This document shows positions 1 through 31,362 of a stretch of DNA of 31,362 nucleotides, one piece after another. The stretch spans positions 1 through 31,362 of the IMG/VR virus record IMGVR_UViG_3300032304_000299; one strand, written 5' to 3'. Each line of letters begins with the position of its first letter. The first letter of the stretch is position 1. The DNA comes from a virus. A program made the translations under genes and the position numbers. The notes beneath the pieces were generated by a model. That model was not told where the DNA came from. It worked only from the letters and a program-made list of their open reading frames with translations, and did not search any database.

Positions 1-123
1 GCTCCTGGCTCATTGGTTGGCATCTCCGGACCGTAGTTCCAGTCCTGCACCGCAATGACGTAGTTCTTTTTGTTTTCTGCCGTGGTGATGAATTCCTCAT
101 CCATTGGCAGGCCCATAAAGCCC
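1..123. repeat. Terminal direct repeat, left copy (assembly overlap of a circular molecule)
   Basis: Bases 1-123 are identical to bases 31240-31362. A single gene reads correctly through the join, so the repeat most likely marks a circular or terminally redundant genome of 31,239 unique bases. It is not likely to be a biological repeat pair inside one molecule. Headful packaging, as in P22-like phages, would give such circular assemblies; a true short terminal repeat cannot be excluded from one sequence. Confidence 0.95.
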
Positions 124-149
124 TTGGGCATTATCATAAATTTATCCAT
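1..149 (-). CDS. Cys-rich hypothetical protein, 5' part (continues at the window end)
   Basis: This is the start of a 132-residue protein whose remaining part lies at 30990-31239 after circular joining. The ATG at 149-147 is preceded by AAAGGA at a good distance; the product begins MDKFMIMPKGFMGLPMDEEF. Read through the join, the frame stays open to a TGA at 30990. The C-terminal half carries CxxCxYY followed by spaced cysteines, a pattern that suggests metal binding. No function is recognised. It sits between the duplicated 111-residue proteins and the ejection protein genes, so it belongs to the late block by position. Confidence 0.8.
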   Translation of the reverse strand, partial: MDKFMIMPKGFMGLPMDEEFITTAENKKNYVIAVQDWNYGPEMPTNEPG

Positions 150-160
150 GATGTTTTCCT

Positions 161-496
161 TTAAGTGATTTCGCGACCAGATGCGCGGATTGTCAACGAT
201 GTTGTTGCGCTGGCAATTGTTGAGATGAATCCGCCACTGTCCAGCGCTTGGCCGACCAGCTCTGGAAATGTGTAGGTCTCATCGGGTGCGATGCTGCGGG
301 TGTCCACGATTAGGTTATTCGTGCCCGCGCTGCCGCCACTGGTCACCAGATTGACACTGATTGTTACATTGCCCGCCGTGGTATTGGTGGCCGTGAACTT
401 GTCAATGATGGCCTTGCAGTTGGTGGCCGTGTACTGAGTCGTCTGCGTGTTCTCGGCCTGCTTGGCAGGGATAAGCACTTTGATGGATACAGTCAT
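161..496 (-). CDS. Small putative virion protein, paralogue of the next gene upstream
   Basis: This 111-residue protein is rich in Thr, Ser, Ala and Val, with no charged clusters and a predicted all-beta look. It has AAGGAG just upstream of its ATG. It aligns end to end with the product of 507-842: both have a TTAxxxxV repeat region, xVxLVxSxGSAGTxN in the middle, and LTIxASGxExT at the C-terminus, which indicates a tandem duplication. Its place among tail-connector and ejection genes and its composition suggest a small capsid- or tail-associated beta-sandwich, but no family assignment is possible by eye. It lies 10 bp after its paralogue and 11 bp before the junction-spanning gene. Confidence 0.75.
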   Translation of the reverse strand: MTVSIKVLIPAKQAENTQTTQYTATNCKAIIDKFTATNTTAGNVTISVNLVTSGGSAGTNNLIVDTRSIAPDETYTFPELVGQALDSGGFISTIASATTSLTIRASGREIT

Positions 497-506
497 GTCA
501 TGCTCC

Positions 507-842
507 TTATGTGGCTTCGCCGCCGCTGGCGATGATTGTCAGGCCTGCTGATGCAGCTTGAATCTGAATAGTGTCGCCTGCGTTCAGAACCTCGATGCCG
601 TTGTATTGCAGTGCATTGTTGCCTGGGACTGGCACATCGTATAGGAAGGCATTGCCTGTGCCTGCAGAGCCTGCAGATGGAACCAGGAACACGCGCACAT
701 TGATGGCCGCTGCCGTGGTGTTGGCAATGCTAAATTCCTTAAGCAGCGTGCGAGTACTGGCTGGCACCGTGTATAGCGTGGTCACGCCTGTGGTTATCGC
801 TGCTTGGCCGAGTTTGGCAGGTGTGATTACATCGAAAGCCAT
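507..842 (-). CDS. Small putative virion protein, tandem paralogue
   Basis: This 111-residue protein starts MAFDVITPAKLGQ and ends ASGGEAT. GGTG lies just before the ATG, and the start overlaps the last 16 bases of the preceding gene, so the two are probably translationally coupled. It shares the xVFLVPSAGSAGTGN core and the LTIIASGGEAT end with the product of 161-496. The composition (small, hydrophobic and hydroxyl residues, almost no Lys) fits a compact beta-rich structural or decoration protein. Function is unknown. Confidence 0.78.
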   Translation of the reverse strand: MAFDVITPAKLGQAAITTGVTTLYTVPASTRTLLKEFSIANTTAAAINVRVFLVPSAGSAGTGNAFLYDVPVPGNNALQYNGIEVLNAGDTIQIQAASAGLTIIASGGEAT

Positions 843-1174
843 GTGAGCACCTGATTAGATCGCACTCTTGCGGTTTGGTTTGCGTAAGGCAAGATGCCGT
901 TTACATCGTGCCCTAGTTCAATATTGTTGCGCACTGGAGCCAGAGCCAGCAATTCCAAGGCCTGAGAAAGTCTGTTGATTTGGGAAAGCGCCTCGTTTGC
1001 TGTAGCCGCTGCTGTGTCTGCCTGATACTCGAAATCAGTGCCTGTGATGACTTGAATCTGATCGACTGTGGAAAACAGCAGCTCAAACTGCCTGATCTGT
1101 TGCTGATCGGTCAAGAAACTTGCGAGCTGGTCGCGGGTAAGATTCAGCCTGCGGGAGACTGGTGCAGTTGCCAT
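827..1174 (-). CDS. Hypothetical helical late protein
   Basis: This 115-residue protein has a predicted helical, Gln- and Ala-rich middle (about residues 10-80) and a more polar C-terminus. Its ATG overlaps the stop of the gp10-like gene by one base (TGATG), so it is coupled to it. Small helical proteins after the gp10-like gene occur in P22-like phages, but I recognise no specific family. The last 16 bases overlap the next gene. Confidence 0.75.
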   Translation of the reverse strand: MATAPVSRRLNLTRDQLASFLTDQQQIRQFELLFSTVDQIQVITGTDFEYQADTAAATANEALSQINRLSQALELLALAPVRNNIELGHDVNGILPYANQTARVRSNQVLTWLSM

Positions 1175-2619
1175 CAGTATGCAAGCGCCTCAATCTGTGC
1201 CTCAAGGCGTGCAAACGATACATGGGCATCGCTATCGCCACGGAAACGCTGAATGCGCCAATTGCGCATGTGGCCCTGCTGGAACCAAGCCAGGCGCTTG
1301 GATGTACTGCCAATCGTGCCAACTGCAATACTGCGATCTTGACTCCAAGACAGTCCGTTTACGCTGTAGCTGGTGCTGATCTGTGGATTGGTGCCCAATG
1401 TGATACTGCCGGTCAAGCTGACGAGCTCCAGTCGATTGAAGATTGCGCCATTCCCTTCGTTGTAGACAATGACCGTGCCAAACTCCCAGCGCACCTGCTG
1501 GCCCCAGTGATGACCAATGTCTTGCACCAGATACCCGATGGAGCTCGACTGCGGATCTCCGACAAGCCACTTGTCGTATATCCAGACTATATTGCGTGCC
1601 CGGTACTGGCTGAAACCAACCAATGTGGTAGTCAGAGTGAACCAGACAGGCTGATCCAGAGCCTCAGATGCTGAGGCATCGTAGACCACCGTGCGATCTG
1701 GCAGGTGGACGTAGAGGTGTTGGTGGTTTTTGTCGTTGCGTGCCTCGAGCTGGACACGCACCAGTTGTGCCTCTGTGTATTGCAGAAGCAGATTGTCGAT
1801 TTCCTGGGTGCTGATTTTCTGGGTTGTGGCTGCTGCGCCCAGATAGATCCCTGGGGATTCATTGCGACCACCTCCCAAAAAGGCAATGCGTTCCAAGTAA
1901 ATGCAGCAGGCGTGCGTGCCAAGAACGCCCTTCTGTACTTGTGCGCCATCAATACGTGCAAATGGGAACAGCTCCCCTCCCACGTTGTCGAAGACCTCCA
2001 TCGTGTTGCTGTTGAGAGCATAGACCTCATTGCGCAGCTTGATAAGTGCCACAACAGGGTCAGGATCAACTTCTGAGCTGCCATATTTCAGAGGATTGAC
2101 CTGGGTCGGGTCTGACAACTCAGTGACAACTAAATTGGCGCCATCCGTGGTCATGAAATAGCCATCAACCCAACAGAAGTCCAGCACCACCCCAAGGTCT
2201 GAATCTGTGACTTGCCGCAAGATCGGCGCCGTTGGGTTCCAGGCTATAGTGCCCGGCGTGTTAACTGGAATCCAGTAATACAACCTCCCACCGGATGCGA
2301 TAGCGAGCACATCAAAGCTGTAATCCATCGTCACCAGATCGGTGGTTGGCCCACCAACATCGCCAAGTACTGTCACAGCCCCATTGCTGGCCACGGAGAC
2401 CAGCTTAGTGCCCATCACGCGATAGCAGATGCCATTCCAGTTGATGCCGCCACGATCAATTCCTGGGCCTGTGCCGTTGGCCACAATGCCGTCGCCTGGA
2501 CGCAAGAATCCATTGCTGATTCCTGACGCCTTTGGCACGGGAACCATGTTCACAGGGTAGGCGGTGCGCAGCTCTGGAGTGTTGTCAGCGTAGATGCCGC
2601 TTAAGATTGGGATTTGCAT
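1174..2619 (-). CDS. P22 gp10-like tail accessory / packaged-DNA stabilisation protein
   Basis: The 481-residue product matches the P22 gp10 type of tail hub protein in length, beta-rich composition and opening (MQIPILSGIYADNTPELRTA), followed by a conserved-looking proline and glycine pattern and a long region with WVDGYF, LRNEVYAL and RIAFLGG-type strands. In P22, gp10 forms the hexameric hub below gp4 at the portal vertex and keeps DNA in the filled head; the tailspikes attach to the tail machine. The ATG at 2619 is chosen over an adjacent GTG because it makes a TGATG coupling with the preceding gene. Its position downstream of the gp4-like gene agrees with the P22 order. Confidence 0.87.
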   Translation of the reverse strand: MQIPILSGIYADNTPELRTAYPVNMVPVPKASGISNGFLRPGDGIVANGTGPGIDRGGINWNGICYRVMGTKLVSVASNGAVTVLGDVGGPTTDLVTMDYSFDVLAIASGGRLYYWIPVNTPGTIAWNPTAPILRQVTDSDLGVVLDFCWVDGYFMTTDGANLVVTELSDPTQVNPLKYGSSEVDPDPVVALIKLRNEVYALNSNTMEVFDNVGGELFPFARIDGAQVQKGVLGTHACCIYLERIAFLGGGRNESPGIYLGAAATTQKISTQEIDNLLLQYTEAQLVRVQLEARNDKNHQHLYVHLPDRTVVYDASASEALDQPVWFTLTTTLVGFSQYRARNIVWIYDKWLVGDPQSSSIGYLVQDIGHHWGQQVRWEFGTVIVYNEGNGAIFNRLELVSLTGSITLGTNPQISTSYSVNGLSWSQDRSIAVGTIGSTSKRLAWFQQGHMRNWRIQRFRGDSDAHVSFARLEAQIEALAY

Positions 2620-2912
2620 CACTTGGCCTTGTTGCGTTCAGAGATGCGTTTTGCCTTGGCTTTGGCATCTGCTTTTGATGACGCGCCCCAAGCCCTCAAA
2701 CTCAGCAGCAGCCTTGTTGGTTCACCGTCTTTGTATTCTGGGCCAGGGTTGCCGCCCATGCGAGCCAAGAACGATGCCCTGCGAGGATTGTCGCCAGACT
2801 TAACTGGAGGCTTCAGGTTCATGCCTTCAGCACGGGCAGCAGCTCGACCCTTAGCGTTCAAGCCGCCTTTGGGGTTTTGGCCTTCCTTACGTGCATAGGC
2901 TGGAGTTTTCAT
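2619..2912 (-). CDS. Small basic phage protein with KxGLNAKGR-type motif
   Basis: This 97-residue, strongly basic protein begins MKTPAYARKEGQNPKGG and continues with LNAKGRAAA, NLKPPVKSG, NPRRASFLARM and a C-terminal KADAKAKAKRIS helix. I recognise the pattern as a recurrent family of uncharacterised small basic proteins in phages (related domains are reported in large DNA viruses, DUF6321-like; name from memory). The ATG overlaps the previous stop by four bases (ATGA). It is one of three consecutive coupled small basic genes between the fibre-like gene and the gp10-like gene, which suggests co-production with virion proteins and possibly DNA binding inside the head. Confidence 0.82.
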   Translation of the reverse strand: MKTPAYARKEGQNPKGGLNAKGRAAARAEGMNLKPPVKSGDNPRRASFLARMGGNPGPEYKDGEPTRLLLSLRAWGASSKADAKAKAKRISERNKAK

Positions 2913-3142
2913 CGAAACCTCTTAATCTTTTCGGCCACCTTCTTCGGCTGCTTTGCAAATTGTTTTCCCTTGGCGGTGGCCTCACGCTTAGTCTTGGTGG
3001 TAGCCGCGTACTCAGCCGCTGACAAAGCCTCGATTGCTTTCTCGGGCAGATAGCGCTCTCCCGTCTCGCTGGACGGCTTGCCGGACTTGGTGCGCCACTT
3101 CTGTGCTCCCCAGTCCTTCAGGCTTTTTTGTGTGGCCTTCAT
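2909..3142 (-). CDS. Small basic phage protein with KWxTKSGK / GERYLP motif
   Basis: The 77-residue product is rich in Lys and Arg, with KSLKDWGAQKWRTKSGKPSS followed by ETGERYLPEKAIEALS and a lysine-rich tail. This motif set is typical of an uncharacterised family seen in phages and some large eukaryotic DNA viruses (DUF5872-like; name from memory). The start overlaps the previous stop (ATGA). A role in DNA condensation or capsid filling is only a guess from charge and context. Confidence 0.82.
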   Translation of the reverse strand: MKATQKSLKDWGAQKWRTKSGKPSSETGERYLPEKAIEALSAAEYAATTKTKREATAKGKQFAKQPKKVAEKIKRFR

Positions 3143-3324
3143 TTATAACCGCCACCTTTTTCTTTGTACTTCTTTGCCAACAGTTGAGCTTTGCGAGCCG
3201 ACCATTCACCGGCTGCAGTACCTTGCACAGCAGAACCTTTGATTTCCTCAAAGAGACGCTTACGCATAGTTGGTTTCGTGTAATTGCCAGCCTCATTCAC
3301 AGAGGACTTGGGCTTGGTTGCCAT
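3139..3324 (-). CDS. Small basic hypothetical phage protein
   Basis: I take the ATG at 3324, which overlaps the stop of the fibre-like gene as TAATG and gives a 61-residue protein starting MATKPKSSVNEAGNYTKP. An upstream extension lies wholly inside the neighbouring gene. The product has a GEWSARKAQLLAKKYK stretch and ends KEKGGGYK. It resembles small basic proteins often found beside the other two in this cluster in environmental phages. Function is unknown. Confidence 0.8.
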   Translation of the reverse strand: MATKPKSSVNEAGNYTKPTMRKRLFEEIKGSAVQGTAAGEWSARKAQLLAKKYKEKGGGYK

Positions 3325-4382
3325 TACGCAACCACCGCACCACGGAACCCAACAACCCACCAATCAGTACCAGCAAACTGGAGAGTTACCGAATCACCAA
3401 CTGAATTAAAGGTGATTGTGGTGGCGCTTCCAAGATTGGCTGGAGTCAAAATACCAGTATCACCACCAGCCGCCTCTGCAACATAAATAATCGTTTTCAG
3501 TTGCCCCTGTGCGCCATCAGCAAGAGTCAACGCATTGCCAGTAGCAGTTGAAGTAAAAGCGGTGGCAATGCTTGTGATATTTACAGCACCTGGGCCACTC
3601 AATGCCTGAACAGTTGCTGATGCTCCAGTGCCTCCATTGGCAACTGCCAAGGCCCCTGTCACACCAGTCGTTAGCGGCAACCCAGTGCAGTTTGTCAATG
3701 TTCCAGACGTTGGGACTCCAAGAATCGGAGTAACCATCGCCATGCTGGTACTTGTGCAAGCGCTGATGTTGCCGCTGGTCACTGTACCCAACACAGGGGT
3801 CACAAAGGTTGGACTGGTGTTGAATACCAGCAGACCTGTTCCGGTCTCATCTGTCATTGCTGCACGCAGATTTGCGCTTGTGGGATTGTTCAACCACGCA
3901 GCAATGCCAGCCGCCAAGACGTTCTCAGCGTTGATGTTGTACCAAGAATTTGTTGGCTGGTAAAAGCGATAAACAGCAGCACAACCTGCACCAAGACTTG
4001 TGATTGCACCATAGATGGCAGATGCGCCATTTAGCGCGATGGTCAGTGAGGTGATCTCTTGCGTTGATGTAATCAGCACCGTAGTGCCATCAGGCACGCC
4101 AGTATTTAGAGACAGCGTTATCGTGCCAGACGCCAAAGTCCCAGCAGGTTGCAGCAGCATCCACTGTTGCTGACTTACTGGTGTTGGCACTGTGATGTTG
4201 AACCCAGAACCAGGCACGTACAGATTCACCGCCAAAGTGGGCGATGCAAAACTCTGCTGGAAGAACGTCAGCAAAGAACCAATCGAGGTTCTGCGAGCAT
4301 CACCGTTGTTGGGCGAATAAACTGGAAGCTGGTCACCACTGCTGATGGGACTCAGCAATGGCAATTGATTGATTGTAGGCAT
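3324..4382 (-). CDS. Putative head/tail fibre-like structural protein
   Basis: The 352-residue protein opens MPTINQLPLLSPISSGDQLP, an N-terminus I associate with phage appendage proteins. It continues as a low-charge, Thr/Gly/Ala-rich chain with fibre-type repeats: SPTFVTPVLGTVTSGNIS, TPILGVPTSGTLTNCTG, then a VANGGTGAS motif typical of trimeric fibre shafts. The C-terminus (about 270-352) looks like a small beta-rich cap. GAGGATC precedes the ATG. It sits where P22 carries tail-machine genes, between gp4- and gp10-like genes, so it may be a head fibre or a tail needle substitute; the sequence does not decide which. Confidence 0.78.
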   Translation of the reverse strand: MPTINQLPLLSPISSGDQLPVYSPNNGDARRTSIGSLLTFFQQSFASPTLAVNLYVPGSGFNITVPTPVSQQQWMLLQPAGTLASGTITLSLNTGVPDGTTVLITSTQEITSLTIALNGASAIYGAITSLGAGCAAVYRFYQPTNSWYNINAENVLAAGIAAWLNNPTSANLRAAMTDETGTGLLVFNTSPTFVTPVLGTVTSGNISACTSTSMAMVTPILGVPTSGTLTNCTGLPLTTGVTGALAVANGGTGASATVQALSGPGAVNITSIATAFTSTATGNALTLADGAQGQLKTIIYVAEAAGGDTGILTPANLGSATTITFNSVGDSVTLQFAGTDWWVVGFRGAVVA

Positions 4383-4390
4383 GATGATCC

Positions 4391-4873
4391 TCAGTAGTAT
4401 TCGATTGGCCCATCAGGGCCAGCATCAACAGGGCTATATGGTGGCCGCACAAACGGGTTGTCGTATACACGCCAGGGCTTGTTGCCAGCGCCAGCTGGTG
4501 TGGTTGCTGGCAGTTGTTTTTCGAGCGGGAATGTCGCACGCTGAAGCAAGACATCGTAACCCTGCTTAGCAGTGGTCTTGGTCTCGATCATCACTTGTTT
4601 GCCGTAGCTCGGCGCAAGTCTGATTCCAAGGCTGCAAATGATGGCCTCATATGCCGAATCAGGCACATTGGTCTGTTCATCTAAATCGCTGTCTTGTGGG
4701 CTTGATGGCAGTGGGTAACCCAAGCGAATGCCCTTGGCATTCCAGTCTGCCATCATTGCATCCAGCCGACGCAATGCCGTGTTTATCTGATCAGGATTCA
4801 GGTCGAACACATAAGAGGCAAGACCGATTTCCTCAAAGGCAGCGGTCACAAACTGACGCTTGCTGTATCCCAT
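4391..4873 (-). CDS. P22 gp4-like tail accessory factor
   Basis: This 160-residue protein begins MGYSKRQFVTAAFEEIGLAS and has the helical pattern typical of P22 gp4 head-completion proteins: DLNPDQINTALRRLDAMMAD-W near residues 24-44, the proline-rich YPLPSSPQDSDL region, then VPDSAYEAIICSLGIRLAPSY. In P22, twelve gp4 copies bind the portal ring and make the platform for gp10. Its 28-bp overlap with the upstream gene suggests coupled translation. In P22 gp4 also has peptidoglycan-hydrolysing activity; I see no basis for or against that here. Confidence 0.87.
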   Translation of the reverse strand: MGYSKRQFVTAAFEEIGLASYVFDLNPDQINTALRRLDAMMADWNAKGIRLGYPLPSSPQDSDLDEQTNVPDSAYEAIICSLGIRLAPSYGKQVMIETKTTAKQGYDVLLQRATFPLEKQLPATTPAGAGNKPWRVYDNPFVRPPYSPVDAGPDGPIEYY

Positions 4874-5163
4874 GATGTGGCCTCCATCGTCTGATTGATG
4901 CGATTGAGCAGAGTTTCATCTGACCAACGCTTGTCCACTTTGAGGCCGATTTTAGCAGCTTGTTCCAACATTTCATCGCGTGTTGGATCGCCAACTTCCA
5001 TAATGTCCACTTCCTGCACGACAGCATCAATGGGCGATGGATAGTAAACTTTTGCCAATCTGCGCTCAACGGCTTGCTCTTTTTTGAGCTTGCGCTTTTG
5101 AATACGCAACTCCCGCCACGGGGCGAGAGTCTTGGTCTTGATAATCGCCGCCGATTTAATCAT
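4846..5163 (-). CDS. Hypothetical protein with basic N-terminus
   Basis: The 105-residue product starts with a Lys/Arg-rich helix (residues 4-40, RELRIQKRKLKKEQAVERR), followed by an acidic middle and a C-terminal helical segment that may be a HeH/SAP-like small fold (DEMLEQAAKIGLKVDKRWSD). SAP-like motifs bind DNA, but the match is weak. The ATG overlaps the preceding stop by four bases, and the 3' end overlaps the gp4-like gene by 28 bp. The context is head-to-tail connector genes. Confidence 0.75.
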   Translation of the reverse strand: MIKSAAIIKTKTLAPWRELRIQKRKLKKEQAVERRLAKVYYPSPIDAVVQEVDIMEVGDPTRDEMLEQAAKIGLKVDKRWSDETLLNRINQTMEATSWDTASVSL

Positions 5164-5330
5164 TTCATCTTTTTCATTGGCGCCTTGCTAGGCTTCCCTG
5201 CGGCTTTTGCCGCTTTGGTTGCCGTACTGAGTGCCATTGCAACAGCTTGCTTTTGTGGCCTGCCTGATTTCATTTCCATAGCAATGTTCTTGCCGATGGA
5301 TTTCTGAGAGTAACCCTTGGTCATTGGCAT
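5160..5330 (-). CDS. Small lysine-rich phage protein
   Basis: The ORF can begin at 5342 or 5330. I prefer the ATG at 5330 because GGGGAA lies just upstream of it, whereas the first ATG follows a hairpin with no ribosome binding site. The 56-residue product starts MPMTKGYSQKSIGKNIAMEM and ends KKMK, with nearly a quarter Lys. It resembles a widespread family of short phage proteins with KSIGKNI and GRPQKQAVAMAL motifs (DUF6496-like; name from memory). Function is unknown; its charge is like that of the 2.6-3.3 kb basic cluster. Confidence 0.75.
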   Translation of the reverse strand: MPMTKGYSQKSIGKNIAMEMKSGRPQKQAVAMALSTATKAAKAAGKPSKAPMKKMK

Positions 5331-5344
5331 ATCGTTCCCCATTT

Positions 5345-5381
5345 AAAGACAGGCCAACATCTCTGCTGGCCTGTCTTTTTT
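5345..5381. terminator. Perfect 12-bp hairpin between two late genes
   Basis: AAAGACAGGCCA (5345-5356) pairs perfectly with TGGCCTGTCTTT (5367-5378) around a 10-base loop. Read on the plus strand the stem runs into six T (5376-5381), a normal intrinsic terminator. Read on the minus strand, the direction of the flanking genes, only TTT followed by AAA is present. It may act mostly against antisense transcription, or as a leaky attenuator/processing hairpin between the 203-residue structural gene and the small basic gene. Confidence 0.6.
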
Positions 5382-5383
5382 AC

Positions 5384-5995
5384 TTACATGATGCGATAAA
5401 CAACGAATGTGCTTGCAGCAGTCTTGCGGATACGGAAACGTGCCGCAGCACCAGAACCAGCACCAGTTGCAGGAGAGCCCACAATGGTTACGCCTGTGTT
5501 GACCGTCAAGGTCAAAGCAAACGCAGCCAAGGTGATGACGCTGAAGTCGAACGAATCGTTAATGGCAAATGAGGTTGCCGCTTCAAGGTCAGCAGCCGTT
5601 GGCAACTGGATGTTGCGTCCTGCTGTTGGTGTTGCTGTGATGATGCTTGTCAGCAATTCAGCCGCAGTCATAACCATCGAGCCGCCATCAGCAATGTTGG
5701 CTGGAGCAGGTTGAGACTGCCAATTGCCATCATTACCGATCAATGGTGCTGTCCCGGTGCTATAAAAAGCACCAGATGCACCGGCTTGAATGGTCACGAT
5801 AGTGGCATTGGTGAATGCTGGTGACACATAAGTGGTGTTTTCGACAACGGTCAGCAGGTCTTGAGAATCAGGAAAGTTGGGGAAGCCAACTTGCTGAAAC
5901 ACACTTGCTGGTGAAAAGGCTTGAACCGCGATTTTCTGTCCGGCAGGAACAGTAACAACGGCCGTGCCCTGAGTGAAAATTACTTGATAACTCAT
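5384..5995 (-). CDS. Putative structural/decoration protein after the coat gene
   Basis: This 203-residue, low-charge protein has two parts. Residues 1-95 are beta-rich (MSYQVIFTQGTAVVTVPAGQ). The second half has ITATPTAGRNIQLPTAADLE, SFDFSVITLAAFALTLTVN and GSGAAARFRIRKT, a domain I have seen repeated in hypothetical phage structural proteins. AGGGGA precedes the ATG, 14 bp after the coat stop. A position directly behind the coat gene and this composition suggest a capsid-decorating or vertex protein; the family function is not established. Confidence 0.75.
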   Translation of the reverse strand: MSYQVIFTQGTAVVTVPAGQKIAVQAFSPASVFQQVGFPNFPDSQDLLTVVENTTYVSPAFTNATIVTIQAGASGAFYSTGTAPLIGNDGNWQSQPAPANIADGGSMVMTAAELLTSIITATPTAGRNIQLPTAADLEAATSFAINDSFDFSVITLAAFALTLTVNTGVTIVGSPATGAGSGAAARFRIRKTAASTFVVYRIM

Positions 5996-6009
5996 GATTC
6001 GTCCCCTAA

Positions 6010-7293
6010 TTACTGACCGAACAACAAAATACCAGACATTTCTGGCTGCTTATTGACCACGCCGAAGAGGGTATCAAGACGATACTTGGTCTTCATGGTG
6101 TTCACATCGTACTGCTTCTGCATCACCAGCTCGATGCCCTGATCGGTGGAGGCACGCATCACTGCGACACCAGCATCGGACGGGACAGCGTAACGACCAG
6201 GCAGAATCTCCAACGCATCCTTCTGCCAGAAGCAGTTGATCGGTGCGGTATTCGCGTTCAAACGGGTCATTGTTGCTGAGGCATTAGGAGTCACGATGCA
6301 GTTCTGGTATTGCAGTTCTGCATCAGTGCCGCCCTGGGCCGAGATGATTGGCGGTGTGATAACGCAAGTGGTTGCGTTTGTGATGCTCACCACACGGAAG
6401 GTCTTGGCAAAGCCAGTACCCTGCTTGGTGATGTGATGCACAGCCTCAACGCCAGCGATCTCGAACGGTGTACCAACACGCAGATCAGTTGTCGATGTGA
6501 CAGTGATGGTCTGGAATCGGTTATCCACGTTCTGGGTCTCGCCTGTCACAGCGGTAGAAGTGGCGACTGGGACGTAGTAGTTGTTTGCCGCAACCAAGGT
6601 GGACATAGTGGTGTTAGAACCAGTACGTGCCGCCAAACGGTTTGCGTAATCCAACTTATAAGTCTCAAAGCCAGCAACCATGCCAACGAAAGAACGCTCG
6701 AAAGCGGTGTTGGACTTGTTGCCTGCAAAGCTGCGGGACACAGATGCACCACCAGTGCCACCAGCAATGTTGCCAGCGATACCGTTGTAGTCACGGCTGG
6801 ACAGGGCCAGGTAGCGGTCAAACGCTTGCACGCCCTGCTCGTTCATGATGCTGTCGCACAGGGCAACGTCATCATAATCACCAGCAGCGGTGTTCACGGT
6901 TACGACCAACGAACCTTGGGCAGCAGCCACGTTCATGACGGCGACGTTGATGTCGGAGGCCAGCTTCTGCTTTGCAGCATCACCCAGACGACCTTCTTGC
7001 AGAGCATCACGCAGTTCCAAAGCATCCAGGATGAACGGCACGGACTTTTGAAAGCCCAATGTCGCTGGCACTGAAAGCTGTGTGTAAGCGGTAAAGTTGT
7101 CGGTTTGATCCATGCCATTGTACGACTGTGCAATGTATGGCTGTGGACGATAGATGACGTTGTTGGTGCGTTCCATCATCGAACCATCTGTGTTGTAGAT
7201 GGATACGTTGCGGGACAACACCAGAGCATCGTTAAAGCCTTCGAGGATGTCCTCGAACGCAACGCGCTCTTCTTTGCTGAATGAATTACTCAT
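6010..7293 (-). CDS. Major coat protein, P22 gp5 type
   Basis: The 427-residue length is almost that of P22 coat protein (430). The sequence has the expected features: an N-terminal helical arm (SNSFSKEERVAFEDILEGFNDA), an RPQPYIAQSYNG stretch, an LRDALQEGRLGDAAKQKLAS spine-helix segment, an inserted beta-rich domain around residues 225-345 and a C-terminal GRYAVPSDAGVAV region. It builds the HK97-fold icosahedral shell around the scaffold. AGGATC lies before the ATG, 21 bp after the scaffold gene. Confidence 0.9.
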   Translation of the reverse strand: MSNSFSKEERVAFEDILEGFNDALVLSRNVSIYNTDGSMMERTNNVIYRPQPYIAQSYNGMDQTDNFTAYTQLSVPATLGFQKSVPFILDALELRDALQEGRLGDAAKQKLASDINVAVMNVAAAQGSLVVTVNTAAGDYDDVALCDSIMNEQGVQAFDRYLALSSRDYNGIAGNIAGGTGGASVSRSFAGNKSNTAFERSFVGMVAGFETYKLDYANRLAARTGSNTTMSTLVAANNYYVPVATSTAVTGETQNVDNRFQTITVTSTTDLRVGTPFEIAGVEAVHHITKQGTGFAKTFRVVSITNATTCVITPPIISAQGGTDAELQYQNCIVTPNASATMTRLNANTAPINCFWQKDALEILPGRYAVPSDAGVAVMRASTDQGIELVMQKQYDVNTMKTKYRLDTLFGVVNKQPEMSGILLFGQ

Positions 7294-7314
7294 TTCATGA
7301 TCCTATAAAAAGAA

Positions 7315-8148
7315 TTACTTTGATGCTGATCGTTTCTGCGCCCGATACTGAATGACTTTCGTCATGTTGCCAGTACGGGCCGCTTCTTCTCTAAGCCGTT
7401 CAAGGGTTGAGTCTACCGCGCCTGAAGATCGTCCAGTTCCTGAAACGATACGCTCTGGTGCGGGTGCTGCTCTGCGATTGGTAACTTTCAATTCTTTCTC
7501 CAGTTTCGCTACCGCAAAAGCAAACTTTACGGGGTCTTTAATGTCGGACAACTCCTTGGCCTTCTTTGGGTTCTTACCGAGTGCGTAAACAACCAGTGCG
7601 GCATTTTCAGCGCCTTGAAGAATCACGCCTTGCTGTGTGATTGAGAAGACCTCCTGGGCCACGGCCTCGGCATCTTCGTAATCCCTGACTCTCAACTCTG
7701 CTTTCGCTTTGCCGTAGCCATCCAGCTTGGCTTGCCATGCTTTCTGCTGATTCATAACTTCAGCTTGTTGCTTGGCGTTGACCTCATCGGCTTGTCGCTT
7801 TCGCTCAAACCAAGCAGTCAGTGCCTCTTCATATTTGTCAGCGTCATAGTCGTGATCTTCGAGCTTGGGCTTGACTCCAATGATAACCGGATTGATCTCA
7901 GTTGGCTGGACTTGTAGCTTGCTTTGCAATTCACGATTCTGGCGTTGCAATTCACGGTTCGTCTTTCGCAACTCTCGTACCCATTCAGGTGCTGGAGTGT
8001 GCTCTTCGGGAGGTGGCGCTTCCTCACCAATGCTGACGATTACTTCCTCTGCATCAGGTTCCTCAAGGTCATCAACGATTTCCGTGATTTCCTCAATTGC
8101 TTCCTCTACATGGATTTCTTCGTCCTCAATTACTGCCTTTTCGTTCAT
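7315..8148 (-). CDS. Scaffolding protein
   Basis: This 277-residue, highly charged protein lies between portal and coat, the normal scaffold position in P22-like phages. Residues 1-50 are strongly acidic; residues 58-80 form a likely coiled coil (RELRKTNRELQRQNRELQSK). The middle is helical with many Gln, Lys and Ala, and the C-terminus is basic (IQYRAQKRSASK), as in P22 gp8, where a basic helix-turn-helix binds the coat N-arm. It directs procapsid assembly and leaves before packaging is complete. No protease gene is seen, so exit of intact scaffold is likely. Confidence 0.85.
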   Translation of the reverse strand: MNEKAVIEDEEIHVEEAIEEITEIVDDLEEPDAEEVIVSIGEEAPPPEEHTPAPEWVRELRKTNRELQRQNRELQSKLQVQPTEINPVIIGVKPKLEDHDYDADKYEEALTAWFERKRQADEVNAKQQAEVMNQQKAWQAKLDGYGKAKAELRVRDYEDAEAVAQEVFSITQQGVILQGAENAALVVYALGKNPKKAKELSDIKDPVKFAFAVAKLEKELKVTNRRAAPAPERIVSGTGRSSGAVDSTLERLREEAARTGNMTKVIQYRAQKRSASK

Positions 8149-8218
8149 CCTTCGACCCCATTAAACTCACCCATTGAAACGGTGGGCGGCATCCGTTAAA
8201 TATATTCTCTCCTGTTTT

Positions 8219-10282
8219 TTACTGATTCGCAACTGGCTGCACAATTTGACCTTGCAATATCTCTTGCACGGCCTGTGCATTGGTCATTGCCATTTCTTGC
8301 GCTGTTTGGTCAACTTTGCCCAAAGTCTCTAAGGTTTGAGCGCGTTTCAATTCTGCGCTTGCCACGGTTTCCACCGTATCAGCTCGAGCTTTGGCTGCTT
8401 TTGCAGTGGCCTCCTCTGCCGCTGCCTGGAGGTACATGGCGTTCGGGTCCTGGGGCTTGCCTTGCATCTCGGCAATGAGTTCTTCGGCTTCTTTATCGGT
8501 GGGCTGCACCACGCCCATGCGAAGCAACTTCTTGCGGAAGTAAGCATTGGCATCGCTGACGCCCTCGCCTTCCATGTTCATCATGGCCATCGCTGTTAGC
8601 ACCTGGGCGGTCTCTGGGTCTGAAGTGATCTGGAGCATTCCCGTTAGCGCCCGAACAGTCGCTGCACGCTTGCTGCTGCTGGACGGTCCGACATCGGCAA
8701 CCACATCAAAGGTGGCAGTGCTTAGATCGTTCTCCATGACCATCGCACCCGTTTCTGGGTCAATCATGGGCTTCATCAGCTCCACCACGCTGGACTCACC
8801 AGTTGGTGCGATCGTCTTCATCTTGCGTTTTTCTTCAACGTAGATGTCTCTGGCCATGCTCAGCCAAATCTCGCCACATCGCTTCATTCCCTTGGCAAAG
8901 TTGCTCATGTAGATAAACGTCTGCATATCCACACGAGTCTGGATCATCTCCACGGCTTTGCCAGACACGCCCGATACGATCTTGTCAGCGCCTTGCGGAT
9001 TGCCAAGAATGTCCTGCATATCGGTCTCGGTGATTTGCAGGAGCGCAGCCATTGCTGGCGGTATGTCTGGGCTTTTTGTGTAGGCAACGGGGCCGCTGAT
9101 TTGCTGGCTTCCATCAGGGCCGGTGATCGGATTCACCAGCAGATATGGATAGTCTCTGAGATTGTCTTCGGCCCACATAAGCTGATGGCCTGCCACCTGC
9201 TCTGGGACCAGGATTGGTTTCTCGACGCTGGATAGTGCGCTGATCTCGCCCAGCTTTGAGAGCTGCATATTCTTGAGGCGTTGGGCATCCTTTGCCAATC
9301 TGACAGCGCCCATGCAGCGTTCAATGTTATCCACGAACCAGCGCTTGCCGTAGACCACCACAACTGGAATGCAGTTACCTGCAATGTAGCCTGCGTCCTC
9401 GAGCACTCGACCACCGGACATGACGTACTTGCGCACGCGCTTGCGCTTGATCTTTTTCTGCCGCACTTCAAGGGTTCCGACGGCTGCCAGCGTTTCCTCT
9501 AGGGTTTCGTCGGCTGCAAAGTCTGCAGTGCTGTAACGCTCCTCAGTGCCGTCGATGGCCTCGAAGATACGGATTGTCTCGATCTTTTCCTCGACCTTGA
9601 AGTACTCAGCCACGAATACGACATCAGGCGTTGCCCAGTCAAACTCATACTGGTGGATGATCTTGGGCCAATCCGTTGGATCATCGTTGTAGATTTCTTT
9701 GTAGCTCTCACGGGTCATGCTGGTGACCACAAAGGCATACTTGGCGTCTGACTTGTCCTGGCGCTTGGCATTCAGATCGAAAAACACCGAGCTGTCGGCA
9801 TCAAAGATTGGCTCCATGCGAATGCGCTGCCGATCATCTTCGCCGTTTTCCTCATCCTCGTAGACGGTGCGCAGCCTCCATGCGCCAATGCCGCCGCCAA
9901 CTGCTTCCTCGAAGGCGTTGTCGTAAGCCTCATCTGCCACGGATGCCTGCTCGTCGGCGCGGTACAGGCCATCGCAAACCTCGGCCAGCTTTACATTGTC
10001 TGTGCCATCCTTGGACACATAGTCCACGGTGATGCGATTGTTGCGGTATTCGTTGACGATGCGAATCACCGCCAACATGATTTTGTTGACCTCAAACTTT
10101 GGCTTGTTCTCGTACTGATCCCAAAGTGGGCCTTCCCACTGCGCACCGCACAGGGAATAGAAACGCCTGTCTTGCAGGCATTGCAGGCGCTCGTCACGTA
10201 GCGCAGTCTGGATGTCATTGAACTGGCGCAGGGCTTCGCTGTGCAGATTCGAGAGCCGTTGGTCGTTTGAGATTCTGGCCAT
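8219..10282 (-). CDS. Portal protein, P22 gp1 type
   Basis: The 687-residue protein is close to P22 portal (725) in length and shows its hallmarks: an early cysteine/tryptophan QW stretch (CGAQWEGPLWDQ), RPxF-like NKPKFEVNKIMLAVIRIVNE and YRNNRITVDY, followed by GLYRADEQASVADEAYDNAF and a GIGAWRL motif. The C-terminal 80 residues form a long Ala/Gln-rich helix like the P22 barrel region. It forms the dodecameric DNA channel. GGAGAA precedes the ATG; the gene follows terL by 29 bp. Confidence 0.9.
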   Translation of the reverse strand: MARISNDQRLSNLHSEALRQFNDIQTALRDERLQCLQDRRFYSLCGAQWEGPLWDQYENKPKFEVNKIMLAVIRIVNEYRNNRITVDYVSKDGTDNVKLAEVCDGLYRADEQASVADEAYDNAFEEAVGGGIGAWRLRTVYEDEENGEDDRQRIRMEPIFDADSSVFFDLNAKRQDKSDAKYAFVVTSMTRESYKEIYNDDPTDWPKIIHQYEFDWATPDVVFVAEYFKVEEKIETIRIFEAIDGTEERYSTADFAADETLEETLAAVGTLEVRQKKIKRKRVRKYVMSGGRVLEDAGYIAGNCIPVVVVYGKRWFVDNIERCMGAVRLAKDAQRLKNMQLSKLGEISALSSVEKPILVPEQVAGHQLMWAEDNLRDYPYLLVNPITGPDGSQQISGPVAYTKSPDIPPAMAALLQITETDMQDILGNPQGADKIVSGVSGKAVEMIQTRVDMQTFIYMSNFAKGMKRCGEIWLSMARDIYVEEKRKMKTIAPTGESSVVELMKPMIDPETGAMVMENDLSTATFDVVADVGPSSSSKRAATVRALTGMLQITSDPETAQVLTAMAMMNMEGEGVSDANAYFRKKLLRMGVVQPTDKEAEELIAEMQGKPQDPNAMYLQAAAEEATAKAAKARADTVETVASAELKRAQTLETLGKVDQTAQEMAMTNAQAVQEILQGQIVQPVANQ

Positions 10283-10311
10283 AGATCAATTCTCCAATTT
10301 GTCCAATTGTC

Positions 10312-11535
10312 TCACCACTTTTTCATGTTGGCGATTGGGGTAAAAGCCATTGGTCTGGATGCACTGGATCGCCGAACGGCCTCGCAAGCGTAACGCAATG
10401 CGTCAATAACGTGGTTTTTCTTGTCCTCCAGCACCGGCAATATTCTGCCGGTCAATGGGTCTTGCTTATAACTGTAAAGCGTCAATTCGTCAATTGTGTG
10501 AGTGCAACGTGGGTGGACAACTATGTCGTAGTTCTTCAGAAACTCGATGCCTTCCTCGACTGACTTCGGACCTTTTATCGCGGTCATGATCTTGGGAAAG
10601 CCATTCTTCTTCATGTGGCTGATGGTCTCCGGCCTGGCAGAGTCGGCCACGATGGGCCACTTCTCGGCTTCGGGCACGGTCATGAACAGCTCAGGAGTAT
10701 TGACGATCTCGCAGCCGACCATGTATGCCTCGTGATCAATGTAGAGCGTGCGCCCAATGATGTGGCAGCGCACCAGCGTGGTTGGATCGACAGCAAAACC
10801 CCAGTCAGCACCCAGACGATGGATGGCATCTGGTGGTGCCTCGAAGTCCTCGACGCGCCAGTTTTTAAACACTCGGCTGCTGCTGTTGGTCAGGTATTGA
10901 CCCATCCAGACATGGCTGTATTTGTCTGGATCGCGCCGTTTGTCATACTCCATCTCATCGCGCAGGACATCTGGAAACCACGGGTTGTCGGTAAAGTTGA
11001 CCTTCAGGACGGTGGCATCCTTTGGCGGTGTCGGGCCGCGCAGCAGAAAGTCGACCGGATCGGACTGATCGCGTGGGTTCCAGGTAAACCACAGTTCTGA
11101 GCCTGGCTTGCGAATTGTGGGCCTCAGCAAGTCGAGACTGGTCTGGCTTAGACTCTGGGCCTCCTCGACCCAGGCGCAGTCGTAACCTTCCAGCGATTTG
11201 ATGCTGTCGGCTGTGTGATTCTGCATACCCTGGAAGATGATCGCGCCATCGGCCTTTCGTGACTTGATGACCGCATCCTGCACTTCGAAGTAGGCGCCAG
11301 CATTCATGGCCTGAATCTTGGTCTCAAGCAGGCGCTTGACAGATTGGTTTAGCGACTTCTGGATTTCACGGACGCAGACGCTGCGCCGCTTCTGATCCAT
11401 GATATGGGCCTCGATCATCAGCTCGGCAAACATATGGGACTTGCCAGAGCCTCGGCCACCCCAGGCGCCTTTGTAACGTGCTGGTTCAAGCAGCGGAACC
11501 GCCCATTCTGGCGTCTGGAGCTGAAGAACGCTCAT
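10312..11535 (-). CDS. terL: Terminase large subunit
   Basis: This 407-residue packaging ATPase/nuclease has Walker A GGRGSGKS at residues 26-33, Walker B CAWVEEA around 120-126, the coupling motif FTWNP at 150-154, and RNase H-like nuclease acidic residues in LGADWGF (Asp244), IVADSARPE and HVIDALRY. The pattern is that of the PBSX/P22-like Terminase_3 group, which packages by a headful mechanism in the best known members. The start overlaps the small subunit stop (ATGA). The motor docks on the portal encoded next. Confidence 0.93.
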   Translation of the reverse strand: MSVLQLQTPEWAVPLLEPARYKGAWGGRGSGKSHMFAELMIEAHIMDQKRRSVCVREIQKSLNQSVKRLLETKIQAMNAGAYFEVQDAVIKSRKADGAIIFQGMQNHTADSIKSLEGYDCAWVEEAQSLSQTSLDLLRPTIRKPGSELWFTWNPRDQSDPVDFLLRGPTPPKDATVLKVNFTDNPWFPDVLRDEMEYDKRRDPDKYSHVWMGQYLTNSSSRVFKNWRVEDFEAPPDAIHRLGADWGFAVDPTTLVRCHIIGRTLYIDHEAYMVGCEIVNTPELFMTVPEAEKWPIVADSARPETISHMKKNGFPKIMTAIKGPKSVEEGIEFLKNYDIVVHPRCTHTIDELTLYSYKQDPLTGRILPVLEDKKNHVIDALRYACEAVRRSSASRPMAFTPIANMKKW

Positions 11536-11945
11536 GCCTTGACGATCACCCGCTTGATTTCCCTAAACTCCAATGGCGCACCGTCAGCACCAGTGACCTC
11601 ATGTTTCTGGGTCTCAGCCCATCGCATCTGGGTTTTGCTCCACCAGATCGCCGCCGTGGTATCGCCTGCCATGACTTTCTGGAATAGGGTTTTCCCAACT
11701 TGGCCGTTTGCCTTGGCTTTGCCTGACACCAGCTCGGTGGCAAAGTGGGTGCGGAGCGTGTCAACGTGAATCCCATCGCGCACCAGGACTGCGATTTGCT
11801 CGATTGGCAGGCCGTAGCCACTGAGGGCCTCCACTTGTTTGCGCTCGGAGTCAGTTGGCTCAAAGGCTGGTCGGCCAGCGCCTGGTCGAGCTCCACCATT
11901 AGGTCCGCGCTTTTTAAGCGTAGGTTTTTCAGTTTTCGTTGCCAC
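11532..11945 (-). CDS. terS: Terminase small subunit (probable)
   Basis: I choose the GTG at 11945 because GGAGG lies six bases upstream; an alternative TTG at 11960 has no ribosome binding site. The 137-residue product has an AT-hook-like start (KKRGPNGGARPGAGRP), then a helix-turn-helix-like part (about residues 40-75), an oligomerising region and a C-terminal tail. Similar proteins precede terL in many phages and recognise pac/cos DNA. It overlaps the methyltransferase gene by 17 bp and terL by 4 bp. Confidence 0.82.
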   Translation of the reverse strand: MATKTEKPTLKKRGPNGGARPGAGRPAFEPTDSERKQVEALSGYGLPIEQIAVLVRDGIHVDTLRTHFATELVSGKAKANGQVGKTLFQKVMAGDTTAAIWWSKTQMRWAETQKHEVTGADGAPLEFREIKRVIVKA

Positions 11946-13203
11946 TTTTAACCTCCGCAAAAGGAATTCCCGATTCTGCGTGGGTTGCTGCCTTGCCAGT
12001 GTACTCCTGCCAGCGCTTTACTATCACGTCGCAATACTTCGGGTCAAGCTCCATCATTCGGCATTGACGCGCCGTTTTCTCGCACGCGATCAACGTGGTT
12101 CCGGTCCCGCCAAAAGCGTCACCAACAATCGCGTTTGTCTTTGTGAACGATTGGATCGCCCATTCCGGGAAGTCAACAGGAAACGTCGCAGCGTGGACCG
12201 AAGAAAATTCGTTTTTCTTGTTGCCAGAACCGCTGTATACGTTTTTCACGTTCCCATGAAAGTTAGAACATGGAATTGCTTTTGTAGGATTTTCTGTTTG
12301 GGATAGAAAAACAATATATTCAAAACAAGAATTCATCACGTTCTTCGCCATTTGTGGCGCAGCGTGACCCTTGTCCCAGATTGCTACATCAATCAAACTG
12401 TCTTTGTAATGATACAACCATTCAATGAATGCGATTTTGTTTCCAGCTAATTGCTGAATGTTGACAGCCAGACATTTAGCCTTCCATTTCCAGGCGTTTG
12501 TGAACGAACACAAAAAATTCAGATATTCACTTTGAGGTTTGTTGTCCTGGTAAGTAGCATATTTGTTGTCTGTTGTATGCGTGTTGCCAGACAATTTCTC
12601 AGAATCTCCGGCGTTGTATGGAGGTGACGTAAAAACAAAATCAACATCCTTGTCGCCAACCAGCTTCTCAACCGCGTCAATCGACGTAGAATCGCCGCAC
12701 ATCAGCCGGTGCTTGCCTAATATCCAAACGTCGCCCAGTCGCGTTGTAGGCTCTTCTGGAGCCTCTGGCACGTCATCCTCGTCGGTCAGTCCGTCCGTGC
12801 CTTCGGTGACGTTTAAGAGCGCGTCCAGCTCCTCGGTTGTAAAGCCGGCAATCGTCGCATCAAAACCCATCTCTTGCAGATCGTCAAGCTCGAGCCGCAA
12901 CATCTCATCGTCCCATCCGGCATTTGATGCGAGCTTATTGTCGGCAATAACCAGCGCTTTCTTTTGCGCTTCAGACAAGTGGTCCAGCACGATGACTGGG
13001 ATCTCAGACAGCCCGAGCTTGCGAGCTGCCGCTAAACGACCGTGACCAGCGATGATGCCGTTCTTTCCATCGACCAGAATCGGGTTGGTCCAACCAAACT
13101 CTCGAACGCTGGCAGCGATTTGAGCGACTTGCTCATCACTGTGCGTCCGAGAGTTGTTGACATACGGGATCAGCGATTCGATCTTGCGCTGCTCGACTTG
13201 CAT
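11929..13203 (-). CDS. ParB-like domain fused to a DNA (N4/N6) methyltransferase
   Basis: The 424-residue protein has a ParB/Srx-like N-terminal domain (residues 1-90) with the GHGRLAAARKLG motif at 53-64, an acidic linker at 135-155, and a methyltransferase domain with TSPPYN (192-197, catalytic motif IV) before FGGTGTT (364-370, S-adenosylmethionine binding). This motif order is that of beta-class amino-methyltransferases. Such fusions are common in phages and protect phage DNA from restriction; some modify packaging or regulatory sites. AAAGGA precedes the ATG. No cognate endonuclease gene is nearby, so it is an orphan enzyme. Confidence 0.9.
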   Translation of the reverse strand: MQVEQRKIESLIPYVNNSRTHSDEQVAQIAASVREFGWTNPILVDGKNGIIAGHGRLAAARKLGLSEIPVIVLDHLSEAQKKALVIADNKLASNAGWDDEMLRLELDDLQEMGFDATIAGFTTEELDALLNVTEGTDGLTDEDDVPEAPEEPTTRLGDVWILGKHRLMCGDSTSIDAVEKLVGDKDVDFVFTSPPYNAGDSEKLSGNTHTTDNKYATYQDNKPQSEYLNFLCSFTNAWKWKAKCLAVNIQQLAGNKIAFIEWLYHYKDSLIDVAIWDKGHAAPQMAKNVMNSCFEYIVFLSQTENPTKAIPCSNFHGNVKNVYSGSGNKKNEFSSVHAATFPVDFPEWAIQSFTKTNAIVGDAFGGTGTTLIACEKTARQCRMMELDPKYCDVIVKRWQEYTGKAATHAESGIPFAEVKSGNEN

Positions 13204-13225
13204 CGTTGATCCTTTGAGTTGGATT

Positions 13226-13510
13226 TCAGTTATCTGGGAATGAGATTACGAAAGAGACTTCGTTTTCTTCATCTTCATCTTCTGGTTCTTGCTCGCACTC
13301 ATGCTCGCCAACAGACAGAAACTGGGCAATGTGCTGGTTGAGCACGCGCTTAAGAACGTCACGGCACTGTGGGCATTCCTCGAGGTCGATTGCACCCATC
13401 ATGACAGCGACTTCCTCGGCCAGCTCGCTCTTGCCGGCGTCTGATCCATTCTCGTAGGCCTGGGCGTGGATGTCATCTAAGTGTTGAGCTGGTGAGTTAT
13501 TAAAGTTCAT
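13226..13510 (-). CDS. Acidic hypothetical protein with CxxC
   Basis: This 94-residue protein is strongly acidic, with the C-terminal third dominated by Glu and Asp (EQEPEDEDEENE). It has ECPQCRDVLKRVL in the middle, a single CxxC that could bind metal only as a dimer or with His residues nearby. AAGGAAA precedes the ATG, nine bases after the ferritin-like gene. DNA-mimic behaviour is possible for so acidic a protein next to a methyltransferase, but this is speculation. Confidence 0.75.
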   Translation of the reverse strand: MNFNNSPAQHLDDIHAQAYENGSDAGKSELAEEVAVMMGAIDLEECPQCRDVLKRVLNQHIAQFLSVGEHECEQEPEDEDEENEVSFVISFPDN

Positions 13511-13519
13511 GTTTTTTCC

Positions 13520-13882
13520 TTACTTGAGAAATTTAAGTTTGAAAAGGGTTGAATCAATGAGCTGCGCGATCTCATCAATGAGATTCTGGATTTCGGTCTC
13601 GTCGGGCATGATTTCGCGTGAGTCTTGCACAAAGTACTTGATGCCTACCATGTACTCGACAGGATCATCGGCTGGAAGGTAATAGTCGTCTGGGAAGCCG
13701 GTGAATTGCCCGTGCCTGGCCATGTAGACTTCTGCGAGCCGGTCTACTAATTTCGGAATGGATTGGTAATACTCACCAAGCGCTTGGTGCTCGGAATAGC
13801 TGTTGGTGGTCCAACGCAGCAGATGCGCGTTTGTGCCTGAGTGCAGAAGCACCGAGACAAAAGTGCTGGCTTCATTTTCCAT
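13520..13882 (-). CDS. Ferritin/Dps-like small phage protein
   Basis: Starting at the ATG at 13882 (GGTGG upstream), the product has 120 residues. The SYSEHQALGEYYQSIPKLVD segment (residues 27-46), with spaced His, Glu and Tyr, and a following helix LAEVYMARHG resemble the four-helix ferritin-like family found in many phages (DUF5856-like; name from memory). A GTG at 13963 would extend the frame, but the added DNA contains an intrinsic terminator, so the shorter form is favoured. Dps relatives bind iron and sometimes DNA; whether this one does is not shown by sequence. Confidence 0.8.
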   Translation of the reverse strand: MENEASTFVSVLLHSGTNAHLLRWTTNSYSEHQALGEYYQSIPKLVDRLAEVYMARHGQFTGFPDDYYLPADDPVEYMVGIKYFVQDSREIMPDETEIQNLIDEIAQLIDSTLFKLKFLK

Positions 13883-13893
13883 GTGCACCACCA

Positions 13894-13920
13894 AAAAAAA
13901 GGGCAACACTCTGTCGCCCA
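13894..13920 (-). terminator. Intrinsic terminator between early leftward genes and the next block
   Basis: On the minus strand GGGCGAC (13920-13914), loop AGAGT, GTTGCCC (13908-13902) makes a seven-pair stem including one G-U, followed directly by eight T (13901-13894). It lies 40 bp after the DUF3310 stop. The T-tract ends only four bases before the GGTGG that serves the ferritin-like gene, so terminator and ribosome binding site are adjacent. Late genes would need read-through or antitermination, because no promoter fits in the remaining space. Confidence 0.8.
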
Positions 13921-13959
13921 ATCGGGCAATGGTTTGGCTAGGAGTGCGCCTGTTCCCGA

Positions 13960-14202
13960 TCACCCGCGTTTTAGCACGTCTTGCAGATGTACGTCAAACG
14001 CTCTCTTGCGCCGCTCAATCTCCCGATCCAGATACCAGCGTGCTTTCTCGAGGTCCTGCATTCCGGCCTTAAGATCTGCTCGCCAGATGTATTTCATCGC
14101 GTTGCCCAGATTGAAACTCATGTGCTCTGTGATCTGGATGCACTCGACGCCACTTGGGTGTTGGGTGTAGTGCTGTGGGTGGTGTACTGGATCATGTTTC
14201 AT
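13960..14202 (-). CDS. DUF3310 family protein
   Basis: This 80-residue protein carries the DUF3310 signature: HHPQHYTQHPSGVECIQITE, then NLGNAMKYIWRADLKAGMQD and LEKARWYLDREI. Members are common in phage early regions; some are labelled nucleotide kinase-like, but no activity is proven. The ATG at 14202 overlaps the previous stop (ATGA), which makes it the better start than an upstream codon within the neighbour. It is the last gene before the 13.9-kb terminator. Confidence 0.9.
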   Translation of the reverse strand: MKHDPVHHPQHYTQHPSGVECIQITEHMSFNLGNAMKYIWRADLKAGMQDLEKARWYLDREIERRKRAFDVHLQDVLKRG

Positions 14203-14606
14203 GATAGGACGCTCGTAGAGTATTCGCCGCACCAGTGGCCATCGTCAACGGGTGGCCAGCCAGGTGATTGGTTGCCGTTCTCGTCTACCAGTAGCTCTGG
14301 TGATCGGCGTCGACATTCACCCATCCAGTTCTGCGACCCATCTCCTCCAAGAAGATGGAAATATCGACAGGTTCCGCAATCAGGTCGCATAACCACTCCT
14401 CCATAAACAAGTCGGACGTCTGTTCGTCTATCACTGGTTTCATATTGTGCCTCGTATTGATCTATCAAAACGGTAGCGTCGGTCTGAATTTGCTTTGCAA
14501 GACTGACCACGCAATCTAACTCGACTTTGAACCCTGCGCATTGCTTTTGCAACTCGCTTGTATTCAATTGAATATTGGTGATTGATTCACTTACTTGATA
14601 ACTCAT
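14199..14606 (-). CDS. Hypothetical protein with C-terminal cysteine motif
   Basis: The 135-residue protein has a helical N-terminal half (residues 1-62) and a C-terminal part with CGTCRYFHLLG, GECRRRSPE and PPVDDGHWCGEY. This CxxCxYF...GxCRR...WCGE pattern recurs in small phage proteins and is likely to bind a metal. The start overlaps the previous stop (ATGA). The short C-terminal module may be an independent domain added to a coiled-coil stem. No function is known. Confidence 0.8.
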   Translation of the reverse strand: MSYQVSESITNIQLNTSELQKQCAGFKVELDCVVSLAKQIQTDATVLIDQYEAQYETSDRRTDVRLVYGGVVMRPDCGTCRYFHLLGGDGSQNWMGECRRRSPELLVDENGNQSPGWPPVDDGHWCGEYSTSVLS

Positions 14607-14896
14607 GCGATAAGAGCCTTTTTCAATTGTGATTCCTTCATGTTAAAAATATCCTCAGAACCGAAGATTTTCTCAATCCACGGTCTGACCCATAAATAAG
14701 TCGTCCCGATCTTAGCGTTTCGCTCGATCAGATTCTTGGTCGTCAGTTTGCCATTGTTAAACGTCACCCATAAATGTGGCGTCACGTAATGCGGCACGTA
14801 CATTGCATCGCCCAGAAAGAACACTGGCTGGACGTCAGGATGGAGCTGCTCATTATCCTCGCCTTTGTAGACGAACCTTCCATTAGTAAATTCCAT
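14603..14896 (-). CDS. Hypothetical early protein
   Basis: I take the ATG at 14896, preceded by GGAGAG, which gives 97 residues beginning MEFTNGRFVYKGED; an upstream TTG lies inside the neighbour and lacks a ribosome binding site. The product is aromatic-rich (FFLGDAMYVPHYVTPHLWVTF) with a basic C-terminal helix. It overlaps the previous gene by 14 bp and the next by 4 bp. I recognise no family. Confidence 0.75.
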   Translation of the reverse strand: MEFTNGRFVYKGEDNEQLHPDVQPVFFLGDAMYVPHYVTPHLWVTFNNGKLTTKNLIERNAKIGTTYLWVRPWIEKIFGSEDIFNMKESQLKKALIA

Positions 14897-15173
14897 CAAC
14901 GCTCTCCACGGGTTTTCCAAGGGTTCTGAGAACTACACAATATTCTGGCTCAAGACTGCTTGCACGACCATTGACATCGAAATAAACGTAGCGCTTACGC
15001 CTAGCGCTATCAGTCTCATCAAGCCGACGCCCAAGTCTCCCAACCCGGAAGCCCTGACGCAGCTTTGCATCAATGACCTTACTCGTTAATTCAGGGAAGT
15101 ACTCAGCACATTCTTTTGACGTCATTGATCCATGATTGGCAATGATTTGTAGCGGATCTATTTTAATTTCCAT
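14883..15173 (-). CDS. Putative HTH-type small protein
   Basis: The 96-residue product begins MEIKIDPLQIIANHGSMTSK with AAGGAG before the ATG. The stretch SMTSKECAEYFPELTSKVIDAKL (residues 16-38) has the helix-turn-helix spacing of winged-helix proteins, and KRYVYFDV could be the wing. It may bind DNA and regulate the early leftward genes. It lies 18 bp after the SSB-like gene. Confidence 0.72.
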   Translation of the reverse strand: MEIKIDPLQIIANHGSMTSKECAEYFPELTSKVIDAKLRQGFRVGRLGRRLDETDSARRKRYVYFDVNGRASSLEPEYCVVLRTLGKPVESVDGIY

Positions 15174-15191
15174 TTTATTACTCCTTAAACA

Positions 15192-15563
15192 TCAAAAAGG
15201 CACATCTTCGTCCAGATCATCAAAACCCGATGCGCGGCCCTGTGGCGCGTTTTTGACTCGGGTTGGTAGGGTAGCCTCAGTCACGGCTTGAAAGCCGTTC
15301 CTGTGGCCGTCTGGATGCCTTTTTGGCCCATGATCGACCGCGGTGGTCGGTTCGCAAGCGTTTCCGATGCTGATCGCAGCGTATTGCATCCCGCTGGCAG
15401 CGGTTTTGATCGTCACGTCCAGCCAGTGCATCGCGCCGTCTGGCAAGCAGATCCGGCCCTTGTAATCGGCGTGCCAATCCTCGACCTTTTTGTCATTCGG
15501 GAATGCAGCGCCTTTGCCAGGCTTTTGCTCGTATGTCCCTTTGGCTGCGGTTGGTTTATTCAT
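15192..15563 (-). CDS. Putative single-stranded DNA-binding protein
   Basis: The ATG at 15563 gives 123 residues (a GTG three codons upstream is possible). The start is NKPTAAKGTYEQKPGKGAAF, then a compact beta-rich region with WHADYKGRICLPDGAMHWLDVTI and MQYAAISIG, then a polar linker and the acidic end FDDLDEDVPF. That tip closely imitates the DDDIPF tail of bacterial SSB, which recruits repair and replication proteins. The body is short for an OB fold and I cannot confirm one. Its location beside exonuclease, annealing and resolvase genes fits an SSB role. Confidence 0.7.
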   Translation of the reverse strand: MNKPTAAKGTYEQKPGKGAAFPNDKKVEDWHADYKGRICLPDGAMHWLDVTIKTAASGMQYAAISIGNACEPTTAVDHGPKRHPDGHRNGFQAVTEATLPTRVKNAPQGRASGFDDLDEDVPF

Positions 15564-15683
15564 TTGATTCACTTTAAATTGTTTCTCAAGATTTAAGTTT
15601 ATTAACCGGGTTGCTGTTTATTTGTGCACCTTTTATTTTTTTTCAAACCTCCTCTTATTTATTTAGTAAAATTAAATAAAGAA

Positions 15684-15771
15684 TCTTAGATCTTAGTCTT
15701 AGCTCCTAGTCTCAGATCTTAGTCTTAGCTCTCTTAGTCTTAGATCTTAGTCTTAGATCTTAGTCTTAGAT
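15684..15771. repeat. CTTAG tandem array (13-bp basic unit)
   Basis: TTAG recurs at 15686, 15693, 15699, 15719, 15725, 15734, 15740, 15747, 15753, 15760 and 15766, with spacings mainly alternating between 6 and 7 bp, so the unit is CTTAGATCTTAGT. Degenerate copies (CCTAG, CTCAG) lie at 15705-15715. Several units contain GATC. The array directly adjoins a GC-rich patch and the DnaA boxes, and AT-rich DNA lies on its other side. Confidence 0.85.
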
Positions 15772-15800
15772 CTCTACGCGCACGCGTATATGAAGAAAAG

Positions 15801-15866
15801 TTATCCACAGGGTTATCCACAAGGTTATCCACAGATTCTAGGGTAGTTATCCACAAGTTATCCACA
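15801..15866 (+). promoter_or_regulatory. Cluster of five DnaA boxes
   Basis: Five exact TTATCCACA sites are present at 15801-15809, 15813-15821, 15825-15833, 15847-15855 and 15858-15866, all on the plus strand. The first three are on a 12-bp pitch with GGG, AGG-type spacers; the last two are on an 11-bp pitch. Such same-face packing favours cooperative DnaA filament formation. Chance occurrence of five exact 9-mers in 66 bp is negligible. Confidence 0.92.
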
Positions 15867-15868
15867 GG

Positions 15869-16036
15869 CTAGTCTTCCGTGCTTTTTAGCGATTTTTCGT
15901 ATTCTTTTTTGATTTCTTTTACGATCTCCTTTTCAGCTTTTGTATAATCTCGCAAGGGTTTGCCATTCAAATCTAACCCTCTGTAGGGCATCCGTTCGAG
16001 CCGTCTTTTGGCCTCAATGTTTGCCTTTTTGCTCAT
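15869..16036 (-). CDS. Small charged hypothetical protein
   Basis: A 55-residue frame starts at the ATG at 16036, overlapping the RusA stop by four bases (ATGA), and ends in TAG at 15869, only three bases from the last DnaA box. It begins MSKKANIEAKRRLERMPYRG, contains a LNGKPLRDYTKAEKE segment and ends KSLKSTED; about half of its residues are charged. The tight coupling with RusA supports it as a real gene. Function is unknown. Confidence 0.7.
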   Translation of the reverse strand: MSKKANIEAKRRLERMPYRGLDLNGKPLRDYTKAEKEIVKEIKKEYEKSLKSTED

Positions 16037-16470
16037 CGAATGTTTTCCGACAGCCAGACTGTAACGCTGCCCTCCTCAGCATACTTCTTGGTGACTTTCA
16101 GGAATGTGACCTGGGCATCGTCCTCGTAGACCACGCCATTCATCCCGTCCAGCACCGTCTTAGCAACGTTGTCGACATCTGGCCTGGCAGGGTAAATATC
16201 GCCACATAACGCTGCCCGGCGCTTTGCCTTGGACCATGACAGGGGAATGCTCATGGATGCGTAGATGCAGACCGTGAGCTGCGTCTGTAACGGTGCATTA
16301 CCTTGCATTGCCTCTGCTGCTCGAGCTGCGATGAGTGACTCATATTCTCGAGTGACAGCCGGCGTGTAGCTGCGGGGCTTGCCGCCAGCGGTGGAGAACC
16401 GTGGCCGGCCCTTGCCAACTGGTGGTCCAGGGATAACGAACTGAAGAGTCATCATTTCAATAGATTCCAT
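16033..16470 (-). CDS. rusA: RusA-type Holliday junction resolvase
   Basis: This protein shows the RusA family motifs: GKGRPRF near residues 19-25, RPDVDN at 96-101 and DGMNGVVYEDDAQV at 108-121, including the Asp residues that bind the catalytic metal. I choose the ATG at 16470 (145 residues) because GGAAA lies seven bases upstream; a start at 16497 is possible. RusA cuts four-way junctions symmetrically and in a phage resolves recombination or branched replication DNA before packaging. It is the first gene of the leftward operon. Confidence 0.92.
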   Translation of the reverse strand: MESIEMMTLQFVIPGPPVGKGRPRFSTAGGKPRSYTPAVTREYESLIAARAAEAMQGNAPLQTQLTVCIYASMSIPLSWSKAKRRAALCGDIYPARPDVDNVAKTVLDGMNGVVYEDDAQVTFLKVTKKYAEEGSVTVWLSENIR

Positions 16471-16599
16471 GCTGTTTCCCGATCGGGTTCCTTCCACGCC
16501 AACGTCTCGTCCGGCTGCTGAAATGTCCCGACAGGGAAACTCTTGAGAACGAACGGCAGATCATGCCCGAAGTCGATGAGCTTGTGGAGAAAATTTGTA

Positions 16600-16616
16600 C
16601 TAGGGTTTGTCCCTAG
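16600..16616. promoter_or_regulatory. Inverted repeat in the divergent control region
   Basis: CTAGGG (16600-16605) and CCCTAG (16611-16616) flank TTTGT. A run of A follows on the plus strand, so this is not a terminator in that direction, and in the other direction no T-run follows. Its place between the divergent operons, close to the promoter candidates, suggests an operator for a dimeric regulator. Confidence 0.4.
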
Positions 16617-16626
16617 AAAAAAAGTT

Positions 16627-16654
16627 GATCTACCCCCTTGTCAACGGTTGTCAA
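16627..16654 (-). promoter_or_regulatory. Candidate leftward promoter for the rusA operon
   Basis: On the minus strand a perfect TTGACA (16654-16649) is followed after 16 bp by TAGATC (16632-16627), a weak -10. It overlaps the rightward candidate, so the two promoters would compete. The leader to RusA would be about 150 bases and contains the CTAGGG inverted repeat. Confidence 0.35.
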
Positions 16655-16666
16655 CCTCTGTACAGT
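16638..16666 (+). promoter_or_regulatory. Candidate rightward promoter with a 10-bp direct repeat
   Basis: TTGTCA (16638-16643) and TACAGT (16661-16666) are separated by 17 bp, a good sigma-70 arrangement, 45 bp before the first rightward gene. TTGTCAAC is repeated exactly 10 bp later (16648-16655) inside the spacer, so a protein bound on one helix face could block or assist the polymerase. On the other strand the same repeat makes two perfect TTGACA hexamers. Confidence 0.5.
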
Positions 16667-16710
16667 TCAACTCATGCGCTGCACGTCGTGGCGCACAACA
16701 GGAGCCAAGA

Positions 16711-16977
16711 ATGAGAGCAATCATAAAAGCAGCATTCAAGATTCGCGAGCTGCACCAAACACTCTTGAACATCAGCCAAGACGACAACAAAGAGATTGAA
16801 GATTACACAGACTCCGAGATCGTTAATGAAGCCAAATACGTTCTGTCAACGTATTTTGAAAGCGGCCATTACAACAACGATTTGTTTAACGGTGAATTCG
16901 GAGCCTCTGAGCAGCGTGAAGCAATGCAAGACATTCGCAAGATGAAAGTTTTGATTGCCAAGTACGAAAAAATTTAA
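16711..16977 (+). CDS. Hypothetical early rightward protein
   Basis: The 88-residue product begins MRAIIKAAFKIRELHQTLLN and is predicted mainly helical, with an acidic centre (DDNKEIEDYTDSEIVNEAKY) and a YFESGHYNNDLFNGEFGASE stretch. AGGAGCC precedes the ATG at 16711; the longer open frame upstream crosses the promoter and is not used. As the first gene after the rightward promoter it could be an immediate-early host-takeover or regulatory protein. No family is recognised. Confidence 0.78.
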   Translation: MRAIIKAAFKIRELHQTLLNISQDDNKEIEDYTDSEIVNEAKYVLSTYFESGHYNNDLFNGEFGASEQREAMQDIRKMKVLIAKYEKI

Positions 16978-17024
16978 GAAGTCTGAATCAACCACGGGGC
17001 TCCGGCCCCCAACCAAGGAGCATC

Positions 17025-17195
17025 ATGAAAATTATTTTCACTAAAGAAGAAATCAAGGAAATCATCCTTGCCCACGTTCACCGCGAGTGTTTTGAAGAGT
17101 TCAACGACATCGAAATCAAGAACTGGAACAGCGATGAATTTGCCACCGTGACCTATATCGAACCAACCACCCAGGAGCCAAGCAATGAGACCTGA
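17025..17195 (+). CDS. Small early protein, 56 residues
   Basis: The frame runs from the ATG at 17025, preceded by AAGGAG, to TGA at 17193-17195. The product begins MKIIFTKEEIKEIILAHVHR and ends EPTTQEPSNET; it is acidic with one amphipathic helix. Its last 11 bases overlap the next small gene. Similar short proteins with a KEEI(K/V)xIIL helix occur in phage early operons, without known function. Confidence 0.72.
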   Translation: MKIIFTKEEIKEIILAHVHRECFEEFNDIEIKNWNSDEFATVTYIEPTTQEPSNET

Positions 17196-17295
17196 AGACA
17201 AACAAGATTCCAATCTGACAATTCTGCTGGCGTCGATTGCCGTCGGCGCAATGTCTGCAATCTGCTTATTTCTTGCTCTCTCTGGAGGTCTGTGA
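17185..17295 (+). CDS. Tiny single-pass membrane protein, 36 residues
   Basis: An ATG at 17185, with AGGAGCC upstream, opens a 36-codon frame ending TGA at 17295. The first ten residues are charged (MRPEDKQDSN) and the remainder is one hydrophobic helix (LTILLASIAVGAMSAICLFL). This predicts a membrane peptide with its N-terminus probably cytoplasmic or periplasmic by charge only weakly. Its stop overlaps the start of the exonuclease gene (TGATG). It could affect the host membrane early in infection; that is inference. Confidence 0.62.
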   Translation: MRPEDKQDSNLTILLASIAVGAMSAICLFLALSGGL

Positions 17296-18251
17296 TGGTC
17301 GGCAAGGTAACCCCCAACACGATGCTGTCTGCATCCCGTATCCCGGCCCTTCTTGGGCATTCAAAGTATGAGACGCCTAACGATGTACTCAAGAGCGTAA
17401 TAAACGCGCTACAGGACGTTGAAGAGCCGTTCAAAGAGAACGAGGCAATGCACTGGGGCAATCTGTTGGAAGTGCCTCTGCTGCTCGAGGCAAGCGCACG
17501 CCTGGGTCTGTCGCATTTAAAGCTCGACCATCCAAAGCCCTACTTTCATCCTGATGCGCCAATCGCCTGTTCGTTAGACGGAGACGGCAACGGCAACGGT
17601 TTGGTTGTGACCAACAACCCGGAAGCCGGCGTTTATGTTATTGGCCAGGACAGCATCACGCTCGACGGTTTTGGCGTGCTCGAGGCTAAGCTGACCAGTT
17701 CATATCCCGAAGATTGTCCGGCAATGAGTCGGGGACCGCTCCAGCTCCAGGCTCAAATGGATATTTATGGCGCCAAATGGGGAGCCGTCTGTGTCTTATA
17801 TCAAGGCATTGAGCTGCGCATCTTTCTGTTTGCGCCTCACGAGGAGACCCAAGCGCTTATTCGCAAGAAAGCGTTCGAGTTTGAGTCCAAGCTGACGCAC
17901 TGGTCAGAGACTGGTGAGGTCGAATGGTACGACCCTGCTAATCCCGAGGAATTTGGCTTTAAGTGGCCAGGCGATCCGAACATAGATTCGGTTGATCTTG
18001 GTGAATGGGGAGCCACGCTGGCCGAGCGGATCGTCAAAGCCAAACAAGAAATTAAAGTGCTCGAGGCAAGCATTGATGAATGCGAAGCCGAGCTGAAGGA
18101 AATGCTTGGCAACGCCACTCTGGCGCACGCTGAAGAGTTTCGCATCTCCTGGCCAATCCGGAATTACCAGGCACAACCTGAGAAAGTCGTACCCGCCAAG
18201 CCAGCACATTCGATGCGCCAGTCAACCGTCACCATCAAGGGGCCAAAATGA
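17295..18251 (+). CDS. YqaJ-type viral recombinase (5'-3' exonuclease)
   Basis: The 318-residue protein has the PD-(D/E)xK nuclease pattern of the YqaJ/lambda-exonuclease family: an SASRIPALLG start, WGNLLE at 54-59, LDG with Asp95, LEAK at 129-132 as the catalytic E-x-K, and LQAQMD with Gln152/154. The enzyme degrades the 5' strand of duplex ends to give a 3' overhang for the annealing protein encoded next. GGAGG precedes the ATG at 17295; a GTG one codon upstream is less likely. The C-terminal 100 residues contain a long helix and are family-variable. Confidence 0.92.
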   Translation: MVGKVTPNTMLSASRIPALLGHSKYETPNDVLKSVINALQDVEEPFKENEAMHWGNLLEVPLLLEASARLGLSHLKLDHPKPYFHPDAPIACSLDGDGNGNGLVVTNNPEAGVYVIGQDSITLDGFGVLEAKLTSSYPEDCPAMSRGPLQLQAQMDIYGAKWGAVCVLYQGIELRIFLFAPHEETQALIRKKAFEFESKLTHWSETGEVEWYDPANPEEFGFKWPGDPNIDSVDLGEWGATLAERIVKAKQEIKVLEASIDECEAELKEMLGNATLAHAEEFRISWPIRNYQAQPEKVVPAKPAHSMRQSTVTIKGPK

Positions 18252-19009
18252 AAATCGCAGCAGCATTTGTCGCAGCCAAACGTGCCTTTGCACCAGCTCT
18301 CAAGACCAGCACAAACCCGCATTTTCGCAACCGATATGTCGATCTGGCTGGTTGCTTGGAAGCAGTCAATGACGCTCTGCTTGAGAACGGCATCGCCGTT
18401 TACCAAGAGACGTTTGAGGTTCCTGATGGCGTCTGCGTGGAGACCTGCTTTCTTCATGAATCCGGCGAGACTCTACGGATGGGCAAGCTGCACGTGCCAG
18501 CAGCAAAGCACGACCCGCAAGGGTATGGATCTGCCCTTACTTACGCACGGCGATACTCTTTGATGGCTGCGTGCGGTATTGCCGCCGAGGATGATGACGG
18601 CAACGCTGCCAGCAAGAGGCCGCCTCAGAAGCCCGAGGTGAAGCCATCAAATCCCTTGGATGCGGTAGCTCCTAAAGCGCTGCCGAAGCCCTCTGAGCCG
18701 CCGCCAGAAGTGATTGAGTTTGAGGATGGAGCTGGTGGCACCTGGGCATTGCGCGTCCCCAACGAAGCCAAGCCACGCTCGATGAGCAGTGACGAGGCTG
18801 CATGGGTTGTTGAGTTCAATGCGCTGGCCGATGCAGTCATGAAAGCCGGAAAAGTACCGCCTGCGGATCGGATCTCTAAGCTCAAGCTCCTGCGTACTGC
18901 TAATGACGCTGAAGTGAACCGGCTGTCGATGGTAGATCGTGCCAGGTTTCTTCAGACCTTCTCAGCACGGATCGGCGCACTTGACGCGCTGATGAAAGCA
19001 GCGGCATGA
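18248..19009 (+). CDS. ERF-family single-strand annealing protein
   Basis: The 253-residue product has the full ERF core at residues 1-122: TNPHFRNRYVDLAG, a ALLENGIAVYQ segment, HESGETLRMG, YGSALTYARRYSLMAACGI and AEDDDGNA. Residues 125-175 form a Pro/Lys-rich linker and the C-terminus is a helical domain. ERF proteins, first known from P22, anneal complementary single strands; with the exonuclease this makes a complete two-component recombination system. It also can circularise headful-packaged, terminally redundant DNA. The ATG overlaps the exonuclease stop by four bases. Confidence 0.92.
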   Translation: MKIAAAFVAAKRAFAPALKTSTNPHFRNRYVDLAGCLEAVNDALLENGIAVYQETFEVPDGVCVETCFLHESGETLRMGKLHVPAAKHDPQGYGSALTYARRYSLMAACGIAAEDDDGNAASKRPPQKPEVKPSNPLDAVAPKALPKPSEPPPEVIEFEDGAGGTWALRVPNEAKPRSMSSDEAAWVVEFNALADAVMKAGKVPPADRISKLKLLRTANDAEVNRLSMVDRARFLQTFSARIGALDALMKAAA

Positions 19010-19224
19010 GAATGGCTCAGATCCGATTACTGGACGCAATCGGTGGGCTTGAGAAAGACTTGGGCCGGTTGCCGTCTATGAATGAAATCGCCAGGGTTCT
19101 GGGTTGCAGCCCCCAGAACGTTCACAAGATGATCAAACGAATGAGGAGCAAGAATGAAACAGTGTCCACCCTGCCACGGGAATTGCAATCAGGGCCGAAA
19201 TTGTCCAAACAGGAGCAAAAATGA
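19006..19224 (+). CDS. LexA-like helix-turn-helix protein
   Basis: This 72-residue protein has an N-terminal winged-helix/HTH like the LexA DNA-binding domain: LLDAIGGLEKDLGRLPSMNEIARVLGCSP, then QNVHKMIKRMRSK, where SMNEIARVLG and QNVHKMIKRM are helices two and three. No catalytic peptidase part is attached. It is the only clear DNA-binding candidate in the rightward operon, so it may control the divergent promoters. The ATG overlaps the ERF stop; a second ATG lies two codons later. Confidence 0.82.
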   Translation: MRMAQIRLLDAIGGLEKDLGRLPSMNEIARVLGCSPQNVHKMIKRMRSKNETVSTLPRELQSGPKLSKQEQK

Positions 19225-19391
19225 TTGTCAAAGGCAAGATCGTCAAAGACTGGGACAAGTCACAAATCAGCACCGCTTACCAACGTCCGAACCAGTTCCG
19301 AATCATCACCTGGGACATGGGACGCATTCAGAGCTGGTTACTGGGTAAGCAACCGCTGGCCCGCAATCTGATCGAAAAGGTGATCCGATGA
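19221..19391 (+). CDS. Small hypothetical protein, 56 residues
   Basis: The ATG at 19221 overlaps the HTH gene stop (ATGA), and the TGA at 19391 overlaps the next ATG. The product, MIVKGKIVKDWDKSQISTAY and following, has a W-rich ITWDMGRIQSWL part and a basic C-terminal helix. AGGAGC precedes the ATG. No family is recognised, but the two-sided coupling makes it a real gene. Confidence 0.72.
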   Translation: MIVKGKIVKDWDKSQISTAYQRPNQFRIITWDMGRIQSWLLGKQPLARNLIEKVIR

Positions 19392-19576
19392 AAGTTTGGG
19401 TTGATCCACCGGAGGGTTGGCGCTACGGGTTTCCCAAGGTCTGGGATACCGATCTGCACGACAATCTGCATCACTGGTTAAACGACCGCGGTTACCCGCC
19501 GGAGCTGCGTGATCAGTACGGTGAATATTTTTTTGTCCGGCAATGGTCCGTCAGAGATGACCCTCTTGGAATTTAG
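19388..19576 (+). CDS. Small hypothetical protein, last of the rightward operon
   Basis: The 62-residue product begins MKVWVDPPEGWRYGFPKVWD and is rich in Trp, Tyr, Asp and Pro; it ends DDPLGI. The GWRYGFPKVWD opening is familiar from phage and prophage hypothetical proteins. The gene starts in an ATGA overlap. Its TAG stop (19574-19576) overlaps in two bases the stop codon of the convergent metallophosphoesterase gene, so there is no spacer between the operons. Confidence 0.8.
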   Translation: MKVWVDPPEGWRYGFPKVWDTDLHDNLHHWLNDRGYPPELRDQYGEYFFVRQWSVRDDPLGI

Positions 19577-20559
19577 AGCGCAGACACGTCGATTAAATCG
19601 CCACGGAAATCAAGCATTCCCTCAGAGTGCTTGATTGCCAGCTCTGGAAACAGCAACCGAGAGTCTCGGAATGTGAGCACGGCAAAGCCACTGCGCCAGT
19701 TGACCGGATTGTCCTCGAGGTAGTCGTTGAACTGCTTCCCGTCAATGTCGGCCAGTGTTCCGGTGTCGACCCCATATCTGTTTCCGCGATAATCACTGTA
19801 CGGCGTACATTTCAACGAATGCAGATGGCCTGTGACGATACTGATACCGGCGCCCATTGTGTTTGTGTGCGTCGCGTGGATGCCATTCTTATATCGGTGC
19901 TTGACTACCACATCATCAGTCAACCAGCAGCTCCAGCACGGATTCCACGCCTGAAAGTGGTCTTTTAACGTAAAGCCGGCTACGCCCTCATAGCCTGGTG
20001 CATTAGCCGCCAGAAAGTTCTCAAACCTTGAGTCGTGATTGCCCAATGGCCATATGAGCTGGACGTTGTGTCGTGCTGCTTTGGCAACTGCCTCAATCTC
20101 TGCCAGAGCCTCCTGGCAGGCTGTAAGCTCCTCCTTTACACTTGGCTGCTGAGTCCAACCGATTCTCGGGAATCTGCTGATCGAGGCCCCGTCAAATGCG
20201 TCTCCGTTGTTGATCACAGCGTAGGGCTTGAGCTGGCTGATAGCCCAAAGCAATCCCTTGAAAGCCGTGGTTCTCAGTCCTGGCCAGAAGTGAGCGTCAG
20301 AAAATACGATCACCACCCCATCGGTGATGCCGGCGTGGTGCCGTGCCTTTGTCAAATGATGGGTTTGCAGATGATCAAAGTTTCGAGCCATTGGTGCCGC
20401 TGCATCGAGCTTGATCTTGAGCTTAGATTCCAAACGCCGGCGATTGTTGTGCGCCCATCGCTCAGTGAATCCAAAAAAATCGGCAACCTTTGAAGCACTT
20501 TGGAATTTCTGCCATGCAGCCAGAAAATCCTCGTCGGAAAGTTTCTGTTTCCCAGGCAT
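19573..20559 (-). CDS. Metallophosphoesterase with N-terminal HTH-like part
   Basis: The 328-residue protein has the calcineurin-like phosphoesterase motifs in order: SDAHF (Asp88, His90), NNGDAFDG (Gly119-Asp120), GNHD (173-176), a later His near 221-231 and GHLH (244-247). Residues 8-45 look like a helix-turn-helix (SASKVADFFGFTERWAHNNR). Related phage proteins occur near replication or lysis genes; substrates are unknown, with DNA ends, cyclic nucleotides or nucleotides possible. It is the last leftward gene and may have its own promoter. Confidence 0.85.
   Translation of the reverse strand: MPGKQKLSDEDFLAAWQKFQSASKVADFFGFTERWAHNNRRRLESKLKIKLDAAAPMARNFDHLQTHHLTKARHHAGITDGVVIVFSDAHFWPGLRTTAFKGLLWAISQLKPYAVINNGDAFDGASISRFPRIGWTQQPSVKEELTACQEALAEIEAVAKAARHNVQLIWPLGNHDSRFENFLAANAPGYEGVAGFTLKDHFQAWNPCWSCWLTDDVVVKHRYKNGIHATHTNTMGAGISIVTGHLHSLKCTPYSDYRGNRYGVDTGTLADIDGKQFNDYLEDNPVNWRSGFAVLTFRDSRLLFPELAIKHSEGMLDFRGDLIDVSAL
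19608..19636. terminator. 9-bp hairpin near the meeting point of the two operons
   Basis: AATCAAGCA (19608-19616) pairs with TGCTTGATT (19628-19636) around an 11-base loop. It lies 32 bp beyond the rightward operon stop but inside the 3' end of the metallophosphoesterase coding region. It has no long T-run, so it is a weak terminator candidate only, perhaps with Rho or as an RNA 3'-end stabiliser. Confidence 0.3.
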
Positions 20560-20564
20560 TTTTC

Positions 20565-20616
20565 AGCACCATTCGTTTCGTTGGTGCTAAATACCACGCT
20601 TAGATTACGCTGTCTA
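20565..20616 (-). promoter_or_regulatory. Candidate promoter and operator for the metallophosphoesterase gene
   Basis: On the minus strand TAGACA (20616-20611), 17 bp and TATTTA (20593-20588) form a plausible promoter in the gap after the lysozyme gene. Directly downstream, AGCACCA and TGGTGCT (20588-20582 and 20571-20565) make a 7-bp inverted repeat around a 10-base spacer, at the expected transcription start and just before the ATG at 20559. It could be an operator, or a hairpin covering the start. Confidence 0.4.
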
Positions 20617-20632
20617 GTGCCAACTAATTGTT

Positions 20633-21142
20633 TTATATATTTTTTTTTGCGTAGTCTTCAACAGCGTTAACGCGACGGGTCCAACCCTTTCCGAAGACTG
20701 GATACTTTTTCAGTTTCTCAAGAAATCTCAGCCTCAGATCGCTGTAATCATCAATCAGATCTGCCACATTTTCGCGTTTAACCGCTGCCAGTGTGATCGG
20801 ACCCATCACGCCATCATCATCCACGCCGACCACGCGCTGCAAGAATAAGATTGCTTGTTTGGGTCCGCTATTGACCGCGCAATCAAAGACGCAGTAGTCA
20901 ATACCAGCCGGCAGATCATCGCCCCAGATTTTGTTCCAGAAGAGCCCACGGTAGAGCGGGACCACGTCAGAGACGTCCAGATCGCGCATACATTGCTCGT
21001 CGACACTCTCTCCTGTCCAGTCTTCCCACGTGCGCTTAGTGACGCCGTGGTTGGTCATCCCGCCTGGGTCCGATGGATGGTTAGAATATCCACCCTCAAA
21101 TCCAAGCGTTATACGCAGTACGTCATCAAAGTTGTCTTTCAT
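20633..21142 (-). CDS. Endolysin, GH108-type N-acetylmuramidase with peptidoglycan-binding region
   Basis: The 169-residue protein has the GH108 signature in residues 12-35: LGFEGGYSNHPSDPGGMTNHGVT is broken here by its catalytic Glu16 in FEGGYS. PLYRGLFWNKIWGDDLPAGI (62-81) and DCAVNSGPKQAILFLQRVVG (87-106) match the later muramidase and PG_binding_3 parts. It cuts the glycan backbone of peptidoglycan at lysis. No signal peptide or signal-anchor is seen, so it depends on the holin. It lies 35 bp after the holin gene. Confidence 0.9.
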   Translation of the reverse strand: MKDNFDDVLRITLGFEGGYSNHPSDPGGMTNHGVTKRTWEDWTGESVDEQCMRDLDVSDVVPLYRGLFWNKIWGDDLPAGIDYCVFDCAVNSGPKQAILFLQRVVGVDDDGVMGPITLAAVKRENVADLIDDYSDLRLRFLEKLKKYPVFGKGWTRRVNAVEDYAKKNI

Positions 21143-21177
21143 TTAGATGCCAATCCCAAGCGTCAGTCGTCTTAAGA

Positions 21178-21549
21178 TCATCCCTTACGCCTGGCGTAGA
21201 ACAGGGTTCTGTCTCCAAACAGATAGAAGCCAACAGCCGAAGCGAAGTTGTCCACCGTGTCGCTGGGTTGTCCGTTCAACTTGAGCACTGCCCAGGTTCC
21301 GAGAACAATCACAGCAACGCCAGGCCGCATGAGCCGCACGATGGCCTCGACCCAAGGGTAAGATGGATTAGCACCCCCTGCATCGTTCATGGATTTGAAC
21401 ATCTCGATGTCGAGCTGGCGCACCTTGATGTACTCATCGACATTGGTCGGTTTGTATCCATCGGTCTGGATGAAGCGTCCGATTAACGACTTTCCGAGGT
21501 CAACCACCAAGGGACCAAAAGCTGCCAGGACGGTCATCGGATCAATCAT
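21178..21549 (-). CDS. Putative holin (3TM type)
   Basis: The 123-residue product starts MIDPMTVLAAFGPLVVDLGK, has a hydrophilic part at 25-65, then hydrophobic helices around 72-92 (LMRPGVAVIVLGTWAVL) and 100-113 (ASAVGFYLFG), ending in a basic tail. This arrangement resembles the three-TM holin family also found with gene-transfer agents. AAGGAAG precedes the ATG, and the lysozyme gene follows at once. It would make the membrane lesion that lets the endolysin reach the wall. Confidence 0.78.
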   Translation of the reverse strand: MIDPMTVLAAFGPLVVDLGKSLIGRFIQTDGYKPTNVDEYIKVRQLDIEMFKSMNDAGGANPSYPWVEAIVRLMRPGVAVIVLGTWAVLKLNGQPSDTVDNFASAVGFYLFGDRTLFYARRKG

Positions 21550-21595
21550 GGGTACTTCCTTTTATCCAGCTCGAAGTATTGGCCAAGTTTGTACG

Positions 21596-21817
21596 TCATA
21601 GCCTAACCCAACAAACCAGACCTGCAACACCGCCTGCAATGGTATAGACAGCGTCTAATAGTTCTGGTGTGTGCTTATCTCTGTTGATGTAGTCATAGAC
21701 CTCTTTGCCAACAGCAGCAAACACTACCAGGACAAGGCCGATCCACACAGATGCGAAGTGGCCGATAGCAAAAATCAAGACGCCTGCGATGAAATGCAGA
21801 GCCTTGTCGTGTTGCAT
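21596..21817 (-). CDS. Small membrane protein in the lysis region
   Basis: The ATG at 21817, three bases after the previous stop, gives 73 residues. MQHDKALHFIAGVLIFAIGH opens a first membrane segment, a second follows (WIGLVLVVFAAVGKEVYD), and YTIAGGVAGLVCWV ends as a third. The DKALHFxAG start and GKExYD pattern resemble small phage and YfiM-like membrane proteins. It may modulate holin action. Function is not established. Confidence 0.75.
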   Translation of the reverse strand: MQHDKALHFIAGVLIFAIGHFASVWIGLVLVVFAAVGKEVYDYINRDKHTPELLDAVYTIAGGVAGLVCWVRL

Positions 21818-21819
21818 GT

Positions 21820-22053
21820 TTAGTGCTTCCAGAGACTGATGACATAGCCGATGAGAACCGAGATGCTCGACACGATGCTCATTCCGAACCACAGGCCGCC
21901 CTTGCCCTTATTGGCCAGAGCCACCAGTTCTTCGAGCTGGCACTCGACCTTGTCCATCTTTTTGTCCATGTCCTGAACTTTCTGCCAGAGCACGCCGTAT
22001 TTGACAAGATCGATCTCGTTTCCTTCTACTGCCATCACATCAGTCTCCAACAT
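21820..22053 (-). CDS. XhlA-like coiled-coil membrane protein
   Basis: The 77-residue frame from the ATG at 22053 overlaps the previous stop (TAATG); a second ATG at 22035 with GGAG upstream is an equally possible start. The product has a heptad-type coiled coil (residues 20-48, LWQKVQDMDKKMDKVECQLE) followed by one C-terminal membrane helix (GMSIVSSISVLIGYVISLW). This is the layout of XhlA/haemolysin-type lysis accessory proteins. It lies in the lysis cassette. Confidence 0.77.
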   Translation of the reverse strand: MLETDVMAVEGNEIDLVKYGVLWQKVQDMDKKMDKVECQLEELVALANKGKGGLWFGMSIVSSISVLIGYVISLWKH

Positions 22054-22409
22054 TACAGACCTTCACCTGGCACGATATACACCGTAGATGCGCCAGCAGG
22101 TGCCAAGCCACTGAAGAACGATTCACGCCCAAAGCGCAGTATCTCAACAGCACCAGGCACCAGCACGATGGCGGCAGATGGTGTGCCAGCGACCGGGGCC
22201 ACTGCGTTGGCCGTGGCGATTGCAGCAGTTGAGCCAACGCCCAAAAACACCGTGTTAGCGCTGATATTGATGATCCGATACTGACCTGTGCTTTGAGCAT
22301 TGAAACGTGCATCAACGAGCGCCTGGACGCCAGTTGAGGCAGAAGCTGCAGCAGGAATGACAACAGTGTTGCCAAGTGGGGCAAATGCAATTTGACTGTT
22401 CTGTGCCAT
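22053..22409 (-). CDS. Small putative structural protein
   Basis: From the ATG at 22409, with AAGGAG upstream, the 118-residue product starts MAQNSQIAFAPLGNTVVIPA. It is rich in Ala, Val and Thr, almost without charge, and beta-like, as are the 111-residue proteins at 161-842, although alignment with those is not convincing. It sits between the fibre genes and the lysis cassette. A tail- or capsid-surface beta-sandwich is likely; no function is known. Confidence 0.75.
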   Translation of the reverse strand: MAQNSQIAFAPLGNTVVIPAAASASTGVQALVDARFNAQSTGQYRIINISANTVFLGVGSTAAIATANAVAPVAGTPSAAIVLVPGAVEILRFGRESFFSGLAPAGASTVYIVPGEGL

Positions 22410-22410
22410 G

Positions 22411-22656
22411 TCAGACTCCTTCTGCAGCGATCGCTGCTTTGTAGTCTGCAATCACGCTAGCAGTATGCGTTGCCTGGCAAATGGCTTGCACACGGGCATC
22501 CTCGGTGCTGTAGTCATCGCCTGGGGCAACGACATGACGATGGAATGAGCCGCTAATCTGCTGGCCATTTTCTATAATGGCAGTCTTGGTGCGCACTTGT
22601 ACGCTACCATTTTCGACGACTTCAATGAGGTCAACAATTTCAATTTTCTCAAGCAT
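22411..22656 (-). CDS. Small hypothetical late protein
   Basis: The 81-residue protein begins MLEKIEIVDLIEVVENGSVQ and has TKTAIIENGQQISGSFHRHV then a short helical C-terminus. The ENGxxIxxxxHR pattern is common in small phage proteins next to tail fibres. AGGAAAG precedes the ATG. Its stop is one base from the start of the next gene, so the pair is coupled. Function is unknown. Confidence 0.75.
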   Translation of the reverse strand: MLEKIEIVDLIEVVENGSVQVRTKTAIIENGQQISGSFHRHVVAPGDDYSTEDARVQAICQATHTASVIADYKAAIAAEGV

Positions 22657-22673
22657 GATTCTTTCCTAATGTG

Positions 22674-22696
22674 ACCCAAGAATCCACTTGGGTTTT
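22674..22696 (+). terminator. Short hairpin in the gap downstream of the fibre gene
   Basis: ACCCAAG (22674-22680) pairs with CTTGGGT (22687-22693) around six bases, followed by TTT on the plus strand. The 96-bp gap lies between two leftward genes, so the T-run is on the wrong side for stopping the late transcript. It may again counter antisense transcription or stabilise an RNA end. The rest of the gap is AT-rich without other recognised signals. Confidence 0.3.
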
Positions 22697-22752
22697 GGTT
22701 CAACAATTTCTTACGTCAGCGAATCTAAAAAAGTCTTTATATACAGGCATCC

Positions 22753-23610
22753 TTAGACAAAATATGAAATAGAGCCAACCAGTTTAAAACCTGTTGAAAG
22801 TACATCATCGTTATCATAGCGTCTAATTCTTGTTGAAGTGTCACCCGCAATTGTAATGATTTGCCACATGAATCCAGTACTAGCGGTTTCTCGAATTGCA
22901 CCAACTGGTTGATGACTTCCAGAAGAAATAGTAAAAGGAAGTCCGGTTACCCCGTTAATAGTTGCGCCAGTTGAAGTGCCAACTTCAAGATAAAACAAAC
23001 AAGTGACTACCCTACCTATTTTTGTGTATGTTCCTGATGTAACACTGCCGGACAAGCTGCCATTATTTAAAGTAATTGTTGGAGTCCAGGTGCCTTCTTC
23101 ATAGTCAGCCAACAATTCGCTTGTGCCTGTGCCTGGTGTGGCAGAAAAGTCGATACCTTTGCCAGATGTTCCGACAACAAGGTTACCTGTGCTCATTTGC
23201 ACGTCGCCGGTCAGCGTAGGCGTTGCAATAGACGGTGATGTGGCCAGCACGTTGTTGCCAGTGCCAGTGTTGGTCACACTGACCACTTCCTTGCTTGCGT
23301 TTAGCGCCAACGCAGTAGATGCGGTCAATCCCGAAAGGGTGCTTGTGCCTGAGACGGACAAGTTCACACCATTCAGATCAGCTCCACCCTCGACCCTCTG
23401 CCACACCGAGCCATTAAAGGTTGCCAGATCACCAACTCCCCAGTTGCTGATGCCATTTAAGTTAGTTGACCCAGCAGTTCCGACCACGTAGTAGTCGCCC
23501 TTCGTGCCCACACTGGAGGCCAGTGCAGGGTTGTTGGCGTTGGCATCCCATGTGCCTTTATAGTTCAACGCGCCGGTGGCGTTGGTAATTGATGAGATGG
23601 CTTTAAGCAT
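22753..23610 (-). CDS. Second tail fibre-like protein
   Basis: The 285-residue protein begins MLKAISSITNATGALNYKGT and has GTKGDYYVV and WGVGDLATFNGSVWQRV, motifs typical of phage and prophage tail-fibre regions (about 15-75). A shaft with SVTNTGTGNNVLATSPSIAT and NLVVGTSGKGIDF repeats follows (80-168). From about residue 170, DYEEGTWTPTITLNNG opens a C-terminal domain shared with the neighbouring tailspike. AGGTGA precedes the ATG, 17 bp after the tailspike stop. A side fibre or receptor-binding tip is likely. Confidence 0.82.
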   Translation of the reverse strand: MLKAISSITNATGALNYKGTWDANANNPALASSVGTKGDYYVVGTAGSTNLNGISNWGVGDLATFNGSVWQRVEGGADLNGVNLSVSGTSTLSGLTASTALALNASKEVVSVTNTGTGNNVLATSPSIATPTLTGDVQMSTGNLVVGTSGKGIDFSATPGTGTSELLADYEEGTWTPTITLNNGSLSGSVTSGTYTKIGRVVTCLFYLEVGTSTGATINGVTGLPFTISSGSHQPVGAIRETASTGFMWQIITIAGDTSTRIRRYDNDDVLSTGFKLVGSISYFV

Positions 23611-23627
23611 GATTCACCTAATGTAAA

Positions 23628-25796
23628 TTAAACCTCATACCAGCCAGATGCACGAATCGTCACGGTGCCTCCAGTTGGGACGTCTGCTGACGTAAGCGTT
23701 GACTGTACCTGACCAGACCCACTTGCCAAAAAAAACATTCTGGTGTCAGAGATCGCAAATCCTGCAGAAATCTGCGTATACCCGGCCTTCGTCCATCCTC
23801 CGACAGTTGCCGATCCAATACCTGCCGCAAGTGGTGCGAATGGCATATTGCTGATTAACAAATTGCCTGCAGCCGTTGTGTGAGTAAATGAGCTGGTAAC
23901 AATTGAGACTTCCACAAAAATCCTGTTCCCAACCCTTGTGTATTTTCCGACTCTGCTCGAATACGACACAGCTACATCGCCTGGCGTGTTAAATGTCAGA
24001 TCAGGCGTAAAGGTTCCCTCAAGATAGTAGTCAAGCACATTGACATTGGAGTTGTTCGCATTGCCGAATGCCAGACCGCCAAGCACTTGATAAGAATTAA
24101 ACGTACTGTTGATGAGCAGCGACAAATTGTTGGTGCCGAAATCAAGAACCCTTGCTGTTGCAGTGCTGTCGCATTTCAAGCCGTTAATGACGTTGTTTGA
24201 GTCTCCTGCACTTGCAAACTTAATTCCAGTTAAACACTGAATCGTTGTGGTATCAGCAATGTAGTTCGAAGTCGAAGGCAAAATAGGAGTCACTGCATTG
24301 TCTCGTGTCACCGTAATGCCCTCTGATAAATTGATCAGAGTGTTTCCAATGAATACGTTATCTTTTGCTCCTTGAACCAACAATCCTATAGTCAACCCAT
24401 CGCCAATCAAAAGGTTGTCAATGAAGGAGCAATGGTAGGAGTTGTTGATGTAAAACAGACCGGCTCCACCAGCACCGCCAAACACTTTGTTTCCTTGGAA
24501 CGTCGTTCCATAGGTTCCTGTTTCAATAGTCAGCGCACCATTAGTCGGGGATGCGCTATCAGCCCAGAATATGTTGTTGGAAAAATGTCCACCTTGAGTG
24601 CTGGAAATAGCAGACCTGCGACCCTGCTGTCGTTCGATGACGTTGTTGAAGAACATCGGGTTGTAATGCCCATAGCTTTGCCATGCCAAGCCGTTTGCAA
24701 TATTAAATGTACAACCAGAAGTCTCAAAGTTAAAAACACAAGGCTGACCATCAAACCCAATGTGTCCTCCTGGACCTGCGCTTGGGCAAACAATGTTCAA
24801 ATTGCGCATTGCGCAGTTTTCAATTGTCTTTGTGACAGATACCCACTTTATTGGATATGTGCCAGAGAAAGTCATTCCAAATGGATTGGTAACATTTACA
24901 GTCGCGCCAACTACAGACAAGACCTGTTTAAATTCAATGCGAATCCAGTTCGTTACGTCACGGTCAATAACGATGATCCATTGATTTTTGGAAAGAGTTG
25001 CAGCTTGCGCCGGGTTGGATGCGGTGAAGCTGGTCGCGCCAACTGAAATAGGTGAGGAAATATCGTATTCAGTTGGATCATATGCACCAGAGACACGAGT
25101 AGCTCTATTGCTGTCGCTGGTACCTCCTCCGATGAAATTGAACGTCGACTTATTTCCTTCCAGTTCAAAGTTGTTGCTGTCAAAAAGGATGCGACCAGCA
25201 GTGCTGTTGATGGTGACCGTTTTCATATCCCAGACACCAGGCTTGGTAGCAGTAATGTCTGCACTGATTTTGTATGTGCCTTGAGGCCAAATCAGAGTTG
25301 CACCAGACGGACGCGCAGCTTCAGCAGCCAAGATGGCTGTCGTGCTGTCTGCGACACCAGTCGAATCTGCGCCGTAGTCTGTGATGCTGATTACTTGCGA
25401 TTGCAGTTTGTTTTGCAACGTCACCTGTACAGCACCGAGTCCTGGCGCTGTGTAGTTGACTTGTGAAGCATTGATAAAAGAAATTACTTCATCGCTATAA
25501 CGCTCAGTCGCAGCCGGTGCGCTGTACATCACGCTGCCGTTTTTGTTTTGCACCTGAATGCTGTAGTCGCTGTTGACGTACAAACGCCCAGGCGTGCCCT
25601 GATAAACTGGATAACCGTTGAGCGTGCGGATCGGCTGCGCGGCTGCAATTGTCAGATCTGCATCCCAATAGACTGTGATCGGGTTGATCTGTGGGTTCAA
25701 GTTGGCTGCACCAATAAAGATGTAGCCATCCTCAAGAGGCTGCCCATCAATATCTGTGAAGATTGGGAATGTGGGTTGGATCGATAGTGCGGACAT
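23628..25796 (-). CDS. Tailspike with P22-type head-binding domain
   Basis: The 722-residue product starts with a P22 tailspike-like head-binding domain (residues 1-110): TFPIFTDIDGQPLEDGYIF, a DADLT segment and TLNGYPVYQGTPGRLYVN. A linker ITDYGADSTGVADSTTAI (about 135-155) is the usual entry to a right-handed parallel beta-helix, which runs to about residue 590 with many Asn/Gly turns. The C-terminal 130 residues form a separate beta domain. Tailspikes bind and usually cut surface polysaccharide; catalytic residues cannot be named from this sequence. It starts right after the ejection gene stop. Confidence 0.9.
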   Translation of the reverse strand: MSALSIQPTFPIFTDIDGQPLEDGYIFIGAANLNPQINPITVYWDADLTIAAAQPIRTLNGYPVYQGTPGRLYVNSDYSIQVQNKNGSVMYSAPAATERYSDEVISFINASQVNYTAPGLGAVQVTLQNKLQSQVISITDYGADSTGVADSTTAILAAEAARPSGATLIWPQGTYKISADITATKPGVWDMKTVTINSTAGRILFDSNNFELEGNKSTFNFIGGGTSDSNRATRVSGAYDPTEYDISSPISVGATSFTASNPAQAATLSKNQWIIVIDRDVTNWIRIEFKQVLSVVGATVNVTNPFGMTFSGTYPIKWVSVTKTIENCAMRNLNIVCPSAGPGGHIGFDGQPCVFNFETSGCTFNIANGLAWQSYGHYNPMFFNNVIERQQGRRSAISSTQGGHFSNNIFWADSASPTNGALTIETGTYGTTFQGNKVFGGAGGAGLFYINNSYHCSFIDNLLIGDGLTIGLLVQGAKDNVFIGNTLINLSEGITVTRDNAVTPILPSTSNYIADTTTIQCLTGIKFASAGDSNNVINGLKCDSTATARVLDFGTNNLSLLINSTFNSYQVLGGLAFGNANNSNVNVLDYYLEGTFTPDLTFNTPGDVAVSYSSRVGKYTRVGNRIFVEVSIVTSSFTHTTAAGNLLISNMPFAPLAAGIGSATVGGWTKAGYTQISAGFAISDTRMFFLASGSGQVQSTLTSADVPTGGTVTIRASGWYEV

Positions 25797-28244
25797 TTAT
25801 TCATTCTCCTGTGTAGATTGTCTGCCCGCTTGAATTGCGCTTTGCAAAAACTGAATGCGTGCATCGAGAGATTGTGGCAGATTCACTTCTTTTGCGAAAT
25901 CTCCAAATGACTTGCTCATGGCTGTTCGACGGATGGCCGCCTGGCTGGGCTGGCCACCCCTGGTGGCAGCCTGCACCGCCAGCTCTTGAAACTCTGGTGA
26001 AGCGAAGAGCTTGGCGGCCTGCTGCACTCCAGCGCCCTTGGCTGATGACATCCATTGCACGATGTCTGGTGCGATCAAGCCACCTCCAGGCACCATGCTC
26101 GCCACGCCAGTAGCAGCACGTTGTGCAACGCTGCTGGAAATGACTTGACCCATCAAGCCCTGGACCGCTGCATCGCCGAGAATCTGATTGGCCTTGCCTG
26201 TGGTCGGGATGCGAGCTTGTGCATCTGAAATGCGCCTGGAAATCTCGTAGAGGTCACGGGATACACGGTCCCATTTTGGACCCATGATCTTGACCATCTG
26301 GGAGTAAACAGGCGGGTTGGCACGAAGGCCACGATAAACTTTGGTGAACTCAGTAGGGCTGAATACTGTTTCAGCAGCTCCTGCTGCTGCTCGACCAGCG
26401 GCCCTGCCTGCGGTCACAGACGCCAGAGCCGTGGCCAGCGTTTCTTTTTGCAGCTCTGGTGGAACAACTTTCATCAGACGATTAAAGGCTGCGGCATCTC
26501 CCTTGGCAGCCGTTGAGATGGCTGTCTGCATACGTTGGGCCACACTGCCATCAATCTCCTGGCCAAATGCGCCGATGATGCGCTTCTCTAGCGCCTTTTG
26601 CTTGGCCGTTAGCAAGTTGGCTGCACGCAGTTCGCGTCGAGTCTCCTCGCCTGCCAAAGTTGCCACGTTGTCCAATTGATCTTGTGCCAGTGCTGCGTAC
26701 AGGCGTTTGAGGTCACCGGATGCCATGTTGTCATATGGTGACTTCATACCACCAACGGCTTGGCCTACCAAGTCCTTCTCGCGCTTGAGTCCGAAATAGG
26801 TCAGCTCTCCCTTTTCCAACATCTTGGCCAGGTTGGATTCCTGTGGCGTCATGCGACCTGCAGCGCCCAGGTTGGTACGCAAGTCGTCAAGATACGTTTG
26901 CAGGTTGTTTAGATTAACTGGTGCATTCTTCGGAACCACCTCGTCGATCCTGTCATAGATCGCCTTGGCGTCAGTTTTCAGCGTCTGCCTGGCCTGCTGC
27001 AAGTTGTCCGCAATCTTTTGAGATACAGCCCCAGGAGCTGGTCTGCCAGCTATGAAATTTGCATCAAACTGCTGCGATACCTCATCGGCACGCTGGATGG
27101 CATTGCGTACGGTGCTTTCCCATGCAGCCTCTGCCTGACCTGCGACCAGTGCACGGGTAAGGCCCACGGCACTGCGAACCTGCGGATTGTCGCTGAACAC
27201 ATCGAATGGCAAATCCATTTTCAGGCGCTCGGCTGCTGCACGAGCCTCTGGGTTGATCTGCGCAAGATCAATAAGTTGGGCCTTTGCCGCTGACGATCCA
27301 GGCCCAAATCCTCCGGCCTTGCGTGCCAAGTTCAGAACGTCAGTAACGCCGACTTCTGCGGCCTCTGCAGCCACGGCTGGGGCCGCTGCAGGCGCTGCCG
27401 CTGACGGTTGTACCTCTGGCATTGCTGCAGCCATAGAAGGTGCTTCAGGCGCTGCTCCCGCTCTGGGAGGTTCTTCAAAAAATGTCGGCTCAATGCGCCG
27501 TGCCGGAGAAGGTGCCTCTGGAGCCATTGCGGTTCCCATCGACGCACCAGGAGCGCCAGGAGCTGGAGCAGTGGCCGGTGCGCGGCCTGTAACGCGCTGC
27601 ACGCTTCTACGCACGGCTGCGGTAACCGGAGGTGCCACCCTCTGAAGAATCTGCCCTGCTGGGCCTGTGGCTGCCGCCAAGGCAATCTCTTGTGGACTGA
27701 CTTGACCTCCAGTAGCGGCCTGGGTTGCCTCGATGGCTGCCTGAGTTGCACCAGCACCAACAATTGCGCCAGGAATGGTCGCAGCTCGGCCTGCTGGCGT
27801 GAATGCTGCAATACCTCCAATTGCTCGAGGAATATCGCCCATTGTGAAACCTGGCGGGATGGCATATTCCCGCTGGTTGACGGACGATCGCAGGATGTAG
27901 TTTCCCTTCTCGTCTTGACGCACCTGCACTCCAGGGAAGTTGGACTGCAGAATCTGCACCGTCTCATTGGGATTACTGAGCATCGATCCCAGAGCAGTTT
28001 TAAAAGATGCCACGCTCATCTGATTGAGCTCTGGCATTGTCGTCCACTCAGGCAAGCGCTGAGTTTCAGACGTTGTGCGAGCGCGGCCAGTCACAGTCTC
28101 AACCAGGCCCTCGAAGAATCCCATCGGTTTTGGCTGTGATGCCGCCCATTGCTCAGGCGACATTGGTGCAGCAGCCGGTGCTGGAACAGGAGCCGCAGGA
28201 GTAGCCTGCCTAGTCTGTGATGCGAGCCATTCTTCTGGACTCAT
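25797..28244 (-). CDS. Large ejection (internal virion) protein, P22 gp16-like position
   Basis: With the ATG at 28244 (ATGA overlap with the previous gene), the protein has 815 residues. It starts with two MSPEEW-ASQ units separated by a Pro/Ala linker, has a hydrophobic glycine-rich segment (about 140-195), a long Ala/Pro-rich low-complexity part (215-300) and a mainly helical remainder. Its last-of-three position before the tailspike matches P22 gp16, which enters the host envelope with the DNA. The 140-195 segment could insert in membranes. Sequence similarity to gp16 is not visible by eye. Confidence 0.78.
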   Translation of the reverse strand: MSPEEWLASQTRQATPAAPVPAPAAAPMSPEQWAASQPKPMGFFEGLVETVTGRARTTSETQRLPEWTTMPELNQMSVASFKTALGSMLSNPNETVQILQSNFPGVQVRQDEKGNYILRSSVNQREYAIPPGFTMGDIPRAIGGIAAFTPAGRAATIPGAIVGAGATQAAIEATQAATGGQVSPQEIALAAATGPAGQILQRVAPPVTAAVRRSVQRVTGRAPATAPAPGAPGASMGTAMAPEAPSPARRIEPTFFEEPPRAGAAPEAPSMAAAMPEVQPSAAAPAAAPAVAAEAAEVGVTDVLNLARKAGGFGPGSSAAKAQLIDLAQINPEARAAAERLKMDLPFDVFSDNPQVRSAVGLTRALVAGQAEAAWESTVRNAIQRADEVSQQFDANFIAGRPAPGAVSQKIADNLQQARQTLKTDAKAIYDRIDEVVPKNAPVNLNNLQTYLDDLRTNLGAAGRMTPQESNLAKMLEKGELTYFGLKREKDLVGQAVGGMKSPYDNMASGDLKRLYAALAQDQLDNVATLAGEETRRELRAANLLTAKQKALEKRIIGAFGQEIDGSVAQRMQTAISTAAKGDAAAFNRLMKVVPPELQKETLATALASVTAGRAAGRAAAGAAETVFSPTEFTKVYRGLRANPPVYSQMVKIMGPKWDRVSRDLYEISRRISDAQARIPTTGKANQILGDAAVQGLMGQVISSSVAQRAATGVASMVPGGGLIAPDIVQWMSSAKGAGVQQAAKLFASPEFQELAVQAATRGGQPSQAAIRRTAMSKSFGDFAKEVNLPQSLDARIQFLQSAIQAGRQSTQENE

Positions 28245-29809
28245 TGCGCCCCCACAGATTGTTTGTACGAGTTCCACTGTGCATCAGTGAAGTTTGCAGG
28301 CCTGGTGTAAGTTTTACCACCGACTGTAGCGGTATTTGCAGAAGCTGAAGATCGCGCAGTTGGTGCAACTTCGACTGGCGTGTAGAAGATGTTGGCCGGG
28401 TTCAGACCATATCCTTTGGCAATGCGCTCAAGACCTTGCCTGACGACAGTCTCTTGCTCGCCAGCAGATTCGTAGAGTTTCTTGGCCTGGCCTTTAAATG
28501 AGGTTCTCTGAGAAGCGTTGAGCCTCTCGCCGCTGACTACCTTATTGTAAATATTCTGGATTCGCTCAGGCACACCAGTGGCATTCTGCGCAGTGGCAAA
28601 CTCTCCCTCGCGCACCACTGAGCCAGGGTCCAGCATCTTCATGTACCCGAAAATCAGAGACAGGTCGCCGACAGCAGTGTCCTCAGATGACAGAACTCGA
28701 CCATAAGCAGACTTAACCTCTTGGAAAGGCTTTGTCTGGTCGTTGTATTCCTTACGGAATTTGGTCTCGGCTTCTGGACGTTTGTCGACTGGAATGACGC
28801 CTGCTGCAATTTGATTGGCTTCTGCTTGCGCCCTCTTTGCATCAGCACCAGACTTTTCTGCTGCGGCATTAGATGCACGACGAGCTGCTTTTGCTGCCTC
28901 AATCTGGGCATTCGTCAATCCAAGTTGTGCGCCAAACGTCTCAGGCGCCAACCTTGCCTCTGCAGCCTTGATGGCCGCAATGCTATTGGCCTCGCTGATC
29001 TTGGATGGTTCCGTAGCTTGTGCGACTCTAGCCTCTGCCTGTGCTTTTTGCGCTTGAGCAACTCTCAAATTTTGCTCTGCGTTCAATCGATCTTGATAAG
29101 TTTCCGCTTCGAGCACTTTCATCTGAGCATTGGCAACAGCAGTATCTGCATCGGCAACGGCTTTCCTGAGAGTCTCCGGTTGCATTGATTGAGTCCTGCG
29201 CTCATCGCGTACTTTCGTGATTCCCTCGTACCAATCCTTGCCAAATGTACCAGCCCCAAGCGATTCCACAAGCCGTGCGGCTTGCTCTGGGTTCTGATTG
29301 GCAATCGTCAGAATGTCTTGAAATGCACGCTTTTGGCCAGGATCTGTCTCAGCGTTGATGCGATCTTGAAGCAGAGACCTGGCTGTTTCTGGGTTTGCTT
29401 CAAATGCCAGAAGAACCTGTGATGTGAATCTTTTCGAGCTATTGAGCTTATCTGCGCTCATTCCTTCGCCGATCAGTTTCAGGGCATCAAACTGCTGCTT
29501 ATTCGCACCAACAAGCAGAGGCTGCAGCTCGTCAAATGTGCGCTCGGCTGCTGGTTTTGCAAAAAACGAATTCAGTCCAGCCTGATACTGCTCCTGTGCT
29601 AGTCTTGCTTGCTCCTGCACCGCTCTTGCTTGCTCACGTGCAATTCTGGCATCCTCACGGGCAATTCTGGCATCCTCGCGCTCTAACGCTCGCGCCTGTG
29701 CCTCTGCGCCAACGGCACCAATTCTGAATCCGCCGAGTGCCGCCTCAAAAGGGCTTTGCACGTCGACTGCGTAGTTAATCGGAGGTTGGAATGGATTGAT
29801 GGTGGCCAT
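28241..29809 (-). CDS. Ejection protein, P22 gp20-like
   Basis: The 522-residue protein has an N-terminal polar part, then a charged heptad run (ALEREDARIAREDARIAREQ, residues 40-72), a long helical middle with RVAQAQKAQAEARVAQ repeats, and the C-terminal motif GYMKMLDPGSVVREGEFATA (about 385-405) followed by YNKVVSGERLNASQR. This C-terminal motif is common to phage internal virion proteins. P22 gp20 is ejected with the genome and helps form a conduit. The gene overlaps the next one (ATGA). Confidence 0.83.
   Translation of the reverse strand: MATINPFQPPINYAVDVQSPFEAALGGFRIGAVGAEAQARALEREDARIAREDARIAREQARAVQEQARLAQEQYQAGLNSFFAKPAAERTFDELQPLLVGANKQQFDALKLIGEGMSADKLNSSKRFTSQVLLAFEANPETARSLLQDRINAETDPGQKRAFQDILTIANQNPEQAARLVESLGAGTFGKDWYEGITKVRDERRTQSMQPETLRKAVADADTAVANAQMKVLEAETYQDRLNAEQNLRVAQAQKAQAEARVAQATEPSKISEANSIAAIKAAEARLAPETFGAQLGLTNAQIEAAKAARRASNAAAEKSGADAKRAQAEANQIAAGVIPVDKRPEAETKFRKEYNDQTKPFQEVKSAYGRVLSSEDTAVGDLSLIFGYMKMLDPGSVVREGEFATAQNATGVPERIQNIYNKVVSGERLNASQRTSFKGQAKKLYESAGEQETVVRQGLERIAKGYGLNPANIFYTPVEVAPTARSSASANTATVGGKTYTRPANFTDAQWNSYKQSVGAQ
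29640..29681. repeat. 21-bp tandem repeat inside the ejection gene
   Basis: Two near-identical 21-bp units (29640-29660 and 29661-29681) encode the RIAREDA heptad twice. More diverged units follow towards 29600. This is an in-frame coiled-coil expansion, so the repeat number can change without breaking the gene. Confidence 0.85.
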
Positions 29810-29818
29810 GTCTATTCC

Positions 29819-30469
29819 TTAAAACCCGAATCCCATACCAGCCTTGCCGCCTGCACCGTACTGGAACCCAAGCACCTGGGCTGGCAAGTTGAACAGTCCA
29901 CCGTATGCCTTGGCCTCGCCAAGTTCTCCACCAGCTCGGGCTGCCCCTTGCTGGGCCAGCAAGTTGGCCACATTGGTCCCAGACTCCATGCCAGCAGCAC
30001 CGACCCCGGCAGCAGATCGCTGACCCAATTGCGTCATACCTCCCAAACGACCATATTGCTGCTCGATAGCTTGGCTAAGCAAAGCTGGTCGGAATTGTGC
30101 GAGTGCGCCTTGGATGTTGCCACCGCGCAGACCACCAGTGGCCGAGGCACGCTGGAGCAATGCTTCTTCACCCTGTCGTGCTAATGCCTGGAAGGTCTCA
30201 CCACCTCTAATGCGCTCGATGGCCGCCTGCTCTGCTTCTGGACCTTGGAGACCAAGCAAGGCCTGCTGCTGCTGGAGCGCAGGTAGACCTGCCTCGGTAT
30301 AAGGTTTGAGCAATGCTTGCAACGCATCAAACTGCCTACGCTGTTCCTCAATACCAGCTTGCGATGCGCCTGCTTGAATGCCTGCTGCCTCGCTTGCTGC
30401 ATCGGCCTGCATAATGCCGCCGATCAGTTGAGAACCTCCAACGATTAAGCCAGTTATTGGATCAGGCAT
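29819..30469 (-). CDS. DNA transfer/ejection protein, P22 gp7-like
   Basis: The 216-residue product shows the pattern of gp7-like proteins: a glycine-rich start GLIVGGSQLIGGIMQADAAS, then EEQRRQFDALQALLKPYTEA with PALQQQQALLGL, ETFQALARQGEEALLQRASA and TGGLRGGNIQGALA, then a Gly-rich end GYGAGGKAG-like. In P22, gp7 is the first of three proteins ejected with the DNA. It overlaps the preceding stop region by eight bases and is the first gene of the ejection set. Confidence 0.85.
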   Translation of the reverse strand: MPDPITGLIVGGSQLIGGIMQADAASEAAGIQAGASQAGIEEQRRQFDALQALLKPYTEAGLPALQQQQALLGLQGPEAEQAAIERIRGGETFQALARQGEEALLQRASATGGLRGGNIQGALAQFRPALLSQAIEQQYGRLGGMTQLGQRSAAGVGAAGMESGTNVANLLAQQGAARAGGELGEAKAYGGLFNLPAQVLGFQYGAGGKAGMGFGF

Positions 30470-30977
30470 GGCTGAACTCCTTCATGTAGTCTTCAAATTT
30501 CTCGCCATACAACTCCATGACGCCGCCTGCATCTTCTGTCGCACGACGAGTTCCGTGGCACAGCGCCACTGTCATTAACACAACATCATAGTATCCTGCA
30601 CGCCAGACAAATGATCGTGCATCGGCCTTGCCTGATCGCTCGGCCTGGTCTGAGGCTTGCCATTTCAGGATCATGGTCGCAAGAACAGGAGCCAGGTTGT
30701 GGGAGTTGGCAATCCAGAATGAATTCTGGTTCATGCCGACCAGTGTGTTCCAGATGGCTGCGTTCAGATCTTTGCGATCGACTGGATCACCGTCTGCGAC
30801 ATCATCAAAGACCTGGATGGCCCCATAAAGCATGAGCAGCCATTCAACGGCTGGCGTTGGGAGCGCGAAAACCCTTTGCAGGTTCACTCTCAACCAATCG
30901 ACATCAGACATGCGCAGCTCCTGTTCAGGGTGAGCTGCTGGCGGCTCGATAGGCTCAGCAGCTGCATTTTCCCACAT
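30462..30977 (-). CDS. Hypothetical late protein preceding the ejection genes
   Basis: The 171-residue frame starts at the ATG at 30977, but the ATG at 30911 has a strong AGGAG six bases upstream and would give 149 residues starting MSDVDWLRVNLQRVFALPTP. I keep the longer form because the gap would otherwise be 78 bp, with real doubt. The protein is helical, with an AGYYDVVLMTVALCHGTRRA segment and an acidic C-terminus. Genes of this size stand before gp7-like genes in related podoviruses and may be P22 gp14-like; no clear motif proves that. Confidence 0.72.
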   Translation of the reverse strand: MWENAAAEPIEPPAAHPEQELRMSDVDWLRVNLQRVFALPTPAVEWLLMLYGAIQVFDDVADGDPVDRKDLNAAIWNTLVGMNQNSFWIANSHNLAPVLATMILKWQASDQAERSGKADARSFVWRAGYYDVVLMTVALCHGTRRATEDAGGVMELYGEKFEDYMKEFSHA

Positions 30978-30989
30978 TTCGGCATTTGG

Positions 30990-31362
30990 TCAATCACCAT
31001 ATTCTTCTCGATCTTCCCAAGCCTGGCAGACTCGCATGTCGTTGCAAATAAAGTTTAGCTTTTCACAGTGCCCCCGAAAGCCTGCGCCCTTGTCGTAGGC
31101 TGCCATCGGGATGCGCTCGATTCTGACTTGGGCCATAAAGCTGTTGTCGTAGTACTCACAGTTTGAGCAATGCTTGCGCCGTGCGTCCTTTTCGGTGCAT
31201 TGCATGGCCTCGGCAATTCCTGCATAGAACTCCTTGTTTGCTCCTGGCTCATTGGTTGGCATCTCCGGACCGTAGTTCCAGTCCTGCACCGCAATGACGT
31301 AGTTCTTTTTGTTTTCTGCCGTGGTGATGAATTCCTCATCCATTGGCAGGCCCATAAAGCCC
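30990..31362 (-). CDS. Cys-rich hypothetical protein, 3' part (gene begins at 149)
   Basis: This is the remainder of the junction-spanning gene. The frame is open to the window end, where bases 31240-31362 repeat 1-123; the true start is the ATG at 149 of the left end. The C-terminal half contains RKHCSNCEYYDN, GHCEKLNFICND and RVCQAWED, six cysteines in a CxxC...C...C...C layout that suggests a small metal site. The CxxCxYY...GxC arrangement is similar to that of the product of 14199-14606. No function is recognised. Confidence 0.8.
   Translation of the reverse strand, partial: GFMGLPMDEEFITTAENKKNYVIAVQDWNYGPEMPTNEPGANKEFYAGIAEAMQCTEKDARRKHCSNCEYYDNSFMAQVRIERIPMAAYDKGAGFRGHCEKLNFICNDMRVCQAWEDREEYGD
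31240..31362. repeat. Terminal direct repeat, right copy
   Basis: These 123 bases are an exact copy of 1-123 and extend the junction-spanning gene in frame. This supports closure of the genome into a 31,239-bp circle. Confidence 0.95.

Follow-up and report, generated by a model that had tools for sequence, protein, structure and literature searches.

The general view is that a double-stranded DNA phage supplies the protein that recognises its origin, and such a protein frees the phage from the once-per-cycle control exerted through host DnaA. How, then, does replication begin in a phage whose largest non-coding space holds a cluster of DnaA boxes and whose genes include no recognisable initiator? 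The window, meaning the whole stretch of DNA that was analysed (31,362 bases; IMG/VR record IMGVR_UViG_3300032304_000299), is a complete genome, since its first and last 123 bases match exactly as a direct terminal repeat. The best reading of its sequence is that a host-DnaA-dependent origin has replaced the phage's own initiator.

The gap and its DnaA boxes

The features of the gap are as follows.

15573..15868, no strand: whole origin-like gap, 296 bp, the largest non-coding space of the genome
15628..15777, no strand: least stable 150 bp of the genome in a duplex stability scan, a candidate DNA-unwinding element
15686..15775, plus: 13-mer repeat array of the GATCTTAGTCTTA type, with AGATCT at 15688, 15714, 15742, 15755 and 15768
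15775..15789, no strand: GC-rich patch CTACGCGCACGCGTA that separates the repeats from the boxes; every relative has a GC/CG-rich patch here
15801..15809, plus: DnaA box 1, TTATCCACA, exact and kept in relatives
15813..15821, plus: DnaA box 2, TTATCCACA, which is TTGTCCACA or TTATTCACA in some relatives
15825..15833, plus: DnaA box 3, TTATCCACA, exact
15847..15855, plus: DnaA box 4, TTATCCACA, exact
15858..15866, plus: DnaA box 5, TTATCCACA, exact

The sequence-only reading had described five exact boxes in one orientation within a 66-bp block of the largest non-coding space, beside a GC patch and AT-rich DNA, and each of these elements was recovered. The boxes stand head-to-tail on the plus strand (15801-15866) with start-to-start spacings of 12-12-22-11 bp, next to the GC patch at 15775-15789 and the AT-rich DNA at 15630-15683. 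By chance 0.26 exact copies would be expected in the window versus the five observed, a number reached in 0 of 100 dinucleotide shuffles, and no further exact TTATCCACA occurs on either strand elsewhere in the 31,362 bases. The boxes are clustered rather than scattered, because one-mismatch copies in the rest of the genome stay at chance level. Fourfold-site GC skew shows no switch at the gap, a result that says nothing either way, given that almost every gene is on the same strand.

Comparison with relatives, a check proposed in the same reading, upholds the cluster. Among 58 loci collected with the SSB gene as query, the five box positions are kept in all 31 close relatives that reach the gap. 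With the window included these give 160 boxes, of which 137 are TTATCCACA, 15 TTGTCCACA, 7 TTATTCACA and one TTGTTCACA. Mean pairwise difference is 0.026 in the boxes, 0.115 in the spacers between them, 0.218 at fourfold sites of the SSB gene and 0.38 in the columns just after the boxes, which places box divergence 8-fold below that of the fourfold sites. Spacing is nearly fixed across 37 distinct arrays (12-12-22-11, 11-12-22-11 or 12-12-21-12), and the change from 22 to 21 is paired with one from 11 to 12 in all six arrays that have it, so that box 3 to box 5 stays 33 bp. The conserved number and phasing of boxes that characterise an oriC-like origin are found both in the close relatives and in the 37 arrays; of the further loci, L352 has one box fewer and L318 is cut by the contig end. 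The genes from SSB to lysozyme are about 42-100% identical among the relatives, and virion genes are sometimes absent or only 25-30% alike; the putative origin travels with the early gene module.

The repeats next to the boxes had been called a TAG-rich array. Repeats are indeed present, but the unit is a 13-mer, GATCTTAGTCTTA, that carries AGATCT and is spaced at 13, 13, 28, 13 and 13, and a plain TAG repeat was not borne out. Five AGATCT lie in an 81-bp span of the array versus 9 in the whole genome. The repeat stands in the reverse-complement sense (CTAAGACTAAG) in 7 of the 37 distinct arrays; conservation therefore extends to the palindromic AGATCT but not to TAG on one particular strand, and no fixed strand is favoured. 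In L002, L006, L009, L010, L029 and L034 several 13-mers are reverse-complemented together, as if a segment between AGATCT palindromes had been inverted. The candidate unwinding element (15628-15777) averages -1.131 kcal/mol per step versus a genome mean of -1.446 (sd 0.066), a departure of 4.8 sd, and the same gap is the least stable segment in the genomes of five relatives as well (G001-G005; six genomes in all).

The order of boxes, GC-rich spacer and TAG-containing repeats resembles the basal unwinding system of the B. subtilis type, which calls for three or more NAN trios in a row, no farther than 16 bp from a DnaA box (PMC8287927). Judged by eye, the array differs on each count: its period is 13 and not 3, its TAGs lie 6-7 bp apart with the nearest about 30 bp from box 1, and the inversion in 7 of 37 arrays argues against strand-specific trios. 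The DnaA-trio reading was rejected on period, distance and strand.

The boxes could also be imagined as a DnaA-controlled promoter of the downstream SSB operon, given that the gap lies within a row of minus-strand genes and that a weak -35/-10 match overlaps boxes 3-5. However, promoter matches occur at shuffle level (3 found versus 2.7 expected), the supposed -10 falls in an inter-box segment that varies among relatives, and both the 13-mers and the weakness of the duplex are left unexplained, which makes this explanation scarcely credible.

Gene content and the initiator of box-less relatives

The genes that matter to the argument surround the gap.

14883..15173, minus: small winged-helix DNA-binding protein (predicted), 96 aa, box clade only; possible helper or regulator
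15192..15572, minus: SSB-like protein (phrog_18154)
15569..15646, minus: dead remnant of a 67-aa ORF that is intact in most relatives, between array and SSB gene
15869..16036, minus: 55-aa protein with no assigned function, conserved only in the box clade, with a stop codon that directly adjoins box 5
16033..16497, minus: RusA Holliday-junction resolvase (PF05866)
17292..18251, plus: RecE/YqaJ-like exonuclease (phrog_434, PF09588)
18248..19009, plus: ERF single-strand annealing protein (PF04404)
19006..19224, plus: HTH protein, 72 aa, box clade, with a weak match in G008

Profile matches identify P22-like virion genes (portal PF16510, coat PF11651, tail factor PF11650, stabilisation protein and gp7), and Pfam and PHROGs place an SSB-like protein, RusA, a RecE/YqaJ-type exonuclease and an ERF annealase in the early region. 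The claim that the phage has no recognisable polymerase, helicase, primase or helicase loader stands: none of these, and no initiator, was recognised by Pfam and/or PHROGs among the window proteins scanned, a set that covers all but a few small ORFs of the virion/lysis region. DnaB_C was absent from a six-frame search of the window and five near-full-length relatives. An initiator or helicase among the remaining genes would have counted against a start by host DnaA, and profile searches of those genes turned up neither. No RNA or tRNA gene was found in the window. The 67-aa ORF beside the array was considered as an initiator and ruled out, as it is dead in the window (a 126-bp deletion and one extra A) and likewise in L013; where intact it has a strong Shine-Dalgarno sequence and a TTG start. 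Elsewhere in the window, 11929-13203 encodes a ParB-N domain fused to an N6/N4 DNA methyltransferase for which the GATC of the gap is a candidate target, and 13520-13963 a DUF5856 or starvation-inducible-regulator-like protein (phrog_858) kept throughout the box clade.

Missing replication genes alone prove little, because Methylophilales phage MEP301 has a similar early region that is also without a polymerase (PMC8024684) and yet has no DnaA box array. Its gp55 (L312 34057-34662), annotated as hypothetical, matches the O-like initiators discussed below (33.6% over 113 aa, E 4e-18), whereas the publication describing MEP301 names no initiator.

More informative is what the box-less relatives carry. 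A DnaB-type helicase was sought as a substitute in box-less relatives defined by the exonuclease and was not found; that search then led to an O-like initiator. Four box-less genomes on complete or long contigs (G013, G014, G016 and G017) encode a winged-helix protein of 234-255 aa of the HTH_36 type, which matches PF13730 HTH_36 and phrog_428/270/391 (replication initiators, O-like proteins). Its gene lies between SSB and RusA/exonuclease, the same place as the array in the box clade. The box-less group reads SSB-initiator-RusA-exonuclease-ERF and the box clade SSB-array-RusA-exonuclease-ERF, with RusA detectable in some but not every initiator phage. An HMM of the initiators found no match in six box-clade genomes (G000-G005), even at E = 10. 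Across 133 loci or genomes, 75 have the array only (37 distinct array sequences), 26 the initiator only, none both and 32 neither; the counts of 75, 26 and 0 are not independent, because many loci are the same contig twice. The 32 are mostly fragments ending before the locus, together with L315 and with phages that have a RepA- or DnaB-like protein.

The exonuclease alignment retained 80 loci. Relatives at about 69% exonuclease identity or more have the array wherever the contig reaches it, and those at 49-56% lack it. The tree requires a single change between the array and initiator states. The box clade (support 100/98) is nested among initiator phages, the initiator being present both in its sister group and in the groups outside it. 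Loss of the initiator in the box clade is the likely direction of change, and likely only, because the rooting rests on long outgroup branches. The gap is quite probably a phage replication origin built to be started by host DnaA, standing where close relatives keep an initiator gene.

Comparison with known origins and other phage arrays

Useful reference points are found in E. coli, where the unwinding element has the 13-mer consensus GATCTnTTnTTTT and the boxes on its side are directed toward it, as R1 is (PMC5742627), and where an AGATCT 6-mer in oriC is bound single-stranded by ATP-DnaA (PMC8235120). When oriC was compared directly with the phage gap, both were seen to have TTATCCACA boxes beside AT-rich 13-mers beginning GATCT, AGATCT 6-mers and many GATC. 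Unlike oriC, the phage gap has every box oriented as R4, no R1-like box beside the unwinding element and no opposed array, and it is carried by a phage genome. The proposal of a bacterial-style origin is supported: several high-affinity boxes adjoin a segment of low stability. Their direction is opposite to that of E. coli R1 and runs counter to the left-half unwinding rule (PMC5742627). Capture of a host oriC was considered and set aside, as the combined 13-mer and box pattern matched no chromosomal contig in the genome contig collection searched. The 13-mer pattern alone occurred in 2 of 399 genomes of the order around Alysiella, and in neither did it resemble the phage repeat.

Iteron plasmid origins (RK2 oriV, P1 oriR, F) likewise combine DnaA boxes with 13-mers in a weak segment, and direct repeats, here the 13-mers, are present in the gap. 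At P1 oriR and in coliphage 186, DnaA acts alongside a phage initiator. The phage differs from these plasmids in having no Rep gene recognised by Pfam or PHROGs, a small novel Rep being possible, and no separate 17-22-bp iterons. Such systems raise an alternative that we regard as unlikely, though worth weighing: DnaA would only assist a phage initiator that profiles fail to recognise, encoded for instance at 14883-15173 or 19006-19224, with the 13-mers as its iterons as in RK2, P1 and F. Several small proteins without assigned function are common to box-clade genomes and absent from initiator phages; the repeats vary jointly in 13-bp units and can be inverted, which might suit double-strand binding sites; and DnaA boxes in plasmids are known to assist a Rep protein (PMC10797057). 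The product of 14883-15173 is modelled as a winged helix (pLDDT 85-89 in the core), but structure comparison brings up, at best, ordinary winged-helix regulators (E above 0.004), and profile comparison gives no similarity to the O-like family. The fold predicted for 14603-14920 is of low confidence (pLDDT 40). At 55-135 aa the candidates also fall far below the length of known Rep or O proteins, and the 17-22 bp usual for iterons weighs against this alternative too. Origins of the lambda O type are likewise close in one respect, in that sister phages carry an O-like initiator at the same position; in G000-G005 that gene is absent and DnaA boxes take its place.

Clusters of DnaA boxes are also found in datA and DARS, in one direction in datA. 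These loci have no unwinding element and regulate DnaA rather than start replication. An array acting in this manner would titrate DnaA and silence host initiation while phage replication began elsewhere. Five high-affinity boxes in many phage copies would be expected to sequester DnaA, and other phages have an array together with replication proteins of their own, for example a replisome organiser in Butyrivibrio phage Bo-Finn and a DNA polymerase and primase/helicase in Vibrio phage BD5. However, titration needs no unwinding element, no fixed phasing and no exclusion of an initiator gene, all three of which are seen here, and it leaves the replication of an initiator-less phage unexplained. 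As the sole function of the array it is quite improbable; titration may be a side effect.

The earlier view that DnaA capture would be unusual needs dividing. Arrays themselves are not rare in phages, with at least 119 IMG/VR stretches holding three or more exact boxes at a 12-bp period and named isolates among Lactococcus 949-type phages, microviruses and T7-like phages; the unusual part is an array that replaces an encoded initiator. In the two named array phages that were examined, Bo-Finn and BD5, arrays may serve other uses because replication proteins are encoded. Several AGATCT beside the boxes were seen only in members of the box-clade family among 115 census loci examined, with L076, L096, L098, L119, L133, L158 and L065 counted as members on the basis of contig names or the same repeat. 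For a large phage that encodes its polymerase, software-predicted DnaA boxes have been reported (PMC11512268), and no direct precedent for a tailed phage started by DnaA alone was found in the literature outside subscription journals.

The census yielded several further observations. Tandem arrays in L062-L176 lie in contigs of 28-66% GC and are almost always unidirectional, and no survey of such arrays was found. Non-coding arrays occur in Lactococcus phages 949, WRP3, LW81, P1048 and AM1-AM12 (115-133 kb), and arrays in the single-stranded DNA microviruses PQ006958, MK496754, KT264787 and KT264804. T7-like enterobacterial phages MK685668, OX335378, OX335441 and KT321314 (positions 1-104) have DnaA-box-like repeats near the genome ends, at up to four places per record. 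A similar array in a Candidatus Palibaumannia plasmid (L060 3328-3399) adjoins a replication initiator gene.

A proposed start by host DnaA

The simplest account of these comparisons is that the array takes over the job of the missing initiator and would let host DnaA open the phage circle. Host DnaA would bind the five head-to-tail boxes and then oligomerise, melting the neighbouring weak segment of 13-mers and AT-rich DNA. The host loader and DnaB helicase could then enter at the opened segment, with host proteins alone and no phage helper taking part, and the host replisome would copy the circle. Phage SSB, exonuclease, annealase and RusA would help convert circles to concatemers for headful packaging. 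Two features run against so simple a reading, namely the direction of the boxes, which face away from the unwinding element, and the small proteins without assigned function that are specific to the box clade, one of them a predicted winged helix. On balance we lean, by a modest degree, toward a tailed-phage lineage that dropped its O-type initiator and now replicates in the manner of an oriC minichromosome, with host DnaA as the sole starter, a state that would have arisen once by in-place replacement.

If this is true, dependence on DnaA would tie the phage to host DnaA control or force it to break that control, and would set it in direct competition with the host origin. The family would offer a natural comparison, at one locus, between an initiator gene and DnaA boxes. 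As a compact natural origin with uniform box direction, the gap could also serve as a test bed for models of DnaA-driven unwinding.
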